This document shows positions 1 to 64,000 of a stretch of DNA of 64,000 nt, one piece after another; within the stretch, counting starts at the first letter, position 1; each line of letters opens with the position of its first letter. The DNA is from an uncultured Eubacteriales bacterium. GTDB lineage: Bacteria > Bacillota > Clostridia > Christensenellales > Aristaeellaceae. The notes beneath the pieces were generated by a model that saw nothing but the letters and a program-made list of their open reading frames with translations, was not told the DNA's origin and did no database searches. The translations under genes and the position numbers were made by a program. The stretch spans positions 124,001-188,000 of the forward strand of contig ONJM01000001.1 of assembly GCA_900318145.1 (NCBI GenBank). The letters are read 5' to 3'.

Positions 1-1172
1 AAGGCATCCCGAAGCTGTTGGAAAACAGCCGGATGACCAGCGGCGTCATCATCCAGTTTATCGGCATCGTGCTGATGGTAACCGCTTTGGCGTACTTTAT
101 CATCCAGGCCATGGATATCAAGCCGAGGGCGAAGACCCGGGCGGCCAATCCCAAGGCAAAAAGGTTTACAACCTTCTTCCTGAATTACGCGCTGTTCATT
201 ATCCTGGGCCTGATCCTGGTGGTCGTTTCCATTGTCCGGATTGACTTCCTGAGTATCGACAACATCCTGAACATTCTGCAGAACGCCTCCACCAAGGGTA
301 TCCTGGCCCTGGGCTGCGCCGGCCTGATCGTTCTGGCCGGTACGGACCTGTCCATCGGGCGCGTGCTGGGCATCAGCGCCGCCGTGACGGCTTCCCTCGT
401 GCAGTCCACCACCTATGCCAGCCGCATGTACCCGACCATGGTACAGCCCCTCGGTACGCTGGGCCTGCTGGTTCCGCTGTTCGCCTCCATCGCGGTGGCT
501 GTGGCGTTCAGCCTGATCAACGGATTCGGCGTCGCGAAGCTGCATCTGCACGCGTTCATCGTCACGCTGGGCACGCAGCTGATCGCGTACGGCGCCAACT
601 GCCTGTACATCGAATCCCAGCCTTCCGGAACAGCGCAGGCGCTGTCCACCTTTGACTCGAACTTCCTGAATATCGCGGCCGGCGCGATTTACATCGGGGA
701 CGTCCGGATCCCGCTGGTGGTCATCTACTTCCTGGTGCTGGCAGCCATCGTCTGGGTGATCTGGAACAAGACCAAGCTGGGCAAGAACATGTTCGCGGTC
801 GGCGGAAACACGGAAGCCGCGGCGGTTTCCGGCGTCAACGTGGCGAAGACCATTATGCTGGTTTACCTGCTGGCCGGTGTGCTGTACGGCATTGCCTCCT
901 TCCTGGAAGCGGCACGTATTACAGCGGTAGGCGCGAATACAGGCCTGAACTACGAGCTGGATGCCATCAGCGCGGTTGTGGTCGGCGGCGTCAGTTTCTC
1001 CGGCGGCGTCGGTACGATCCAGGGCGTGGTCATCGGCGCGGTTATCATGCAGGCCATCGTGTACGCGCTGCAGTTCCTCGGCATCAACCCGTACATCCAG
1101 TATATCATCCGCGGCCTGATCATCATCCTGGCTGTGTCCATTGACGTACGGAAGTACATCGCGAAGAAGTAA
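1..1172 (+). CDS. mglC: Galactose/methylgalactoside-type ABC transporter permease (MglC), probably 5' partial
   Basis: Inner-membrane permease of a sugar ABC importer of the ribose/galactose (BPD_transp_2) family. The sequence shows about ten hydrophobic segments. It carries the MglC hallmarks AGLIVLAGTDLSIGR, VGGNTEAAAVSGVNV, NYELDAISAVVVGG and VSFSGGVGTIQGV, and ends with a basic SIDVRKYIAKK tail. The reading frame is open to the first base of the window, and the first candidate start (TTG at 18) has no ribosome binding site, so the true start may lie upstream. There is an extra hydrophobic segment before the usual first MglC helix. The ATPase (mglA) and binding protein (mglB) would be expected just upstream, outside the window. 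Family identity is secure; the exact sugar is not shown by sequence. Confidence 0.93.
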   Translation, partial: GIPKLLENSRMTSGVIIQFIGIVLMVTALAYFIIQAMDIKPRAKTRAANPKAKRFTTFFLNYALFIILGLILVVVSIVRIDFLSIDNILNILQNASTKGILALGCAGLIVLAGTDLSIGRVLGISAAVTASLVQSTTYASRMYPTMVQPLGTLGLLVPLFASIAVAVAFSLINGFGVAKLHLHAFIVTLGTQLIAYGANCLYIESQPSGTAQALSTFDSNFLNIAAGAIYIGDVRIPLVVIYFLVLAAIVWVIWNKTKLGKNMFAVGGNTEAAAVSGVNVAKTIMLVYLLAGVLYGIASFLEAARITAVGANTGLNYELDAISAVVVGGVSFSGGVGTIQGVVIGAVIMQAIVYALQFLGINPYIQYIIRGLIIILAVSIDVRKYIAKK

Positions 1173-1175
1173 GCC

Positions 1176-1403
1176 ATGAAAGATGACAGAAGCGTAAAAA
1201 ACACCCGGGCTGAAATGGAGATCGCGAAAAGGCAGTCTGAAAAGACCTTCTCAAGGGAACCGAAACAGCCGGGGCGGTATAAGGTTTATGACAAAATCAA
1301 GGATCATGTTTCTCTGAGAACGGTGGACACAGTTATTATCATTACGGCCGCGCTGATCGTGATTCTGCTGGTGGTCGGAATCGCGACGGGAAATCCGCGG
1401 TAA
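1176..1403 (+). CDS. Small single-pass membrane protein downstream of mglC
   Basis: 75-residue protein starting only 3 bases after the mglC stop, so almost certainly cotranscribed and translationally coupled. The first 48 residues are highly charged and basic; residues about 50-70 form one hydrophobic helix (TVDTVIIITAALIVILLVVG) near the C terminus. No known domain is recognised. The context and the single tail-anchor helix suggest a small accessory or stabilising subunit of the sugar permease, which is an inference from position only. A strong terminator follows within 20 bases, making this the last gene of the operon. Confidence 0.75.
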   Translation: MKDDRSVKNTRAEMEIAKRQSEKTFSREPKQPGRYKVYDKIKDHVSLRTVDTVIIITAALIVILLVVGIATGNPR

Positions 1404-1420
1404 TCATTCGGAAACAGCCG

Positions 1421-1474
1421 CAGGCTCTTCCTCTTCCGGGACGATTCCCCGGAAGAGGAAGAGCCTGTTTGATT
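1421..1474 (+). terminator. Rho-independent terminator of the mgl operon
   Basis: Perfect 20-bp inverted repeat, 1421-1440 with 1448-1467, with a 7-base loop, followed by TTTGATTT. It starts 18 bases after the stop of the small membrane protein and ends the transport operon. Confidence 0.93.
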
Positions 1475-1544
1475 TGAACGGACCTGCGGTCCGGCGGAGG
1501 AACGCCGAAAAGAGAAACAGAACAGCATCGGAAAGGGGAAGGGC

Positions 1545-2252
1545 ATGGACAGAATCTGCGGAAGATGCGGAAAAACAGTTGAAAACAGGGATGCCGTCTT
1601 CTGTCCCTACTGCGGGGACAAGCTGCCCGCGGACAGAAGAAACAGTGAAACCACAGGCAGCAGGGAAGCGGAGGAATGGGTCCGGAAAGCGCTGGCGGCC
1701 TCCGGCATTCCTGCGCGGAAGAAGATCCTGCAGGAAGGTCTGGCGGCGTGCCCGGACAGCCCTGAAATCGAGTGGGAGCTGCTGTTCATCGGCGAGGAAG
1801 GCCCGAAGAGCCGGAAATACATCGATTTTTCGATGATCCAGAGCTGGGCGCTGGAGATTTACCGGGAGCCGGAGGCATTTGCGGAGGAACGGAAGGACGT
1901 GCTGCGGGCCAGGTTCTTTGAGGATCCGCGGCTGGTCCGGTACCTGGAACGGGCGGAGGATCCGGCGGGGAAGCAGCAGGAGTACCTGCGGCGGCTGTGC
2001 GCGGAATACGTGGAGCTCTTCCTGGAAGGAAACAACCGGATCATGGGAAATGTTCTTGGATTCCGCCTGGAACGGAACAGGGAGAAACGGCTGGCGGTCC
2101 CGGTGGCGGAGATGATCCTCCGTGTCCGGGCGGACGAAAAGCTGTCCCCGGCGCAGCGGGAACAACTCTGGAAAGCGCTGTACGGAGCGTACGGCGCCCG
2201 GACAGGCGGAAAGATGGAATACCTGGATGAATATCTTCCCCGGAATGAATAA
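1545..2252 (+). CDS. Zinc-ribbon protein of unknown function
   Basis: 235 residues. The N terminus holds a zinc-ribbon knuckle pair, CGRCG near residue 5 and CPYCG near residue 20 (CxxC-x11-CxxC), probably binding one zinc ion. The rest (about 45-235) is charged, predicted mainly helical, and rich in Glu, Arg and Leu, without signal peptide or membrane helix, so a cytosolic protein is expected. The start is supported by GGGGAAGGG 4 bases upstream. No catalytic motif is visible. It heads a run of three small same-strand unknown genes ending at 3119 and may be cotranscribed with them. Confidence 0.7.
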   Translation: MDRICGRCGKTVENRDAVFCPYCGDKLPADRRNSETTGSREAEEWVRKALAASGIPARKKILQEGLAACPDSPEIEWELLFIGEEGPKSRKYIDFSMIQSWALEIYREPEAFAEERKDVLRARFFEDPRLVRYLERAEDPAGKQQEYLRRLCAEYVELFLEGNNRIMGNVLGFRLERNREKRLAVPVAEMILRVRADEKLSPAQREQLWKALYGAYGARTGGKMEYLDEYLPRNE

Positions 2253-2492
2253 TACCCGTTCCCGGAGGGAGAAGCGCTTTGCTCCGGGAGCCGGGCTGAA
2301 TAATATCTTCCGGCGGTGCCGGGAAGGACGGTGACAAACGTTTTTCCCGGTACTTTTTTTGCGCTTTCCGGGGCGTCCGCACCGGTGCCGCCGGCAGGGG
2401 GAGAAACGGGGATGCGCAATTTTTCGAACATCAAAGATGGTACGATGAGTATGCCGGGGGAAGGAAAGGGATTCCGGGAGGAGGAATCGGCA

Positions 2493-2708
2493 GTGAAGCA
2501 TCGGGTGAAGGTCGATGTGGCGGTCCGGAAAAAGGGCTTCTTCGGAACGAGGGAAGCGGTCCGGAAAAAGACCATCACGGTTTCCGGAAAGGAATACCGC
2601 CGGATGAAACGGGAGAGATGGAACGCGCCGGCGGCTTCCGAGGCGCAGCGCCTGGCCGCGCTGTACCTGATGTGGGAAGAGGAACTGGCGGAAGAGCGCG
2701 GGGAATGA
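2493..2708 (+). CDS. Small basic hypothetical protein
   Basis: 71 residues from GTG at 2493, chosen because GGGAGGAGG at 2477-2485 gives an ideal ribosome binding site; the same frame stays open upstream and an alternative ATG lies at 2412. The protein is strongly basic in its first half (VKVDVAVRKKGFFGTREAVRKK) and acidic at the end (WEEELAEERGE). No domain is recognised. It sits between two other unknown small genes on the same strand. Confidence 0.55.
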   Translation: MKHRVKVDVAVRKKGFFGTREAVRKKTITVSGKEYRRMKRERWNAPAASEAQRLAALYLMWEEELAEERGE

Positions 2709-2783
2709 AAGGCGGGTAAGGCCGCCGGATAAACGCGGACGGGACGGAACAGATCCGCGGCGAAGAGGAACGGAGGAATCGGG

Positions 2784-3119
2784 ATGGGTTGTTTTGCGGA
2801 AATGGAGATTGAGCGGACGGAAAACCGGGAGTTTTATCCCGCGGACAGTTTTCCGCTCCGGTGCCGGATTGAGGATCTGGCCTCTTGCTGCGGCTATGAT
2901 CCTGCCGCGGAATTCAGCGCGCTCACGGAGATCGCGGACATTTATTCCGGCAGGTCCGGCCGGGAGGCAGAGGATCTTGCGGAGGAGCATCCCATGGAAG
3001 CGCTGGCCCTCGCGGTCCGGAGATTCCTGGCGGAATACCCGGAGGAAGCCGCGATGATGGCTGCCGGATCCGCCGCGGAGCGGGAGATGCCCGCGGGACT
3101 GCCGGAAAAGGCGGCGTGA
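2784..3119 (+). CDS. Hypothetical acidic protein
   Basis: 111 residues, preceded by CGGAGG nine bases before the ATG. It is acidic and helical in outlook, with adjacent cysteines at about residue 35 (ASCCGYDP) and no membrane segment or signal peptide. No family is recognised. It ends 21 bases before a strong promoter-operator that starts the next transcription unit, so it closes the 1545-3119 gene group. Confidence 0.6.
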   Translation: MGCFAEMEIERTENREFYPADSFPLRCRIEDLASCCGYDPAAEFSALTEIADIYSGRSGREAEDLAEEHPMEALALAVRRFLAEYPEEAAMMAAGSAAEREMPAGLPEKAA

Positions 3120-3140
3120 CGGAAAGAAAAACGGATATAC

Positions 3141-3179
3141 TTGACAGCGCCCGGTTTCAAGCTATACTTGAAACCGGGC
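3141..3179 (+). promoter_or_regulatory. Sigma-A promoter embedded in a perfect 13-bp inverted repeat (probable autoregulatory operator)
   Basis: TTGACA at 3141-3146 and TATACT at 3163-3168, spacer 16, predict transcription starting about 3175 toward the XRE-HD gene at 3282. A perfect inverted repeat, 3149-3161 with 3167-3179 around the loop CTATA, covers the spacer and the -10 box. No T-tract follows, so it reads as an operator rather than a terminator. The downstream gene encodes a Cro/CI-type DNA-binding domain, which makes autorepression the simplest reading. Confidence 0.75.
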
Positions 3180-3281
3180 GGTTTGAATTAAAAACTGAAT
3201 CTGCCGGCGGTCCGTGCTTTTCCGGAGCATGCGGAAGGAAATCAGCGGACGCGGCGAAAAAGGACAGGGAGGCGGAGCAGC

Positions 3282-4112
3282 ATGGAGAACAGGCTGATCG
3301 GGAACCGGATCAGGGCGGCGCGGCTGGCGAAAGGGATGAACCAGGAACAGCTGGGTGAGAAACTGGACGTTTCCTTTCAGGCGGTGAGCAGCTGGGAAAC
3401 GGGGAAGTTTATTCCGGATGCGGAACATCTGCCGGAACTGTCCCGGGTGCTGGACCTGTCCCTGGACGGCCTTTTCGCGGAGGAGGATCATGACTGGACT
3501 CTGAAGCCGGTCAACTTTGATTATGAGCATATGTACACCTTCGTCAAGGGACGGGCGCAGATGCTGCATATGCCTCAGTCGCTGGCAGTGCTGGACAGGC
3601 TCCGGGCGGCGCACGGAGGCCAGAAACGGAAAAGCCGCTACGGTTTTGAAACCACCTACATGGTGCATCCGCTGACGATGGCCTGCCACGCGCTGGCAAT
3701 GGAGCTGCGGGATGACGACGTCATTGCCGCGTGCCTGGCGCATGACATGATCGAGGATTCGGACATGAAGCCGGACGATCTGCCCGTCGGGGAACGGGTC
3801 CGGGAAGCGGTGCGGCTGATGTCCAGGAATACGTACGCGCGGAATGACCCGGACCGGGAGGAAAAGTATTACGCGAACATCCGGAAAAACCGGCTGGCGT
3901 GCCTGGTAAAGTGCCTGGACCGGGTGAACAACCTGGCCGGAATGGCGGACGGCTTTTCCAGGAGAAAGATGGTAAGCTACACGGAGGAAACGGACCGGTA
4001 TTATCCGGAGCTGCTGGCGGTGATCAAAAAGGTGCCGGAATGGAACAACGCATGGTGGCTGCTGCGCTACCAGATGACGATGCTGCTGGAAACGTTCAAG
4101 CGGATGCTGTAA
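3282..4112 (+). CDS. XRE-family regulator fused to a RelA/SpoT-like HD hydrolase domain
   Basis: 276 residues. Residues about 5-60 are a Cro/CI helix-turn-helix (IRAARLAKGMNQEQLGEKL, VSSWETGKFIP). Residues about 115-235 resemble the HD hydrolase domain of RelA/SpoT-type (p)ppGpp synthetase/hydrolases: HPLTMACHAL with His near 128, the HD pair in CLAHDMIED near 153-154, and KCLDRVNNL near 205, matching the SpoT KLADRLHNM motif. No synthetase domain is present. A metal-dependent nucleotide phosphohydrolase under or exerting transcriptional control is inferred; (p)ppGpp as substrate is a guess. The ribosome binding site GGAGG precedes ATG 3282. Transcription should come from the operator-promoter at 3141-3179. 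A fusion of these two domains is unusual. Confidence 0.8.
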   Translation: MENRLIGNRIRAARLAKGMNQEQLGEKLDVSFQAVSSWETGKFIPDAEHLPELSRVLDLSLDGLFAEEDHDWTLKPVNFDYEHMYTFVKGRAQMLHMPQSLAVLDRLRAAHGGQKRKSRYGFETTYMVHPLTMACHALAMELRDDDVIAACLAHDMIEDSDMKPDDLPVGERVREAVRLMSRNTYARNDPDREEKYYANIRKNRLACLVKCLDRVNNLAGMADGFSRRKMVSYTEETDRYYPELLAVIKKVPEWNNAWWLLRYQMTMLLETFKRML

Positions 4113-4222
4113 AGGAAGAAAGGCGCGCATGCCGCCGGCGGGAAAGATCCGGAAGGCGGGTGCGGTGCACGGGAAGGAACCGGCGGGCTGCCGGATTATG
4201 ATATGGAGCGGGAGGTGGCTTT

Positions 4223-5812
4223 ATGCTGCGCGAAGCAATGACTGAATCCGGAGCCGTGCGGGGCATTCCCGGCGGTGACCCGAGGATTACTGTGTACCGG
4301 GGGATTCCCTACGCGAAACCGCCTGTCGGAGAACTGCGGTGGGAAGCCCCGCAGCCGCATCCGGGCTGGCAGGGCGTCCGGGATGCCGCGCGGTTCGCGC
4401 CGATGGCGATGCAGGGGCGGCTGGGAACAAATCCGGGAGAGTTCTACACGAAGGAGCTGCATCCCACCGCGGCGGAATACGAGATCAGCGAGGACTGCCT
4501 GTATCTGAATATTTGGACGCCCGCGGAGAGCGCGGAGGAACGGCTGCCGGTTTTCTTCTATATCCACGGCGGCGGGCTGACCTGCGGGTATCCGTACGAA
4601 ATGGAGTTTGACGGCGAACATACGGCGCGGAAGGGCTGCGTGATGGTAACGCCCGGATACCGGCTCGGCGTGTTCGGATTCCTGGCCCATCCGGACCTGC
4701 GGGATCCTTCCCAGGGCAATTTCGGATTCCTGGACCAGGTGGCGGCGCTGCGGTGGGTGAAACGGAATATTGCCGCCTTCGGCGGGGATCCGGACCGGAT
4801 TACGGTGGCCGGGCAGTCCGCGGGGGCCGCGTCCGTAACCGCACTGCTGTGCTCGCCGCTGTCCAAGGACCTGTTTCAGGGAGCGATCCTGATGTCCGGG
4901 GGCGGCGTGGAGTCCGGCGACCGGTTTGCATGTTCGCTGGAGGACGCCCGGGAAGCCGGGGTCCGGTTCTTCCGGCGCCTCGGCGCGGAAACGGTGGAAG
5001 CGGCGCGCGCACTGCCGGCTGAAACCGTCCTGGAAGCGCAGCAGGCGATGTACAGGGAGGATCAGGACCGCGCGTCGTCGCCGGGGATCGTTTACGGAGG
5101 AGATTTTATGCCGGAGCATCCCCTGAAGGTGATCCTTTCCGGCGGGCTGCCGGATATTCCGTATATGATCGGATGCTGCAGGGGGGAAGGGAAGTTCTTC
5201 GCCCGCCTGCTCGGCCGGGAGACGGACCCGAAGGATTTCGGGGAGATAGCCCGCAGGCAGTTCGGACCCCTGGCCGGGAAGGTCCTGCAGATGGCGGAAG
5301 GACTCGGCGAGGAAGGTATTCTGCAGCTGCTGGAAAGCGACGCGTTCCATATGTTCCGGGTGGGGCAGGAGGCGCTGGCCAGGCTGCTGGCGGCCCAGGG
5401 AAAGACCGTTTATCAGTATCTTTTTGACCACGATATTCCGGGCGGGGACGGCGCCGGAAGCTTCCACGGATCAGATCTGTGGTTCGTTTTCGATTCACTG
5501 GCGCGCTGCTGGCGGCCGTTCACCGGGAAGCACTACGACCTTGCCCGGGCGGCTTCCTCCTATTTCGTGAACTTTGTCCGCGACGGGGATCCGAACGGGG
5601 AGGACTGGCTAGGCTTTCCGCTGCCCGGATGGGAAACCTATGAGGAAAACAGGCGGGTCCGGATGTGCTTTGAGGATGTGCCGGTCTGCAGGGAGATCCG
5701 GACGGATCTCCTGCTGGACCTGCGCATTGAATCCATGATCATCGGCGAACTGCAGGCCGGGCTGGAAAAGCTCGTCCGGCAGTTCAGCGGAATCTTGGGG
5801 AAAAAGAACTGA
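4223..5812 (+). CDS. Type B carboxylesterase (alpha/beta hydrolase)
   Basis: 529 residues, the usual length for the carboxylesterase type B / para-nitrobenzyl esterase family. Visible motifs are the N-terminal YRGIPYAKPPVGELRW, the EDCLYLNIWTP signature, the oxyanion-hole HGGG (IHGGGLT), the nucleophile elbow GQSAG with Ser about residue 199, and a late FHGSDLWFVF containing the probable catalytic His near 415. No signal peptide is evident, so it is probably cytosolic and hydrolyses carboxylic esters, possibly plant-derived aromatic esters. GGGAGG lies 10 bases before ATG 4223. It stands alone between the XRE-HD gene and a LysR remnant; such esterases are often LysR-controlled, but here the regulator is broken. 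Confidence 0.93.
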   Translation: MLREAMTESGAVRGIPGGDPRITVYRGIPYAKPPVGELRWEAPQPHPGWQGVRDAARFAPMAMQGRLGTNPGEFYTKELHPTAAEYEISEDCLYLNIWTPAESAEERLPVFFYIHGGGLTCGYPYEMEFDGEHTARKGCVMVTPGYRLGVFGFLAHPDLRDPSQGNFGFLDQVAALRWVKRNIAAFGGDPDRITVAGQSAGAASVTALLCSPLSKDLFQGAILMSGGGVESGDRFACSLEDAREAGVRFFRRLGAETVEAARALPAETVLEAQQAMYREDQDRASSPGIVYGGDFMPEHPLKVILSGGLPDIPYMIGCCRGEGKFFARLLGRETDPKDFGEIARRQFGPLAGKVLQMAEGLGEEGILQLLESDAFHMFRVGQEALARLLAAQGKTVYQYLFDHDIPGGDGAGSFHGSDLWFVFDSLARCWRPFTGKHYDLARAASSYFVNFVRDGDPNGEDWLGFPLPGWETYEENRRVRMCFEDVPVCREIRTDLLLDLRIESMIIGELQAGLEKLVRQFSGILGKKN

Positions 5813-5916
5813 AATCAGATGGAAGGATTTACCAGAAAAAGGGCGAATTATCACAGAAGCATCAATCAGCGGATGAAACAGGATGGATGTCCGGAAAACA
5901 TCGCGGGGAGAATGAA

Positions 5917-6388
5917 ATGAACATTTTGCACCTGAAATACGTGATCAGCATCGCGGAGAACGGCTCCATCAACAAGGCAGCGGAGGAGCTGCACGTGGCG
6001 CAGCCCAATCTGAGCCGGGTGGTCAAGGAAATGGAAACCGATCTGGGTATCCAGTTTTTTCACCGTTCCTCCAAGGGAATGACGCTGACGCCGGACGGTG
6101 AACTGTTTGTCAGCCAGGCCCGGAAGATCCTGGAACAGATCGATGAAATAGAGAATCTGTATAAAGAAAAAAAGGCCGGCAAACAGCGCTTTTCCATATC
6201 CGTGCCCCGGGCCAGCTATATTGCGGATGCTTTCGCAACTTTCTCCGGAACGCTGGGAAAAGAGCGGAACGCCTATGCAGTACGTGCAGAAATGGATGCC
6301 GATCGTGGCGGCCAGCCAGTCGGTGAAGGGCAACGAAAAGGAACGGGAGCTGCTGCTCTCCTGGGCCGGCGTGGTGGAATACCATTAA
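5917..6388 (+). pseudogene. Truncated LysR-type regulator joined to the tail of another gene
   Basis: From ATG 5917 (GGGGAGA upstream) the protein is a normal LysR N terminus: LKYVISIAENGSINKAAEE, the winged helix and MTLTPDGELFVSQARKILEQ. Similarity stops at about residue 115, near base 6262, where a full LysR would run to about 300 residues with an effector-binding domain. From about 6245 another frame (bases 6275-6388) gives a sensible protein end, MQYVQKWMPIVAAS through LLLSWAGVVEYH followed by TAA. That end belongs to a different, unidentified protein. The original LysR frame runs on to 6504 with unnatural sequence. This looks like a deletion junction that fused two genes; a functional regulator is unlikely. 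Confidence 0.7.
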
Positions 6389-6394
6389 GCATGT

Positions 6395-7486
6395 TTACCA
6401 GTGCTCTGTCGGCAGGTCATCCAGGGAAATGGTGGAGTGGTCAAAGCGCTTCCAGCCTGTCCACAGGATCCGGATTTCCCCATGGTAGGGAATTTCGCAC
6501 TTGACCCACCAGATTCCGTTCCGCTTGTCCCAGGCCTTCGCGAGCACTTTGATATACTGGCCTTTTACACTGTAGGTCCCGCCGCCCTCATACTGGGTGC
6601 CGGGGCCTTTTCGTGTCGCCAGCTTGTCGATGGTCAGGCCGTAGTTTTTGCCTTTGCGTTTCGGTGTGGACGTCGGCTTGGAGGTCGGCTTTGCTGTCGG
6701 CCTGGAGGTCGGCGCGACGGTCGGCACGGCGGTCGGCGCGGATTCCTTCAGCGCGGAAACGGCGTCCTCCCAGCGCAGCGAGAGACCGTAATGGCTGAGA
6801 TCGTTTTCCGTATAGGCGGACAGCGTCATCGTCCTGCCGTTCCGCATGGCTTTAAGGGTTTTTTCGTATTCATCGGAGACGGTCAGGCTGCCGTTGATGT
6901 AATACCTGTCATTGTTCATGTCGGAATTGTCGTATTCCGCCCGCAGGTAGTTCAGCAGGGTGTACCGGCCCAGCGCGTTCCTGGTGAACTGCAGGACCCA
7001 GGGCCACTCGTATTCGTCGTATTCAGCCACCAGGGTTCCGCCGTTTGCCGAAGACAGATACAGATCGAAACCGTTGCCGATGTCGTCGTATCCCAGGCGG
7101 GTGATGCCGGATATGTACAGGGCGCATTTGGTGCTCCTGCCGTCCGAGGTATAGATATACAGATCTCCCCGGCTGTCGTTCGGGGCTTCCATGAAGATCA
7201 GCTCCGGAATGCCGTCCCCCGAGATGTCCGTCAGGGACACCGGCGAGCAAGGGACCTTTACATTCTGCCCGTTGAGCTGGTATTCCTGCGTCCGGCCCTG
7301 GTACGCGAGGATTGCTTTGAAATGGTTCCCCAGGATTTCCTGGTACGCATCCCGCCACACGCCTGTATATTCCCGCAGGTCGTTGATCTGTCCGCCGGAC
7401 GCGATGTAGCCGTCCGGCTCAACGGCCAGGGCGGACGCCCCGCACAGCATAACCGCAGCCAGCAAACCCGCAATAATCCGTTTCAT
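6395..7486 (-). CDS. Secreted protein with Pro/Thr linker and C-terminal SH3-like domain
   Basis: 363 residues. An N-terminal signal peptide (KRIIAGLLAAVMLCGASALA) is followed by a globular domain of about 220 residues containing SLTDISGDGIPELIF, an FG-GAP/EF-like acidic loop common in secreted Clostridia proteins. A low-complexity linker of repeated PTxxPTS (about residues 253-275) leads to a C-terminal SH3-like domain (about 285-345) with LATRKGPGTQYEGGGTY and WVKCEIPYHGEIRILWTGWKRF. Bacterial SH3 domains usually bind cell wall, so an exported wall-associated protein is inferred. A promoter with a structured -35 region lies directly upstream (7522-7562). Confidence 0.8.
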   Translation of the reverse strand: MKRIIAGLLAAVMLCGASALAVEPDGYIASGGQINDLREYTGVWRDAYQEILGNHFKAILAYQGRTQEYQLNGQNVKVPCSPVSLTDISGDGIPELIFMEAPNDSRGDLYIYTSDGRSTKCALYISGITRLGYDDIGNGFDLYLSSANGGTLVAEYDEYEWPWVLQFTRNALGRYTLLNYLRAEYDNSDMNNDRYYINGSLTVSDEYEKTLKAMRNGRTMTLSAYTENDLSHYGLSLRWEDAVSALKESAPTAVPTVAPTSRPTAKPTSKPTSTPKRKGKNYGLTIDKLATRKGPGTQYEGGGTYSVKGQYIKVLAKAWDKRNGIWWVKCEIPYHGEIRILWTGWKRFDHSTISLDDLPTEHW

Positions 7487-7521
7487 GTCCGATTTCTCCT
7501 TTTCCGTTTTTCTACGCCGTC

Positions 7522-7562
7522 ATTATAGGATACCGCCCGCGTAAAAATCAATACGCGGGCGG
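7522..7562 (-). promoter_or_regulatory. Promoter with inverted repeat around the -35 box
   Basis: On the minus strand TTGATT (plus 7546-7551) and TATAAT (plus 7522-7527), spacer 18, face the secreted SH3-like gene. The -35 box lies in the loop of a perfect 11-bp inverted repeat (7533-7543 with 7552-7562). No T-tract follows on the minus strand, so this is more likely an operator than a terminator of the upstream 7613 gene. Confidence 0.55.
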
Positions 7563-7612
7563 GGCGGGACAGTAAAAGATCCGGAGAGCTGTGCGCTCCC
7601 CGGATAAACCGG

Positions 7613-8227
7613 TCAGTTTTCCGAAATGATTTCCTTCAGGAATTTCCGGAGTTCGGACAGCGGGTGCCCGGGGAAGAGATTGTCAAACTGCGGCTGCTCC
7701 GACAGATTCATCGGGACCCCGAAGGTAAACGTGTCGTCATAGGGATCCATGAACCAGCCCTCGGTGCCGTTTTCCGTCTCGAGGACAATGCCCCGCTGAC
7801 GCATCAGCAGGAGAATCTCCGACTCGCGGTCCCCCGTAATGCCGGATTCGTCAAAGAACCCCTGGACCTGCAGGACCTCACCGCCCATATCCAGATGAAG
7901 CGTGAGATTGTACAGCACGCCGTGCTTCCGGGTGGTTTTGACGACGGAACAGATGAAGGGCTTCCGCCCCCGGGTGAGGCCGCTCCGGACTTCGATCAGC
8001 CCCTGGTCCTCCCCGAGGCAGCGGTGGATTTCCTCCACGACCGTTTCCGGATCCGTGAAGGGCATCGCCTGCTCCGCACCGACCGGGGCAATCATCAGGA
8101 ATGAATCCATGCTCTGGGTGGAATACGCGTAGGGTACGGAATCCGGCGGATCCCCGGGAAGGGATTTCATTTTGCGGAAACGGTGCGGCAGGCACAGGTC
8201 CGCCGCGGTGCATGCTGCTGTTGTCAT
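7613..8227 (-). CDS. Hypothetical protein
   Basis: 204 residues with a strong ribosome binding site (AAGGAGGC, 8 bases before the start at 8227). There is no signal peptide or transmembrane helix. A central region reads TVVEEIHRCLGEDQGLIEV and KPFICSVVKTTRKHGVLYNLTLHLDMG, suggesting alternating helices and beta strands. No family is recognised. The small gene 8257-8490 lies 29 bases upstream on the same strand and is probably in the same operon. Confidence 0.7.
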   Translation of the reverse strand: MTTAACTAADLCLPHRFRKMKSLPGDPPDSVPYAYSTQSMDSFLMIAPVGAEQAMPFTDPETVVEEIHRCLGEDQGLIEVRSGLTRGRKPFICSVVKTTRKHGVLYNLTLHLDMGGEVLQVQGFFDESGITGDRESEILLLMRQRGIVLETENGTEGWFMDPYDDTFTFGVPMNLSEQPQFDNLFPGHPLSELRKFLKEIISEN

Positions 8228-8256
8228 GGTTTTCTGCCTCCTTTTCTGCCTGGTCT

Positions 8257-8490
8257 TTACGCTGCGGTGACTTCCCAGAATCCGCCCATGATTTCCCGGG
8301 AAAGATCGAATCTCGCCCAGGAGAGAATGGCGTAATCGCTGGGGCCGGACTTCTGCCGCCGGGACCTTGCTTCCCGCATCATGCTTCCGCAGGCCCGGTC
8401 ACCGGCCGTGACATGCTTCTGTATCGGTTTCCTGAAGACGTTCACCCGGATGGCCTTCCGGATGCCTCTGGTCCGATGTACTGTATTCAT
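8257..8490 (-). CDS. Small basic hypothetical protein
   Basis: 77 residues, very rich in Arg and Lys in the first 50, ending in a more ordinary DYAILSWARFDLSREIMGGFWEVTA. The start at 8490 is preceded by GGAGGA with 7-base spacing, which supports expression. It is followed after 29 bases by the 204-residue gene on the same strand. No domain is recognised; a ribosome- or nucleic-acid-binding role is possible only from charge. Confidence 0.5.
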   Translation of the reverse strand: MNTVHRTRGIRKAIRVNVFRKPIQKHVTAGDRACGSMMREARSRRQKSGPSDYAILSWARFDLSREIMGGFWEVTAA

Positions 8491-8594
8491 GGTTCATTCC
8501 TCCGGTCTTTTCTCAGGGTTTCTGTTCCCTGCATACACATGCTATCAAAAAAGATGCTTCATTTTTTTTGCATCGTTCCGGAACCCGCTGACTC

Positions 8595-8635
8595 AGGATG
8601 CCTGCTTTTTGCGGCATCCTTTTTGGTAATATAAA
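8595..8635 (+). promoter_or_regulatory. GGATGCC hairpin with T-run, copy 1 of a recurrent upstream element
   Basis: AGGATGCC (8595-8602) pairs with GGCATCCT (8613-8620) and TTTTT follows, then GGTAATATAAAGG. As a hairpin plus T-run it could terminate, but there is no plus-strand gene upstream. Similar GCATCC-T(n) sequences precede genes at 18078, 39257 and 47540, suggesting a promoter or leader element. Confidence 0.45.
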
Positions 8636-8690
8636 GGAAAGGACGGGGAGAAGGGCGAAAGAAACAATACACGGTTTCGGAGGAATGGAT

Positions 8691-9722
8691 ATGGACGGGG
8701 AAAAGGCAAAAATCCGGCGGCTGGAAAAAGCTGCCTGGGATCCGTACGACCGGATTGAGCATCCGACCGCGGAGGACTGGCGGAAGTCCTATGACGCCCT
8801 GAAGGAACTCTGCGGGCTGGACCCGGAGGACGGGCGCTATCCGAACACGCTGGGGTACCTGTGCTATTACGGGCGCCATACCGGCGGGAAGCGGCAGTAC
8901 AGGGAAGCCCGCGCCTGGTTCAGGCGCGGGGCGAAGCTGCGGATGATCGAGTCCACGTACAAGCTGGCGGACATGCTGGCGGACGGCCTGGGCGGCCCCG
9001 CGGACCCGGACCGCGCGCTGCGCCTGTACGCGGAAATGTACCTGTATTGCCTGGACCAGTTCGAAAGCGGCGTTCTGGAAAGCAAGTTCGCGGACACCGC
9101 CCTGCGGATGGGCCGGATTTTCCATGAGGGAAAGATCGTTGAGAAGGACAACATGGAAGCGCTGAGCTACCTGCTGGAGGCCCGGTACGCCATCGACTGG
9201 CGGAAACAGTACGGCCACTACGGCGACGGAACCGTGGAAAGCAATATAGAGAAGATGATCAGTGAATGCGACACGCCGCCGGAGGAAGTGCGGAAACGGG
9301 ATCAGTTCGCCCTGGGGCTGGGCATGGTGCCCGGCAAATTCCTGCGCTCCGCGGAGGACCGGATGACGATCGATATCGAAGTGGATGACCTGGGCGTCGC
9401 ACGGCTGGAATTCCGGAGGAAAGACACGAACGGAAAGAAGAAGCGGATCCTCTGGCCCGTAACCCCGGCCATGCGCTGCTTCCTGACGGACTTCGTCGTC
9501 CTTTACGGCGCGGGGATCCGGCAGATCTGGACCAAAGAACCCGGGGAACAGATCCTCTGCGACCGCCATGAATACGACGAAGCGAACGATGAGTTCATCT
9601 TTTTCCTCAACGGCGAACCCCAGTGCCGTCTGCGGGGCGGGGAATACGTCCTGCCCATGGACGAGTTCTGGAAGACAGAGGTCCGGGATCACCCGGAAGC
9701 CGCGGGGAATGGCGTGCAGTAA
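8691..9722 (+). CDS. Sel1/TPR-like repeat protein
   Basis: 343 residues from ATG 8691, chosen because GGAGG at 8679-8683 lies 7 bases upstream (the frame is open to 8598). The first 190 residues form tandem helical hairpins of Sel1/TPR type, with pieces such as YREARAWFRRGAKLRMIESTYKLADMLADG, NTLGYLCYYGRHTGG and DNMEALSYLLEARYAI. The C-terminal 140 residues look like a separate alpha/beta domain without known motifs. There is no signal peptide, so a cytosolic protein-interaction role is inferred. Confidence 0.75.
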   Translation: MDGEKAKIRRLEKAAWDPYDRIEHPTAEDWRKSYDALKELCGLDPEDGRYPNTLGYLCYYGRHTGGKRQYREARAWFRRGAKLRMIESTYKLADMLADGLGGPADPDRALRLYAEMYLYCLDQFESGVLESKFADTALRMGRIFHEGKIVEKDNMEALSYLLEARYAIDWRKQYGHYGDGTVESNIEKMISECDTPPEEVRKRDQFALGLGMVPGKFLRSAEDRMTIDIEVDDLGVARLEFRRKDTNGKKKRILWPVTPAMRCFLTDFVVLYGAGIRQIWTKEPGEQILCDRHEYDEANDEFIFFLNGEPQCRLRGGEYVLPMDEFWKTEVRDHPEAAGNGVQ

Positions 9723-9838
9723 ACTATTCATGAACTGAAATAACTTTTCATCCGGACGCAGGCGGGGCGGTGAACAGCTCTTTTCCGGATTGCATCCGGG
9801 GCGGCACCGGGGGAAGAAAGGCGGAAGGAGGCGCGCGT

Positions 9839-10225
9839 ATGGGAAAGATTCACAGGGTTGAAGGCCTCTTCGGCGGAGAGGACCTGTATGACGAATCCGG
9901 GAAGCGGATCGGTTATTCCGTGGACGGTATCTTCGGCGGACAGGATTATTACGATGCGGATGGCAAATTTGCCGGTTATTCCGTGGACGGCCTGTTCGGC
10001 GGCGAGGATTTCTACGACAGTGACGGCCGCATGCAGGGCTACAGCACGGACAGCGTCTTCGGCGGCAAAAACTATTACAGCGCTTCCGGAAACAGGGCCG
10101 GCTGGTCCGCCGGCAGCTTCCTGGGCGGGGAGATAATCCACCTGGACGGAATCTCCGGACCGGAGCGCTCCGAGGACGACACCGGCAGCTTAGATCTGTT
10201 CGGCGACTTCCCGGACGACAACTGA
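9839..10225 (+). CDS. Tandem 21-residue repeat protein
   Basis: 128 residues from ATG 9839 (GGAAGGAGG upstream). It consists of four consecutive 21-residue units plus a degenerate fifth, each of the pattern VDGxFGGxDYYDxxGKxxGYS, at about residues 6-26, 27-47, 48-68 and 69-89, followed by an acidic tail (ERSEDDTGSLDLFGDFPDDN). Aromatic/Gly/Asp spacing suggests short beta-hairpins, like KWG or MORN sheets. There is no signal peptide. The repeats are protein-level copies with divergent codons. No family name is assigned. Confidence 0.75.
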   Translation: MGKIHRVEGLFGGEDLYDESGKRIGYSVDGIFGGQDYYDADGKFAGYSVDGLFGGEDFYDSDGRMQGYSTDSVFGGKNYYSASGNRAGWSAGSFLGGEIIHLDGISGPERSEDDTGSLDLFGDFPDDN

Positions 10226-10283
10226 GATATGTTTCATCTGATCCGGATACATATTATGCCGGCTGAAGAGGATATAAATTTAT

Positions 10284-10311
10284 CCGCCCGTGACGTTCCT
10301 GTCACGGGCGG
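10284..10311. terminator. Hairpin between convergent genes
   Basis: CCGCCCGTGAC (10284-10294) pairs perfectly with GTCACGGGCGG (10301-10311) around a 6-base loop. It lies between the convergent genes ending at 10225 and 10408. T-rich sequence follows only weakly on the minus strand (ATAAATTTATATC), so termination strength is uncertain. Confidence 0.55.
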
Positions 10312-10358
10312 ATTCTGTCAGGCAATTCGGCTGCGGTTTTCAGCGACTCGAAGAGCAA

Positions 10359-10388
10359 TGAAACGAAAAAGACCGTCCCTCCGTTTCA
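10359..10388 (+). repeat. 30-bp dispersed repeat, copy 1
   Basis: Full copy: begins TGAAACGAAAAAG, ends CCGTCCCTCCGTTTCA; terminal 7-bp inverted repeats TGAAACG/CGTTTCA. Preceded by TTCAGCGACTCGAAGAGC, shared with the copy at 12181. Sits between convergent genes. Confidence 0.9.
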
Positions 10389-10407
10389 GTCTCCCGCCTT
10401 CATCCGC

Positions 10408-11934
10408 TTACGGGGCGGTTTCCAGGCGGAACGCGCGGACGCCTTTGTCTCCGCCGATGAGCAGGGTGCCGTCCTCATTCCAGATGAAACCCGGCGCGAA
10501 GGAGAGGCCCATCGCTGTCGCGCTGACCGCCAGTCCGCCGCCCCCTTCCGGCGCGTCGACCGGGAGCAGCTTCATGGTTTCCAGATCCACCAGGTACAGG
10601 CTGAAGGATCCCGCGCTGCCCGCGTTGATCAGCGCGTAATGTCCGTCCGGGGAAAGGCAGGCACCGAGAATGGTCAGCAGGGAGTTGTGTTTCAGATCTT
10701 CCTTATATTCTTCCGCTCCGTAGTCCTTCGGGAAATAATAGCCGTCCTTCTCCCGGCTGCCTGCGGTCCACTCTTCCGCTTCCGCCGTTTCACTTTCGTC
10801 CAGCCGGTTTGAATTGATCCTGACCGCCCACAGGAAATCCTCCGCGGGACGCAGTTCCGCGTCGCCGGTGCCTTCGCCTGTTTTCTGCAGATACCAGACG
10901 TCACAGGAAGGGGAATCTCCGGGAAGGACCCGGACAAAGTTCACATGCTGGGCAACACTCATCAGGACACCCTGCGTCAGACTGAAGGATCCGTCAAGCG
11001 AGATATTCGACGCATTCGTATTGCAGCTGACACAAAGCGCTCCGTATCCGGAAGCGGCGGACCAGCCGGACAGGGAATACTGGTACAGTTCGTACGGAAT
11101 TCCGAGGGAAATGACCTCCTGCTTCCATTCGTCACCGGACGGGGAAAAACGGATCAGCGCAAGTCTCATCCGATCCCGGTTTTCTTTCTGCCTGAAAGTA
11201 CCCCTCGTGCCCGTCAGCAGCCAGCTGCCGTCCGCTGCCTCATACAGGGCGGAACCGGAGCTCAGATCATACGGTATGGTTTTGTCGTAGGCTGAATCAA
11301 TCAGAACCTCCCGGGTTCCTCCCTCCACAGGGCAGCGGCAGAACTGCAGGCGGGGTTCATCGTCCACATAGTGATACAGCAGGTAATACAGATACGTTCC
11401 GCTTCGGTCCACCCGGTTCAGAAAAACAATTCCGCCGCCCTTTAGGATACTTCTGTCGAATGTGTCCGCCAGATAAACCTCCCCGGAGGCGGCATCCAGT
11501 ACAATCGCATCCATGGACTGCATGTTCATCAGGCCCTGTCTCAGGTTGGAAATGGCAAGGTACCGGCCGTCGGAAGACCAGGAAAGGCCTTCCATGGGCG
11601 GCAGATTCGTTACGGCACTCAGAACCAATTTCTGTTTTCCGAAGATGTCCCCCGCGCCCCGCTCCCCGTTGAACGCAAGCGGCAGGATCTTTCCGTCCCG
11701 GGCCAGGGCAAAGTCCCGGCCCCTCCGCAGCAGGACCGTTTTCCCGTCCGGAGAGATGCCCACGGGTTCCGCGCCTGTTTCCGCGACGCCGAACAGTTCC
11801 GCCGGAACCAGCTGAAGCGTGCCGCCGCCTTCAAAAGCTTTGGCCAGCTCCGCGTTTTTATCAGCAAGACCCGGGGTGCATCCGGCCAGGATCGCAAGAA
11901 GCAGGGCGATCAGGAAAGAAAGTGTTTTTTTCAT
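10408..11934 (-). CDS. Lipoprotein with WD40/TolB-like propeller repeats
   Basis: 508 residues. The N terminus KKTLSFLIALLLAILAGC has a lipobox (ILAGC), so it should be a diacylglyceryl-anchored surface lipoprotein. The body contains propeller-like blades with SPDGK, SSDGRYLAISN, SPDGHYALINA and NEDGTLLIGGDKG. It is a diverged paralogue of the protein at 15524-16981: both share the order SxDGRYxAxSN, then an LDAASGE/IDVSTGE stretch, YLYYLLY/YLYYIIY, and RLQFCRCPVEGGT/RIRLCRCDLATGE. A role in sensing or binding at the surface is an inference; no catalytic motif is seen. Confidence 0.8.
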   Translation of the reverse strand: MKKTLSFLIALLLAILAGCTPGLADKNAELAKAFEGGGTLQLVPAELFGVAETGAEPVGISPDGKTVLLRRGRDFALARDGKILPLAFNGERGAGDIFGKQKLVLSAVTNLPPMEGLSWSSDGRYLAISNLRQGLMNMQSMDAIVLDAASGEVYLADTFDRSILKGGGIVFLNRVDRSGTYLYYLLYHYVDDEPRLQFCRCPVEGGTREVLIDSAYDKTIPYDLSSGSALYEAADGSWLLTGTRGTFRQKENRDRMRLALIRFSPSGDEWKQEVISLGIPYELYQYSLSGWSAASGYGALCVSCNTNASNISLDGSFSLTQGVLMSVAQHVNFVRVLPGDSPSCDVWYLQKTGEGTGDAELRPAEDFLWAVRINSNRLDESETAEAEEWTAGSREKDGYYFPKDYGAEEYKEDLKHNSLLTILGACLSPDGHYALINAGSAGSFSLYLVDLETMKLLPVDAPEGGGGLAVSATAMGLSFAPGFIWNEDGTLLIGGDKGVRAFRLETAP

Positions 11935-12129
11935 TGTCAGACGATCTCCTCTTCGTAGGTTTCAGAAACCGTATGGAACCTGCCCGGAGATCCGGGCGGC
12001 GGCCACGCGCGGATTCTTTCTCACTATGCATTCGTGATCTGCCGGATCCGTTCCTTCTTTTCCGGAACGGGGTATGTCCTCACCGGGGTGTTTGTTCATT
12101 GCAACCAGAATGCCCTTCCGGTTCAGCTG

Positions 12130-12159
12130 TGAAACGAAAAAGACCGTCCCTCCGTTTCA
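12130..12159 (+). repeat. 30-bp dispersed repeat, copy 2
   Basis: Full copy with intact TGAAACG/CGTTTCA ends. First of three in a row between the divergent genes at 11934 and 12501. Confidence 0.9.
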
Positions 12160-12180
12160 ATTCAGCGACTCGAAGAGCGA

Positions 12181-12210
12181 TGAAACGAAAAAGACCGTCC
12201 CTCCGTTTCA
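12181..12210 (+). repeat. 30-bp dispersed repeat, copy 3
   Basis: Full copy 21 bases after copy 2. The intervening bases hold the CAGCGACTCGAAGAGC flank also found before copy 1, so the mobile or duplicated unit may be about 50 bp. Confidence 0.9.
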
Positions 12211-12211
12211 G

Positions 12212-12241
12212 CGAAACGAAAAAGACCGTCCCTCCGTTTCA
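12212..12241 (+). repeat. 30-bp dispersed repeat, copy 4
   Basis: Near-full copy one base after copy 3, with C instead of T at the first position. Directly abutting copies show local tandem duplication. Confidence 0.85.
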
Positions 12242-12343
12242 GAAAAACAATGAATGATCCGGAAATTTACAGAAAAACGGAGTAAAAGGGAGATAAGAAG
12301 CTTACAGCTGCCGGATCGCGGCGTAAATCGGCCAGTTTATAGT

Positions 12344-12371
12344 TTGACTATCTTTGATCTATGAATATAAT
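12344..12371 (+). promoter_or_regulatory. Promoter of the hsp20 gene
   Basis: TTGACT at 12344-12349 and TATAAT at 12366-12371, spacer 16. The predicted transcript carries a leader of about 120 bases before ATG 12501. No CIRCE (TTAGCACTC-N9-GAGTGCTAA) element is seen, so HrcA control is not indicated. Confidence 0.75.
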
Positions 12372-12377
12372 ATAATC

Positions 12378-12500
12378 AGCGTTTGGAAGAACGGGGTGGC
12401 CGGAGACCACAAAGTGCACGACCTGCATAAAGGCCAGATTGCGACCCGGCATGACGGGTGAGAAACCCGGCGATGAAGGCCATGAATGGAGGTTGTTATT
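12378..12500 (+). promoter_or_regulatory. Long, potentially structured hsp20 leader
   Basis: The leader contains several short complementary blocks: GGTGGCCGGAGACCAC, CGGGT-GAGAA-ACCCG inside a larger helix closed by GGCC near 12431 and 12478, then the binding site GGAGG at 12488. Heat-shock leaders of this kind can be RNA thermometers, but no ROSE or fourU pairing to the GGAGG is obvious by eye. Confidence 0.35.
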
Positions 12501-12962
12501 ATGAGTACTTATCTTCCCAGCGTATTTGGTGAGAACCTGATGGATGTCTTTGATGACTTTGACCGGGACTTCTTCCGCGGATTTACCCGTCCTGAGCATG
12601 TTCTTTACGGCAGAAACGCGCAGAACATGATGAAGACGGATGTCAAGGAAACGGATGAAGGATATGAAGTCGATGTGGATCTGCCCGGATTCAAGAAGGA
12701 AGAAATCAAGCTGAATCTGGAAAACGGTTATCTGACCATTGCGGCAGAGAAAGCGCTGGAAAAGAAGCAGGAGAACAGGAAAGGCAAAGTCCTGCGTCAG
12801 GAGCGGTATTCCGGCACAATGCAGCGCAGCTTCTATGTCGGTGACACTGTGACCGAGGAAGACATCAAGGCGAAATATGAAAACGGTGTGTTGAGTCTGT
12901 CGATTCCGAAGAAGGAACAGCAGAAGGTCAATGAGAAGAAACAGATTCTGATCGAAGGCTGA
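12501..12962 (+). CDS. Hsp20/alpha-crystallin small heat-shock chaperone
   Basis: 153 residues from ATG 12501; GGAGG at 12488-12492 gives 8-base spacing. Residues about 45-145 are an alpha-crystallin domain: MMKTDVKETDEGYEVDVDL, PGFKKEEIKLNLENGYLTI, then the FYVGDTV strand and the ENGVLSLSIPKKE motif with the GVL core. It is an ATP-independent holdase that binds unfolding proteins. The short N terminus contains FGENLMDVFDDFDRDFF, typical of Clostridia Hsp20. The gene has its own promoter and terminator and precedes ftsH, so two protein-quality genes are neighbours. Confidence 0.95.
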   Translation: MSTYLPSVFGENLMDVFDDFDRDFFRGFTRPEHVLYGRNAQNMMKTDVKETDEGYEVDVDLPGFKKEEIKLNLENGYLTIAAEKALEKKQENRKGKVLRQERYSGTMQRSFYVGDTVTEEDIKAKYENGVLSLSIPKKEQQKVNEKKQILIEG

Positions 12963-13000
12963 CGGACATACCCGCCAATGGGTTCATGCAAAGCAAATCA

Positions 13001-13054
13001 AAGGACTCCGGCTCCGTAGCGAGTCGGGGTCCTCTGCTTTTCCGCAGCTTTTTT
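13001..13054 (+). terminator. Terminator after hsp20
   Basis: AGGACTCCGGCTC pairs imperfectly with GAGTCGGGGTCCT (about 13002-13032, loop CGTAGC); a short second stem CTGC/GCAG then runs into TTTTTT at 13048-13054. It separates hsp20 from ftsH. Confidence 0.75.
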
Positions 13055-13061
13055 CCCGTTG

Positions 13062-13088
13062 TACATCCGGTTTTCATCCGCTCTTCAT
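13062..13088 (+). promoter_or_regulatory. Three 11-bp-spaced repeats upstream of ftsH
   Basis: TACAT at 13062, TTCAT at 13073 and TTCAT at 13084 are spaced exactly 11 bp, then ATTCAGG. This is the geometry of OmpR/PhoB-type response-regulator sites. The same arrangement is found at 62917-62943 before the efflux gene. No clear -10 box is visible here. Confidence 0.5.
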
Positions 13089-13127
13089 ATTCAGGGTACA
13101 GGATACCGTAAAGAAGGAGATGGTGTT

Positions 13128-14978
13128 ATGATCAATGATCCCGGTCAGGACAAGAAACCGCTTATTTTCTACATGGCTGTCGCGGTCATCGTGATTATGC
13201 TGCTGAACGCGTTCGTTTTTCCGATGCTTTTGCAGCGTCAGGTTCAGGAAGTCGGTTACAGTGATTTTCTGAAAATGGTGGATTCAAAACAGGTATCGGA
13301 AGTCTCCATGGATGAAAACGGAGAACAATTGATTTTCATCGCCAAAGGCGAAGACGGACAGGAGAGCATTTACAAGACAGCGGTTTTCCCGGATGACAGT
13401 CTGCGCCAGCGGCTGGAGGACGCCGGAATTTCGTTTTCAGCGCAAATCCCGACGCGGAACAATCCGCTGATCAGTTTTATGATCAGCTGGGTAATCCCGA
13501 TCGCGCTGTTCTGGGTACTGGGCCGGATGCTGTCCAGGCGTATGACGGGCGGAATGAACGCACTGAGCTTCGGTAAATCCGGCGCAAAGATTGTTGCTTC
13601 AGAATCAACGGGTGTAACCTTCGAAGATGTGGCCGGCGAGGAGGAAGCAAAGGAAGCGCTGAAGGAGATTGTTGATTTTCTGGAGCACCCGGACAAATAT
13701 GCCTCCATCGGCGCCAAACTGCCTAAAGGCGCGTTGCTTGTCGGACCTCCCGGAACAGGTAAAACGCTGCTGGCGAAAGCTGTTGCCGGTGAGGCCAAGG
13801 TTCCCTTCTTTTCCATTTCCGGCAGCGAATTTGTGGAGATGTTTGTCGGCATGGGCGCGGCAAAAGTCAGGGATCTGTTCAAACAGGCAAACGAAAAGGC
13901 ACCCTGTATCGTTTTTATTGATGAAATTGATACAATCGGGAAAAAACGTGATACCGGATCCGGTATCGGCGGCAATGATGAACGTGAACAGACGCTGAAT
14001 CAGCTGCTGACAGAAATGGATGGCTTTGATGGGAAAAAGGGTGTGGTCATTCTGGCGGCAACCAACCGGCCTGAATCTCTGGATGCCGCGCTTCTGCGCC
14101 CGGGTCGTTTTGACAGAAGGATTCCGGTTGAACTGCCCGATGTCGTCGGCCGTGAAGCGATTCTGCGCGTGCACAGCAAGGGAATCAGAATGGCCGATGA
14201 CATTGACCTGAAGGCTGTCGCCAGGGCGACAAGCGGTGCAAGCGGCGCGGAGCTGGCCAATATCATCAATGAGGCAGCGCTGCGCGCGGTGCGGATGGAT
14301 CGCGATACTGTAACACAGGATGACCTGATGGAAAGCGTGGAAACGGTTATCGCCGGTTATCAGCGTAAGAACGCGGTCATGTCTGAGAGCGAAAAGAAGA
14401 TTGTTTCCTATCACGAAATCGGTCACGCGCTGGTGGCATCTCTGCAGACCAATTCAGCGCCTGTGACAAAGATCACGATTATCCCCAGGACATCCGGCGC
14501 TCTCGGGTATACCATGCAGGTGGATGAAGATGAGCATTATCTGATGTCCCGTGAAGAACTGTACAGCAAGATTGTTACCCTGACAGGCGGGCAGGCGGCT
14601 GAACAGCTGGTTTTCCACTCCATCACCACGGGCGCGAGCAATGATATTGAAAAGGCCACCCGGCTGGCGCGCGGGATGATTACCCGCTACGGCATGGGTG
14701 ATTTCGGCATGGTGGCGCTGGAAACGCTGAACAGTCAGTATCTGGGTCAGGATACCTCCCTGGCATGCAGTCCTGCTTTTGCGGAAAAGATTGATGAACA
14801 GGTAGTCGCGCTGGTGGAAGAAGCCCGGAAGAAAGCAGACAGTATTCTGCGGGAACACGAAGATAAACTCCATGAACTGGCAGCATACCTTCTGAGCAAA
14901 GAAACAATTACCGGTGAGGAGTTTATGAGCATCCTGAATGCCGATGATCAAAAATCACAGACAGATCAACGGAACTGA
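13128..14978 (+). CDS. ftsH: ATP-dependent zinc metalloprotease FtsH
   Basis: 616 residues from ATG 13128 (AAGGAG 6 bases upstream; the frame is open to 13059 but earlier codons lack a binding site). Two transmembrane helices (about 13-35 and 115-135) flank an extracytoplasmic domain. The AAA+ module shows Walker A GPPGTGKT near 205, the pore motif FVEMFVGMG, Walker B VFIDEID near 262, and the second region of homology [20 protein letters not shown]. The zinc site is HEIGH near 429 (usually HEAGH), followed by a D-containing helix. It degrades membrane and short-lived cytosolic proteins. Control by an OmpR-type regulator is suggested by repeats at 13062-13088. Confidence 0.96.
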
Positions 14979-15017
14979 ACGCAGTGGACGCGAATGAAGA
15001 AATTCCTGCAGTTTGCG

Positions 15018-15060
15018 CATGACGGCAAATCATTTATCCGTGCCTCGGTTCGCCGTCATG
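15018..15060. other. Inverted repeat downstream of ftsH
   Basis: CATGACGGC (15018-15026) pairs with GCCGTCATG (15052-15060) across 25 bases. There is no T-tract. It may be a weak transcript end for ftsH or an unrelated palindrome. Confidence 0.35.
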
Positions 15061-15208
15061 ATTCAGCGCAAAAGGGCGAAACAGGAAATTTGCCGGAATT
15101 TGGAAAATTCACTGCCCTCCTGTCCTGTGCTGCGTATCAAATGGTGTCCGGAATGAAACATCCGGAGAAAATAAAGAATGAAGCCCGCAGGGCAGGAGGA
15201 ATAAGAAA

Positions 15209-15376
15209 ATGAAGACCAATGAACTGAAAGTGAACGAGATGGAACAGGTAAGCGGCGGTAACTTCTTTGCCGATCTGGAGGAGGTTCTGAGAAACATCTT
15301 CCAGGAGCCCGCCAAACCCGCGAAGCCGGATAACCCGAACAAGCCGGAACCTGTGATTGCCCGCGGCAAATGCTGA
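15209..15376 (+). CDS. Double-glycine leader peptide, Pro/Lys-rich core ending in Cys
   Basis: 55 residues, shorter than most gene finders accept. The start is supported by GGCAGGAGGA 8 bases upstream. Residues 1-16 are a typical double-glycine leader, MKTNELKVNEMEQVSGG, the type cut by C39 peptidase-containing ABC exporters. The core of about 38 residues is NFFADLEEVLRNIFQEP followed by PAKPAKPDNPNKPEPV and IARGKC, ending in a single Cys. A perfect terminator follows. A secreted bacteriocin-like or signalling peptide is inferred; no modification enzyme or exporter is adjacent. Confidence 0.8.
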   Translation: MKTNELKVNEMEQVSGGNFFADLEEVLRNIFQEPAKPAKPDNPNKPEPVIARGKC

Positions 15377-15397
15377 TTCAACGGAAATGCTCCGTCG

Positions 15398-15427
15398 GAG
15401 GGCTGCGAAAAGCAGCTCTCTTTTTTT
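15398..15427 (+). terminator. Terminator of the 55-residue leader peptide
   Basis: GAGGGCTGC (15398-15406) pairs with GCAGCTCTC (15412-15420) with one wobble, loop GAAAA, followed by TTTTTTT. It starts 22 bases after the stop codon. Confidence 0.92.
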
Positions 15428-15445
15428 GTCTTTTTCACTGCGGCA

Positions 15446-15464
15446 GGACCGTCCCTCCGTTTCA
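15446..15464 (+). repeat. 30-bp dispersed repeat, truncated copy 5
   Basis: Only the right part, GGACCGTCCCTCCGTTTCA, is present; it directly precedes full copy 6. Confidence 0.75.
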
Positions 15465-15476
15465 GCGTTTCAGCGG

Positions 15477-15506
15477 TGAAACGAAAAAGACCGTCCCTCC
15501 GTTTCA
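15477..15506 (+). repeat. 30-bp dispersed repeat, copy 6
   Basis: Full copy with TGAAACG/CGTTTCA ends, between the peptide terminator and the 3' end of the minus-strand gene 15524-16981. Confidence 0.9.
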
Positions 15507-15523
15507 CGATTTTGTTCCGAGGC

Positions 15524-16981
15524 TTATTCAAACTGATAGGTCCCGACCTGATAATTGTCTGCGCCGGCCGCGGTGACGATGACCAGGGTATCGGTGTTCC
15601 ATTCGATGGCCCTGCGCCAGTTAAGTTGGGCGCCCAGGACGATCGACATGGCATCCGGCCCTTCAACCTTGCGGACAGCCAGGTCGGACAGGCGGATCAG
15701 CAGGACGTCCCTGGTGATATCAGGCTTCGGTCCCGTGGTGCTCTTCGTTACCGCCAGGAGGTAGTTGCCGTCCGGCGACATGACCGCGTACTCTATGCCC
15801 CGGTAGGGCAGCTGGGCGTAGGTAAAGGACCTGGGCCTGGGGTCCTCATCACAGGGCACCTCCAGGGCGGCGTTCACGGCAGCCTCCCATTCCGCTCCCG
15901 TCAGGGAGACCACTTCATCCTTTTCCTCGGACAGGCAGAGGATGCGGTCAAAGCCTGCGAAGTCCTCTTCCGGCCGGAACAGCTGGAAGGAATAGCGGTC
16001 GATGAGCAGGGTGCTGTCCAGGGCGACCGCGAATCCGGACTTTTCGGAATAGAACAGCCTGCTCGGTGAAATGTAGCGGACGGTGGCAGTTCCTTCAATA
16101 TGCCCGAGGGTCCATTCCCCATCCTTTTCCGCAAAGCGGTAGACCGAGCCAAACTCCGCGAGCTTTGTCTGGTTGTTGTCGCTGAGCAGCAGGCTCCCGT
16201 CGGCCAGTTCCCGCAGCGGGGGAACAAAGGCACGTTCATCAGATTTCAGCAGGATCTCTGTTTCGCCGGTGGCCAGGTCGCAGCGGCACAGGCGGATGCG
16301 GCCGTCCTCAAACCTGCCGTAGATGATATAGTAAAGGTATCTTCCGTCACGGGAAAAGCACGCCGCGGAGATGCTGTGTCTGATGCCTTTTTCTGCTGTC
16401 GGGATAGCCTCAAGCAGGATCGTTTCGCCGGTGGAAACATCGATGACCATCGGGGCAAGGATCCCGAGTTTTGCGCTTCCGAACAGCACATACTGGTTGC
16501 TGACGGCGACATACCGCCCGTCCGGGGACCAGATCACGCCGGAGTAATCGTCAAAGCTTGTGCGGTACTTCCCCGCGAACCTCGTGAAAAAGTCCTTCCG
16601 GTTGCCATAGGTGTCCTCCACGCCCCGGGTCGCGCCGGGCCAGATGACATGGTATTTTCCCTCCGAGAAGCAGACGCCGTAGCCGGCCAGTTCCAGGATG
16701 GCAGCGTTGCCCGAGGGCGCCAGGGAAAGCACAGTCGGCGGACCGGCCTTCAGGGCTTCCTCCACCATGGCAGGGACATCCGTTTCCGGCGACAGTTCCT
16801 TCACGGCGGCAAGCATATCCTCCGTCAGTTCGAAGTCCGCGGCCGCGGGGGTAAAGGGATTGTCTGCCTCCGCCAGCTTCAGGGTCCCGGCCTCAAAGGC
16901 CGCGTCCAGGTCCGCCAGGGCAGGCAGCGCGGCGCACAGCAACGCCATGCACAGCAGAAGGGATACCAGTTTCTTCTTCAT
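15524..16981 (-). CDS. Exported WD40/TolB-like propeller protein, paralogue of 10408-11934
   Basis: 485 residues. A signal peptide (KKKLVSLLLCMALLCAALPALA) without a lipobox Cys suggests release or wall retention, unlike its lipoprotein paralogue. Blade-like motifs include SPSGNAAILELAG, WSPDGRYVAVSNQ, FSRDGRYLYYIIY and MSPDGNYLLAVTKS. Shared order and spacing of YLYY-RxRxCRC blocks with the protein at 10408-11934 show a gene duplication followed by divergence. Function is unknown. The start at 16981 is preceded by an AGAAGAGGAG-type ribosome binding site. Confidence 0.78.
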   Translation of the reverse strand: MKKKLVSLLLCMALLCAALPALADLDAAFEAGTLKLAEADNPFTPAAADFELTEDMLAAVKELSPETDVPAMVEEALKAGPPTVLSLAPSGNAAILELAGYGVCFSEGKYHVIWPGATRGVEDTYGNRKDFFTRFAGKYRTSFDDYSGVIWSPDGRYVAVSNQYVLFGSAKLGILAPMVIDVSTGETILLEAIPTAEKGIRHSISAACFSRDGRYLYYIIYGRFEDGRIRLCRCDLATGETEILLKSDERAFVPPLRELADGSLLLSDNNQTKLAEFGSVYRFAEKDGEWTLGHIEGTATVRYISPSRLFYSEKSGFAVALDSTLLIDRYSFQLFRPEEDFAGFDRILCLSEEKDEVVSLTGAEWEAAVNAALEVPCDEDPRPRSFTYAQLPYRGIEYAVMSPDGNYLLAVTKSTTGPKPDITRDVLLIRLSDLAVRKVEGPDAMSIVLGAQLNWRRAIEWNTDTLVIVTAAGADNYQVGTYQFE

Positions 16982-17106
16982 TTTTTCTTCTCCTCTTATG
17001 GGGGATCGTCCTCCCAGGGTTCAGTTTCCCTGTGATCCCATCCTACATGAAAAATCGCAAACTGTATACACCCGTTTGCGAAAATTACAGACGGTTATTT
17101 TGCGGG

Positions 17107-17134
17107 TGAACGGGGGGACGGTCCCTCCGTTTCA
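17107..17134 (+). repeat. Variant of the dispersed repeat, copy 7
   Basis: TGAACGGGGGGACGG then TCCCTCCGTTTCA: the A-rich left half is replaced, making the element more nearly self-complementary. It sits in the divergent gap between 16981 and 17213. Confidence 0.65.
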
Positions 17135-17212
17135 GACTGCCAGGATGTGCGCCTCTGCGTATACACTTACAGCAAGGCGCAATACGGTACCTTGCGGAAT
17201 GAAGAAAGATTT

Positions 17213-17479
17213 ATGACAGAAAGGAATCAATTATTTAATATGAATACCTGCACCAATATGGAACTTAACATCAATGAAATGGAAATGATAGCCGGCGGCA
17301 TCAACCCCGACAATATCCTTGAGAGAGGCGGAAAGGGTCTCGTTGCCGGCGCCGTGGTCGGCGCTGCAGGCGGATCCGTTTTCCCCGGGATCGGCACGTA
17401 TCTCGGCGGGCTGATCGGCGCCACTGTGGGGTATACCGCAGGAGTTGCAGCCGGATTCTATGAGGAACAGAAAAAATAA
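17213..17479 (+). CDS. Class II bacteriocin-like peptide with double-glycine leader (glycine-zipper core)
   Basis: 88 residues. The leader ends MELNINEMEMIAGG, the classic double-glycine cleavage motif. The mature part of about 59 residues begins INPDNILERGGKG and continues as a Gly/Ala-rich membrane-active stretch with GxxxG spacing (GLVAGAVVGAAGG, GIGTYLGGLIGATVG), ending in charged FYEEQKK. This pattern is seen in pore-forming two-peptide class IIb bacteriocins. The start at 17213 has only a weak AAGAAAG site; later Met codons are worse. A second such peptide follows at 17534, so they may act as a pair. No immunity or export gene is adjacent. Confidence 0.82.
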   Translation: MTERNQLFNMNTCTNMELNINEMEMIAGGINPDNILERGGKGLVAGAVVGAAGGSVFPGIGTYLGGLIGATVGYTAGVAAGFYEEQKK

Positions 17480-17533
17480 CAGTGATGGAACTGCTGAAAT
17501 GAAATGACGCTTAAGCGCGGAAAGGAAAAAATG

Positions 17534-17782
17534 ATGAATACCAACAGGATTAAACTGAACATGGATGAACTGAAAACGGTGAACGGCGGCACAACGGGTA
17601 CGTCGGTATATCCTGTCCCGGACGGGACCTGGGCCAGGGCCGGGGCGGCGGTTGTTTCAGGCGCTGTATCCGGAAGCGGTATCAGCAATGGCACTTACAG
17701 GCCCGGCGGCGCGATCATGGCGGCGATCGGCGGCGCTATGGGTGCTACTGCCTCATTGATCAATTTCTTTTTCGGCGACTGA
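17534..17782 (+). CDS. Second bacteriocin-like peptide with double-glycine leader
   Basis: 82 residues; AAAGGA lies 7 bases upstream of ATG 17534 (ATG 17531 is an alternative). The leader MNTNRIKLNMDELKTVNGG ends in a double glycine. The core has TTGTSVYPVPDGTWARAG, then a Gly/Ala-rich hydrophobic stretch (AAVVSGAVSGSGISNG, GAIMAAIGGAMGATASL) ending INFFFGD. It lies 54 bases after the 17213 peptide and shares leader type and glycine-zipper composition, consistent with a two-peptide system. A terminator follows. Confidence 0.82.
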   Translation: MNTNRIKLNMDELKTVNGGTTGTSVYPVPDGTWARAGAAVVSGAVSGSGISNGTYRPGGAIMAAIGGAMGATASLINFFFGD

Positions 17783-17814
17783 TCAGGCAAACGCTGCCTG
17801 CCTGCGCCGGACTG

Positions 17815-17846
17815 AGGGACTGCTGGAACGCAGCCCCTTTCTTTTT
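17815..17846 (+). terminator. Terminator of the bacteriocin-like pair
   Basis: GGGACTGC pairs with GCAGCCCC across loop TGGAAC, allowing one mismatch, followed by TTTCTTTTTA. It lies about 35 bases after the second peptide. Confidence 0.75.
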
Positions 17847-17892
17847 ATGCGAAATCATCCGGAATTCCTGTGAACAGCTTCCGGCATGAGCC

Positions 17893-17925
17893 TATGGCGC
17901 TTTTTTGCAGCATCCTTTTTTATAG
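17893..17925 (+). promoter_or_regulatory. GCATCC-T(6) element, copy 2
   Basis: CTTTTTTGCAGCATCC followed by TTTTTTATAGAATG resembles the sequences before genes at 8691, 39257 and 47540. Here it precedes the EF-hand mini-protein by about 150 bases. Confidence 0.4.
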
Positions 17926-18077
17926 AATGCAGATGCCGAAGAACGGCTGGAAAGTAAAAAGACTGAAAAATACGGCCCGGTAATTTGCGCAAACGGTTCT
18001 GTTTTTCATGATCCGGCCGGGATATGTTACAGGCAGAGGACAGCGCCCTGGGAACGACGGACAGGAGGATGATTTCT

Positions 18078-18230
18078 GTGAAGAATTTCTGGAACGGCAT
18101 GTTTGATTTCAACGGTGACGGTATTACGGATATCGGCGAGGAGTTCATTGCTTTCAAAATCTTCGAGGCAGTTACCGAAGAATCAGAGGATGATGAGGAA
18201 GATGAGAGTGACGGAGACAATGAGTGGTAG
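18078..18230 (+). CDS. EF-hand-like acidic mini-protein
   Basis: 50 residues from GTG 18078, chosen because AGGAGG at 18063-18068 gives 9-base spacing; an ATG at 18069 overlaps the site. After VKNFWNGMF comes DFNGDGITDIGEE, a canonical calcium-binding loop (D-x-N-x-D-G-x-x-D-x-x-E) of EF-hand/dockerin type. The remainder FIAFKIFEAVTEESEDDEEDESDGDNEW is extremely acidic. No signal peptide is present. A single EF loop in so small a protein suggests a calcium-responsive or dimerising peptide; function is unknown. Confidence 0.6.
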   Translation: MKNFWNGMFDFNGDGITDIGEEFIAFKIFEAVTEESEDDEEDESDGDNEW

Positions 18231-18321
18231 CTGCCGCACCGGCGCATAACCGGCTTGCCGCGAACCCGGCCGCCAGGCCGGGGCAGCAAAACAAATATGA
18301 TGCCTTAATAGTGTGCGGCGG

Positions 18322-18351
18322 TGAAACGAAAAAGACCGTCCCTCCGTTTCA
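18322..18351 (+). repeat. 30-bp dispersed repeat, copy 8
   Basis: Full copy with intact ends, in the 316-base gap between 18230 and 18547. It is followed after 2 bases by the TTCAAG palindrome. Confidence 0.9.
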
Positions 18352-18353
18352 CT

Positions 18354-18370
18354 TCAAGTTAGACTTGAAA
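18354..18370. promoter_or_regulatory. TTCAAG-N5-CTTGAA palindrome matching the XRE-HD operator core
   Basis: TTCAAGTTAGACTTGAA matches the central 17 bases of the operator at 3157-3173 (TTCAAGCTATACTTGAA) at 15 positions. No clear promoter overlaps it. It could be a second binding site for the same XRE protein. The rest of the 18231-18546 gap shows only G+C-rich short palindromes. Confidence 0.45.
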
Positions 18371-18546
18371 TATGGGCTGGATTATCAACCTGAACCTGCT
18401 GTCAGTGTCCGGGGAAATCCGCTATCATGATACCGAGCCCCGGACAGCGCACAAAACCCCGCGCGGAACGTGACGGGGACGGGAAGACAGCTGTGCCGGA
18501 GAACTGAACTGTTTACTCAGAATGCCGGAAAGGGAGGAGAAGAATC

Positions 18547-19080
18547 ATGAGCGCGAATGAAAGAAGAGCATCCCGTTTTCCCTGCCATATCTATGATATC
18601 GCGGACGCGAAGGAAGCGCATAATTCCTTCAGGGGCGAACTGGTCAAAGAATACGGCGACAATGTTTCCCTGAAAAACGGAAAGGTTCTCCACTGGAATT
18701 ATATGTGGGACGACGGAAGCAGATCTCTGGTTCGCTGCAGGGATTGCGGCGGCTTGCTGATCAAGCAGGATTCCGAGATCCATTCGTTTACAGACGCTCC
18801 GGACGGTTTTTTTCAGGACTGGATTCCGGTCGCTTCGGAGGAGGAGGCGGATCTGCTGAATATCCTGCTGATAAACCTGGAAATGGAAAGCGTCCCCTGC
18901 AGGCATCTGCGCGGAAATAACAGATATTTTTTCTGGACGAAGAATAAAGAGCCTGAACCCTATGATCCGGAGGAGCTGATCCGCAGGATCAGGGAAAAGT
19001 ATCCGGACGCGGCCTCTGAACTGCTGGAAGATTATACACAACGAGGAGATAAAGGAACTGCCGGATCAGCTGCCGAATAA
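18547..19080 (+). CDS. Hypothetical protein with a CxxC pair
   Basis: 177 residues; GGGAGGAG precedes ATG 18547. There is a single RCRDCGG knuckle near residue 60 and isolated Cys at about 14 and 120, so a half zinc site is possible. FWTKNKEPEPYDPEELIRRIREKYPD ends in a helical tail. No family is recognised and there is no membrane segment. It is followed by a repeat copy and the ADP-ribosylglycohydrolase gene. Confidence 0.65.
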   Translation: MSANERRASRFPCHIYDIADAKEAHNSFRGELVKEYGDNVSLKNGKVLHWNYMWDDGSRSLVRCRDCGGLLIKQDSEIHSFTDAPDGFFQDWIPVASEEEADLLNILLINLEMESVPCRHLRGNNRYFFWTKNKEPEPYDPEELIRRIREKYPDAASELLEDYTQRGDKGTAGSAAE

Positions 19081-19124
19081 GGGAAATGGAGGAAGGGACG
19101 GTCGGACGGTCTTCGCTTCGCCGC

Positions 19125-19154
19125 TGAAACGAAAAAGACCGTCCCTCCGTTTCA
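19125..19154 (+). repeat. 30-bp dispersed repeat, copy 9
   Basis: Full copy ending 18 bases before ATG 19173, so it lies in the likely 5' leader of the ADP-ribosylglycohydrolase gene. Upstream bases (GGGACGGTCGGACGGTCTTCG) look like a scrambled partial copy. Confidence 0.9.
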
Positions 19155-19172
19155 ATTTGAGGTGATTATCAG

Positions 19173-20465
19173 ATGCTTGGTGCTGTTATAGGAGATATTT
19201 CCGGCTCGAGGTTCGAATGGGACAATCTGAAAACAAAGGATTTTGAACTGCTGGATAAAAACTGCCACCCTACCGATGACAGCAATATGACACTGGCTGT
19301 CGCGCAGGCGCTGCTGCAGGCGGACGGGGACTGGTCAAAGCTTCCGGAGCTGACCGTCGCAAGCATGCGGGAATTCGGCAGGAAATATCCGCACGGATAC
19401 GGGCGGCGCTTCCGGGCCTGGCTCGCGTCGGATAACCCGCAGCCCTACGGAAGCTGGGGCAACGGAGCCGGCATGCGGGTATCTCCCTGCGCATGGGCGG
19501 CGTCTTCCCTGGAGGAAGCGCTGCGGCTTTCGGACCTTGTGACCGGTGTTACCCACAATCATCCGGAGGGGATCAAAGGTGCGCGGGCGGTTACGGCGGC
19601 GGTCTGGCTGGCCCGGCAGGGCTCCGGCATTCCGGAAATCCGGGAGTATATCCGGGAACATTACTATCCGCTGGATTTCACCCTGGATGAGATCCGGGCG
19701 GATTATGAATTCGATTCCTCCTGCCAGGGCAGCGTTCCGCAGGCCATCGAGGCCTTTCTGGAGTCAGACAGTTTTGAGGACGCCATCCGCAACGCGGTTT
19801 CCATCGGCGGCGACAGCGATACGATCGCGGCCATGGCTGGCAGCATCGCCGAGGCTTTCTACGGCATTCCGCCGGATATCAACTATCAGGTCCGGTCTTT
19901 CCTCGATGAGACACAGCTGGCTGTCGTGATTGCTTTTGAAGGAAAATACGGCACGGCGGAGGATAAGCTCAGGAATACGGAACTGACCGTGGAACAGATG
20001 AAAAGGGAAAAGAAACTGGTCAGCGACCGCCTGGATTTCGCGATCGGGCGGAGCGATTACCTGCAGACACAGGAGGTGCTGATCTCCATCTGCCAGGAGC
20101 TGACGGGCGCTTATGTCTATAACATCTCAGCCTGCGTGCCGATGGACACCCGGAAAGGCCCGTTCAGTTATCTCCTTTATCCGATCAGTGAAACACAGTA
20201 TGCGTATGCCGCCCAGACGCTCGCGCAGGGCAGGACGGAGCCGCTCGGAGATTCCTCTGCTTTCATGCCCTGGCGGGCCATTATCCGGCAGGCGGCCGGG
20301 GACGCGAACTGCGGGGGACTCATGATCAATCCCAACCACAGGACAGCCGGAGACGGAATCATTTTTCTGGCAAAGGAAGCCCTCCTGAATATCATTCAAT
20401 ATGCGGAGGAAACAATCAGCGGCATGCCGGACGCTGTTCGTGACGCTCTGGTCAGGGGAATATGA
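19173..20465 (+). CDS. ADP-ribosylglycohydrolase (DraG family) with C-terminal SseB-like domain
   Basis: 430 residues. Residues 1-255 are a DraG/ARH fold: GAVIGDISGSRFEW, the metal-binding HPTDDSNMT (usually TDDT), GNGAGMRVSP, TGVTHNHPEGIKGA and SIGGDSDTIAAMAG. It should remove ADP-ribose from modified proteins or nucleic acids using Mg2+. After a coiled linker (about 270-295) the C terminus (about 300-425) resembles SseB-type domains, with PFSYLLYPISE and CGGLMINPNHRT. GAGGTGA precedes ATG 19173. A paralogue with a different C-terminal fusion lies at 52946-54379. Confidence 0.85.
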   Translation: MLGAVIGDISGSRFEWDNLKTKDFELLDKNCHPTDDSNMTLAVAQALLQADGDWSKLPELTVASMREFGRKYPHGYGRRFRAWLASDNPQPYGSWGNGAGMRVSPCAWAASSLEEALRLSDLVTGVTHNHPEGIKGARAVTAAVWLARQGSGIPEIREYIREHYYPLDFTLDEIRADYEFDSSCQGSVPQAIEAFLESDSFEDAIRNAVSIGGDSDTIAAMAGSIAEAFYGIPPDINYQVRSFLDETQLAVVIAFEGKYGTAEDKLRNTELTVEQMKREKKLVSDRLDFAIGRSDYLQTQEVLISICQELTGAYVYNISACVPMDTRKGPFSYLLYPISETQYAYAAQTLAQGRTEPLGDSSAFMPWRAIIRQAAGDANCGGLMINPNHRTAGDGIIFLAKEALLNIIQYAEETISGMPDAVRDALVRGI

Positions 20466-20518
20466 GCTGACGATGCTCCTGGAGAGGAGCTTATAAACTA
20501 CTGTTCTGTAATCAGAAG

Positions 20519-20576
20519 GCCGTCTCTCCGCTCCACTCCGTTTCGGTGAAACGAAAAAGACCGTCCCTGCGTTTCA
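20519..20576 (+). repeat. 30-bp dispersed repeat, copies 10 (20547-20576) and 11 (degenerate, 20519-20545)
   Basis: The full copy 20547-20576 has one change (CTGCG for CTCCG). Immediately before it GGCCGTCTCTCCGCTCCACTC CGTTTCGG-like sequence is a decayed right half. These are the last copies seen; none is recognised outside 10.3-20.6 kb. Confidence 0.8.
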
Positions 20577-20634
20577 GTCCTGCGTTTCATGAGTTGACGA
20601 TGCCGGCCTCATACGGGGCCGGCATTTCACGGCT

Positions 20635-20877
20635 TCAGCTGTTTGTTTTGCGGCATTCCACGGAGAGAATCTCCTCCATGGATACAGAGAGAATGCAAGC
20701 GAGGGCTGCCAGGTTTTCAATAGTAGGAAGCGTTTCGCCCCGCTGCCATTTATAGATGGCCTGAGGCGTAGCGATGCCGAGCATTTCCTGCAGATCCCGC
20801 ACGGAAATGCCGCGTGCCTCCCGCAGGGAAGCAATGTTCCGGCCGGTGAGTTTCATATTGACAACAGATACAAGCAT
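20635..20877 (-). CDS. XRE-family helix-turn-helix regulator
   Basis: 80 residues, essentially one Cro/CI helix-turn-helix domain: LTGRNIASLREARGISVRDLQ, then MLGIATPQAIYKWQRGETLP as recognition helix, then IENLAALACILSVSMEEIL. The start at 20877 is preceded by AAGGAGGGGG. It lies downstream of a small-ORF unit with its own promoter and terminator on the same strand, and could be expressed by read-through. Targets are unknown; divergent hairpins nearby are candidates. Confidence 0.88.
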   Translation of the reverse strand: MLVSVVNMKLTGRNIASLREARGISVRDLQEMLGIATPQAIYKWQRGETLPTIENLAALACILSVSMEEILSVECRKTNS

Positions 20878-20917
20878 GGGGAATCCCCCTCCTTCCGAAC
20901 GCTGAAGTGCGTATTAT

Positions 20918-20954
20918 GCAAAAGAAAACCGCCCGTTCATGGCGGAACGGGCGG
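20918..20954 (-). terminator. Rho-independent terminator between the 42-residue ORF and the XRE gene
   Basis: CCGCCCGTTC (20929-20938) pairs perfectly with GAACGGGCGG (20945-20954), loop of 6. On the minus strand it is followed by GTTTTCTTTT. It lies 20 bases after the small ORF stop and about 40 bases before the XRE ribosome binding site. Confidence 0.88.
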
Positions 20955-20974
20955 ATACAGAGGGTACGGGTCCC

Positions 20975-21103
20975 TCAGCTATATTCGTGTGGCCAGTATA
21001 GCCCCGATCTTCCCTTACTTCCGCATATGAAAACAAATCCCTTCTTAACCGGCGATATTGTTTGCACTGTGTTGCTGCTGAAACACACAAAAACGGACTT
21101 CAT
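20975..21103 (-). CDS. 42-residue small protein in a self-contained transcription unit
   Basis: Reads MKSVFVCFSSNTVQTISPVK, then KGFVFICGSKGRSGLYWPHEYS. It is preceded by AAAGGAGG with 9-base spacing, an ideal ribosome binding site, and has a promoter 34 bases upstream and a terminator 20 bases downstream. It contains two Cys, no long hydrophobic helix and no recognised family. It could be a leader peptide for the downstream XRE gene or an independent small protein. The plus-strand frame over the same region (20907-21143) has no such signals. Confidence 0.6.
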   Translation of the reverse strand: MKSVFVCFSSNTVQTISPVKKGFVFICGSKGRSGLYWPHEYS

Positions 21104-21136
21104 CGGGCTGGCCCTCCTTTCTCTCAAATCCGCTTT

Positions 21137-21165
21137 ATTCTAACACAGGCAAAACTGTTTGTCAT
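21137..21165 (-). promoter_or_regulatory. Promoter of the 42-residue ORF
   Basis: Minus strand ATGACA (plus 21160-21165) and TAGAAT (plus 21137-21142), spacer 17. The spacer contains a small palindromic AACAGTTTTGCCTGTGTT. Transcription would start about 21130 and run to the terminator at 20918. Confidence 0.65.
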
Positions 21166-21206
21166 TAGCCTGTCAGGACAGAAGCGGATCCAATTGTGAA
21201 GTACAT

Positions 21207-21260
21207 GCAGAGAGGCGGGCATGGCAGCGATAATTGTTGCCGCCGACCTCTCTGCTTTTT
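21207..21260 (+). terminator. Terminator-like hairpin in a gene-poor region
   Basis: GCAGAGAGG (21207-21215) pairs with CCTCTCTGC (21247-21255), with a further GGCA/TGCC inner pairing, then TTTTT. No plus-strand gene precedes it. It may end a small RNA or read-through from 20465. The surrounding 21261-21650 stretch holds no ORF with a convincing start. Confidence 0.55.
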
Positions 21261-21650
21261 ACACTGTTCCTCATGGGGTAATCGGCCCCGTCAACGCCGG
21301 TGTTATGCCCGGTGAATCAGCACAGTGAGGACCTGAAGCACATCGGATTGGCCTGGACATAACCCGATACCGCACCCGCAAACAGGTCCTGCAATCCATG
21401 AGCGGCTTCCCGTGTGTCTGATGCAATATGCCCCGGACCTGACGTCCATGACGGGCAGGGATCTCCCGCTCTTATCCCGCAGACCGCGCTGCCCGGCAGG
21501 ATTGCTGTGCCGGTACGGCTCCGAAGGAGAACAGGATGACGCTTACTCGCTGATAACCGCACCAGCGATACCGTGCATTCTGTCCGGAATGAAAATAACA
21601 GACCGGAAACGCTGCGTCAATGTCCCGGAAGGCTAATCGGGTGAGGACTC

Positions 21651-21675
21651 TGCAATTATATCATGATATATTGCA
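21651..21675. promoter_or_regulatory. 25-bp near-perfect palindrome
   Basis: TGCAATTATATCATGATATATTGCA: inner 14 bases are a perfect palindrome and TGCAAT/ATTGCA arms extend it with one bulged base. The size and symmetry fit a dimeric regulator site upstream of the 21862 gene. Confidence 0.45.
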
Positions 21676-21808
21676 ATAAATGAGAATTATATCTGAATGA
21701 TTCAATGCCCGAAACAGGAATAATATAACAGAAAGTAAAGCGGCAGAGGAGAAACTAAAGCCTGAATGCTGAATGCTATGCCGGACGCATAAATGTCGCC
21801 TCAGATGC

Positions 21809-21845
21809 GACCGTGAATATACATACTATGTGTATATTCACGGTC
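21809..21845 (+). promoter_or_regulatory. Perfect 15-bp hairpin abutting the ribosome binding site
   Basis: 21809-21823 pairs perfectly with 21831-21845 around loop TACTATG. The Shine-Dalgarno GGAGG starts at 21846, the next base, and ATG 21862 follows. The hairpin would sit at the edge of the 30S binding region; there is no T-tract. Confidence 0.65.
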
Positions 21846-21861
21846 GGAGGTGGCATAAAGC

Positions 21862-22230
21862 ATGAGCAAGAAAGCGATCAAATATACTCACGGAATGTTT
21901 CACATGTGCATGATCGTGGATGGCTTGGACTCCTGGGATATGTTTCAGTTTCCGGAAAAAATGTGGGGCCTGGGTTTTGAAATGGATGCCTGCAACAGCT
22001 TCGAAGTGTACCGGCAGAAGAGCAAACTGCCGCTGAAGCCGGCGCATACGAAACGGGAGGAAAGGCGGAACATCCTGTTCCTGCTGGAGCACGCGAACCG
22101 GCAAATTGTCGGAAACTATCTTTTTTCCATGTGGAGGTACTATACGCACTGGTCCTGCGGATGGGATCATTATGATGTGGACTTTCTGAGAAGAATTGTC
22201 CGGATTCTGGAAAAAAAGTATGAATCATGA
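21862..22230 (+). CDS. Conserved-looking hypothetical protein
   Basis: 122 residues, rich in Trp, Tyr, Met and His (HGMFHMCMIVDGLDSWDMFQ, FSMWRYYTHWSCGWDHYDV), ending in a basic helix RRIVRILEKKYES. The start is well supported by GGAGG 11 bases upstream. It has no signal peptide or recognised domain. Translation may be controlled by the hairpin at 21809-21845. It marks the left edge of the more A+T-rich region that follows. Confidence 0.7.
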   Translation: MSKKAIKYTHGMFHMCMIVDGLDSWDMFQFPEKMWGLGFEMDACNSFEVYRQKSKLPLKPAHTKREERRNILFLLEHANRQIVGNYLFSMWRYYTHWSCGWDHYDVDFLRRIVRILEKKYES

Positions 22231-22277
22231 GCGGAAGAGCTGCTGATACGAAAAGGAATATTAAGGGATTCAGTCTG

Positions 22278-22303
22278 TACCCATACGTGATTATGTATGG
22301 GTA
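22278..22303. other. Inverted repeat in the 22231-22590 gap
   Basis: TACCCATAC (22278-22286) pairs perfectly with GTATGGGTA (22295-22303). No T-run follows. The rest of the 360-base gap is A+T-rich and shows no gene with a convincing start. Confidence 0.4.
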
Positions 22304-22590
22304 ACCAAATTCGCCTCCATAACAGGTTTACATGGCTGCTGCAAGATGATAACTGGACTGTGAATTTGAATTCCGGCTGCGAAAAGTCTTTCAGATTTCT
22401 ATTATTGATTCTTGTCTCATTCGGTCCTATAATCATCTCTGTAAAAAAGATCGATAATGGCATTATACAAATAGAACCCGATAGAAGCTTTCATAAACAC
22501 CTGCCTACCAGCGTTTTAGGTCTGTGAAGATGTTTTAATGTACTACTATTAGAATCCCATATAGTTAACAAAGTGAGAAGGGGACTAATA

Positions 22591-24333
22591 ATGAGGGATC
22601 AGCTACTTCGGTTTATGCGAGACTATCCTGAAGCAAAGGAGCAGTCTTTTGCAAACAATCTTTTTGGTATTTTTGTGCGAACTGAAATACCAGAAGCCAT
22701 CTATGAAACAGATCTTGTAAACCGACAGAAGTATTTGATTACAGCGAGTGTGGGAGCAGGCAACTGGGCGATGATCCCTTGGATTTGCGTCTTTGATAAA
22801 TCAATTACAACCTCTGCAACAAAAGGTATATATATTGTGTATTTGCTGTCAAAGGATAGTAAACGGTTATATTTGACATTTAATCAAGGATGCACGGATA
22901 TTCGCAGTCAGCATACAAAAAAAGAAACAATTCAAATTATGCACCAGAAAGCTAAGGAGATCCGTTCTTTCATTTCAGATCATGGCTTCATTTCCGATTG
23001 CAATATTGATCTAGGTGATCATCTGACTGATTTGGGAGAAATGTATAGGGAAGGTATTATTTTCTACAAGCAGTACAATATTAATTCTCTTCCGGAAGAG
23101 GATGTACTGCGAGACAATCTTTCTAGAATGATTGATATTTATCAGAATTATGTCCAAAGTGAAAAACAAAAAGGACAGACCGGAATACATACCATTACAG
23201 GAGATGAGACAGAAATGAAGACCGCGGAGAAGCTGAATGTCATTAAGGCATATATTAGCGGAAAGGGTTTCAGCTATGATGGCCAGTTGATCGAAAATTT
23301 CTATCTGTCTCTGAAATCAAAACCTTTTGTCATTCTAGCCGGGACATCCGGAACCGGAAAGACAAGGCTGGTGCGGCTGTTCGCGGAAGCGATTGGCGCC
23401 CAATATCACCAGGTGGCGGTACGACCGGACTGGTCGGATTCCACAGACTTGTTTGGGCATACGGATTTGAATGGAACCTTTGTGCCAGGATGCGTGCTGG
23501 AGTTCCTGGTGGAGGCACAGCGAAACCCAGACCATCCGTATATTCTTTGCCTGGACGAAATGAACCTGGCGCGGGTCGAGTATTATCTGAGCGACTTTTT
23601 GTCCGTGATCGAAACCAGGGAATTCCAGGGAGAAAAGATTAAAACAGATCCGTTGGTTCCAGCGACAATATATGGGAAAGACACAGCCGCACAGAAAAAG
23701 TATGGGGAAGTGTTCTTCCCGGAGAACCTTTATGTGGTTGGTACCGTGAATATGGACGAGACCACGTTCCCGTTCTCCCGGAAGGTACTGGACCGGGCAA
23801 ATACGATTGAGTTCAACTATGTGAGCCTGGTGCCTGACTTTAGTGGTACCGTGACCGGTACGCCTCTGTTGGAACGAAACGCGTTCTTGAAAACGGAGTA
23901 TCTCATGCTTGCTCAGTGCCCGGAAGACGCGCAGGAGGATGCAAGGGGCTATTGCTTGACGCTGGAGAAGATCAACAGGATCCTGCAAACGGCAAATGCC
24001 CATGTGGGTTACCGGGTACGGGACGAGATCTGTTTCTATCTGTTGAACAACCGCAACGCTCATTTGATGTCGGACGATGCCGCGATGGATCATGAGATCA
24101 TGCAGAAGATTCTTCCGCGCATCCAAGGATCTGGGGCGTCGATCAAAGACATGCTGTGCAGGCTGTTCCGGGAGATCCTAGCCGGTGACTATGACCGTCA
24201 GGCTGGGGATGCCGCTGGGATGGAAAAGAGAATCAAAGAAAACGGAAGTGTTCGGTATCCCAAGAGCGCTGAAAAAGTGATGTTCATGGTGAGGAGATTC
24301 GAGGAGGATGGATTTACGTCGTACTGGCTCTGA
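22591..24333 (+). CDS. McrB-like GTPase with N-terminal DUF3578 domain (type IV restriction)
   Basis: 580 residues from ATG 22591 (AGAAGGGG 8 bases upstream; GTG 22573 is in frame). Residues about 5-190 match the MrcB N-terminal domain (DUF3578): FANNLFGIFVRTEI, YLITASVGAGNWAMIPWI, GIYIVYLLS. The AAA+ module has Walker A AGTSGTGKT near 250, Walker B ILCLDEMNLARVEYYL, and sensor VGTVNMDETTFPFSRKVLDRAN, the McrB signature order. It should assemble as a nucleotide-driven motor with the nuclease encoded by the next gene, which overlaps it by 26 bases. The first 600 bases are A+T-richer than the rest. A role in restriction of modified foreign DNA is inferred from family. Confidence 0.9.
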   Translation: MRDQLLRFMRDYPEAKEQSFANNLFGIFVRTEIPEAIYETDLVNRQKYLITASVGAGNWAMIPWICVFDKSITTSATKGIYIVYLLSKDSKRLYLTFNQGCTDIRSQHTKKETIQIMHQKAKEIRSFISDHGFISDCNIDLGDHLTDLGEMYREGIIFYKQYNINSLPEEDVLRDNLSRMIDIYQNYVQSEKQKGQTGIHTITGDETEMKTAEKLNVIKAYISGKGFSYDGQLIENFYLSLKSKPFVILAGTSGTGKTRLVRLFAEAIGAQYHQVAVRPDWSDSTDLFGHTDLNGTFVPGCVLEFLVEAQRNPDHPYILCLDEMNLARVEYYLSDFLSVIETREFQGEKIKTDPLVPATIYGKDTAAQKKYGEVFFPENLYVVGTVNMDETTFPFSRKVLDRANTIEFNYVSLVPDFSGTVTGTPLLERNAFLKTEYLMLAQCPEDAQEDARGYCLTLEKINRILQTANAHVGYRVRDEICFYLLNNRNAHLMSDDAAMDHEIMQKILPRIQGSGASIKDMLCRLFREILAGDYDRQAGDAAGMEKRIKENGSVRYPKSAEKVMFMVRRFEEDGFTSYWL

Positions 24334-26788
24334 GGATGAACTGCTTTTCTTGCAGTCTGAGAGCCTGACCATCACCCTGAAGGGTCCCTCTTCGCATCCA
24401 GATTATCCAGGCGTCCATTATGACCAGAAGAGCGCGACCATTCGGGTGAAAAGTCCAGAGGATTTCTCTATTTCCCTTCCCGGAAACGCTGGGACGGTGG
24501 ACTCAATCTGCGCTGAAAAGAATTACTTTGGCAGCTTCCAGGCGCGACCGCTTTTCTTTGAACAGCAAACATACGAACTTTTCGTAGAACCCGCGTCAGG
24601 ACACACCGTCACCTTTTGGCATGAAAACTATTCCATCCGCAACCAGACTTCTCCCGTGGGACGAGAACAGCGGATGCTGAGCGGCGTAATCAATTTTGGG
24701 AACGATATTGGATATTCCGATCTGGTGTTCACACTGGATGGATGGAAGGAACTCACCATTACCCTTGAAGTGTTTCCAACGAAAATCGGATATAAAGAAG
24801 ATTATATGGCGATTGTATCCGACGTCACAGCGGAAGTATATAACCTGGTTTTTGATTTCCTGAAAAAAACCTATTCGTCCTTTGACATTTCCAAGTCCGC
24901 GCAAAGTTCCCCCGTAGAGTTCTTCGCGATCCTCCGTACGATCTATGAGAAGTTTATTGGCGCGGCGGATATGGTGCTGCGTTCGCCTCACCACCAGTTG
25001 CAAAAGGAAATGCAGGTGCTGGCGCAGCACAAAATCAAGCAATATGACGGAAACACCGTAAAATGGCTGCAAAAGCATCCGGCGGAGGTTCGGAAGCAAG
25101 GGGAAAACTTGCAGATTGCCCGAGCGCTAACTTCCCGCAAGTATGTGACATATGACACCAGGGAAAACCGACTGACAAAATACATGTTGGAGAAGACTGC
25201 CCGGCGACTGGAGCATTTCCGGGATTTGTACCAACGGATCCGTGAAAACCAAGGTCCGGATGAAGACGCTTTGCGGGAAATGAATACGATGATCGCCGGT
25301 ATCCAGCGCAGATGCAATACTGGATTTATGAGAGAGGTTCAAGCGTCAGCGGCGGAATCCGGTATGAGCCTGGTTTTCGGAATGGCACCGGGCTACCGGG
25401 AACTGTATCGCTGCTATCTGCTGCTGCAACACGGCCTGGCACTGACCGGCAGTATGTTCAACCTGAGCGTGAAGGATCTGGCGGTATTGTATGAATACTG
25501 GTGCTTCATTAAGCTTAACAGCCTGCTGAAAAAGAAATATCGCCTGGTGACCTCTGACTTGATCCGGATCAATGGTACTGGTTTGTCCGTAAACCTGGTG
25601 AAAGGGCAGGCAAGCCAGGTGCGCTATTTCGATGAGAAGAACGGGGACCAGATCCTGTTGAGCTACAACCCGGAAAAACGGAGACTGCCCACAGTCACAC
25701 AACGGCCAGATAATGTCTTGAGCCTGAAAAAGCGCGGTGGGAACACGGAATATGAATATATCTTCGACGCGAAATATAAAATGGATCCGTCTTTACCGGG
25801 AACACATTACCATGAATATGTCTGCGAGTATCCCGGACCGAAAGAAGAAGACATTAATACCATGCACCGGTATCGGGACGCGATTGTCAGCGAAGAGCAC
25901 TCCCGGTTTGAGCGGGGGATGGTAGGCGCGTATGTGTTGTTCCCGTACTCAAACGAAGAGGAATACAAGAAACACCGCTTTTACAAGAGCATAGACAAAG
26001 TGAACATCGGAGGTTTGCCATTCCTGCCAACCGCAACAGGATTAGTTTCCAATATGCTGGATGATCTGATCGACGACTCCACGGAATCGGCGTTTGAACG
26101 TATGTCTTTACCAAGGGGTATTGAGGAAAAGCTGCAGAAGATTGACTGGAACCGTAAGGATGTAATGATCGGTACGCTGCGGAGCAAAACGCAGCTGGAA
26201 GTATGCCTGAAAGGCAAATTCTACTATTTGCCAGCAGTCCACCTCCATGATGAATCTCTTCCGATCCGCATTGTCGCGCTCTACCAATCCCGGATGACTT
26301 TCGGGGAAGAAGCGCAAATCGCCTATTACGGTGAAGTAAAACGCATCCAGAAGGTCAAGCGAAAAGAAATCCGGGAAATGCCCTTTGCCCCAGAACGTGC
26401 AGAAATGGATTATTACAGACTGGAAATCCGCGAATGGAAAAAGCTTTCACGCCCCATCCAGGTAAAGGAAAGAGGCATATATACCAGCGCGTACACCAAT
26501 GAATTCCTACTGAGAAACGCGGAAACCATCTCAGAACTCTTCCTGAAATCAAAAGAAGAATATCGCTTCCTCACAGAGCTCAAGCGCTTCGTTCAAAACC
26601 CCAGCGTGATCAACCGGGACGAAACACCCATCGGCTTTGCCTTTGGAAAGCACCAGGTACTCTTCCATGACGGAAAGATCAAACTGATCCACCAGGGGAG
26701 CATCATAGACCAGAACGATATCCAAGCGTTCGTACGCCACCCCAACGCCGTATTCAGAGGATTGATGAAATCTATACAAGAAGGATAA
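24308..26788 (+). CDS. DUF2357 / McrC-like PD-(D/E)xK nuclease
   Basis: 826 residues, overlapping the McrB-like gene by 26 bases. The N-terminal 250 residues are beta-rich, as in DUF2357. A long helical middle (about 255-400) is followed by a PD-(D/E)xK core: RPDNVLSLKK near 466 and YEYIFDAKYK near 484. The last 250 residues contain a compact beta region (KTQLEVCLKGKFYYLPAVHL, YYGEVKRIQKVKRKEIREMP) that resembles EVE/PUA-like modified-base readers, a cautious inference. It is the cutting partner of the GTPase. It is much longer than classic McrC (about 350 residues), as usual for DUF2357 versions. Confidence 0.85.
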   Translation: MDLRRTGSEDELLFLQSESLTITLKGPSSHPDYPGVHYDQKSATIRVKSPEDFSISLPGNAGTVDSICAEKNYFGSFQARPLFFEQQTYELFVEPASGHTVTFWHENYSIRNQTSPVGREQRMLSGVINFGNDIGYSDLVFTLDGWKELTITLEVFPTKIGYKEDYMAIVSDVTAEVYNLVFDFLKKTYSSFDISKSAQSSPVEFFAILRTIYEKFIGAADMVLRSPHHQLQKEMQVLAQHKIKQYDGNTVKWLQKHPAEVRKQGENLQIARALTSRKYVTYDTRENRLTKYMLEKTARRLEHFRDLYQRIRENQGPDEDALREMNTMIAGIQRRCNTGFMREVQASAAESGMSLVFGMAPGYRELYRCYLLLQHGLALTGSMFNLSVKDLAVLYEYWCFIKLNSLLKKKYRLVTSDLIRINGTGLSVNLVKGQASQVRYFDEKNGDQILLSYNPEKRRLPTVTQRPDNVLSLKKRGGNTEYEYIFDAKYKMDPSLPGTHYHEYVCEYPGPKEEDINTMHRYRDAIVSEEHSRFERGMVGAYVLFPYSNEEEYKKHRFYKSIDKVNIGGLPFLPTATGLVSNMLDDLIDDSTESAFERMSLPRGIEEKLQKIDWNRKDVMIGTLRSKTQLEVCLKGKFYYLPAVHLHDESLPIRIVALYQSRMTFGEEAQIAYYGEVKRIQKVKRKEIREMPFAPERAEMDYYRLEIREWKKLSRPIQVKERGIYTSAYTNEFLLRNAETISELFLKSKEEYRFLTELKRFVQNPSVINRDETPIGFAFGKHQVLFHDGKIKLIHQGSIIDQNDIQAFVRHPNAVFRGLMKSIQEG

Positions 26789-26869
26789 AAAACCTGCTCA
26801 AACTGTTCGCTGTATCCATCTTTTGATCTTAAGGAAACACGGACAAAATAAAACAATTGGTAATATTGA

Positions 26870-27106
26870 AGGACCAGTGTCATCGAGATAAGTCGAGTCG
26901 AAGGTATCGCAGATCCTATTCTCCGGTATTTGTCGAAACGATATGAAGACCTAAAAGGTAACAGACTGCCAAAGGCCGAGTTCGACAATTGGTTGCATGG
27001 GATTGTTTTGGATTTCAATGCCCCGATTAACTTGGAATATTATAATGATGATTTCATACAGGAAGTCATTGCCGTTCGTGTTGAGAAGGGTAGCCGTCAT
27101 AAATGA
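26870..27106 (+). pseudogene. C-terminal fragment of an unidentified protein
   Basis: An open frame without start codon encodes credible protein: IEISRVEGIADPILRYLS, KRYEDLKGNRLPKAEFDNW, LHGIVLDFNAPINLEYYND and a charged end KGSRHK before TGA. It follows a stop at 26867 in the same frame, so the 5' part is missing. A further possible mini-fragment (MRKLAVALNNEEIMNRIM) follows to 27194. The gap 26789-27277 therefore holds gene debris, typical of a defence-island boundary. Confidence 0.5.
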
Positions 27107-27277
27107 AGATAGGAAGATGCGGAAACTCGCTGTGGCGCTGAACAACGAAGAGATTATGAACAGGATAATGGTGAACGGATGTCCAGATGATTGAGGATGA
27201 GAGTCAGTTTTTGATGGATCGATATTTAATTATTCAATGTATATTGTTAATAATCTGTAGTAAAAAGGGGTTAACGA

Positions 27278-27838
27278 ATGCGACTTTATCCAAAACACAA
27301 AAAGCCTTTGACACAAGAACCTAGTAAATGGTTTGCAGATTGTATAGATAAAATCATTATTCCCCCATATCCTGTGGCAGATATTGCTTGTGGGTATGGA
27401 AGAAATGGAGCATATGTGACATGTAAGAATCATCCAGTACTATTTGTCGATATTGATGAAGACTGTTTAAACTTCATCTCACAAGGCTCAGATGTTGCAA
27501 TGAATGGTAAATTACCTTCTGAATATGTCAAGCTCATGCGAATTGATCTTACTGAAAACTGGCCATTTCAGCGTTCTTGTCTCGGTGGAATCATATGCGT
27601 GCATTTTTATACTCCTGGAATTATCCTGAAAGCAATTGATTCATTGGTTCAAAAAGGTTTTTTATATTTCGAAACCATTCCCGGTCATAAAGGCAACTTC
27701 TATGGCTTACCAAAGCAAAAGGAAGTATTAAGTCAATTATATCCGCTTTTTGATATTCTTTATTATGAAGAAAAGGAAGTGAAATACTATGGGGAAACAA
27801 GAACTACCCTTAAAGTGTTTGCAGTAAAAAGCCATTGA
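27278..27838 (+). CDS. Class I SAM-dependent methyltransferase
   Basis: 186 residues; AAAAAGGGG precedes ATG 27278. Motif I is VADIACGYGRNGAYV near 33-47, followed by an acidic strand end FVDIDEDCLNF and motif IV-like LGGIICVHFY, the Rossmann methyltransferase pattern. It resembles small-molecule (TehB-like) enzymes; no DNA methyltransferase motif (NPPY/DPPY) is seen. It is strongly A+T-rich, unlike the core genome. It stands alone between gene debris and the tRNA relic. Confidence 0.78.
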   Translation: MRLYPKHKKPLTQEPSKWFADCIDKIIIPPYPVADIACGYGRNGAYVTCKNHPVLFVDIDEDCLNFISQGSDVAMNGKLPSEYVKLMRIDLTENWPFQRSCLGGIICVHFYTPGIILKAIDSLVQKGFLYFETIPGHKGNFYGLPKQKEVLSQLYPLFDILYYEEKEVKYYGETRTTLKVFAVKSH

Positions 27839-28261
27839 TATAATTCATGCCACGCCAGTCCGTAGGGATATCGCAGGTTATCTTAATTCATGAGTCATTA
27901 AACACTCCCCTCTGACCTTTTGTGGTAATAATATCGTTTCTCCATAGTCGCGGGCGTAGTCATGATGTGGCTAACGCGTATGGGAATCCTGATATGTTTT
28001 TCCATGCCGTTTTGCGATATCCATCAGTCAGAAACCGAATGTAGGATCATAGTATTCCGGTCAGTAAGCTATCCATACCTTTGCTGTGGGCAGGGTTGGT
28101 ACTTGGGAAATTGTTACGAAAACGAAGAAAAAAACTGACTCCACCTTTTTCAAGATGGAGCCAGATAGGATTGAGGGGATGTGATTATCGGTAAACTTAA
28201 TGACATTGATTGAATGACTTTTACTTTTAATTTGTTTTTTGCAGTCATGAACAAGAAAAAA

Positions 28262-28276
28262 CAGGATTCGAACCTG
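28262..28276 (-). other. tRNA T-arm relic, possible attachment-site remnant
   Basis: On the minus strand CAGGTTCGAATCCTG is an exact TpsiC stem-loop, the same 15 bases as in tRNA-Arg at 54465-54538. No acceptor, D or anticodon arm can be built around it. Integrases often use this 3' tRNA segment. It lies in the gene-free 27839-28423 stretch immediately before the A+T-rich Hxs operon; the rest of that gap shows an A/T-homopolymer-rich segment and no ORF. Confidence 0.5.
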
Positions 28277-28338
28277 AAAAAAACGGCTCTTCTGTTTTTT
28301 TTTTCATCTCGTTCTAAAATCTGCATGGTAGGGCGGTA

Positions 28339-28367
28339 TTTACAATAGAAATTAGAAATGGTAATAT
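28339..28367 (+). promoter_or_regulatory. Promoter of the Hxs-like operon
   Basis: TTTACA at 28339-28344 and TAATAT at 28362-28367, spacer 17, 57 bases before the first ATG at 28424 (AAAGGAG ribosome binding site). No other promoter is needed before 35009 because gene junctions are tight. Confidence 0.6.
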
Positions 28368-28423
28368 ATAAATAAAAGGGAAATTCAATATTTTATATTA
28401 TGAATAATTAAAGGAGTAAATAA

Positions 28424-29515
28424 ATGAGAACAAATAAGTATCTGCTTAAAACTGTAGCGTTTTTAGTGGTTGCTGTATTGTCTTTTTGGGGATCTGTTAA
28501 TCTTCTTTCGAATCATACAAGTCATACTTTTAATGCAATTGCAGAGGAAAATGAAGAAATTACGACAGGTTTGCTGAATTATAGTGATGGCTCCGTATAT
28601 GAAGGAGAAATACTTTATGGAAGGATCAGAACAGGTACCGGAACATATACATGGACAACAGGAGAAGTGTATTCTGGCATTTGGGATAATGACATACCTT
28701 CTGGTAAAGGTAAATTTGAATGGCCAGGGCTGGGAATATATGATGGAGATTTTTTAAATGGAAAACGTGAAGGAACAGGATCTTTTACTTGGACCTATGA
28801 AGGAGAACCTCCGGAAGGCGCTCCTGTGATATACAATGGTGAATGGGCGAATGATAAAATCAGTGGAAAAGGCACGCTTGAATTATCAGGAGTTGGAACT
28901 TATGAGGGTGAATTTGACAAGCAACAACGTTCTGGGACGGGAACATTTACCTGGCAGAACGGAGATATATATACTGGTTCATGGGCCAGAGATGGAATAG
29001 AGGGAAATGGTGTATTAACGTTAAAAGACGGTACTGTGCTTGAAGGAACTTTCTCAAAAAATTATCTCATAAAAGGAACGATGACGTATTCAACAGCAAG
29101 TGGAATAGTTGTTAGAAACGTTGCAAATGGAAAAGCGCAGAATCCTGTGGAAATAACATATAAAGATGGAACTGTTGTACGAGGAAATGTAAAAGGAGAA
29201 GAATTTGTTGGAAATGTAACGATATCTTATTCTTCCGGAGATGAATATGTCGGGACAATTAAAAATGGTGTTAAAAATGGAAAAGGAACATACACCTGGA
29301 AAAATGGTGCACATTATATTGGGGATTGGGTAAATGACAAAATGTCTGGGAATGGTAAATACTTTTATGGAAAAGATGAATCCAGTTTATATTTAGTAGG
29401 GACGTTCCTAAACGGCTATCCTGATGGGACACTGACTTATATAGCAGAAACAAAGATAAAGTATCAGACTATATGGTCAAATGGTAAATGCACCAATATC
29501 TTCTATAAGAAATAA
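28424..29515 (+). CDS. Membrane-anchored MORN-repeat protein
   Basis: 363 residues. A hydrophobic segment (about 8-28) acts as signal or anchor. The rest is about ten MORN-type repeats with the pattern YxGxWxNxxxxGKGxxxWxxG, for example YSGIWDNDIPSGKGKFEW, YDGDFLNGKREGTGSFTW, YTGSWARDGIEGNGVLTL, YVGTIKNGVKNGKGTYTW and YIGDWVNDKMSGNGKYFY, forming an extended beta sheet. It should sit outside the cytoplasmic membrane. It heads the operon and lies 12 bases before the His-Xaa-Ser precursor gene. MORN proteins can act as scaffolds; a role in displaying or binding the modified peptide is inferred only from linkage. Confidence 0.85.
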   Translation: MRTNKYLLKTVAFLVVAVLSFWGSVNLLSNHTSHTFNAIAEENEEITTGLLNYSDGSVYEGEILYGRIRTGTGTYTWTTGEVYSGIWDNDIPSGKGKFEWPGLGIYDGDFLNGKREGTGSFTWTYEGEPPEGAPVIYNGEWANDKISGKGTLELSGVGTYEGEFDKQQRSGTGTFTWQNGDIYTGSWARDGIEGNGVLTLKDGTVLEGTFSKNYLIKGTMTYSTASGIVVRNVANGKAQNPVEITYKDGTVVRGNVKGEEFVGNVTISYSSGDEYVGTIKNGVKNGKGTYTWKNGAHYIGDWVNDKMSGNGKYFYGKDESSLYLVGTFLNGYPDGTLTYIAETKIKYQTIWSNGKCTNIFYKK

Positions 29516-29527
29516 TGAGGGAATAAG

Positions 29528-30229
29528 ATGGGCGAGTTGATTTTTCCTAAAATTCAAAAAAGGATCAGTGATTTTCTGTATGAAGAAGAAGGTACGATTC
29601 CACGCAGCAAAATCATTTCAATCGGCACCATGGTATTGTTGCTGAGTGTGTTTTTTGCAGATAGTGCATTCGCTGGTCATCGTTCACATTCTTCTCATAG
29701 ATCTCATAGTAGCCATAGATCCCATAGTAGTAGCAGGCATGGAAGCCATAGTAACCATAGTAATCACAGTAATGCTACACCAACGCCTGTGCCAATTCCC
29801 AAGGAAGTGCGTCTGCCTTCCACACCATCTTCAAATAGTTCCTTTGATGGCGGTGTGTCGATTGTGCCTGTCAGCGCGGAAGATACCAGTATTATCTTGA
29901 CCAGTATGCGAGAAATTGCTACTACGGACGCATCTGTGACGCCGGCACCAATCAGTTCAGCGATTGGGACGGATATTTCAGCAATCGTCAACACTGGTAA
30001 TATTCCGGCAATAGCAGTCGGAAAACTACCGACAACAACGGGCAATATACCTACGTCTTCAGGAGTTTTATTACCCGCCACATCGCTTCTGGAGGCTGAT
30101 ATGAAGACTACGGAGAATGCATTTAATCCATTCATTGATGAAAAAGAAGTTGTTTCGCCTAAAATTCCTACGGTAAAGATTGATACGGGTATGCCTCCGA
30201 AGAGCAATGCGAAGGTAATAAAGGAATGA
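29528..30229 (+). CDS. His-Xaa-Ser repeat precursor peptide (HxsA-like)
   Basis: 233 residues. The N terminus (1-28) is charged with DFLYEEEGTIPRSK, then a hydrophobic helix (about 29-48) ends AFAG. Residues about 50-82 are almost pure His-Xaa-Ser: GHRSHSSHRSHSS and SSRHGSHSNHSNHS. After TPTPVPIP a Ser/Thr/Pro-rich low-complexity region follows to the end. This is the hallmark of the HxsA substrate of the His-Xaa-Ser radical SAM system. Cleavage after AFA by signal peptidase is likely; alternatively EEEG followed by a hydrophobic helix resembles a prepilin site for the A24 peptidase in the operon. Its stop overlaps the next start (ATGA). Confidence 0.88.
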   Translation: MGELIFPKIQKRISDFLYEEEGTIPRSKIISIGTMVLLLSVFFADSAFAGHRSHSSHRSHSSHRSHSSSRHGSHSNHSNHSNATPTPVPIPKEVRLPSTPSSNSSFDGGVSIVPVSAEDTSIILTSMREIATTDASVTPAPISSAIGTDISAIVNTGNIPAIAVGKLPTTTGNIPTSSGVLLPATSLLEADMKTTENAFNPFIDEKEVVSPKIPTVKIDTGMPPKSNAKVIKE

Positions 30230-31119
30230 TGATGGAAAGAAAAAAACCGGGAATCTGCTGGATATTAGTTGTTTTTATTGCCTTTCAATTGTTGGTTGTA
30301 AATATATCTATAGCAGAGCAGCGATTCACCGAAGACGCGGATGCCATTGAATGTGCAGCGGATTCAGTATTCATGTTAGAAATATATGCTGACACTAATC
30401 AGAGAATTGGTGTAGGCAGCGGTTTTGTTGCTTTTAATTCATCATTATTAGTAACTAATTATCATGTGATTGAAGGCGGTGCATATATTATTGCAGTTAG
30501 TGATGAACATGAGCGATATTTAATTGACCAGATTTGTGTGATAGACAAAGAAAAAGATATAGCAATCTTACGCTTTGATGAAGACTATATTGCAAAACCT
30601 CTTGAATTAGATGCAGAGAGCAAACTTAAGCGTGCACAACCAGTGGTGGCTATCGGTAGTCCAGCTGGACTTATGAATACTGTTTCAATTGGAAATATCA
30701 GTGCGTTCTACAAAAAAGATGGAAGGGACTGGATCCAGTTTACAGCACCAATATCTTCAGGAAGCAGTGGTGGACCACTGCTGAATGATTTGGGAAAAGT
30801 AATAGGTATTACGACAGCGACTTATGCTTCTACTCAGAATATAAACATGGCAGTGAAAGCAGAGAGTGTACTGGATTTATACAATGCATGGGACGGGAAA
30901 AGCATAGTTTCCATGAATAATCGTAGAGATCAATTGTATGTTTTGTCAACTGTTAACACAAACGCAGAAAACGATAAAGCTAACAAGGTATATATAAGCA
31001 AAAGTGGGAAAAAGTATCACAATAATCCAAACTGCTCAGGTATGCAGCTTGCGGTTGAAATAGATCTAATGGATGCAATAGAAAAAGGATATCAGCCCTG
31101 TGGAAAGTGTTATAAATAA
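30226..31119 (+). CDS. Membrane-anchored trypsin-like (Deg/HtrA-type) serine protease
   Basis: 297 residues with an N-terminal hydrophobic segment (about 11-30) as signal or anchor. The trypsin-2 catalytic triad is visible: His80 in LLVTNYHVIEGG, Asp111 in EKDIAILRF, Ser181 in GSSGGPLLNDLG. There is no PDZ domain. The C terminus has a Cys/His-containing YHNNPNCSGM and QPCGKCYK, which may bind metal or form disulphides. It overlaps the HxsA-like stop by 4 bases, so synthesis is coupled to the precursor. Extracytoplasmic processing of the modified peptide is the obvious inference. Confidence 0.88.
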   Translation: MMMERKKPGICWILVVFIAFQLLVVNISIAEQRFTEDADAIECAADSVFMLEIYADTNQRIGVGSGFVAFNSSLLVTNYHVIEGGAYIIAVSDEHERYLIDQICVIDKEKDIAILRFDEDYIAKPLELDAESKLKRAQPVVAIGSPAGLMNTVSIGNISAFYKKDGRDWIQFTAPISSGSSGGPLLNDLGKVIGITTATYASTQNINMAVKAESVLDLYNAWDGKSIVSMNNRRDQLYVLSTVNTNAENDKANKVYISKSGKKYHNNPNCSGMQLAVEIDLMDAIEKGYQPCGKCYK

Positions 31120-31140
31120 AGGGTGGTAAAAGGCAAGAAA

Positions 31141-31524
31141 ATGACAATTGAAGTAAGTAAAAGTTTATACTCTAAAGAAGTGTTACTTAAAACGGCATAC
31201 AGTTTCACAGATAAGGTTTTTCTCCATCTAGAACAAACTGAAAAATACTGGGTGGTTTCATGGAAACCACGTACAGGACAGAACATCGATGAAGGCGAAC
31301 TGGAAAACGAATTAATTTCTCAAGCATTAAGGGAAAAATTAGTGGAACAGACAGCTGATTTACGCAAGATCATTTTGGCACGTGCGCTTGCTTCAACCGT
31401 AATGGATGATCAACCGGGAGACATCAATATACCGTTGCCCATAGAAGAAACTTCACTCGATACAACAATTGAGTCAGAAAAAGAAAAGGAAGAAATCCTG
31501 AGAGGATGGTTTGATGGACAATGA
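31141..31524 (+). CDS. HxsD-like small protein
   Basis: 127 residues from ATG 31141 (GGTGGTAAAAGG upstream; GTG 31123 is an in-frame alternative). The pattern MTIEVSKSLYSKEVLLKTAYSF then VFLHLEQTEKYWVVSWKP, and ELENELISQALREKLVEQTADLRKIILARAL matches the HxsD family layout, where a beta-rich half is followed by an (F)NELxxQxLR helix. HxsD has no known catalysis and is thought to be an adaptor in the His-Xaa-Ser system. The acidic tail IEETSLDTTIESEKEKEEILRGW is extra. It overlaps the next start by 4 bases. Confidence 0.78.
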   Translation: MTIEVSKSLYSKEVLLKTAYSFTDKVFLHLEQTEKYWVVSWKPRTGQNIDEGELENELISQALREKLVEQTADLRKIILARALASTVMDDQPGDINIPLPIEETSLDTTIESEKEKEEILRGWFDGQ

Positions 31525-31727
31525 TATCTTTTGATAGTTCTATATATCTAGTATCTGCTGTAGAAAGAGCTTGTGCAGATTTCCATAATCTTGCAGACAT
31601 TCGGATCACCTTAAAAGGAAAGTTGATATTCTGTGAAATTAGTAATCCTCGAGGGGATTTGGCTCTGATTTGCGATGAATTTAGCAATTATGTTTTAAAC
31701 TTAACTGTTATGATGGGTGGGCATTAA
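31521..31727 (+). CDS. Second, shorter HxsD-like protein
   Basis: 68 residues. MISFDSSIYLVSAVERACADF then DIRITLKGKLIFCEISN and LICDEFSNYVLNLTVM repeat the HxsD pattern (small beta region, then EFxNYxL helix) but without the long basic helix of the first copy. Its ATG overlaps the stop of the preceding gene (ATGA), and its end overlaps the A24 peptidase region, so it is cotranslated. It may form a heterodimer with the upstream copy or serve the second radical SAM enzyme; this is inference. Confidence 0.65.
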   Translation: MISFDSSIYLVSAVERACADFHNLADIRITLKGKLIFCEISNPRGDLALICDEFSNYVLNLTVMMGGH

Positions 31728-31728
31728 T

Positions 31729-32739
31729 TTGATCTATGCGGAAGCAGTATGCCTGACCAGTATGTTATTGATTGGCATTTTCAGTGCATATACAGATTTT
31801 TCTTGGGGAACAATACCAAACAAGTTGATACTGATTGGTTTAGCAATTGGGGTTCTGTGCCATATCACTTTACTGGTACTTGGTGTAGCGCCTTTTTATG
31901 TCCAATGGTTGCTTTGCATGCTTATAGCTGACATGTTTGCATTTGGATTATTTTGGGGAAGACTTTGGGCAGCTGGAGACGCGAAGCTATTTATGATCCT
32001 TTTTTTTCTTGTACCGCCGCGCTTGTTTGATAAAGGAGATTTTTCAAATGGCATTATTCCATATATCTTTATTTTTATTCCAGCATTAGTTTGGATTTTA
32101 GGAGACTCAGTTCTTCGTATTATCCGAAAAGAACCACGAAAGAAGATATCGTTTAATTTTACAAGCTGGTTAATGAACTGTTTAAGGACGATCATAGAAG
32201 TGACTACAATGCATAGTCTATTTATAATGCTCTTTCCGTCATTCGTTGAAAGTAACGCAATGCTATCATTTGCAATAATGATGGCATATGCCTATATTTG
32301 TGGAAGCGTTTCAGCTATGAGACACAAATTAACGGTAGTGCTTCATGTTCTAGCACTCATTACTATCTGGATTATAATGAAATGGAATATAACTGTTCCA
32401 GATTTCAAAGGGTATCTAGTTCTCGTATTTGTGATGTTTATTCAATATATCGCAGGATTATATAATTATCAGTTAATTCAGACTTCCGATGCAACAAAAG
32501 GGATGATTCCAGCAATGGAAACAGTGCTTTTATTTCAAACTTCCCGAATTAATCATCTTCCCGTAGACTGCTCTGAACAATTAACTGCTAAGATGACAAC
32601 TGAGCAGGCAGAAGCAGTTAAAAAGTGGGGAATTAGTGCTAAAGGAAAATCAACAATCTGGATTGTGCGAAAAGTACCCTTTGCTTTTATGATTTCGTTT
32701 GGATTCATCACATGGATGTTGTTCAAACTTTTGAGGTGA
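31729..32739 (+). CDS. A24-family (prepilin-peptidase-like) membrane aspartic protease
   Basis: About 336 residues with around eight hydrophobic helices. The two A24 aspartates are seen in AYTDFSWGTIPN near residue 23 and in the signature AAGDAKLFM near 84 (G-x-GD-x-K type). The start is taken as TTG 31729, 8 bases after GGTGGG; GTG 31717 is in frame. The C-terminal half continues as extra membrane helices and a small soluble tail. No pilus genes are nearby, so it is not a normal type IV pilus peptidase. The only precursor in the operon is the HxsA-like protein, its probable substrate. Confidence 0.82.
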   Translation: MIYAEAVCLTSMLLIGIFSAYTDFSWGTIPNKLILIGLAIGVLCHITLLVLGVAPFYVQWLLCMLIADMFAFGLFWGRLWAAGDAKLFMILFFLVPPRLFDKGDFSNGIIPYIFIFIPALVWILGDSVLRIIRKEPRKKISFNFTSWLMNCLRTIIEVTTMHSLFIMLFPSFVESNAMLSFAIMMAYAYICGSVSAMRHKLTVVLHVLALITIWIIMKWNITVPDFKGYLVLVFVMFIQYIAGLYNYQLIQTSDATKGMIPAMETVLLFQTSRINHLPVDCSEQLTAKMTTEQAEAVKKWGISAKGKSTIWIVRKVPFAFMISFGFITWMLFKLLR

Positions 32740-32743
32740 GAGA

Positions 32744-33619
32744 ATGCCAGGATTGATCATTGACAGGGATGATGTGTGTTTATATGTTACAGAAAAATGT
32801 AATTCAAACTGCATCATGTGCCCAATGAGTCTGGATTGTCGCAAGCGTGGATCGGAAATGAGCACAGAAGAGTGGGAACACTTTGAAGAGATGATACCTG
32901 ACAATGTGTCTCATTTTACTATTACAGGTGGAGAACCATTTCTACATTACCCAAAATTGTTTCCTATACTGAAGAAAATAAATCAGTTGTATCCGGATGC
33001 AGAAGTATTAATTCTAACCAATGGTAGAGCTTTGGCTATTCCAGCAATAATGGAATCACTATCTGCATTGATTACACAAAGATATTGTTTTGCGATTCCA
33101 ATCCATGGTTCAAAAGAAACAATACATGATGATATTACGTCTTCTCCTGGAAGCTTTAGACAGTCAATTATTGCATTAAAACATTTAAGTGAAACAAGTG
33201 CAAGGACTGAAGTGCGTATTGTTGGTCATTTACTAAATATTGAAGACATAAACGATACTTATTATATGATATGCGGACTAAAAGCAAGGATTGACGTAAT
33301 TAACTTAATCGCTATGGAAATGACAGGATGTGCTGCGCGCAATCGAAAAAAACTCTGGGTGAATTATGATATATTGTGCGATAAAGCAGAAAACGGTATT
33401 CGACAGGCAATATTGCATGGAATAGATACTGGATTATATAATTTTCCATTATGTCAAGTGCCAGAGCACTTATGGCCGATGATTAAGCATAGCATTACGG
33501 CATCGAAAATTATGTACCCGAAAAAATGTGAAGAATGCAAGAAAAAAGATGCTTGTGGTGGTATGTTTTATTCCACTTGTTTGCTAAATTTATGCACTAT
33601 AAAACCTTTTAGAGGGTGA
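32744..33619 (+). CDS. Radical SAM enzyme, HxsC-like
   Basis: 291 residues starting 4 bases after the A24 peptidase stop. The [4Fe-4S] cluster motif is TEKCNSNCIMCPMS with Cys19, Cys23 and Cys26, followed by ITGGEPFLHYPKL, the SAM-binding GGE motif, and VLILTNGRAL. The C terminus has YPKKCEECKKKDACGGMF, an auxiliary Cys cluster. This matches the HxsC branch of His-Xaa-Ser maturases. It should generate a 5'-deoxyadenosyl radical to modify the precursor peptide; the chemistry is not predictable from sequence. Confidence 0.85.
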   Translation: MPGLIIDRDDVCLYVTEKCNSNCIMCPMSLDCRKRGSEMSTEEWEHFEEMIPDNVSHFTITGGEPFLHYPKLFPILKKINQLYPDAEVLILTNGRALAIPAIMESLSALITQRYCFAIPIHGSKETIHDDITSSPGSFRQSIIALKHLSETSARTEVRIVGHLLNIEDINDTYYMICGLKARIDVINLIAMEMTGCAARNRKKLWVNYDILCDKAENGIRQAILHGIDTGLYNFPLCQVPEHLWPMIKHSITASKIMYPKKCEECKKKDACGGMFYSTCLLNLCTIKPFRG

Positions 33620-33623
33620 GAAA

Positions 33624-35009
33624 ATGTTAGGACATTTTTATTTTGGCAAATTCAAAGATGGTATCTTATTAACAGGAGATACTGGACGCTGGCATTTTCT
33701 AAGTGAGAAAGATTTTAATTCGTTTGTTAATGATAGCACTCCGAAAGACACACAACAATATCAATTGCTTGAGGCAGATCATTTTTGTTATCATGGATCT
33801 GAAGAAGCCTTCATTCAAGAAAACAAATATGACATTCAAACAGCAAATAGTTATCTGTTTGAGGCAACATCTCTTTTCATTTTCGCAGTTACAAATGAAT
33901 GCAACAATAAATGTATTTATTGTCAGGCAAATGGAGGCGGTCAACTAAAAAAAATGACAAAAGAAGTTGCAGAAGCCGCGATTCGACAGATAGAAAAAAC
34001 ACCAGCAAGAGTTATAACAATCGAATTTCAGGGCGGAGAACCATTGATGAATTTCCCCATTGTCCAATATATTGTGCTTAATGCACAGAAACTTCTTCCA
34101 AAGAAGGAAATACAGTTCACTATAGTTTCTAATCTTTCTTTAATAACAGACGAAATAGCTAGCTTTTTTCGAGATTACAAAGTTTCAGTCTCCACATCTC
34201 TTGATGGTGATAAAAAATTACATGATTATAACCGACCAGCCGCAGATAAAACAAGCTCATATGAAAGCATGCTAAAAGGGAAACAAATCTTAGAAAGCTA
34301 TGGTATAAAAACTGGTGCGATTCAGACAACAACAGCTCAGGCATTGAGTTGCCCGGAAACAATAATACATTCATATGCGGATTTAGGATATAATCAAGTT
34401 TTTCTCAGGCCCCTAACCCGGCTGGGTTCAGCTGCGAGGCGATGGAATGAAATCGGATATACTCCAACACAGTATTTGGCTTTTTACAGAAAAGCCTTGG
34501 AAGAGATTATTCGTATAAATCTGAATGGAACTCCAATGGTTGAGTATCATGCGGCGCTTCTACTTTCTAAGATCATGAATGGAAAAGCTGTTAATTATAT
34601 GGAATTGAGGTCTCCCTGTGGTGCGGGTGTGGGACAGATTGCCATCACAGCAAATGGAAATGTATATACATGTGACGAGGGAAGAATGATTGCCGAAATG
34701 GGGGATGAAGCATTCTTGCTTGGTAATGTTTTTCAGAACGGTTATGAAGAATGGATGAATTCATCCTGCTGTAAAGCGGTGTGTTCGGCGTCTTTACTGG
34801 AAACATTACCTGGATGTTGTGATTGTGTATATAAACCATATTGTGGAGTATGCCCAGTTGTAAACTATGCAATTAATGGAAGTATAACCAAGATTTCAAA
34901 GGATCGCTGTGCAATATATAAAGGAATACTAGATGTGCTTTTCGATTATCTGATAGAAGGAAAAAAAGAAATACTTCATCTTTTTCAATCTTGGAGCAAA
35001 AGTATATAA
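33624..35009 (+). CDS. Radical SAM/SPASM enzyme, HxsB-like
   Basis: 461 residues, 4 bases after HxsC-like. An N-terminal 85-residue domain (FYFGKFKDGILLTGDTGRWHFL) may be a peptide-recognition element. The SAM cluster motif is TNECNNKCIYCQANGG with Cys93, 97 and 100, then EFQGGEPLMNF. The SPASM region carries SPCGAGVGQIAITANG, CDEGRM and a Cys-rich stretch CCDCVYKPYCGVCPV with binding of auxiliary Fe-S clusters. This is the pattern of the HxsB maturase. Last gene of the operon; a 219-base A+T-rich gap follows with no clear terminator. Confidence 0.88.
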   Translation: MLGHFYFGKFKDGILLTGDTGRWHFLSEKDFNSFVNDSTPKDTQQYQLLEADHFCYHGSEEAFIQENKYDIQTANSYLFEATSLFIFAVTNECNNKCIYCQANGGGQLKKMTKEVAEAAIRQIEKTPARVITIEFQGGEPLMNFPIVQYIVLNAQKLLPKKEIQFTIVSNLSLITDEIASFFRDYKVSVSTSLDGDKKLHDYNRPAADKTSSYESMLKGKQILESYGIKTGAIQTTTAQALSCPETIIHSYADLGYNQVFLRPLTRLGSAARRWNEIGYTPTQYLAFYRKALEEIIRINLNGTPMVEYHAALLLSKIMNGKAVNYMELRSPCGAGVGQIAITANGNVYTCDEGRMIAEMGDEAFLLGNVFQNGYEEWMNSSCCKAVCSASLLETLPGCCDCVYKPYCGVCPVVNYAINGSITKISKDRCAIYKGILDVLFDYLIEGKKEILHLFQSWSKSI

Positions 35010-35228
35010 ATAGTATTTGCTGACGGAACAAAAAACATAGAAAAGTCAACGTGTTGAGGCCATACATAGTGTAATAATGAGTGTAAGGGCAGATGACGAA
35101 AAACAACGTTTTCAGGGAGAAAACTTTCACCTACAGGAGGGCCAGAACATGCACAAGCGGCATACCGAACGGGAATATTGATTATGTAAAGTTGATTTTT
35201 ATTTTCTTTGATATTCTTGCCGCACTGG

Positions 35229-35837
35229 ATGAAGTTTATGATGAACTGGAGAAAAGACACATTAAGTTTCTATAATCAGAACTCAGATGAATTTGTGTCC
35301 GGAACGCTGGCTGCGGATATGAGTGACGCAAGATCCCGGTTTGTTTCACGGCTGCCTTTGAAAGCGCTGATTCTGGACTTCGGCTGCGGTTCGGGGCGGG
35401 ACACGAAGGCGTTTCTGGATGCCGGATATCAGGTTGAGGCAACGGATGGCTCGGAAGAATTGTGCGAAAGAGCTTCCGCGTATACCGGCATTCAGGTGAA
35501 AAGGATGCTGTTTCAGGACCTGGATGCTGTTGACAGGTATGACGGAATCTGGGCCTGCGCTTCTGTGCTTCATCTGCCTGCAGAAGAATTGAAGACAGTG
35601 ATCGGGAAGATCGCGGTCGCGCTGAAGCGGAACGGCGTGTTGTATGTATCCTTTAAATACGGAGAGTATGAAGGGATGCGGAAAGGAAGATATTTTACGG
35701 ACTTCACAGAGGAAAAGCTGAGGACATTCTGGGAGTCATTTCCGTCACTGCAAATTGTTGAAACATGGATTACAGAGGACGTCCGCCCGGACAGAAAGGA
35801 TGAGAAATGGATAAGCCTTTTGGCCCGGCGGGTCTAG
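35229..35837 (+). CDS. Class I SAM-dependent methyltransferase
   Basis: About 202 residues. Start uncertain: ATG at 35229, 35238 and 35241 are all in frame with weak ribosome binding sites. Motif I ILDFGCGSGRDTKAFL, the acidic VEATDGSEELCERA, motif III-like YDGIWACASVLHLP and a late VLYVSFKYGE show the methyltransf_11/25 type that acts on small molecules. It overlaps the HNH gene by 31 bases and is clearly cotranscribed with it. G+C content returns to the core-genome level here. Confidence 0.82.
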   Translation: MKFMMNWRKDTLSFYNQNSDEFVSGTLAADMSDARSRFVSRLPLKALILDFGCGSGRDTKAFLDAGYQVEATDGSEELCERASAYTGIQVKRMLFQDLDAVDRYDGIWACASVLHLPAEELKTVIGKIAVALKRNGVLYVSFKYGEYEGMRKGRYFTDFTEEKLRTFWESFPSLQIVETWITEDVRPDRKDEKWISLLARRV

Positions 35838-36976
35838 AGATTGACTCAGCATATTACAATACGCTGGATATCCGCAGCTTTTTGCTCATGCTTAAGGATC
35901 CGTCCTACTGCTATAAATTCTACTGGCTGGAAGCTATCGTCAATTTAATTTCTGAAGGGATTACGGAAACAACCTTTAATGAAATCATTGATGAGATGAT
36001 CTGCAACGCGTGGTATTCAGTACGGGAGTTTCATATTCATCTGAGCGGACTGGGACCGGACGGGGAAGTCCGGGATGGCCTGGAACGCGCGGTGCTGAAA
36101 CTGGCCGCAATCAGTGAACTGGCGTCCGGTGCGTCAAAGGTGGAGATCCGGAATGCCATCCGCCTGCATGACGGGGAACTTCGTAAATTCAAGGAACAGC
36201 TGACAAATATGGTCCCGTACCGGGCAATGGCAGGCTTTTTCGCGAACGCGGGCTTGGAAAGTGTTCCGTGGGAGTCCGTTGTCAAAATGCGGGAAACGAT
36301 CTCATCTTTCAGTTATGAGATCACCGCTCTGCCTTATACACTGGGGTCAAACAGCAAACTGGCAAAGGAAGTGCGTTTTCATCCGGACTGGGTGAAAATG
36401 ATACAGGATTATACAGTATCCATTCTCGGATGGATTCAGTTTGAAAAAGTAAAATGGCTGCAGAACAACAATCCGGAGGTCCCGGGACTGGCATTCAAGC
36501 TGCTTCCTATGGATGAGAAAATGCGGAAACTGGGGAAAGTCCGGGATTTATGGGAGGGTGTGCTGGCTGTCAGGAGCGTTTCAGATGTTTTCACCGGAAA
36601 ACCGATCATTCCGAAGCAATATGATATCGACCATTTTATTCCCTGGTCGTTTGTGATGAACGACGAACTCTGGAATCTTATGCCGATGGATTCATCCCTT
36701 AATTCATCCAAAAGCAACCGCCTTCCGCAGTGGGATCCGTTCTTCCGAAGGTTTTCGGATAATCAGTACATTCTTTACAGAGCGATTTATGAACTGCCGG
36801 GAATCCATAAGCTGTATGAGCAATGCTGGCGGGACAATCTGCATTCCATCTGGGCGGGGCAGGAACTATACAGGCCGGGGAATTCGATGGAAGAGTTTGA
36901 CGCTGTCCTGAGTAAAAACATGCGGCCTGTCTATGATTCGGCAATGCGGCAGGGGTATGAGGTCTGGAGATTCTAA
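35807..36976 (+). CDS. HNH-endonuclease-domain protein
   Basis: 389 residues. The C-terminal third contains YDIDHFIPWSFVMNDELWNLMPMD followed by SSLNSSKSNRLP near 273-305. This is a beta-beta-alpha-metal HNH nuclease core (D-H, N, K). The N-terminal 250 residues are helical and unassigned. The ATG overlaps the methyltransferase by 31 bases, so the two are a unit. The methyltransferase is not of DNA type by motif, so this is not a classic restriction-modification pair; a defence function is plausible but unproven. Confidence 0.8.
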   Translation: MDKPFGPAGLEIDSAYYNTLDIRSFLLMLKDPSYCYKFYWLEAIVNLISEGITETTFNEIIDEMICNAWYSVREFHIHLSGLGPDGEVRDGLERAVLKLAAISELASGASKVEIRNAIRLHDGELRKFKEQLTNMVPYRAMAGFFANAGLESVPWESVVKMRETISSFSYEITALPYTLGSNSKLAKEVRFHPDWVKMIQDYTVSILGWIQFEKVKWLQNNNPEVPGLAFKLLPMDEKMRKLGKVRDLWEGVLAVRSVSDVFTGKPIIPKQYDIDHFIPWSFVMNDELWNLMPMDSSLNSSKSNRLPQWDPFFRRFSDNQYILYRAIYELPGIHKLYEQCWRDNLHSIWAGQELYRPGNSMEEFDAVLSKNMRPVYDSAMRQGYEVWRF

Positions 36977-37054
36977 GGAGAAGTAATAAAATAAACGTTA
37001 CAAGATTCTGGTTACGTTTTCAAAGCCAAAATATATGACCGAGGAGGATGGAGA

Positions 37055-38551
37055 ATGTTCCTTTCCAAATCCGGCTATGTAAGAGTATGGAGCTGCCCCA
37101 AAGGTGCGTGGATCAACAAGTATCACCCGGAGGCGGTCCCGCGGGACGAGAGCAGGCAGGCCCGGTTCCGGCAGGGAGACGAGGTCGGGGACCTGGCCCG
37201 GGGACTGTTCGGCCCATATGTGAACGTAACCGCCGAAAAAGAGGACGGGCAGCTCGACCTGGCGCAGATGATTGAGAACACCCGGACGGAAATGGAGAAA
37301 GGTACGGAGGTTATCTGCGAGGCGGCTTTCTCCTATGAGGGCCTGTACTGCGCCGTGGACCTCCTGAAAAGGGACGGGGACGGCTGGGCAATCTATGAGG
37401 TCAAGAGCTCCTCGGACGGAACGCAGGACAAATATGTCGCGGACGTGTCCTACCAGAAATACGTGCTGGAGCACTGCGGAATAAAGGTCACCGGCGTATA
37501 CCTTGTCAGCATCAATACGGATTATGTGCTGGGCCCGGAAGGCCTGGACATTCATGAATTCTTCCGGTTCAATGACCTGACGGAACAGGCGTCCCGGGAA
37601 CAGGCAGCGACGGTGCCCGGGATGCTCGAAACGGCCGAGCGGGTGCTGGGAAGCGGGGAGGAACCGGCGGTTGAACTGACGGAAGTATGCAGGGACTGCG
37701 AGTTCTTTTCCTGGTGTACGCGGGAGCTTCCTGTTCCCAATGTGTTTCAGCTTTACCGGCTGTCGAAGAAAAAGATGGTTGAGTACTACCGGCAGGGGCT
37801 GGTCACCTATGAGCAGCTGGAAAAGGCAAAGGTCATCAAAAACGCCACGCAGCTGCGGCAGATGGATTACTGGCTGCGGGATAAGGGCGTGTACGCGGAA
37901 AGGGAACCGCTGAAGGCTTTTCTGGGCACGCTGACGTATCCGCTGTATTTCCTGGATTTTGAAACCATGATGCCGGCGGTGCCGTTCTGCGTCGGGACGC
38001 GTCCGTTCACGCAGATTCCGTTCCAGTATTCCCTGCATTTCATCGAAAAGGAAGGCGGGGCGCTGCAGCACAGGGAATTCCTGGCGGAGAGCGGGAAGGA
38101 TCCCCGGCGGGCAATCGCGGAGGCACTGTGCGGGGATATCCCGGCGGACGCCTGCGTGACAGCGTTCAACAAGCGGTTTGAATGCGGCAGACTCCGGGAG
38201 CTGGCAGATACTTTTCCGGACCTGGCGGACCACCTGAACGCCATTGCCGACCACATCGCTGACCTGCTGGATCCGTTCCAGAAGGGATGGTATTACCGGA
38301 AGGAGATCGGCGGAAGCTTCTCCATCAAGAGCGTGCTGCCGGCAATCTGCCCGGATGATCCGGAACTGGACTACCATGAGCTGGAGGGCGTGCACAATGG
38401 AACGGAAGCCATGAGCGTCTTCCCGATGATCAGGGACATGGAACCGGCGGAGCAGGAACGGACGAGAAGGAACCTGCTGGCTTACTGCCGGCTGGATACG
38501 CTGGCCATGGTGAAGGTGTGGGAGGAACTGAAGCGGGCGGCGGGGCTCTGA
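37055..38551 (+). CDS. DUF2779 nuclease (Cas4-like PD-(D/E)xK plus DEDD-type exonuclease region)
   Basis: 498 residues with GGAGGATGG before ATG 37055. Residues 1-225 resemble Cas4/RecB nucleases: WSCPKGAWINKY (first Cys near 14), CAVDLLKRDGDGWAIYEVKSSS with the E-x-K active site near 120, and VCRDCEFFSWC (three Cys near 212-221), which together could hold a [4Fe-4S] cluster. Residues about 295-495 match DUF2779: YFLDFETMMPAVP, FNKRFECGRL and YCRLDTLAMVKVW, with DEDD-type acidic residues. It should act on DNA or RNA ends. It follows the HNH gene and carries its own terminator. Confidence 0.85.
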   Translation: MFLSKSGYVRVWSCPKGAWINKYHPEAVPRDESRQARFRQGDEVGDLARGLFGPYVNVTAEKEDGQLDLAQMIENTRTEMEKGTEVICEAAFSYEGLYCAVDLLKRDGDGWAIYEVKSSSDGTQDKYVADVSYQKYVLEHCGIKVTGVYLVSINTDYVLGPEGLDIHEFFRFNDLTEQASREQAATVPGMLETAERVLGSGEEPAVELTEVCRDCEFFSWCTRELPVPNVFQLYRLSKKKMVEYYRQGLVTYEQLEKAKVIKNATQLRQMDYWLRDKGVYAEREPLKAFLGTLTYPLYFLDFETMMPAVPFCVGTRPFTQIPFQYSLHFIEKEGGALQHREFLAESGKDPRRAIAEALCGDIPADACVTAFNKRFECGRLRELADTFPDLADHLNAIADHIADLLDPFQKGWYYRKEIGGSFSIKSVLPAICPDDPELDYHELEGVHNGTEAMSVFPMIRDMEPAEQERTRRNLLAYCRLDTLAMVKVWEELKRAAGL

Positions 38552-38575
38552 TGCCTCGATATTACAGGTTTTCTG

Positions 38576-38604
38576 ATGTGCCGGCCATCGTCCGGCACAT
38601 TTTT
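38576..38604 (+). terminator. Terminator of the DUF2779 gene
   Basis: ATGTGCCGG (38576-38584) pairs perfectly with CCGGCACAT (38592-38600), 7-base loop, then TTTT. The rest of the 38552-38868 gap is A+T-richer and probably holds the promoter of the following peptide gene, but no clean -35/-10 pair is seen. Confidence 0.88.
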
Positions 38605-38868
38605 GCGGGTTCTGTTACTGTTCGCGGTTCCTGAAAGAGGGATAAAAGAAAAAGCCGGAAATGATTTCACAGCATACAGTTCCGAATGCGGCGAAGGATA
38701 AAAGTATGATATAACCGAAGACAGGATGGGATATTTTGGTACAATGGAATAATTTTACAAATTTCTGCTGACATCCTCCGAGGCCTGGGCGTATATACAG
38801 GTGTTCCGGGAAACAACCGGGACGGAAAATATAAAGTAAGATGCTCACGGAGCAGGGAGGATAAGGAA

Positions 38869-39102
38869 ATGAAGGAACTGAACATTGCGGAAATGGAAAA
38901 TGTGAACGGCGGCGTCGACTGGAACAAGGTTTTCGGATTCGGCTGGACGAGCGGCATGGGAGCGGCGGCGCTTACATCGGTTGCGATCTGCGCCCTGAGC
39001 GGCCCCATTGGCTGGGGTGCGCTGGCAGTGATAGGAGGCGTCGGCGCGGGGGCTGCCGCTGTAGGCGGAGGCATTACGGCAGCGGTGACAGCGAACGACT
39101 GA
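38869..39102 (+). CDS. Double-glycine leader bacteriocin-like peptide
   Basis: 77 residues; GGGAGG lies 10 bases before ATG 38869. The leader is MKELNIAEMENVNGG, a textbook double-glycine motif. The core VDWNKVFGFGWTSGMG is followed by Gly/Ala-rich hydrophobic sequence (GPIGWGALAVIGGVGAGAAAVGGG) ending ITAAVTAND, a probable membrane-active class II peptide. It stands alone, with its own terminator. It shares leader type with peptides at 15209, 17213 and 17534 although it lies 21 kb away; no C39 transporter is in the window. Confidence 0.85.
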   Translation: MKELNIAEMENVNGGVDWNKVFGFGWTSGMGAAALTSVAICALSGPIGWGALAVIGGVGAGAAAVGGGITAAVTAND

Positions 39103-39133
39103 GCCTGCCGGCACAGAACTTCGGGATATACAG

Positions 39134-39164
39134 AGAGGGCAGAGGGATCTGCCTTCTTTTTTTT
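39134..39164 (+). terminator. Terminator of the 38869 peptide
   Basis: AGAGGGCAG (39134-39142) pairs with CTGCCTTCT (39149-39157) with one wobble; TTTTTTT follows. Confidence 0.9.
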
Positions 39165-39195
39165 CGGATCCCGGATATGTGATGCTGAGAAAACT

Positions 39196-39222
39196 CCGCA
39201 TCTTTTTTTGTAGGATATAAGT
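39196..39222 (+). promoter_or_regulatory. GCATC-T(7) element, copy 3
   Basis: CCGCATCTTTTTTTGTAGG then ATATAAG, preceded by GATGCTGAG. Same layout as the elements near 8595, 17893 and 47488: a GATGC/GCATC pairing, a T-run and a TA-rich -10-like segment before a gene. Confidence 0.4.
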
Positions 39223-39256
39223 GAACGATGAGAAGTGACAAAGGAGGAAACGGATT

Positions 39257-39697
39257 ATGAAGGAAATGGCGGAGCTTGCAGAAAGGGCCGTGGAGGCGGC
39301 GAGGATCTGGGAACTGGATCTGGATTATTCCGCAGAGAGCCTGGAGGCGGTGGACGCGCTTGCGCAGATGATCTGGCAGCAGCACAGGAACAATCCGCTG
39401 CCGGAGCATATGCTTCTCAGCGTTGCTAATCTCTACGGCGCTTACCTGGGAGAGGTGCTGCTGCGGTGCGGCCTGAAGGATCTGGATTTCGCCTGGACGA
39501 AGAATGAGGAGGGCGAGATCGGAATCGGGAAGGAGGATTTCTGGGCGGCACCGGTCTCGAAGGTGTACAAACGGATCACCCAGGGGCCGTATCATGATCT
39601 GACGGATTTCTTTGAGATCGTGTTCGGGATGGCCGTCGGGGCGGTGGATATGGATGATCCGAGGATACACATTCTGAGCGGGGAAGAAGCGGTATAA
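39257..39697 (+). CDS. Hypothetical protein (DUF3806-like)
   Basis: 146 residues, all-helical in outlook: LEAVDALAQMIWQQHRNNP then LLSVANLYGAYLGEVLLRCG, followed by a beta stretch DFAWTKNEEGEIGIG and helix DLTDFFEIVFGMAVG. The LYGAYLGE core resembles DUF3806-type proteins; this is a weak assignment. AAGGAGG precedes the ATG. A GCATC-T(7) element (39196-39215) lies just upstream. It is followed closely by a 60-residue membrane protein gene. Confidence 0.65.
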   Translation: MKEMAELAERAVEAARIWELDLDYSAESLEAVDALAQMIWQQHRNNPLPEHMLLSVANLYGAYLGEVLLRCGLKDLDFAWTKNEEGEIGIGKEDFWAAPVSKVYKRITQGPYHDLTDFFEIVFGMAVGAVDMDDPRIHILSGEEAV

Positions 39698-39765
39698 TCC
39701 GGACAGGGTGTTCCGGATGCCGGCCGGGTGCCGCGGATGACTGGGCAGAAGGAAGGAGAATGATC

Positions 39766-39945
39766 ATGAATATTATTATTTTCAGCGTCATTATGGCTGC
39801 TTTGTTCGCACTGGTGATGACAGTGAAATTTGCGTATGAGATGCATGCGAACAACGAGCGGATCCGGAAAGGGGAACCGCCGAAGAAGTACGGTGACGCG
39901 ACGGACATTGAGATCGTGGAAGTGATTGACTGGACCAGACGGTGA
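39766..39945 (+). CDS. Small single-pass membrane protein
   Basis: 59 residues from ATG 39766 (AAGGAG 7 bases upstream; ATG 39760 is in frame). An N-terminal helix NIIIFSVIMAALFALVMTVKF is followed by a charged cytosolic tail with RIRKGEPPKKYGDATDIEIVEVIDW. Type and function unknown. Confidence 0.6.
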   Translation: MNIIIFSVIMAALFALVMTVKFAYEMHANNERIRKGEPPKKYGDATDIEIVEVIDWTRR

Positions 39946-40138
39946 CGGCTGGCGGATTACCGGGAACAGAGCTGAAAACATTGTAAGAATCAACAGCCGG
40001 ATTCCGGTTGCGATGTATTCATAATTCAATTCACAATTGAATAATCCCGCTGCGATTCAACCGCTGTATGTTGGTGCTTTTTCGGTTCGCCTGATAAGAT
40101 AATCCTGCGCGGAAGAGGCGCGGAAAGGAGGTTCCGGT

Positions 40139-41080
40139 ATGCTGCGTGAGAATATGATGTGGTGGCTTCTGCGCGCCGCAATCAATGGCAACCGGCCCCA
40201 AATCATGACTCCTGAGGAAACAGAATTTTTTGAGTCGTATTATGCCGACATTCAGAAGGACAGGGCGGAAGGGGAATCATATGTTTACGATATTCCCACA
40301 AGTTATCCGGAACACGGGATTAATTTCTATGTGAAAGGTATTCCGGATGAGAAAAGCAAAGTGATCCTGGCTATAGAGAAGATTGTTGTGGATTTCTATG
40401 AAGCAGGAGGATTCTGGTTTGAAGACGGCATGGCGGAGCTTCTTCCGGCTGAACGGGAGGATGTGCTTGTTTTCGCGAGATACAGGTCCGACCGGATCTG
40501 GCTGCCTGTGAATGAGGAAACCGGGATACCGGAATACATCCGGTATATCGCGTATACGTTCACAGCCGGGCTGATTGAAAACTATGCCATGTGCGATGAT
40601 GGATCCTTCCCATTGATTGAGGACCTGATCAGCCGGACAATGGAGCTTGTGATTCTGAGATATTTTACGGAATACTGGGAAAAACTCAGCGGGAAAGTCC
40701 CCGGCGCGAATGATACTGACAGGGAAAGACTGAAAGTGCTGGTCTCCGCGACAGCAGCGGGAAGATTACCTTTGAAAGTCAGGGAAATCGGGACGGTTGA
40801 CTTTGACTCGCAAAAGACACAGCCGGTGTCCCGGCTGATCCGTTCCGCCGGAGAAAAGACCGTGAAGGAACGGCAGAAAGCCGCTGCCAGAATGGCTGAC
40901 CTGTTCCGGGAAGACGATCTGGAGCCGATGATCCGGATCAGGCAGTATTACACGAAGGACCGCCGGCTTATGGCTGACTGGATCAGGAAGAATTATCCGG
41001 AAAGCCAGCTTCTCGGGGAACTGATCCGCACAGCCGGAGAAAAGTCGGTTGCATTCTCTAAAAGTTGCATTATACTTTAA
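40139..41080 (+). CDS. Hypothetical protein
   Basis: 313 residues with an ideal ribosome binding site (AAAGGAGG). No signal peptide, membrane helix or family is recognised. The C-terminal third has two similar segments, VSRLIRSAGEKTVKERQKAA near 235 and LGELIRTAGEKSVAFSKSC near 295, a short internal repeat. The 3' end overlaps a start-like A+T-rich stretch before the next gene. Nothing in the neighbours indicates function. Confidence 0.65.
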   Translation: MLRENMMWWLLRAAINGNRPQIMTPEETEFFESYYADIQKDRAEGESYVYDIPTSYPEHGINFYVKGIPDEKSKVILAIEKIVVDFYEAGGFWFEDGMAELLPAEREDVLVFARYRSDRIWLPVNEETGIPEYIRYIAYTFTAGLIENYAMCDDGSFPLIEDLISRTMELVILRYFTEYWEKLSGKVPGANDTDRERLKVLVSATAAGRLPLKVREIGTVDFDSQKTQPVSRLIRSAGEKTVKERQKAAARMADLFREDDLEPMIRIRQYYTKDRRLMADWIRKNYPESQLLGELIRTAGEKSVAFSKSCIIL

Positions 41081-41197
41081 TACAGTGATTTGTATGATTA
41101 TGCTATAATATTTCAAAATAAAACAGGAGTATATGCTGATATCATCTTCCGGCTGATTTCGGGCATAAGTTATAACATATAACGAGGAGGCTGGTCT

Positions 41198-42415
41198 GTG
41201 AAGCTTAAAAATACCTGCAGCGCAGTTGTATATACCATGAAGTATGGTGATCCCCGTTTTCTGCTGGAGCAGAAGGGCTCTGGGCGTGTGTCTGTTCCGA
41301 ATGCGGAACTGTATGTGAAAGAAAATGAGCAGGAAACCGACAGGGCAGTATTCAGCGGGAGGATCAGCCTGGCAGTTCAGCTGGATACGGTTTTTGAGGA
41401 CGGCAAATGGCAATCTGCTTCTGATGGAATTGGGACGGGTATGGTTTTCTATCTGGCAAAGGCTGGGGCGGAGGAAACGGAAGACCTGGACACAGAAGAA
41501 ACGGGTCTGTACTGGCGTAGATATGAGGAATGCTTCCACAGCGTGAAAGATGAATCAGACCTGGAACTGCTGAAGCACGCGGCAGCTTATCTGGCTGTGA
41601 GATACAGGCTGAGAAATCCGGTAAAGGAATTCGGGTATATCTGGTACAGGGAACACGCGGCAGATATTCACGGGCATCTTATACCGGGAGTGGACGACGG
41701 TTCGCAGTCTGTGGAAGAAACACTGGAGCTGCTTCAGCTGGCCCGGGAGGAAGGTGTTCAGTGGGCAATTGCCACGCCGCATTACGGCGAGGAAAACGGG
41801 TACAGACCGGACCGGGACACGGTCGCGGAGAAATATAAGAGACTGTCGGAATATCTGTTTTTATCGGGTTCTCCTATCAAGGCAAAACTTGGGACTGAGT
41901 GGTACTGCTCGGAACATATTGTGGAGAGAATTAGGAACCAGGAAGCTTTTCCGATGGGGGAGTCGGACTGGTATATGGTGGAGTTCCTGGAATGGGGCAA
42001 TGTGACTGAACCGGCGGATGTGATGCTGCGCCGCCTGAAGAAGATGAAGGACAGCGGCATCAAAACAATCCTGGCGCACCCGGAAAGGTATCAGGCGGTG
42101 CAGCAGGACTGGAATCTGGCCAAACGTATCTGCGATCTGGATGTGCGCCTGCAGGTGAACGCGTATGACCTTTTCCTGAATCCCAAAGACGCCACCCGGA
42201 ACCTGGCACAGTGGATGGCAGAAGAGAGAATGATTTCCTTTATCGGCAGCGATATGCACGGCACGAGAATCAAACCGGACGGGAAGCCTGCGAGGAGGCC
42301 GCAGCTGAAGGAAGGCATCCGCTGGCTGTATGATCATGCGGATCCGGAATACGCCAATGAGGTTGTCCGGGTCAACGCGGAAAAATACCTGGGTGTGCCA
42401 AAACTGCTGGACTGA
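41198..42415 (+). CDS. PHP-family tyrosine phosphatase (CpsB/YwqE-like) with degenerate Nudix-like N-terminal domain
   Basis: 405 residues from GTG 41198 (GAGGAGG upstream). Residues about 150-400 match PHP phosphatases of CpsB/YwqE type: ADIHGHLIPGVDDGSQSVEE, IATPHYGEENGYRP, ILAHPERYQAV and FIGSDMHGTR carry the metal-binding His/Asp/Glu. The N-terminal 140 residues have Nudix spacing (CSAVVYTMKYGDPRFLLEQK then VSVPNAELYVKENEQETDRAVF) but lack the catalytic REUXEE box, so it is likely a binding module. CpsB enzymes dephosphorylate BY-kinases of polysaccharide export; no such kinase is nearby. Confidence 0.82.
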   Translation: MKLKNTCSAVVYTMKYGDPRFLLEQKGSGRVSVPNAELYVKENEQETDRAVFSGRISLAVQLDTVFEDGKWQSASDGIGTGMVFYLAKAGAEETEDLDTEETGLYWRRYEECFHSVKDESDLELLKHAAAYLAVRYRLRNPVKEFGYIWYREHAADIHGHLIPGVDDGSQSVEETLELLQLAREEGVQWAIATPHYGEENGYRPDRDTVAEKYKRLSEYLFLSGSPIKAKLGTEWYCSEHIVERIRNQEAFPMGESDWYMVEFLEWGNVTEPADVMLRRLKKMKDSGIKTILAHPERYQAVQQDWNLAKRICDLDVRLQVNAYDLFLNPKDATRNLAQWMAEERMISFIGSDMHGTRIKPDGKPARRPQLKEGIRWLYDHADPEYANEVVRVNAEKYLGVPKLLD

Positions 42416-42539
42416 TAATGGAGCTGAAAAAAGCGGCAGGCCGCTGAGGCTGCCGCTGTATTCCGGACCGGAATACAGCACGCAAAGAAACCCGGGGCAG
42501 AGGAAACTGTCCTTACGGGAAGAACGGGAGGAGATCCAT

Positions 42540-43784
42540 ATGAGATTTCTGCATCTTGCAGACCTGCATCTGGGGAAGATCATTTACGGAGCTTCCCTGA
42601 TCGACAACGGCGATCAGAAGGTATGGGTTGAACACTTTCTGGAAAAGGCGCGTGAGCTGAAACCGGACGCTGTTGTGATTGCCGGGGATGTTTATGACAG
42701 AGGACAGCCTCCGGGAAAAGCGGCGGTTCTGCTCAGCAGACTGGTGACAGAACTTGCCGGAATGGAGATTCCTGTAATGATTACGGCAGGGAATCATGAT
42801 TCCATCAATCATCTGTCTTTCCTGAGTCCGCTGCTGGCAAAGCAGAAGGTTTTTATCTCCAGGCCTTTGGATTCGTCCGCCGAACTGACGCACACGACGC
42901 TGGAGGATGAATACGGTCCGGTTACATTCTGGCTTCTGCCGTATGTCTATCCGGCAATGATCGCACAGGTGCTGGGAGATGAGGAGATCCGGGATTATGA
43001 CACTGCGGTCCGGCGGATTCTGGCCGCGCAGCCGGTGGATTACACGCAGCGAAATGTAGTGATTGCCCACCAGAATGTAACAGCAAACGGACAGGAAGCG
43101 GTCAGAGGCGGATCGGAATCCATGGTCGGCGGCGTCGGGCAGGTGGACTATACCGCGTTTGACGGATTTGATTACGCGGCGCTGGGCCATATTCATTCCT
43201 CCTATCCGGTCGGCAGGGAAACCGTCCGGTACGCGGGATCACCGCTTGCGTATCATTTCAATGAAACAAAACAACCGGAAAAAGGGCCTTTGCTGATTAC
43301 GCTGACAGAAAAAGGCAGGGATCCGGTGATTGAAATTCAGAAGATTGATCCCCTGCACCGTATGCGCGAGATCCGGGACGATTACGCAAAAATCCGTTCG
43401 GTCATGACGGAAAATCCCTGGAAAAATGAATATCTTAAAATCATTCTGACAGATACACGGGTCATGCCGGAAATATCTGATTTTCTGCATGAAACAGCGC
43501 GCGCGCACGGAAGCGAAGTGCTTGAACTCACTTCGGAATACAGAAGCTTCAGCGGGGAAGCTGTTTTGTCCGGAACGGGGGATATTCATGATATACCGGT
43601 TGAAGAGCTGTTCGCGAAATTCTTTACCGGCAGGAATAACGGCATTGAGCCTGATGAGCAGGATCTCGCGCTGATGACCTATGTCGGCGAAATGACGAGG
43701 AAAGCGGAACAGAAGGAGCCGAGCGAAGAAGATTTCCGCAAGATTGTGGATTTCGTGCTTGGACAGGGGGTGAACCGGGAATGA
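42540..43784 (+). CDS. sbcD: SbcD nuclease subunit (Mre11-like)
   Basis: 414 residues from ATG 42540 (GGGAGGAG upstream; the frame is open to 42330 but the conserved start is MRFLHLADLHLGK). Phosphoesterase motifs DLHLG, GDVYDRG, GNHDS, and GHIH supply the two-metal site. With SbcC it forms an ATP-regulated complex that opens hairpins and trims double-strand DNA ends. Its TGA overlaps the sbcC ATG (43781-43784), ensuring coupled synthesis. Length is normal for Firmicute SbcD. Confidence 0.96.
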   Translation: MRFLHLADLHLGKIIYGASLIDNGDQKVWVEHFLEKARELKPDAVVIAGDVYDRGQPPGKAAVLLSRLVTELAGMEIPVMITAGNHDSINHLSFLSPLLAKQKVFISRPLDSSAELTHTTLEDEYGPVTFWLLPYVYPAMIAQVLGDEEIRDYDTAVRRILAAQPVDYTQRNVVIAHQNVTANGQEAVRGGSESMVGGVGQVDYTAFDGFDYAALGHIHSSYPVGRETVRYAGSPLAYHFNETKQPEKGPLLITLTEKGRDPVIEIQKIDPLHRMREIRDDYAKIRSVMTENPWKNEYLKIILTDTRVMPEISDFLHETARAHGSEVLELTSEYRSFSGEAVLSGTGDIHDIPVEELFAKFFTGRNNGIEPDEQDLALMTYVGEMTRKAEQKEPSEEDFRKIVDFVLGQGVNRE

Positions 43785-46700
43785 AACCGATCAGGCTTGA
43801 AATGCAGGCTTTCGGATCCTATGCCGAGAAGACAGTTGTACCTTTCAGCGATTTCAGCCACGGATTATTCCTGATCTCCGGCAGGACAGGAACCGGAAAA
43901 ACGCTGATTTTTGACGCAATCACTTTCGCACTGTTCGGTGAGGCCAGCGGCAGGGAACGAAAAACTGCCCAGCTGCATTCCGACAGGGTAAGCCTTTCCG
44001 TGGATACCGTGGTGACACTGTTTTTCCGGCAGAATGACCGGGAATACAAAGTGGAACGGAGACTTCATTTTTCCAGAAAACGCGGGACAGATGAATACGG
44101 GGACGCTAAACAGGAAGCGGAACTGACGGAACCGGATGAAACAGTCAGGGGGCAGGAGAAAGTAACCGCCAGATGCGAGGAATTGCTCGGAATGAAAGTG
44201 GATCAATTCCGGAAGATTGTCATGCTTGCCCAGGGCGAATTCCGGGAATTCCTCAACTCGGACAGTGACAGGAAAAATGAAATACTCGGCAGGCTGTTTG
44301 ATAATTCCGCTTTCAAAAGGTATCAGGAGCTGCTGTACGGCGCCAGGGGACTGCTGGAGAAACAACGCAGGGAAAATATGAGTCAACTGCAGAAGCTGAT
44401 TGACGACGGTTTCCCGGCAAACCGGATTCCGGCAGAGGAGCGGGTTCTGTATAATCCGGAGAATCCGGAGTGCATCGCCAACCTGGAGAAACTTGCCGCG
44501 GAGGATGAAACCAGACTTGCGGAGCTGGAAAAGAAGAAGACAGATATTCAGGGCGAACTGGAAAAACTGAATATCGCTTACGGAGCCGCGGAAGGCGTAA
44601 ACCGCGACCTTGACGATCTTCAGAAGCAGCAGGAGCATCTGGAGTCGCTGAACGCAATGAAAGCGGAGATCAGGACACTGGAGGAAACCGTAAAGACAGT
44701 TACCACCGTGCTGCACACCGTGAATCCCAGAATAGCCGCAAGAAACAAAGCCAGTGAAGATCTGGAGAAAGCCGGCCGGGAAATTGAGACGCTGAAAGCA
44801 TCCCTGGAGGAAAAAGAAGAAGAACTGAGGAAAGCCACGGATACGGTCGCTCGGGACGCAGAACCGCTGCGGCAGGCGGAAAAACTCAGGAATGATATTC
44901 ACAGCCTGACAGAACAGCTGCCGCGGTACAAGGAACTGAGCGAGAAAACCGATGAAAGGGACAGCGCTCAGAAAGCGGAAAACGCGGCCCGTACCGCCAG
45001 GGAGGAGGCGGTGAAACGGCAGCAGGAGCTGAAGGATGAACAGGCCAGTCTTGAGAAAAAGCTTGAAGAACTGAAAGATATTGATCATGAGACGGAAGCT
45101 CTGGCCACGGAGGAACAGAAGGCAAGGGATGCCGAAAAGGCATTTACGGACAAAGACGGTATTAAAGCGAATATCAGGGCTATTCTGAAGGATGAGGAAG
45201 GACTGATAAAGGAAGATAAAGAGCTGGCCAGACTGAGCGGGGAAGCAAGTGAAACGGAGAACCTGCATCATGATCTTTATCAGCGTTTTATCAAAGGGCA
45301 GGCCGGCATTATGGCGGACGACCTGCGGCAGGCCATCATGTCCGAAGGCAGCGCAAAATGCCCGGTTTGCGGTTCAATTCATACCAGCGGGGATGAAAAC
45401 TGCTTCGCGGCAAGAACAGAAGATACACCTTCAGAGGACGATGTCCGCAACTCAAGGGAGAACCATGAGCGGGCAGAGAAGGAACGCGGGGATCAGGACG
45501 CGCGTGTCCGGGAACTGAGGAACGCACTGACGGAAAGGAAGAATAATCTTCTCCGGAAAGCAGACCCGCTGTTCCCCGGATGCACATGGGAGCAGGTTTC
45601 CGGGGAACAGTTCCTGGCGGACGCGGAACAGGAACTGAATAAAAAGGCTGAGACTGCCCGGACTGAACTGCTGGACGCAAAGAAAAAGCAGAATGAGCGG
45701 AATGAGCTCCTGGACAGACAGGAGAATAACCTGAAGGAAGCAGAAACGGTCCAGGAGGATATTGAAAGGCTGAGAACTGAAGAGACGAAACAGAACGCGG
45801 CAAAGACAGGGGCGGAAAGTGCCATTGAAGCCCTGAAAAAAACATTGCTGTTTGCGTCTGAAGAGGAAGCAAACAATAAGATCAGTGAATGGACAGCAAA
45901 GCAGACTGCGATCAAAACGGAAACGGACGCCCACGCCAAAGCTCAGACTGAAGCCAGACAGGCATATGACACTGTGAACGGCAGACTTGACGGGAAGAAA
46001 AAAGAGATTCCCGACCTGCGGGAAGCATTGGATACAGCGCAGGCGGAAATGGAAAAAGCATTGCGGGATCATGGATTCAACAACGAGGATGACGCACTCG
46101 CAGTTCTGAAGCAGATCAATGAGACAGACGGCGAAAAGTGGATCCGGGATCAGAACAAAGCGGTTATCGACTATGACAACGACTGCAGAACAACCGTTGA
46201 CCGGATCGGAAAACTCGCGAAGGACACAGAAGGAAAAACACACACGGACCTGGATGAGCTGAACAAAATTATTATCGAAAAGAAAAATGAATTTGCAGAA
46301 GCAGATTCCGCATGTACGGAAGAAAGAACGAAGCGCGACGAGCATAAGACAATCCTGAATAAAGCGCGGGACTATAAAGCGAAGCTTGCCTCGACTGACC
46401 GCGCCTGGAGACGCCTTGATGAACTGGGAATCCTTGCCATCGGTTCCACAGGCGTCGGCGGGAAACTCAGTTTTGACCGGCATGTGATGGGTGTCGTTTT
46501 CAGGGAAATTCTGGAAATGGCAAACCGCCGTATCGATGTTATGAGCGGCGGCAGATATGAGCTTGTCCATAAGCGGGAAGCGGCACGCAAAACCGCGGCG
46601 GCCGGACTGGACATTGAAGTCCGGGATTCTTTCTCTCTGGATAAAGCCCGTTCCGCTTCGCTGCTGTCCGGCGGCGAAGGTTTCTACGCGTCCCTTTCCC

Positions 46701-46957
46701 TTGCGCTGGGTCTTTCCGATGTGGTTCAGATGCATGCCGGCGGAAAGAAGCTTGACTCGCTGTTCATCGATGAGGGATTCGGAACGCTCAGCCCGGACGT
46801 GCTTGAAAAAGCGCTGGATGTACTGGGCCAGCTGTCCGAGGGAAACCGGCTTGTCGGCATCATTTCACACGTGGACAAGCTTAACGAATGCATCCCGCAG
46901 AAGCTTCGGGTCACATGCGATGAAAAGGGAAGCCATGTTGTTCCTGAACTGTCATAA
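43781..46957 (+). CDS. sbcC: SbcC ATPase subunit (Rad50-like)
   Basis: 1058 residues. Walker A SGRTGTGKT lies near 34-42, followed by long coiled coils (about 190-500 and 560-900) joined by a zinc hook AKCPVCGSIH near 526. The C terminus holds the ABC signature LLSGGEGFYASLSLALGLSD near 965 and Walker B LDSLFIDEGFGTL near 1000. It is an SMC-like ATPase that tethers DNA and gates the SbcD nuclease. It overlaps sbcD by 4 bases. Intact and normal for the family. Confidence 0.96.
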   Translation: MKPIRLEMQAFGSYAEKTVVPFSDFSHGLFLISGRTGTGKTLIFDAITFALFGEASGRERKTAQLHSDRVSLSVDTVVTLFFRQNDREYKVERRLHFSRKRGTDEYGDAKQEAELTEPDETVRGQEKVTARCEELLGMKVDQFRKIVMLAQGEFREFLNSDSDRKNEILGRLFDNSAFKRYQELLYGARGLLEKQRRENMSQLQKLIDDGFPANRIPAEERVLYNPENPECIANLEKLAAEDETRLAELEKKKTDIQGELEKLNIAYGAAEGVNRDLDDLQKQQEHLESLNAMKAEIRTLEETVKTVTTVLHTVNPRIAARNKASEDLEKAGREIETLKASLEEKEEELRKATDTVARDAEPLRQAEKLRNDIHSLTEQLPRYKELSEKTDERDSAQKAENAARTAREEAVKRQQELKDEQASLEKKLEELKDIDHETEALATEEQKARDAEKAFTDKDGIKANIRAILKDEEGLIKEDKELARLSGEASETENLHHDLYQRFIKGQAGIMADDLRQAIMSEGSAKCPVCGSIHTSGDENCFAARTEDTPSEDDVRNSRENHERAEKERGDQDARVRELRNALTERKNNLLRKADPLFPGCTWEQVSGEQFLADAEQELNKKAETARTELLDAKKKQNERNELLDRQENNLKEAETVQEDIERLRTEETKQNAAKTGAESAIEALKKTLLFASEEEANNKISEWTAKQTAIKTETDAHAKAQTEARQAYDTVNGRLDGKKKEIPDLREALDTAQAEMEKALRDHGFNNEDDALAVLKQINETDGEKWIRDQNKAVIDYDNDCRTTVDRIGKLAKDTEGKTHTDLDELNKIIIEKKNEFAEADSACTEERTKRDEHKTILNKARDYKAKLASTDRAWRRLDELGILAIGSTGVGGKLSFDRHVMGVVFREILEMANRRIDVMSGGRYELVHKREAARKTAAAGLDIEVRDSFSLDKARSASLLSGGEGFYASLSLALGLSDVVQMHAGGKKLDSLFIDEGFGTLSPDVLEKALDVLGQLSEGNRLVGIISHVDKLNECIPQKLRVTCDEKGSHVVPELS

Positions 46958-46975
46958 TCAAAAATTGTCCGGAAA

Positions 46976-47005
46976 AAACGCGGCCGGACGGGTTAACCGT
47001 CCGGC
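46976..47005 (-). terminator. Terminator of the HIRAN gene, possibly bidirectional
   Basis: GCCGGACGG (46983-46991) pairs perfectly with CCGTCCGGC (46997-47005), loop GTTAA. On the minus strand GCGTTTTTTCC follows. The stop codon of the HIRAN gene lies inside the loop, so gene and terminator overlap. It may also end sbcC transcripts. Confidence 0.85.
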
Positions 47006-47358
47006 TGCGCTGCAGTGATATCCTCAGGGTCATTGTTTCCGGACGTCAGCGGATCGGCATTCTCTTTCTTCTGCTTCAGGGTGCAGAGAATGCCCCGGTC
47101 CGTGATGAGCTTTACCTTGCCCTTCGCGGTATCACCGATCTTGTCGTACAGGCGGCCGGCGCTCCAGCTTTCGCCGAGAACGGTGTACGGGCTGTTGGCG
47201 ACGTAGCCGATGTGGCCGACGCCGTCCAGCAGGACCTTGATAGCCTCGTGGTCGTACTTGTTGTCGGGCTCCTTCTCCAGGCGGATCTTCATGCCCTTCT
47301 CCAGAAAATCGGAACCGAGGTAGTGATTCGTGCCGGTGAGGGTGAACCAGATCTTCAC
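46993..47358 (-). CDS. HIRAN-domain protein
   Basis: 121 residues from GTG at 47358, chosen because AAGGAGG lies 8 bases upstream; an ATG at 47397 would leave the site inside the gene. Residues 1-75 are a HIRAN domain: KIWFTLTGTNHYLGSDFLEKG then RLEKEPDNKYDHEAIKVLL and GHIGYVANSPYTVLG. HIRAN domains bind damaged DNA ends or stalled forks. The remaining 45 residues are charged and disordered. It is convergent with sbcDC, a sensible neighbour for DNA repair. Confidence 0.85.
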   Translation of the reverse strand: MKIWFTLTGTNHYLGSDFLEKGMKIRLEKEPDNKYDHEAIKVLLDGVGHIGYVANSPYTVLGESWSAGRLYDKIGDTAKGKVKLITDRGILCTLKQKKENADPLTSGNNDPEDITAAQPDG

Positions 47359-47487
47359 GCGATTTGCCTCCTTCTGTGTCGGATTGTTACACTGCATGCC
47401 CGCCGCCTGCCGGCGGCAGCGGACTTCGGAAATCTGAATCTTCTGCGTTCCGGCATCCTCATGCTACAACATTGGATGTTGCTTTTT

Positions 47488-47512
47488 TTGCGCATCCCTG
47501 TTATGCTGACTG
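47488..47512 (+). promoter_or_regulatory. GCATCC element, copy 4
   Basis: CTTTTTTTGCGCATCCCTG then TTATGCTGAC, preceded by GGATGTTG, about 30 bases before the WYL regulator. It is the least T-rich member of the set (others near 8595, 17893, 39196). Confidence 0.35.
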
Positions 47513-47539
47513 AAGTACCGCGAAAGGAGAAGAGCGAAT

Positions 47540-48601
47540 ATGCCGGCGGAAAGCGGAAAAAAGATCATTATCCTTTATATCCTGAACATTCTGAAAAAGT
47601 ATTCGGACATCAATCATCCCATGACGCAGCAGGATATCGCGGACAGGCTGCTGAGCGATTACGGGATGGAGGTGAACCGGGCGACCATCAAACGGAACAT
47701 TTCGGACCTGATGGACGCCGGGTACGCGATTTATCCGAAGGATGAGTTTGTCCGGAAGTTCATCAACAGGGAAACCGGGGAAGAAGAGGAAAACACGATC
47801 TGCACCAATTTCTACTATGAGCATGATTTTTCGGAATCGGAGCTGCATATGCTCATTGACGGCCTGCTGTTCTCCCGGTCTGTGCCGTACAAGCAGCGGA
47901 AGGAGCTGATCGGGAAGCTGGGGGATCTGTCCAGCTCGCATTTCAGCCAGCGGATGCGGCATGTGCACAGCATGAACGCGGACTCGCCGGAAAACAAGCA
48001 GCTGTTTTTCAACATTGAGGTGCTGGACGAGGCGATTACTGCCGGAAAGCAGGTCGAGATCGTCTACGGATATTACGGGACGGATCTGAAGCTGCATGAG
48101 CGGAAGAATGAGGACGGCACCGCGAAAAAGCAGCTGCTGAACCCGTATCAGCTGGTGGCCAGCGAAGGCCGGTACTACCTGATCTGCAACAAGGACAATT
48201 ACGACAATGTGGCAAACTACCGGATTGACCGGATCATGTCCATCAGGCCACTGGATACGCCTGCCAAGCCAAGGAACCAGGTGGCGGGCCTGGAGGACGG
48301 ACTGAAGCTGGAGAAATACCTGTACCAGCATGTGAACATGTTTTCCGGAGATCCGGAGCGGGTGGAATTCATCATCCCGAAGAGCTTTGTGAGCGTGGTC
48401 ATCGACTTCTTCGGATCCCACGTGTCCTTCTTTGAGAAGGAGGACGGCACTGTTTCCTGCCACATCGAGGTCAGCCTGGAAGCCATGCGGCACTGGGCGG
48501 GACAGTTCGCGGACGTGGTCCGGGTGGTTTCGCCGGAACGCCTGGTGGAGGAGATCCGGGAGGATCTGCGGAAGGCTGCCGCGAATTACGGGCTGGCATA
48601 A
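47540..48601 (+). CDS. WYL-domain transcriptional regulator
   Basis: 353 residues. The N terminus (about 8-75) is a winged helix: LYILNILKKYSDINHPMTQQ, IADRLLSDYGMEVNRATIKR, NISDLMDAGYAI. Residues about 155-235 form the WYL domain, with KKQLLNPYQLVASEGRYYLI and NVANYRIDRIMSI; the WCX-like C-terminal extension follows. WYL domains bind ligands such as single-stranded DNA or nucleotides and often control DNA-damage or defence genes. AAAGGAG precedes the ATG. The HD hydrolase gene follows after 39 bases. Confidence 0.9.
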   Translation: MPAESGKKIIILYILNILKKYSDINHPMTQQDIADRLLSDYGMEVNRATIKRNISDLMDAGYAIYPKDEFVRKFINRETGEEEENTICTNFYYEHDFSESELHMLIDGLLFSRSVPYKQRKELIGKLGDLSSSHFSQRMRHVHSMNADSPENKQLFFNIEVLDEAITAGKQVEIVYGYYGTDLKLHERKNEDGTAKKQLLNPYQLVASEGRYYLICNKDNYDNVANYRIDRIMSIRPLDTPAKPRNQVAGLEDGLKLEKYLYQHVNMFSGDPERVEFIIPKSFVSVVIDFFGSHVSFFEKEDGTVSCHIEVSLEAMRHWAGQFADVVRVVSPERLVEEIREDLRKAAANYGLA

Positions 48602-48640
48602 TATCTTTTTGAATACTGCATGAACTGAGAGGACACAGAG

Positions 48641-49216
48641 ATGGAACTGAACATTGAGGGCCAGAAACAGGAATTTCTGACGATCTGCAGGGCGGATATC
48701 CGGCGGGAAGGGCTGGAGGATCTGCTGGGATGGCTGGAAAAGGCGGATTTCTTTACGGCGCCTGCCAGCACGCATTATCACGGTGGATACGCGGGCGGAC
48801 TCTGCCAGCATTCCATTGACGTATATCAGTACGCGAAGCGGCTGACCTTCCTGATGGATAAAGCGCCTTCGCAGGAATCGGTGGCGATCGCATGCCTGTT
48901 CCATGACCTGTGCAAGGTGAACCTGTACAAGACGGACAAGCGGAACCAGAAGATCAACGGGGAATGGAAGGAAGTTCCGTACTACGTGATCGACGAAAAG
49001 TTCCATTTCGGCAGCCACGGCGGCAAATCGGTTTTCCTGATCCAGCAGTTCATGAAGCTGACCACGGAAGAGGCCGCGGCAATCAACTGCCACATGGGAT
49101 TCTCGGACGCGAATCCGAATACCATCCGGGACGTGGGGAACGCGTATCACCAGTTCCCGCTGGCCTGGATTGTGCATGTGGCGGATGAAGCCGCAACGTT
49201 CCTGCTGGACCGGTGA
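48641..49216 (+). CDS. HD-domain phosphohydrolase
   Basis: 191 residues. The metal-binding HD set is visible: HYHGGYAGGLCQHSIDVYQYA, the HD pair in CLFHDLCKVN near 88-89, and a late VHVADEAATFL. This resembles the HD part of YhaM-type hydrolases or small nucleotide phosphohydrolases. No OB fold is present. Substrate unknown. It lies 39 bases after the WYL regulator, so the two are probably cotranscribed. Confidence 0.82.
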   Translation: MELNIEGQKQEFLTICRADIRREGLEDLLGWLEKADFFTAPASTHYHGGYAGGLCQHSIDVYQYAKRLTFLMDKAPSQESVAIACLFHDLCKVNLYKTDKRNQKINGEWKEVPYYVIDEKFHFGSHGGKSVFLIQQFMKLTTEEAAAINCHMGFSDANPNTIRDVGNAYHQFPLAWIVHVADEAATFLLDR

Positions 49217-49353
49217 TCCTGTTTTGAGCTCAGAACAAAAACAACGCAGCCGGCAAGTTGCCACAGACATTTCAATCTGATAAAATACAGACAGAGATAC
49301 AGATCCGGTTTTATCTGCTGCCAGACAATCTACAGAAAAAGGTGGAAGAATCT

Positions 49354-49740
49354 ATGCTGCTGCTGAAAGCCACGGAAAGAAACTGGGGACTTATCGGGCC
49401 GGGAGACTGGGAAAAGCGTTCATGGAAGATTGACGCGGACGGAACATTTCTGCTGAAAACGACCTTCCGTCCTGTTGATCCGAATGATCCGGATGTTCCG
49501 GAGAACACGGAGGAAGGAGCACTTTCTTCGGAACAGCTGGATATTCTGCAGGAATGCATTGACGCGTACTGGGACAATGAACCCGGGGAGGCCGGAGATG
49601 AAGGCACCGCCTGGGAATTCAAGCTGTATGAGAAAAACGGAACGGTGATCCGGCACAGGGAACTGGGGTATATTGAAGGCATCGAACCCTTTGAGAGCAT
49701 TGCCGCCATGCTGGCGGAGGAAGACACCGCGGATCAGTGA
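49354..49740 (+). CDS. Hypothetical acidic protein
   Basis: 128 residues from ATG 49354, chosen over a TTG-type start at 49258 because AAAAAGGTGGAAG lies just upstream. Features include a WGLIGPGDWEKRSWKI strand region and an acidic C terminus (PGEAGDEGTAWEFKLYE, LAEEDTADQ). No signal peptide or known domain. A bidirectional terminator follows at 49806. Confidence 0.6.
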   Translation: MLLLKATERNWGLIGPGDWEKRSWKIDADGTFLLKTTFRPVDPNDPDVPENTEEGALSSEQLDILQECIDAYWDNEPGEAGDEGTAWEFKLYEKNGTVIRHRELGYIEGIEPFESIAAMLAEEDTADQ

Positions 49741-49805
49741 GGAAGATGATTGATCCTGACAGAAAATCGGCGGCTGACAGGTTCACACAGAAAACGAGTA
49801 CACGA

Positions 49806-49838
49806 AAAAGGGGACTGTGAAAACTCACAGTCCCTTTT
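49806..49838. terminator. Bidirectional terminator between convergent genes
   Basis: AAAAGGGGACTGTGA pairs with TCACAGTCCCTTTT with one bulge, loop AAAC. A/T tracts on both sides suit both the plus gene ending at 49740 and the minus gene ending at 49889. Confidence 0.85.
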
Positions 49839-49888
49839 CAAAGTTCAGAGAAAGCACCGGTATGCGTTTCCGTGTGCAATCTCTTTCG

Positions 49889-51055
49889 TCAGTTCAGAGG
49901 TTTGCCCTCATAATCAAAGAGGGAGATCTCGCCGTTTTTGAGTGCGGTGACAATGCCTTCGCCAATCGCGATGGAGGTGCAGCCTTCCTCAAACGGAATC
50001 ACGAGATTACCGTTCAGATCCATCACTGCTTCCTTGCCGTCCCTGACCGCACGGGCAACGATTTCCTCGAAGTTAACTTCCTCATCCAGTTCGCACGGGT
50101 ACACGATTGCCCCAGTGGTATCCATCACACCGTAATGGAGCGGTACATCCGCGGTAATTCTGGCATCCGCGAAAGAAACGCGCCCGTTGTGGAATCTTTT
50201 CTGGGTAGAAATCAAATTGTTGATGACAATCTCGCCGCTTGTGTTCATATAGGCTTCGACGGGGTCACCATTTTCGTTCATGGTCCCGATGCCGGCAAGT
50301 CCATCGCTGAACCCGCTGCGGGATTTGTAACCTTCCGGAAGGGAACAGAGCGTTTTGCCGTCCGTATTGATATACGCACTGGTACCATCGAAGAATTCCA
50401 GGAAACAGATTCCGTCCTCACGGAATGCATCCGCCACGACTGCACGGGGGAGATCCGGGAATGCGGGAGCGCCCGTCTTGTCAATTAAGAACAGACCACC
50501 GTCATCCTGTGCGACAGCATAGCCATGACTGAAGATGTTGCCGAACTTGAACTGACAGGGGATGACAAGTTCGCCTGTTGTATCGATATAACCAAACAAG
50601 CCATCTTTGTATACAGCCGCAAGCCCTTCAGAGAAACGGGGATAAAGGGAACCTTCCCATCCGCCGGGGCCAAGGAGTTTGCCTTCTGTATTCATGATCT
50701 GGTATGGCTCGCCGTAACTATTCTCCGAGACCCAGAGCATACCGTCCCTTGCAATATCAGCCCCGTTTTTCCACTTGCAGGGGATGACCGTTTTTCCGCT
50801 TGCATCGATATAACCGTACAGTCTGTCCTTCTGCACGCGCGCTACGCCAAAACTGAAGTCATTCGCATTTTCCCATTCGCAGGGAATAACCACCGCGCCT
50901 GTCGTATCGATATAGCCCCACAGTCCATCCGCCGCCTGGACAGCCGCCAAACCTTCGTGGAACGCGCCGATTGCCTGATAGGTGCCCTCTGACATTGCGT
51001 TTACGCAGCAGAGAAGCAGAAGGACTACCATGAACAATGCCATAATCTTCCGCAT
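49889..51055 (-). CDS. Exported KWG-repeat protein
   Basis: 388 residues with a signal peptide (RKIMALFMVVLLLLCCVNAMS). The body is a series of WG/KWG repeats: GLWGYIDTTGAVVIPCEWENA, RLYGYIDASGKTVIPCKWKNG, GLFGYIDTTGELVIPCQFKFG, then degenerate copies (HYGVMDTTGAIVYPCELDE, GKEAVMDLNGNLVIPFEEG). These fold as beta-propeller-like sheets. The protein is expected outside the membrane; ligand unknown. Intact, with a terminator beyond its 3' end. Confidence 0.88.
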   Translation of the reverse strand: MRKIMALFMVVLLLLCCVNAMSEGTYQAIGAFHEGLAAVQAADGLWGYIDTTGAVVIPCEWENANDFSFGVARVQKDRLYGYIDASGKTVIPCKWKNGADIARDGMLWVSENSYGEPYQIMNTEGKLLGPGGWEGSLYPRFSEGLAAVYKDGLFGYIDTTGELVIPCQFKFGNIFSHGYAVAQDDGGLFLIDKTGAPAFPDLPRAVVADAFREDGICFLEFFDGTSAYINTDGKTLCSLPEGYKSRSGFSDGLAGIGTMNENGDPVEAYMNTSGEIVINNLISTQKRFHNGRVSFADARITADVPLHYGVMDTTGAIVYPCELDEEVNFEEIVARAVRDGKEAVMDLNGNLVIPFEEGCTSIAIGEGIVTALKNGEISLFDYEGKPLN

Positions 51056-51163
51056 GGTAATTTTCTCCTTGTCTATGTTTTTTTACTATTGTACTCTTCT
51101 TACATTATTTGTCAATTATTTGAAGCGTAATACCCTCAGTCCACCCCGGGACGGATTGGCGCA

Positions 51164-51388
51164 TTATTCCTCCAGAACCCGGAAGCCGAGTCCGCGGGCT
51201 CTTGCGGCCGCGTCGCTGCCCTTCGGAGCGAGGATGACCGGATCCCGACTGAAGGAATCCGCGTCAGAATCCGTAAGCGCTCCGGGCAGACGGACAGCCT
51301 GAGCGCATTCGATCCCCGTAAAGGCTTCGCTGCCGACGGAGACGGCCTCTGCGGGAAGACTGAGGACCAGGAAAGGGGAGAACCACAC
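51164..51388 (-). pseudogene. C-terminal remnant of a leucine-rich-repeat (BspA-like) surface protein
   Basis: The frame reads SVGSEAFTGIECAQAVRLPG then DSFSRDPVILAPKGSDAAAR and ends ARGLGFRVLEE. This is the usual end of BspA/LRR_5 surface proteins (FxGI...V.LP, PVI.AP.GS.A...A...GF.V.EE). The upstream repeats and any signal peptide are missing, so it is a decayed fragment between the KWG gene and the HipA-like gene. Confidence 0.6.
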
Positions 51389-51407
51389 CGCCTGCGGCCG
51401 CTTCCCA

Positions 51408-52433
51408 TCATTTCAGAAAAGCCTGGCACGCTTCAAACGCATGCTTCAGGTATGGATACTTTTTCATTTCATCAGTCAGTACCTTAAGGTTCTGATAATC
51501 CCTGTCATCGGCCTGCTTCATATACAGCTTCAGCATCCCGTCAGAATATGTTCCGCCCGGATTTGCGAGATATGCCTGGTTGTTATCAAAGTTCGGAGCC
51601 AGACGAAGGACCTCTCCTGTCCGGGAAGAGCGTATCACACCAAAGTTCCGCATATGCCGGTCTGTATTCATGAACACCGCATCGGCCAGCAGAATGCGTT
51701 TCCATGCTTCTTCGAATTCAGTTCCCAACGACGCGATGTTTCGACAGATCACATCATCGTCATCACCGGGATCATCAAAGAAGAAACGGAAAGAATCGTA
51801 TGGCTCAAAAAATTCCTCCGGCTGAACAAAGTTCCGGGTCCTGACTCGCTTAAGGTACTTCCCGACATAACGGTATTCCGCGGCATCCCACCCGATGCTT
51901 TGCAGTACCCGGCTGATTCCAACCTCAATCCTGGTCGCAGCGCTGGGCTGCAGCTTGTACAGCCACCAATCACCGTCTTCATATTTCCAGGTCTTTGTGA
52001 AAGATCCATCTGTAGAAGCATTGGGAGTGGAAACGCGCAGTTCGCGAAGACTGGTATCACTGGATACCAGGATAAAGTCACTTACCGCGTTCTGATCTTC
52101 CGGCCGGCATAACTGAAGCCTGGGAGTAAACCTGCCTTCCTCAAAACATGTAAACGTATCGGAAATGCTGAACATATGTGTCCGGAGCGCGATTGTGGTT
52201 CTGTCGCGGCTTCCGACCAGTTCATTCATCATATTCCGATGCTGAACGCTGCTCAGGTCAACAGCCCTTTCCCGCAGCCAGGAGGCAAAGCCATCTGCTG
52301 CGGCATGGCAGATCTGCATCGGGAGCAATTCGGGTTTCTGAGGGATGAATCCGGTAATAACAGAACTGTGAACAGAAAACACCGCTACCTGGACATCGTC
52401 GTTGTAAAGAATGTACTGAGACACAGGCTTCAC
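51408..52433 (-). CDS. HipA/CtkA-like serine/threonine kinase
   Basis: 341 residues. After an unassigned N-terminal half, SFTKTWKYEDGDWWLYKL carries the ATP-binding Lys strand. The catalytic loop ADAVFMNTDRHMRNFGVIRS (D and N) and the metal-binding LAPNFDNNQAY are those of the HipA/phosphatidylinositol-kinase-like family (CtkA type). HipA toxins phosphorylate translation factors. No HipB-type antitoxin gene is adjacent; the start at 52433 has AGGAGGTG upstream. A regulator or solitary kinase role is open. Confidence 0.8.
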   Translation of the reverse strand: MKPVSQYILYNDDVQVAVFSVHSSVITGFIPQKPELLPMQICHAAADGFASWLRERAVDLSSVQHRNMMNELVGSRDRTTIALRTHMFSISDTFTCFEEGRFTPRLQLCRPEDQNAVSDFILVSSDTSLRELRVSTPNASTDGSFTKTWKYEDGDWWLYKLQPSAATRIEVGISRVLQSIGWDAAEYRYVGKYLKRVRTRNFVQPEEFFEPYDSFRFFFDDPGDDDDVICRNIASLGTEFEEAWKRILLADAVFMNTDRHMRNFGVIRSSRTGEVLRLAPNFDNNQAYLANPGGTYSDGMLKLYMKQADDRDYQNLKVLTDEMKKYPYLKHAFEACQAFLK

Positions 52434-52752
52434 CTCCTCCCCCGGGTTTTTATCAGTATATCATTGCTTCTGCCTTTTATCCAGTTCTTCCCTTGAGATT
52501 TACGGGCATGATTCGTTTCCAGGGAGTGATTTTCACGCGAAATCCATTCTGTCAGCTGGGTTTTACGCGGCCGGAGGCGTACTTATCGCGGCAAATCGTG
52601 CCGATCAGAACTGAAACAACTAACCGCAGGCTGGAATCTGATCAGATGTTTTACGGAATATCTTACTGCTGCCGGTTCCGCATCCGGCAGGGAAAAGATG
52701 ACAGCGGCGCGGGATGACGGTGTCCGGCAAAAACGACATAGACATTGCATTG

Positions 52753-52781
52753 TTGATTTTGCCGAACAATCATTGTATGAT
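52753..52781 (+). promoter_or_regulatory. Promoter upstream of the ADP-ribosylglycohydrolase fusion gene
   Basis: TTGATT at 52753-52758 and TATGAT at 52776-52781, spacer 17. ATTGTT and AACAAT (52749-52770) form an inverted repeat around the -35 box, a possible operator. The rest of the 52434-52945 gap holds no gene with good signals. Confidence 0.6.
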
Positions 52782-52945
52782 GCAGTTGCACTGAACAAGA
52801 GGAGAATTCCCCATGTATGATCACAGGCAGCCGGAACCGCCGAAAAACGGAAGGCCGGCGGCCGCCGCAGCTGCCGCGGGAATCCGCTGACTGTACGGGA
52901 AAAGGAAAACACCGGACGGGAGAACTGAGAACGGAGGGATATGCC

Positions 52946-54379
52946 ATGTACGGAGCAATTCTCGGGGATATCATCGGATCCCCCTATGAGTTTGACCGCG
53001 GAAGCAAGACGAAGGACTTTCCGCTGTTTGTTTCAGGATCAGAATACACGGACGATACGGTCATGACGATTGCCGTGGCGGAAGCGCTGATGAAATCATC
53101 CGGAGGTACGGACGGGGAGATCCGGGATGCGCTGGCAGAGTGTATGCAGGTGTGGGGAGCGGCATATCCCGACGCCGGATACGGCGGAAGGTTCCGGCAG
53201 TGGCTGCGGGAGGCGCATCCGGAACCGTACGGAAGCTTCGGAAACGGCTCCGCCATGCGGGTGGCTGCCGCCGGCTGGCTGTATGATACGCTGGAGGAGA
53301 CCCGGCGGATTGCCCGGCTGACCGCTGAAGTGACACATAACCATCCGGAAGGGATCAAAGGGGCGGAATCCGTGGCCGCGGCGATCTGGCTGGCACGGAA
53401 CGGGAAGAGCAAGGAAGAGATCCGGGATTACATCGTTTCGGAGTTCGGGTACGATCTTTCCCGCACCTGCGACGAGATCCGGCCGAAGTACCGCCACGTG
53501 GAAAGCTGCCAGGAGACGGTGCCGGAGGCGGTCACGGCGTTCCTGGAAGGGACGGACTTTGAGGATGTGATCCGCACGGCGGTTTCCCTGGGCGGGGACT
53601 GCGACACACTGACCTGCATCGCGGGAAGCATGGCGGAGGCGTATTACGGCGTGCCGGAGGAACTGAAAAAGGAGTGCAGGAAACGGATTCCGGAGGATAT
53701 AAGGACTGTGCTGGACCGGTTTGAGGAGAAGACCGGACGGACGCGGGACCCGGGAGGAGCGGGAGAGGCCGTATTTCACGGAACAGGTGCAGCGTATTTC
53801 CTCGCTGCTGATCTGAGCCGGCCGCAAGGGCTTCACGCATGCCAGAAAGGAAGAACACGGATGAATATCCCGGCCAACCGTGAAAACGAAGATGCTTCCC
53901 GGCGTTCCGGCCATGCCGGGATCGCGGAACAGTTATTTTACAAAGGCTACAACTGCGCGCAGTCGGTTTTCTGCGCTTTCGCGGACGTCACCGGCTATGA
54001 CATTGACACTTCCGCCCGCATGGCGTCCTCCTTCGGGGGCGGACTGGGACGCTTGCGCGAAACCTGCGGCGCGGTGAGCGCCGCCGCGCTGGTGCTCGGC
54101 ATCGTGAAAGGATACGATGATCCGGCTGATTACGAAGCCAAGAAGCGGCATTATGCCCTTGTGAGAGAATTCGCGGACAGGTTTAAACAGAAAAACGGGA
54201 GCATCAGCTGCCGTGAGCTGCTGACGATGGCCGGTCTCCGTCCGGAAAGCGGCGGCGAGCCGGAGCAGCGCAGCGAAGCATTCTATCGGAAGCGGCCCTG
54301 CCCGCGCCTCATTTATGACGCGGCGTTCATTCTTGATGAAATGCTTCAGAGCGGCGGGGTCTCAGGAAACGGCAAATGA
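52946..54379 (+). CDS. ADP-ribosylglycohydrolase fused to a C_GCAxxG_C_C-type Cys-rich domain
   Basis: 477 residues from ATG 52946 (ACGGAGGG upstream; the frame is open to 52817). Residues 1-275 are a DraG fold: GAILGDIIGSPYEF, SEYTDDTVMTIA with the canonical TDDT, GNGSAMRVAA, EVTHNHPEGIKGA, SLGGDCDTLTCIAG. A 30-residue linker of poor quality leads to a C_GCAxxG_C_C domain (about 320-470): GYNCAQSVFCAF, GGGLGRLRETCGAVSAAALVLG, and later Cys in SCRELL and RPCPRLIYDA. An internal ATG at 53861 with AAAGGAAG could give the second domain separately. A stop-codon loss between two genes would explain the join. Confidence 0.85.
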   Translation: MYGAILGDIIGSPYEFDRGSKTKDFPLFVSGSEYTDDTVMTIAVAEALMKSSGGTDGEIRDALAECMQVWGAAYPDAGYGGRFRQWLREAHPEPYGSFGNGSAMRVAAAGWLYDTLEETRRIARLTAEVTHNHPEGIKGAESVAAAIWLARNGKSKEEIRDYIVSEFGYDLSRTCDEIRPKYRHVESCQETVPEAVTAFLEGTDFEDVIRTAVSLGGDCDTLTCIAGSMAEAYYGVPEELKKECRKRIPEDIRTVLDRFEEKTGRTRDPGGAGEAVFHGTGAAYFLAADLSRPQGLHACQKGRTRMNIPANRENEDASRRSGHAGIAEQLFYKGYNCAQSVFCAFADVTGYDIDTSARMASSFGGGLGRLRETCGAVSAAALVLGIVKGYDDPADYEAKKRHYALVREFADRFKQKNGSISCRELLTMAGLRPESGGEPEQRSEAFYRKRPCPRLIYDAAFILDEMLQSGGVSGNGK

Positions 54380-54412
54380 AACCCGGCCAGGGATTCCGGG
54401 AACGTGAGAGAC

Positions 54413-54460
54413 AGAACAAAAAAACCGCAGGCGCTTTGCTTTTACGCACCGCGCCTGCGG
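54413..54460 (-). terminator. Terminator of the tRNA-Arg gene
   Basis: CCGCAGGCGC (54425-54434) pairs perfectly with GCGCCTGCGG (54451-54460). On the minus strand TTTTTTTGTT follows. It lies 4 bases after the tRNA 3' end. Confidence 0.92.
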
Positions 54461-54464
54461 ACTG

Positions 54465-54538
54465 TATGCCCGGCAGGATTCGAACCTGTGACCTTCAGAG
54501 TCGGAGTCTGACACTCTATCCAGCTGAGCTACGGGCAC
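54465..54538 (-). tRNA. tRNA-Arg (anticodon CCG)
   Basis: The minus strand folds as a full cloverleaf: acceptor GTGCCCG/CGGGCAT, D arm GCTCAGCTGGATAGAGT, anticodon stem TCAGA/TCTGA with loop CTCCGAC (anticodon CCG, plus 54502-54504), variable AGGTC, T arm ACAGG-TTCGAAT-CCTGC. CCA is not encoded. It reads CGG codons. A terminator follows. Confidence 0.95.
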
Positions 54539-54634
54539 TCAACGGAGGGTATCATACCACAGGGACGGGGGAAAGTCAAATCCGGAAAATTCGGAAATCT
54601 TTCTGAAATGTGAAACGGAAAGACAAGGATTATC

Positions 54635-54663
54635 TTGACCGTTTCCCGGTTATTTGCTATACT
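54635..54663 (+). promoter_or_regulatory. Promoter of the STAS operon
   Basis: TTGACC at 54635-54640 and TATACT at 54658-54663, spacer 17, about 65 bases before ATG 54729. It lies between the divergent tRNA-Arg gene and the STAS pair. Confidence 0.75.
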
Positions 54664-54728
54664 TTCCTGCAGGGACAGCGAATTGCTTCTCAATGACTGA
54701 AAAATCATTTACGGATAAAAGGGGGACT

Positions 54729-55031
54729 ATGGCGATGACCATTACCAGCAAGCAGAACGGAAACGCACTGGAGATCGCACTGGAGGGCCGGCTGGACACC
54801 ATGACCGCTCCGGAACTGGAAGCGGAACTGAACAAATCTCTGAGCAGCGCTGAAAGCCTGACGCTGGATTTCAGCAAACTGGAATACATTTCCTCCGCAG
54901 GCCTGCGGGTGCTGCTGGCTGCCCACAAAGCCATGATCGGCAAGGGCGGCATGAAAGTAACAAATGTGAACGAGATCGTAGCGGAAGTTTTTGAGGTAAC
55001 CGGATTCGCGGATATTCTGACAATTGAATAA
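54729..55031 (+). CDS. STAS-domain anti-anti-sigma-like protein
   Basis: 100 residues; start ATG 54729 or 54735, both behind AGGGGGAC. A whole STAS domain: EIALEGRLDTMTAPELEAEL, LTLDFSKLEYISSAGLRVLL with the regulatory Ser in SSAG, and AEVFEVTGFADILTIE. Such proteins switch by Ser phosphorylation and pair with an anti-sigma kinase. The following gene (21 bases on) encodes a probable kinase-fold partner. No sigma factor is adjacent. Confidence 0.9.
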   Translation: MAMTITSKQNGNALEIALEGRLDTMTAPELEAELNKSLSSAESLTLDFSKLEYISSAGLRVLLAAHKAMIGKGGMKVTNVNEIVAEVFEVTGFADILTIE

Positions 55032-55052
55032 CAATGAAAGGAGACTGATATT

Positions 55053-55589
55053 ATGAAGTCAGACATCATTGTTATTGACAGCCAGGGCAACGGATACGAT
55101 CTGGCGCTGAAGGAAGCGAAAAAGGTCGCGGTATTCACGGAGCTGAACCACAAGAGCGGCCTGCAGCTTCAGCTGTGCGCGGAAGAGCTGCTCAGCCTCG
55201 CGCGGAGTGTTACCGGCGAAATCAAGGCTTCCTTCTGGATTGAGACAGAGGGGAACCAGTTCTGCCTGCATCTTTCCACCAAGACGGAAATGGACAAGGA
55301 AAAACGCGGCCTGCTGATTTCCGCCTCCACCACCCGGAAAAACGAGGCGGCGAAGAGCTTCCTGGGGAAGATCCGGGACTCTATCGAGGAAGCACTGGCG
55401 GCAGAAGTGGATCACAGCGACCAGATTCCGGACGATCTGTACAACGATCTTGCCAACCGCGTGATCGAATGCGCGGATCCGGAGTGGGACGGATACGAAC
55501 AGTCCACACTGCGGCGGCTGGCGGACAGGATCGCCATCGGAATCCGCGGCGGCAAGGTGGATATCACGGTGGTCAAGTCCTTCAAATAA
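55053..55589 (+). CDS. Partner of the STAS protein, probable histidine-kinase-like (HATPase) fold
   Basis: 178 residues, 21 bases after the STAS gene with AAAGGAG upstream. The pattern HKSGLQLQLCAEELLSLARS resembles the N-box helix of anti-sigma serine kinases, and KASFWIETEGNQFCLHLSTKTEM the following sheet; clear G boxes are not visible, so kinase activity is uncertain. The C terminus DRIAIGIRGGKVDITVVKSF completes a sheet. Linkage to STAS makes a partner-switching pair the best reading. Confidence 0.65.
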   Translation: MKSDIIVIDSQGNGYDLALKEAKKVAVFTELNHKSGLQLQLCAEELLSLARSVTGEIKASFWIETEGNQFCLHLSTKTEMDKEKRGLLISASTTRKNEAAKSFLGKIRDSIEEALAAEVDHSDQIPDDLYNDLANRVIECADPEWDGYEQSTLRRLADRIAIGIRGGKVDITVVKSFK

Positions 55590-55602
55590 ACCGAAACAAT
55601 AC

Positions 55603-55636
55603 GGAAGGCGGCTCAGACGAGCCGCCTTCCTTTAAT
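55603..55636. terminator. Bidirectional terminator after the STAS pair
   Basis: GGAAGGCGGCT (55603-55613) pairs perfectly with AGCCGCCTTCC (55620-55630), loop CAGACG, then TTTAATT. Convergent genes flank it. Confidence 0.9.
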
Positions 55637-55651
55637 TATCCGGGATTTTCA

Positions 55652-56560
55652 TTACACAGCGGACATCGGAATCACGTTCCAGGCATCCGGGCTGAAATTT
55701 TTCACAATGGTATTTCCGTAATCCGAGACCTGCACATCGAATCCGATCTCAAGCTTTTTGTCCCGGTTCAATTCGGAGTGCAGGATCACGCTGACGGTGC
55801 CGGAGGCCGCGGTGATCCGGTTTTCGCCGTCCAGGCGGACCGTTACATCGGTATCCGCCAGGTCAAAGGAGACGGTGGTACCCAGGATGGCCGCGGTTAC
55901 CGTGGCATAGTTCTCATAACGCTCGTCCCGGAACGGCGCGTACAGGCGGTCGTAATCGATGCCCATGAAGCGGCGGACGGCGAACTGCGCGGCCTGATTC
56001 AGCAGGGGGGACAGCATGGCGGGAACCGTATCCTGCGTGAAGCGGATTTTCAGTTCCGTACCTTCGGCGGATTCCGACACGGCAGTTACCGCGTCCGGCA
56101 GGAGAAGGGCTTCAACAGGACCGGCGAAGGCACGGCCCATGGAAACCAGCAGATCTGAAGCCGTGGACCGGCGGACCAGGGTGCTCTGAGGCTGGTCGAA
56201 CCCGGAACCGTAGCGGCCGGGCCTGTATTTTTCCATGGTATAGAACTTTTCGCCGTTGGCGATGACGGTGTAGCCGGTTTCACGGTCCTCCCCGCCGGGA
56301 CGGGGCGTCAGCAGATCCAGCTGCCAATGCGAATAAGTATAGTCCTGCATATATTTCGCGTCCGCCGTTTTGAAGCGTTCCCCGTCCAGCCGGAATTCGG
56401 CATGGCCGGTGAGCGTTACGTTCTCCGTTTCAAAGAGCAGGGCGTTGGCGGCTTCAACCAGCCGCAGCAGGCGCCCGTCCGCGGAAGCGGAGAGGCAGGC
56501 GGAAACGAGCAGCGCGCACGCGGCGAGAGCGGAAACAAAAACAAGAACCTTCTTTTTCAT
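55652..56560 (-). CDS. Exported hypothetical protein
   Basis: 302 residues with a signal peptide (KKKVLVFVSALAACALLVSACLSASA); a Cys in LLVSACLS could be a lipobox, but the -1 residue pattern is imperfect. The mature part is beta-rich (TLTGHAEFRLDGERFKTAD, TELKIRFTQDTVPAML, DVTVRLDGENRITAASGTV), like surface proteins that bind or mask substrates. No family is recognised. It is divergent from guaB. Confidence 0.7.
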   Translation of the reverse strand: MKKKVLVFVSALAACALLVSACLSASADGRLLRLVEAANALLFETENVTLTGHAEFRLDGERFKTADAKYMQDYTYSHWQLDLLTPRPGGEDRETGYTVIANGEKFYTMEKYRPGRYGSGFDQPQSTLVRRSTASDLLVSMGRAFAGPVEALLLPDAVTAVSESAEGTELKIRFTQDTVPAMLSPLLNQAAQFAVRRFMGIDYDRLYAPFRDERYENYATVTAAILGTTVSFDLADTDVTVRLDGENRITAASGTVSVILHSELNRDKKLEIGFDVQVSDYGNTIVKNFSPDAWNVIPMSAV

Positions 56561-56684
56561 AGGGATACCTCCTGTAAGGGATCAGCCTTTCCGGGAGGTA
56601 TTTTACCATATTCAGCGGAAATCCGCCACTTTTTTACAGCGCTCCGGAAGCCCGGGGAAGGGCCCTGAAAGCGGAAACGCAGGA

Positions 56685-56713
56685 TTGACACGGCAAAAAA
56701 ACATTGGTAAAAT
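56685..56713 (+). promoter_or_regulatory. Promoter of guaB
   Basis: TTGACA at 56685-56690 and TAAAAT at 56708-56713, spacer 17, with a short leader before ATG 56750. No guanine riboswitch is seen in the 30-base leader. Confidence 0.85.
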
Positions 56714-56722
56714 TACCTTTAA

Positions 56723-58207
<1,485 letters not shown>

Positions 58208-58293
58208 TCCGGAGAACGGGGGAAGGATCCTTCGCCCTGCTCGGGATGACGGCCTGCGCTTTTGATTGCTCACGACGGGAAGGGGAGAACGGG

Positions 58294-58956
58294 ATGGGAA
58301 AACGGGCTTATCGGTTTGCCGGCGGAATGATCCGGGCTTTTTCCCACCGGATGAAGACGGAATGGGAGACGCCCTTTGAGGAAGGCCCCTGCGTTTTCGT
58401 GGTGAACAACGTCGGGTTTATGGGCCCGATCGAAATGTGCTTCAAGTTTGCAAGGCGCGGCATGTGCCATCCGTGGATCAACGAGGAGCTGCTGAGCGCC
58501 AAAAAGATCCCCGCCTACGCGCGGAAGGACTGCTGGTGGAAACCGCACACCTTTTTCGCACCGGTTCTGAACGTGACGGTGCCCTATCTGGCTGCCGCGC
58601 TGATTCCGCCGGTGCTGAAGGGTTCCCCCTATGTTCCGGTGTACCACGACCAGCGGATCATGCTGACGCTGCGCGAAAGCATCCGGATCCTGCAGCGGGA
58701 CGAAGCTGTGGTGGTTTTCCCCGAGATTCCGAACGCGCGGCTGACACGCCCCGAATGGATCAGCACCGGCTGGATGCGGCTGGGCGAAATGTGGTACAGG
58801 AACTGCGGACGGGCGCTGAAAATGTATCCCGTCCACATTGACCGGAAAAAGCATGTATTCCGGGTGGCCGCACCGGTATGGTACGATCCGTCACGCCGGT
58901 TCAGTGAACAGGAAAAGGAACTGGCGAGAGCCCTGACAAAAGGAATGCACAGATAA
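58294..58956 (+). CDS. PlsC-like acyltransferase-family protein lacking the HX4D motif
   Basis: 220 residues from ATG 58294 (GGAAGGGGAG upstream). The layout is that of 1-acylglycerol-phosphate acyltransferases: PCVFVVNNVGFMGPIEMCFK at the position of the NHxSxxD block, then VPVYHDQRIMLTLRESIRIL, and VVVFPEIPNARL matching FPEG. The essential His and Asp of HX4D are replaced (VNNVGFMG), so classical acyl transfer is doubtful. No transmembrane helix is clear. It may bind lipid or be a diverged enzyme. Confidence 0.7.
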   Translation: MGKRAYRFAGGMIRAFSHRMKTEWETPFEEGPCVFVVNNVGFMGPIEMCFKFARRGMCHPWINEELLSAKKIPAYARKDCWWKPHTFFAPVLNVTVPYLAAALIPPVLKGSPYVPVYHDQRIMLTLRESIRILQRDEAVVVFPEIPNARLTRPEWISTGWMRLGEMWYRNCGRALKMYPVHIDRKKHVFRVAAPVWYDPSRRFSEQEKELARALTKGMHR

Positions 58957-58961
58957 AAGAA

Positions 58962-59000
58962 TCCCCCGAAGCATCGAGCCGCTTCGGGGGAATTGCTTTT
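58962..59000. terminator. Bidirectional terminator
   Basis: TCCCCCGAAGC (58962-58972) pairs perfectly with GCTTCGGGGGA (58981-58991), followed by ATTGCTTTT. It lies between the convergent genes ending at 58956 and 59006. Confidence 0.9.
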
Positions 59001-59005
59001 CCGGG

Positions 59006-59680
59006 TCAGGTGCCGGGAGTTTCAGGCGCCGGTGATTCCGTTTCCGGAACGGGCACCGGTTCATTGATTGTATCCTTCACCATGCGGCGCAGCAGGGTCA
59101 TTGTGTTGTCCGTGTTTCCGCCCATGGCGAGCACGGCCAGGTAGCCGTTCTCCGCGTAGCACATGGACTGCAGACCGGGCAGCAGATCCATCGGGATGCC
59201 GTAAAGGTGCGTCTCGTCCGACTCGGAGAGGGTGCGCCAGCCGCGCTTGAGATCTTTGCCGGCTTCATTGAACATGGACATCAGCGCCTCATCATTCTCC
59301 AGGGGCAGGAAGGAGCCCACGGCGGACAGGGAAAGGAATTCCTCCCGCGGGAGGAGATACAGATCTCCCTCGTGGACGGCAATATAGGTGGACAGCTGCA
59401 TGGCTCCGTAGGTTTCGTCCGTGGTCAGCCTGACGCTGATGACGGATTCCATATCGGGCAGATCCTCCTCATGCACTCTGTCCAGATATTTGGTGACCGC
59501 GTCGCTGTCCGAGTATCCGTAGACATAGAACTCCACTTTTTTCTCCTCCGGGACGCGGGGAGCGGTGACCGTGAACAGCAGGTCCACGAGGAAAATGCCT
59601 CCCACCAGTACAAGGAGGTATTTCCACCAGCTGTATGTGAAATGGTTCCTCAGCGTTTGCTTATTTACAGGCGTCTTCAT
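59006..59680 (-). CDS. Membrane-anchored hypothetical protein
   Basis: 224 residues from ATG at 59680; the frame is open upstream but the protein-like part begins MKTPVNKQTLRNHFTYSWWK. One helix (about 22-40, LLVLVGGIFLVDLLFTVTA) anchors an extracytoplasmic domain with KVEFYVYGYSDSDAVTKYLD and STYIAVHEGDLYLLPREEFL. The C terminus is Pro/Glu-rich (EPVPVPETESPAPETPGT), a wall-spanning type tail. Function unknown. Confidence 0.7.
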   Translation of the reverse strand: MKTPVNKQTLRNHFTYSWWKYLLVLVGGIFLVDLLFTVTAPRVPEEKKVEFYVYGYSDSDAVTKYLDRVHEEDLPDMESVISVRLTTDETYGAMQLSTYIAVHEGDLYLLPREEFLSLSAVGSFLPLENDEALMSMFNEAGKDLKRGWRTLSESDETHLYGIPMDLLPGLQSMCYAENGYLAVLAMGGNTDNTMTLLRRMVKDTINEPVPVPETESPAPETPGT

Positions 59681-59885
59681 ATATGCTCCGATCTTCGGTA
59701 TTTCCGCTTTCTGATTTCCCGCTCCCGAAGAGCAGGGAATCCGATCTCCTGCAGAATACCACGAAAAAGAGAGAAAGACAAGGCGGAGGAAGCAGGAAAA
59801 ACAGCGCCGGGAGCCGAAATAAAAAGTGTTGGCTTTTCTGTTTACAGGCCGAATGTTCGTCCGAACAAAAGAAAGGAAGATCTCC

Positions 59886-60536
59886 ATGAAGTTCAGTCCG
59901 ATTATCACCATCGGAAGACAGTACGGATCCGGCGGCCGGGAAGTGGCGAAGAAACTGGCGGAGACCATGAATTTCGCATTCTACGACAAGGAGCTGCTGG
60001 CGGAGGCGTCCAAGGAAAGCGGCATTTGTCAGGAAGTAATGGAGAACTATGATGAGAAGCAGGAGAAACGCTCTTTCTTCTCCATTATGGGCGGTGTCCA
60101 GGGGCGGATGGATCCAGCGGGCATGTATCTGGAGATGCCGCTGAACCACCGGATCTTCCTGGCGCAGTTCGATACGATCCGGAAGATCGCGGACAAGGGG
60201 CCTTGCGTCATCGTGGGCCGGTGCGCGGACTATGTGCTGCGGGATCATGAGAACGTCCTGAACGTTTTCATCAAGGCATCCATGGACGAGCGGCGCAAAC
60301 GCATCATCCGGCTGTACGAACTGGATCCCATGAAGGCGGAGGAAACCATCCGCAAGGCGGACAAACAGCGGGCAACCTACTACAACTATTACGCCACGGG
60401 TACATGGGGCGACGTGAACAACTACCACCTGTGCCTGGATACGGGCGTGCTGGGCGTGGACGGAGCGGTGGAGCTGATCCGGCGCGCCGTGGAGCTGCGG
60501 CAGGACAAAATGGAAGAAGACGGCATACAATGGTAA
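59886..60536 (+). CDS. Cytidylate-kinase-like protein
   Basis: 216 residues from ATG 59886 (AAAGGAAG upstream). The N terminus has ITIGRQYGSGGREVAKKLAE, a P-loop variant of the cytidylate_kin2 family. FYDKELLAEASKESG and CVIVGRCADYVLRDHENVLNVFI then RRKRIIRLYELD with lid arginines follow. Members are common in Firmicutes and are presumed (d)CMP or related kinases; substrate unproven. It overlaps the next start by 7 bases. Confidence 0.85.
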   Translation: MKFSPIITIGRQYGSGGREVAKKLAETMNFAFYDKELLAEASKESGICQEVMENYDEKQEKRSFFSIMGGVQGRMDPAGMYLEMPLNHRIFLAQFDTIRKIADKGPCVIVGRCADYVLRDHENVLNVFIKASMDERRKRIIRLYELDPMKAEETIRKADKQRATYYNYYATGTWGDVNNYHLCLDTGVLGVDGAVELIRRAVELRQDKMEEDGIQW

Positions 60537-61267
60537 GAAGAATTCTCCGGACGGCAGCTGTGATGCTGCTGCTTCCGGCGATCGCGCTGGCGGCGCTGAA
60601 ATGGCGGGAGGATTCTCCGGCCATGACGGTGCTGAAGGAATACACGGAGCAGGCGAACCAGCTGCTGACACAGGCCGGGGAAAGCCCGGTCAACAGCCTG
60701 TTTTCCAACTATCCCGCTGAAACGGTGATGGGCATCACCATGGAAGATAACGCCGAGATTCCGGAAAGCGTGGAAATCACCGTCCGGTGCTACTATGATT
60801 CCATGGACATGCTGCAGCTGCGGGTCAGCGAACCGGACCGCTTTCCGGTGATCGCCGCGGCTTTTATCAGCGCGCTGTACGGGGACCGGATGACCTGGGA
60901 GGACGCGATGCGTATCCCGGCGGAACGGGCAAAAAAGGCGAAGAGCAATCCGGGCAATTCCTTCGAGGAACCTGTGGAGGAAATGAACGGAACCATTCCG
61001 CGGACCTATTACGCGTATTTCCCGAATCAGTACCGGGACGGCGTCAACTGGCTGCAGATGACGCTGATTTTCCCGATGGCGGGGACATGGGACGGGGAAG
61101 GAATGGTGCTCGGCACGGAGGAAGGACAGGAATTCCTGCTGCCGGAGGACGAGTACGATCCGGACTACGAAGGGTATCAGTCCAAAGACGATTACACGCA
61201 CCTGGAGACATTTACCACGCCGACACCGGAACCGGACTCCGCGGCGGCGGAATACGATTTCCGCTGA
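60530..61267 (+). CDS. Exported hypothetical protein
   Basis: 245 residues; ATG 60530 lies inside the last codons of the kinase-like gene (7-base overlap), so translation is coupled. An N-terminal signal segment ([20 protein letters not shown]) precedes a soluble domain with [20 protein letters not shown] and [20 protein letters not shown]. The C-terminal tail is acidic with [12 protein letters not shown]. No family is recognised. Confidence 0.75.
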
Positions 61268-61333
61268 GCAGCAGCGGAACGGGCGGACTTCGTTGTTTCT
61301 GTGTTGTTTTTCCGGAATTTGGTAGAAAATACA

Positions 61334-61369
61334 CACCGCAGAGCGTAGAATGCTCTGTGGTGATTTTTA
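61334..61369 (+). terminator. Terminator between the exported protein and icd
   Basis: CACCGCAGAGC (61334-61344) pairs with GCTCTGTGGTG (61352-61362) with one wobble, loop GTAGAAT, then ATTTTTAT. The icd start follows 24 bases later, so it may also act as an attenuator. Confidence 0.75.
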
Positions 61370-61392
61370 TATTTGTTCGGGAGGATGCACAG

Positions 61393-62586
61393 ATGGCAAA
61401 AATTCAGATGAAGACCCCGCTGGTGGAGATGGACGGCGACGAGATGACCAGGATCCTCTGGGCCTGGATCAAGGAAACGCTGATCGAGCCTTTTGTGGAT
61501 CTGAAGACGGAATACTACGACCTGGGGCTGAAGCACCGGGATGAGACGGACGATCAGGTGACCGTGGACAGCGCCAACGCCGCGAAAAAGTACGGCGTGG
61601 CTGTGAAGTGCGCGACCATCACACCCAACGCGCAGCGGGTGGAGGAATACGGGCTGAAGGAAATGTGGAAGAGCCCGAACGGCACGATCCGCGCGATTCT
61701 GGACGGGACGGTTTTCCGCGCCCCGATCCTGGTGAACGGCGTGAAGCCCACGGTGCGCACATGGAAAAAGCCCATCACCATTGCCCGCCACGCCTACGGC
61801 GACGTGTACAAAAACACAGAGACGCGGATCCCCGGCGCGGGAAAAGCGGAACTGGTATTCACCGGCGCGGACGGACAGGAAACGCGAAAGACCGTATTTG
61901 AGTTCAAAGGCCCGGGCGTGCTGCAGGGCATGTACAACCTGGACGGATCCATCACATCCTTCGCCCACAGCTGCTTCCGGTACGCGCTGAGCATCGGGCA
62001 GGACCTGTGGTTCTCCACGAAGGACACGATCAGCAAGGTATATGACCACCGGTTCAAGGACATCTTCGCGGAGCTGTATGAGAAGGAATACAGGGAAGCG
62101 TTTGAAAAAGCCGGAATTACCTATTTCTATACCCTGATTGACGACGCGGTGGCGCGGGTGGTCCGCTCGGAGGGCGGCTTCATCTGGGCGTGCAAGAACT
62201 ACGACGGCGACGTGATGAGCGATATGATCGCCACGGCGTTCGGCTCCCTGGCCATGATGACCTCGGTGCTGGTGAGCCCGGACGGGCAGTTTGAATACGA
62301 GGCTGCCCACGGAACCGTGACCCGGCATTATTACCGCTACCTGAAGGGTGAGGAGACCAGCACCAATCCCGTGGCGACGATCTTCGCCTGGAGCGGCGCG
62401 CTGCGCAAGCGGGGCGAGCTGGACGGGCTGCCGGAGCTGCAGGCGTTCGCGGACAGGCTGGAGAAAGCGGTGCTGGATACCATCAACGGCGGGATCATGA
62501 CGAAGGATCTGGCGCTGCTGTACGAAGGGGAAGCGCGGGGCGTGAGCAGCAGGGAGTTTTTGGAGGCAGTACAGGGAAGGATGTAA
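61393..62586 (+). CDS. icd: NADP-dependent isocitrate dehydrogenase
   Basis: 397 residues from ATG 61393 (GGGAGG upstream). It converts isocitrate to 2-oxoglutarate with NADP+. The protein is of the homodimeric eukaryotic-like type II family: [40 protein letters not shown] (substrate phosphate/carboxylate site), [33 protein letters not shown] with the metal Asp residues, and [23 protein letters not shown] with the NADP-specific His/Arg. Intact and full length. It supplies 2-oxoglutarate and NADPH. Confidence 0.96.
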
Positions 62587-62651
62587 TGTAAATCCTGCCC
62601 GGAGCGGTACAGGGCCTGCCGGTATCAGCGAATGTATACAAAATGAAGGTA

Positions 62652-62679
62652 TTGACGAACGGGCGGGATATGATATAAT
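62652..62679 (+). promoter_or_regulatory. Promoter of the 6S-like RNA
   Basis: TTGACG at 62652-62657 and TATAAT at 62674-62679, spacer 16, predicted start about 62686. Confidence 0.8.
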
Positions 62680-62685
62680 TTAGGC

Positions 62686-62909
62686 AGATCTCCTGGGGAT
62701 CGCGACAGCTTTTCGGTTTTCCCCACATTTCAAAAAATGGAGCCCGGGTCCAAGGATCGATATGCCACGCCCCCGTATTCATACGCCAGGGGACGGCAGA
62801 GTCGGTCGGCAGGGCACCAGCCTGCTATACATAGCGGGTGAAAAAACGAAAGCATCGGCTCCCTGGGGTCCATATAAAGAGCACCGGTTCACGGCGCTCT
62901 TTTTTTTTC
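62686..62909 (+). ncRNA. Structured small RNA, candidate 6S RNA (ssrS-like)
   Basis: A 224-base gene-free transcript with its own promoter and terminator. The 5' CCTGGGGA pairs with 3' TCCCTGGG to close a long rod; next inward GCTTTTCGGTTTTCCCC is complementary to GGGTGAAAAAACGAAAGC. The middle contains local hairpins such as GCAGGGCACCAGCCTGC and CATTTCAAAAAATG. A long, bulged, near-rod with a central open region is the 6S RNA plan, and the closing helix resembles 6S ends. Length suits 6S plus terminator. SRP RNA or another class is not excluded. Confidence 0.5.
62878..62909 (+). terminator. Terminator of the 6S-like RNA
   Basis: GAGCACCG pairs with CGGCGCTC allowing one mismatch, loop GTTCA, followed by nine T. 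Confidence 0.88.
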
Positions 62910-62916
62910 GAAAATG

Positions 62917-62964
62917 TTCATTTTGCGTTCATATTCCATTCATTTCAGGCAGATAATCTATAAT
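62917..62964 (+). promoter_or_regulatory. Three 11-bp TTCAT repeats plus -10 box before the efflux gene
   Basis: TTCAT at 62917, 62928 and 62939 are spaced exactly 11 bp, then TTCAGG; TATAAT is at 62959-62964. There is no good -35 box, so an activator bound to the repeats is expected. The same repeats occur before ftsH. Confidence 0.65.
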
Positions 62965-63006
62965 CGGAAGTAAGTTGTTTCAATCCTGGAAACGGAGGTT
63001 TTACCG

Positions 63007-64000
63007 ATGAACGGAAACGAAAAAGCGGAAAGGAAGTCAGGAAAAAAGAAAAAACGCCGGCTCATCCGGAGGCTGACTGTACTGGCCGTCCTGCTGGTGA
63101 TTGTCGGCGGATTCGGCTTCCTGGTGATCCGGAAGCTTCAGCGGGACAATACCGTTACCTATGACGCCTACACGACGACGGTTGGCACAATTTCCAACTC
63201 CCTGAGCTACAGCGGCAGCATGCAGCTGATCAACAGCACAACCTACACGGCGGACGCCGACGCGAAAGTCCGGGAAGTATACGTTTCCACCGGAGACAGC
63301 GTGAAAAACGGAGACAGGCTGGTGCGGCTTTCCAACGGAACGACGGTTACGGCGGAATTCGACGGACGGATCAATATGCTTAACGCCGCGAAGGGCGACG
63401 AGGTTAAAAAGGACGACAGCCTGGTTCAGGTGACGGATTTCGACAATATGCAGGTATCCTTCCGGATCGGCGAAAGCGACATCTCCCAGGTTTCCGCGGG
63501 CCAGAGCGTGCGGGTGACGGTGGCGTCCGCGGGAGCGACCTTCAATTCCACGGTGAAGAGCATCGACTATTCCACCTACAGCGGAAACAACGTGGCTTAC
63601 TATACCGCGGTGGTGGATGTGGACACATCCGGCAAAAATATCTATCCGGGGATGCAGGCGACGGTCACGATTCCAAAGGAGGAAGCGAAGGACGTTGTGA
63701 TCCTGAAAATGGACGCGATCTCCACCGCTATGGATAATTCCGCGTTCGTGTACGTCCGGCAGGAAGACGGGACAATGGCGCGGCAGCCGGTTACCGTAGG
63801 CGTATCGAACGGCAATTATGTGGAGATCAAAGACGGCATCGGAGACGGTGAAACCGTATACGCGGTCGCGAAGAAGGAAGAGACGGAGACCGGCCTCTTC
63901 GCGGGGCTGTTCAGCACGCAGCAGGTGAATCCGCCGGCAGGCGGCTGGAACCGTAATTCCGGCGGCGGAAACAACGGCGGCAACGGCAGCGGCAGGCCTT
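63007..64000 (+). CDS. HlyD/RND-type membrane-fusion (efflux adaptor) protein, 3' partial
   Basis: About 331 residues are in the window and the frame runs off the right edge. A basic N terminus (KKKKRRLIRRL) and one helix (VLAVLLVIVGGFGFLVI) anchor it. A lipoyl-like half-motif AKVREVYVSTGDSVKNGDRLVRLS and its partner GRINMLNAAKGDEVKKDDSLVQV, then a beta-barrel domain (VRVTVASAGATFNSTVKSI, YPGMQATVTIPKEEAKDVVI) follow in MacA/HlyD order. The end becomes Gly/Asn-rich (NSGGGNNGGNGSG). ABC or permease partners are expected downstream. GGAGG precedes ATG 63007; control is probably by the repeats at 62917-62943. Confidence 0.9.
   Translation, partial: MNGNEKAERKSGKKKKRRLIRRLTVLAVLLVIVGGFGFLVIRKLQRDNTVTYDAYTTTVGTISNSLSYSGSMQLINSTTYTADADAKVREVYVSTGDSVKNGDRLVRLSNGTTVTAEFDGRINMLNAAKGDEVKKDDSLVQVTDFDNMQVSFRIGESDISQVSAGQSVRVTVASAGATFNSTVKSIDYSTYSGNNVAYYTAVVDVDTSGKNIYPGMQATVTIPKEEAKDVVILKMDAISTAMDNSAFVYVRQEDGTMARQPVTVGVSNGNYVEIKDGIGDGETVYAVAKKEETETGLFAGLFSTQQVNPPAGGWNRNSGGGNNGGNGSGRP

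Follow-up and report, generated by a model that had tools for sequence, protein, structure and literature searches.

In the present study, we analyzed a 64,000-nucleotide stretch of DNA (the window), an eight-gene operon of which appears to encode a radical SAM peptide modification system of the Hxs type with an HxsA3 precursor. The reading that we favor, with moderate confidence, is that the A24 prepilin-type peptidase encoded in this operon cuts the leader of HxsA3 after an EEG motif and that the product works with a MORN-repeat protein. This product is probably a chemically altered histidine-serine repeat peptide. The new point of the analysis is the link between leader and peptidase: among 91 scored rows, 65 combined an EEG-type leader with this type of A24, 26 had neither, and none was discordant.

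Gene content and family assignment

All eight open reading frames (28424-35009, Table 1) were confirmed on the plus strand in the order MORN, HxsA3, serine protease, HxsD, HxsD-like, A24 peptidase, HxsC, and HxsB, and the junctions were +12, -4, +3, -4, -11, +4, and +4 bases with the starts chosen here. The sequence-only reading had described a single unit of eight genes with junctions of -4 to +21 bases; the eight genes on one strand stood, whereas the junctions ranged from -11 to +12, a mismatch that must stem from the choice of starts (GTG at 31717 for A24). The cluster is not due to chance: within the window's genus, three further genomes had the full set together, and a fourth had six of the eight genes before its contig ended inside A24. 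Hxs, A24, and MORN genes were repeatedly co-located across many other Bacillota, and the named carriers are Blautia luti, Mitsuokella multacida, Agathobaculum butyriciproducens, and Clostridium beijerinckii HUN142. The host of the operon is a gut or rumen bacterium. Promoter and terminator scans returned approximately the same numbers of sites as in shuffled sequences, and the HxsA scan of viral_contigs gave no relatives. In Oscillibacter (L034), what looked like a 1273-aa fusion of A24 to HxsC proved to be a scaffold gap of 2159 N.

Table 1. Genes of the operon and parts of the precursor, in positions of the window.
Feature	Length (aa)	Position	Strand	Basis or remark
MORN-repeat protein	363	28424..29515	+	PF02493, 7 stretches
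HxsA3 precursor	233	29528..30229	+	NF038309, alignment
Leader, residues 1-22, ending ...DFLYEEEG		29528..29593	+	Putative A24 cut site after Gly22
Residues 23-49: Arg/Lys, hydrophobic helix, AFA		29594..29674	+	Column counts, alignment
HxS/HxN repeat region		29678..29773	+	7 HxS, 10 Hx[S/N] in whole protein
Trypsin-like (S1C/HtrA-type) serine protease	297	30226..31119	+	Trypsin_2 PF13365, 85.2 bits (cut-off 27.6)
HxsD	133	31123..31524	+	TIGR03976, above cut-off
HxsD-like protein	68	31521..31727	+	NF038315, 58.3 bits (cut-off 41)
A24 prepilin-type peptidase	340	31717..32739	+	PF01478, Asp pair; GTG start, conserved C-terminal domain
HxsC radical SAM enzyme	291	32744..33619	+	TIGR03977, CxxxCxxC present
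HxsB radical SAM/SPASM enzyme	461	33624..35009	+	TIGR03978, alignment

The earlier assignment to an Hxs system was borne out by HxsA3 (114.7 bits against NF038309, cut-off 65), HxsD (76.1 bits against TIGR03976, cut-off 50), the HxsD-like protein, and HxsB (485.3 bits against TIGR03978, curated cut-off 370), all of which scored above curated cut-offs. The precursor scored 45.5 bits versus the 121.65 required for HxsA proper (TIGR03979). Failure of the radical SAM genes against the Hxs models had been named beforehand as counter-evidence, and this was encountered in part: HxsB passed, whereas HxsC, at 250.7 bits, fell below the TIGR03977 cut-off of 267.9, yet this was its best match among 44 families. 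HxsD was considered as a possible winged-helix leader-binding domain; its predicted fold was beta-alpha-beta-beta-alpha-alpha, for which a PDB search gave nothing at or below E 0.001.

Regarding the A24 peptidase, Asp27 and Asp88 were each retained in 49 of the 49 sequences that cover them, three of the 52 aligned rows being cut off there. The window protein scored 23.7 bits against PF01478 by hmmscan and 27.8 in the genome search (cut-off 26.5), and this model matched 40 of 46 members of the A24 family at E≤0.01. The C-terminal domain weakly resembled Pfam Arc_PepC_II (4 of 46 members). FlaK (3s0x, E 0.44) was the sole PDB sequence touched by the A24 profile at E≤10, and Foldseek with the A24 model returned no PDB match at E≤0.001.

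The Bacillota-type clade comprised 50 of the best 80 HxsB loci, of 469 confirmed stretches. Of these 50 loci, 48 had A24 no more than 8 kb from HxsB and 42 had MORN, in agreement with the earlier claims that both belong to the set. Whole-genome searches also found no A24 for the two remaining loci, L061 (a 3.7-kb contig with both HxsB and HxsC) and L067 (HxsB alone), neither of which had a readable precursor. Across 61 genomes, comprising that of the window and those of 60 relatives, five had HxsA3 and these five also had the Hxs-type A24, the set being divided between two contigs in G033; the other 56 gave two weak partial A24 matches only. The operon's A24 was the sole one above the Pfam cut-off in the window's genome (G000), and genus members lacking Hxs had none above it, though T2SSE-type ATPases were present. 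Matches to this ATPase (PF00437) were strong in the other four Hxs-positive members and the Hxs-negative members alike; none was found in G000, an 88% complete genome in which absence proves little.

The MORN gene adjoined HxsA in all 41 Bacillota-type loci holding both (37 directly upstream, 3 also upstream but with ORFs overlapping by 77-86 bases, and 1 directly downstream). The N-terminus of the window's MORN protein is hydrophobic as read by eye. On the other hand, the Deg-type protease, which the sequence-only reading had regarded as a general part, is an accessory gene, not a core one. All orthologues identified came from the window's genus (the window and four loci, five genomes; 58-61% identity, triad intact in 5/5), and its slot in other lineages was occupied by unrelated genes. 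Matches in L031, L055, and L076, with the triad missing, were rejected as profile drift. The C-terminus of the window protease contains Cys, and a search for a PDZ domain in it gave no match.

Concordance between leader and A24

The leader motif, FL..(E/D/S)EEG, was scored as (E/Q)(E/D)(G/A), such that EEA (L058, L063) was included; 18 of the 109 HxsB rows had no readable HxsA at scoring. Leader and A24 states of the 91 rows were assigned by hand, and the twin-arginine-like class by eye. The A24-positive genomes L026 and L049, outside the 91, had EEG leaders followed by HxS; in L026, leader and operon lay on separate contigs. L061, L067, and L071, which had no readable precursor, were given no A24 state, and the genome of L071 has an A24 match. 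Of the 41 HxsB-positive genomes of one set, the 31 above the family cut-off entered the A24 search.

Six of the 65 A24-positive calls were based on partial matches outside the operon (L066, L079, L082, L088, L089, and L093); L082 (model positions 2-234, E 4.7e-31) and L093 (3-124, 1.9e-12) were scored positive on E-value and ORF length and did not match the A24 C-terminal domain. Weak matches to the N-terminal half, in ORFs of 180-284 aa, were scored A24-negative in G480, G482, G483, G640, and L090, among which G480, G483, and L090 count in the 91. L068, scored negative, came closest to an exception with FLTPDGAK. Leaders were read first and A24 was looked for and found later in G642 and G644, while A24 was found first and the EEG leader read later in G643 and L079.

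The proposal that EEG is conserved only at loci with A24 in the operon at first looked wrong, as 11 of 11 anchored precursors without a local A24 had EEG; this picture was reversed by a whole-genome search, in which all 11 genomes matched the A24 profile elsewhere, some partially. Twin-arginine-like precursors retained the upstream FL/YL part without EEG, and their genomes were without this A24. On the HxsB tree, five co-changes represented five independent pairs, two on well-supported branches; the concordance is phylogenetically clustered, and five pairs are too few for significance.

All 50 rows with a local A24 carried the (E/Q)(E/D)(G/A) motif, with Gly (47) or Ala (3) at position -1 of the proposed cut. 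The motif resembles the leaders of Flp-type proteins fetched from Hxs-positive genomes (FLFDEESG in L172, above the Flp_Fap cut-off; FLSDESG in L175, below it). Unlike in these Flp proteins, Arg/Lys occupied +4 and +6 before the hydrophobic stretch, and HxsA3 was not filed as a pilin because the pilin-type Glu at +5 was absent (0/50 rows). The AFA at the end of residues 23-49 constitutes, by eye, a signal-peptidase-I-like site. In each of the 22 Hxs-positive genomes searched, a profile of the HxsA leader matched a single place, except for two in C. beijerinckii, both on the same contig as its A24, and it gave no match below E 0.06 in six Hxs-negative genus members; a second substrate is therefore not visible. 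The membrane processing suggested by the sequence-only reading gains support from these results, which point to A24 as the likely processing enzyme.

Proposed maturation and alternatives

In the pathway that we favor, HxsA3 would consist, from its N-terminus, of a docking segment (P..(I/V).K....FL), EEG, a membrane helix, and an array of HxS repeats. HxsB and HxsC, aided by the HxsD proteins, would modify the repeats, as suggested by their families, and the A24 aspartyl membrane peptidase encoded in the operon would cut the cytoplasmic leader after EEG in the fashion of a prepilin peptidase. The modified peptide may stay in the membrane or leave through it, perhaps being cut once more at AFA by signal peptidase, and would act outside the cell, perhaps displayed on its surface, with the MORN protein as its constant neighbor. 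The serine protease would be an addition in the window's genus. A wider view, which we put forward tentatively, is that a radical SAM RiPP has the A24 membrane peptidase as its dedicated leader peptidase and that Hxs precursors have exchangeable export classes (A24/EEG, twin-arginine-like, and plain N-terminus) with a partly shared docking segment. The end product of the A24 class would then be a pilin-like, MORN-scaffolded surface element, either membrane-anchored or filamentous.

The product may instead be secreted and diffuse freely, as an antimicrobial or metal-binding peptide, and MORN and the protease would then serve in immunity or release. Such a reading bears on the end product and is compatible with A24 cleavage. 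A cut at AFA would free the repeats, a protease is encoded within the same operon, and metal binding is conceivable since His-rich repeats could bind metal. However, family profile matches revealed no exporter among the eight genes, and MORN is a constant neighbor that was duplicated together with HxsA in C. beijerinckii, and we regard a diffusing product as somewhat unlikely.

Another explanation, which we consider unlikely, is that EEG is a docking motif for HxsD, HxsB, or HxsC, that A24 cuts elsewhere, such as at Gly +11, or acts on another substrate, and that maturation of HxsA3 is due to a signal peptidase I cut at AFA. Of the 50 rows with a local A24, 49 have Gly +11, with hydrophobic residues directly after it, AFA/VFA-like residues stood at a fixed spacing before the first repeat in most rows, and EEG could merely travel with A24. 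Where A24 was elsewhere in the genome, however, Gly +11 was retained in 3 of 11 rows and EEG in all 11; moreover, FL/YL is kept without EEG in the twin-arginine-like precursors, and a second kind of leader-bearing protein was not found in 28 genomes. That A24 belongs to a pilus or secretion system and lies by accident beside an ordinary Hxs system is highly improbable and already disfavored by co-occurrence: Pseudomonadota plasmid loci contain few Hxs genes besides hxsB and hxsC, and none of the five fetched had an A24 match on the plasmid record (a search of plasmids only), but A24 was present in nearly all Bacillota-type loci, co-occurred exactly across the 61 genomes, has a conserved C-terminal domain, and was not found above the cut-off in the ATPase-bearing, Hxs-negative genus members.

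Comparison with known systems

Hxs systems are widespread, and a precursor leader matched with a membrane peptidase provides a concrete, testable maturation step that, if true, would join radical SAM peptide chemistry to pilus-type processing. The literature searched, with most subscription journals outside it, yielded no Hxs product or function; the Hxs names are used in a matching sense in PMC9062424 and PMC8446631. The operon resembles the Hxs system (HxsA/HxsA2, HxsB, HxsC, and HxsD; NCBIfam TIGR03976-03979) in HxsB and HxsD above the cut-offs, HxsC as a best match, and a precursor with HxS repeats. It differs from five plasmid-borne Hxs loci (Aeromonas, Methylobacter, Acidiphilium, Novosphingobium, and Mesorhizobium), which had no annotated A24 or MORN gene, no A24 match on the record, and no EEG leader (n=5). 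The window proteins exceeded the cut-offs of both HxsA3 (NF038309) and HxsD-like (NF038315), models whose names mention neither A24, MORN, nor the leader/A24 link, and since the HxsA3 model spans leader and repeats, the precursor family is already named.

Similar to prepilin peptidases of the A24 family (TadV/FppA, FlaK), the window enzyme has two conserved Asp in a D...GD context and a putative substrate with an Flp prepilin-like leader (FLxDE.G); unlike them, it has a conserved C-terminal domain and a radical SAM linkage. Pilins carry Glu at +5 (G/XXXXE), according to PMC12075869, whereas the window substrate does not. A search by terms of a review of RiPP leader proteases (PMC10885120) found no "A24", "prepilin", "pilin", or "GxGD"; the review describes a membrane M50 protease within the epipeptide system EpeX/EpeP, which is similar to the pathway proposed here in that a membrane-embedded protease is dedicated to a modified peptide, and differs in being a metalloprotease from an unrelated family.

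Conservation of the operon

Eight closely spaced genes were read as open reading frames (ORFs) in the operon (table). The HxsA3, HxsD, HxsD-like and HxsB products exceeded the curated cut-offs of their family profiles, the HxsC model was the top match for its gene with a score slightly under the cut-off, and the MORN and trypsin domains exceeded the Pfam cut-offs, the A24 (prepilin-type peptidase) domain being borderline.

Features of the operon and its surroundings in the window
Feature	Position	Strand	Remark
DUF2357 + PD-(D/E)XK nuclease	24308-26788		flanks operon
MORN protein, HxsA3 precursor, trypsin-like protease, HxsD, HxsD-like, A24 peptidase, HxsC, HxsB	28424-35009	+	operon, in gene order
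HNH endonuclease	35807-36976		flanks operon
DUF2779 + Cas4-like nuclease	37055-38551		flanks operon
77-aa ORF	38869-39102		no Pfam match

All eight genes recurred in three further genomes of the genus in the order D-D2-A24-C-B-MORN-A-protease (letters denoting Hxs proteins, D2 the HxsD-like one), of which the window order is a rotation; a fourth carried six, from A24 onward until the contig end, with the remainder of A24 on another contig. Among 61 genomes, made up of the window's own and 60 relatives, 5 had HxsA3; in a sample of 398 genomes from the phylum, 2 had it over the cut-off, including the window's own. Mitsuokella multacida had the gene set without the protease.

A search of genome contigs with the HxsB alignment yielded 469 confirmed stretches, the best 80 of which were retained and divided into 50 Bacillota-type loci (including one Synergistales and one Eggerthellaceae record) and 30 others. 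In the HxsB tree, the 50 and the window formed a single clade (51 rows, support 99). Among these best 80 of 469, the Bacillota-type loci contained HxsC in 49/50, A24 in 48/50, HxsD in 45/50, a separate HxsD-like gene in 31/50, HxsA in 45/50 by profile (plus L054 by eye) and MORN in 42/50, some absences falling at contig ends and the A24 of L034 entering an assembly gap; of the other 30, three had A24 inside the retrieved stretch and none had MORN there. MORN adjoined HxsA in 41/41 Bacillota-type loci of this set having both (37 directly upstream, 3 upstream where the ORFs overlap by 77-86 bases, 1 downstream), and the pair was present twice in C. beijerinckii. The sequence-only reading had joined A24, MORN and protease to one Hxs pathway; the serine protease was seen only in the window's genus, different genes following HxsA in other lineages. 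Three recurring, mutually unrelated groups occupy this slot (L022, L024, L025, L027, L030, L031, L032, L040, L041, L053).

The three nuclease-bearing flanking genes give the surroundings a defence- or mobile-looking character, and the 77-aa ORF, in which a VNGG double-glycine-like leader precedes a Gly/Ala-rich remainder, appeared bacteriocin-like by eye.

The HxsA leader and the A24 peptidase

Where A24 lay at the locus, the HxsA rows shared ...(D)FL..(E/Q)(E/D)(G/A).(I/V).(R).K followed by a hydrophobic stretch, mostly with AFA or VFA ahead of the first HxS; the last residue of the EEG motif was Gly in 47/50 and Ala in 3/50. EEG was also present in 11/11 anchorable precursors from loci without A24, and all 11 genomes had an A24-profile match elsewhere. 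Precursors in genomes without A24 were twin-arginine-like (TRR motifs in L068, L085, L092, G479, G480, G481 and G483), had a plain N-terminus or lacked a recognisable leader. The twin-arginine-like ones retained the ..FL/YL.. part of the upstream segment, which therefore looks like the docking part, EEG being a putative exchangeable processing part.

Across 91 scored rows, 65 had both A24 and EEG, 26 had neither, and none was discordant. Two genomes beyond the 91, L026 (precursor and operon on separate contigs) and L049, also agreed. In one phylum sample, G642, G643 and G644 had EEG together with A24, and the other 22 genomes of that sample with readable precursors had neither. Each trait changed five times on the HxsB tree, giving 5 independent pairs, 2 of them on branches with good support. 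All five point one way because no row was discordant, and they are too few for significance.

The leader profile, searched in 28 genomes, gave a single site per Hxs-positive genome and two in C. beijerinckii, the remaining matches being noise (E 0.06-0.1). Two Hxs-positive genomes encoded Flp-type proteins: that of L172, which exceeded the Flp_Fap cut-off, carried FLFDEESG, and that of L175, which fell short of it, carried FLSDESG.

The two catalytic aspartates were kept in 49/49 A24 sequences covering those positions; 40/46 Hxs-type members matched PF01478 at E<=0.01 and 4/46 the archaeal A24 C-terminal domain. The predicted structure was confident (mean pLDDT 94); Foldseek against the PDB returned nothing at E<=0.001, and FlaK was the sole match in a PDB sequence search (E 0.44). 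Hxs-type A24 occurred in exactly the five HxsA3 genomes among the 61, with weak partial matches in two others. No T2SSE pilus-type ATPase was found in the window's genome (assembly 88% complete), and strong matches occurred in Hxs-positive and Hxs-negative genus members alike, a distribution that does not help in judging the A24 role. Since the Hxs-negative members searched had the ATPase without A24 over the cut-off, A24 tracks Hxs and not the ATPase.

Other Hxs loci

Several additional HxsC-like radical SAM ORFs (~150-800 aa) lay beside HxsB in L065, L077, L084, L092 and L093, from Patescibacteria, Elusimicrobia, Deltaproteobacteria and one unassigned bacterium. A distinct precursor type, whose N-terminus is plain and whose repeats include HRSHRSHSSHRSHYS, was seen in the phylum of L092, perhaps Myxococcota (L118, L119, L122, L124, L125, L127, L131, L163, L164, L166-L169), and an A24 search of these genomes gave no match. 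HxsB-like genes were carried by 344 plasmid records, 315 from Klebsiella and 275 predicted to be conjugative.

Proposed maturation and comparison with known systems

Most likely, the HxsA3 leader would dock first, the HxS repeats would be modified by the radical SAM enzymes HxsB and HxsC with the assistance of the HxsD proteins, A24 would cut after EEG at the cytoplasmic face of the membrane, and the repeats would become exposed outside with the MORN protein. The observations behind this scheme are gene content, conservation (that of the active site included) and co-occurrence, while cleavage, chemistry and location are all inferred.

An association of A24 or MORN with Hxs was not found described in our literature search, and a term search of a RiPP leader-protease review (PMC10885120) turned up no A24 or prepilin terms. 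NCBIfam already has names for the Hxs genes and for the HxsA3 precursor family; the new element is a proposed maturation step open to testing within an otherwise known Hxs kind. In contrast to true pilins, HxsA lacks Glu+5 in 50/50 rows and has charged residues ahead of the helix.
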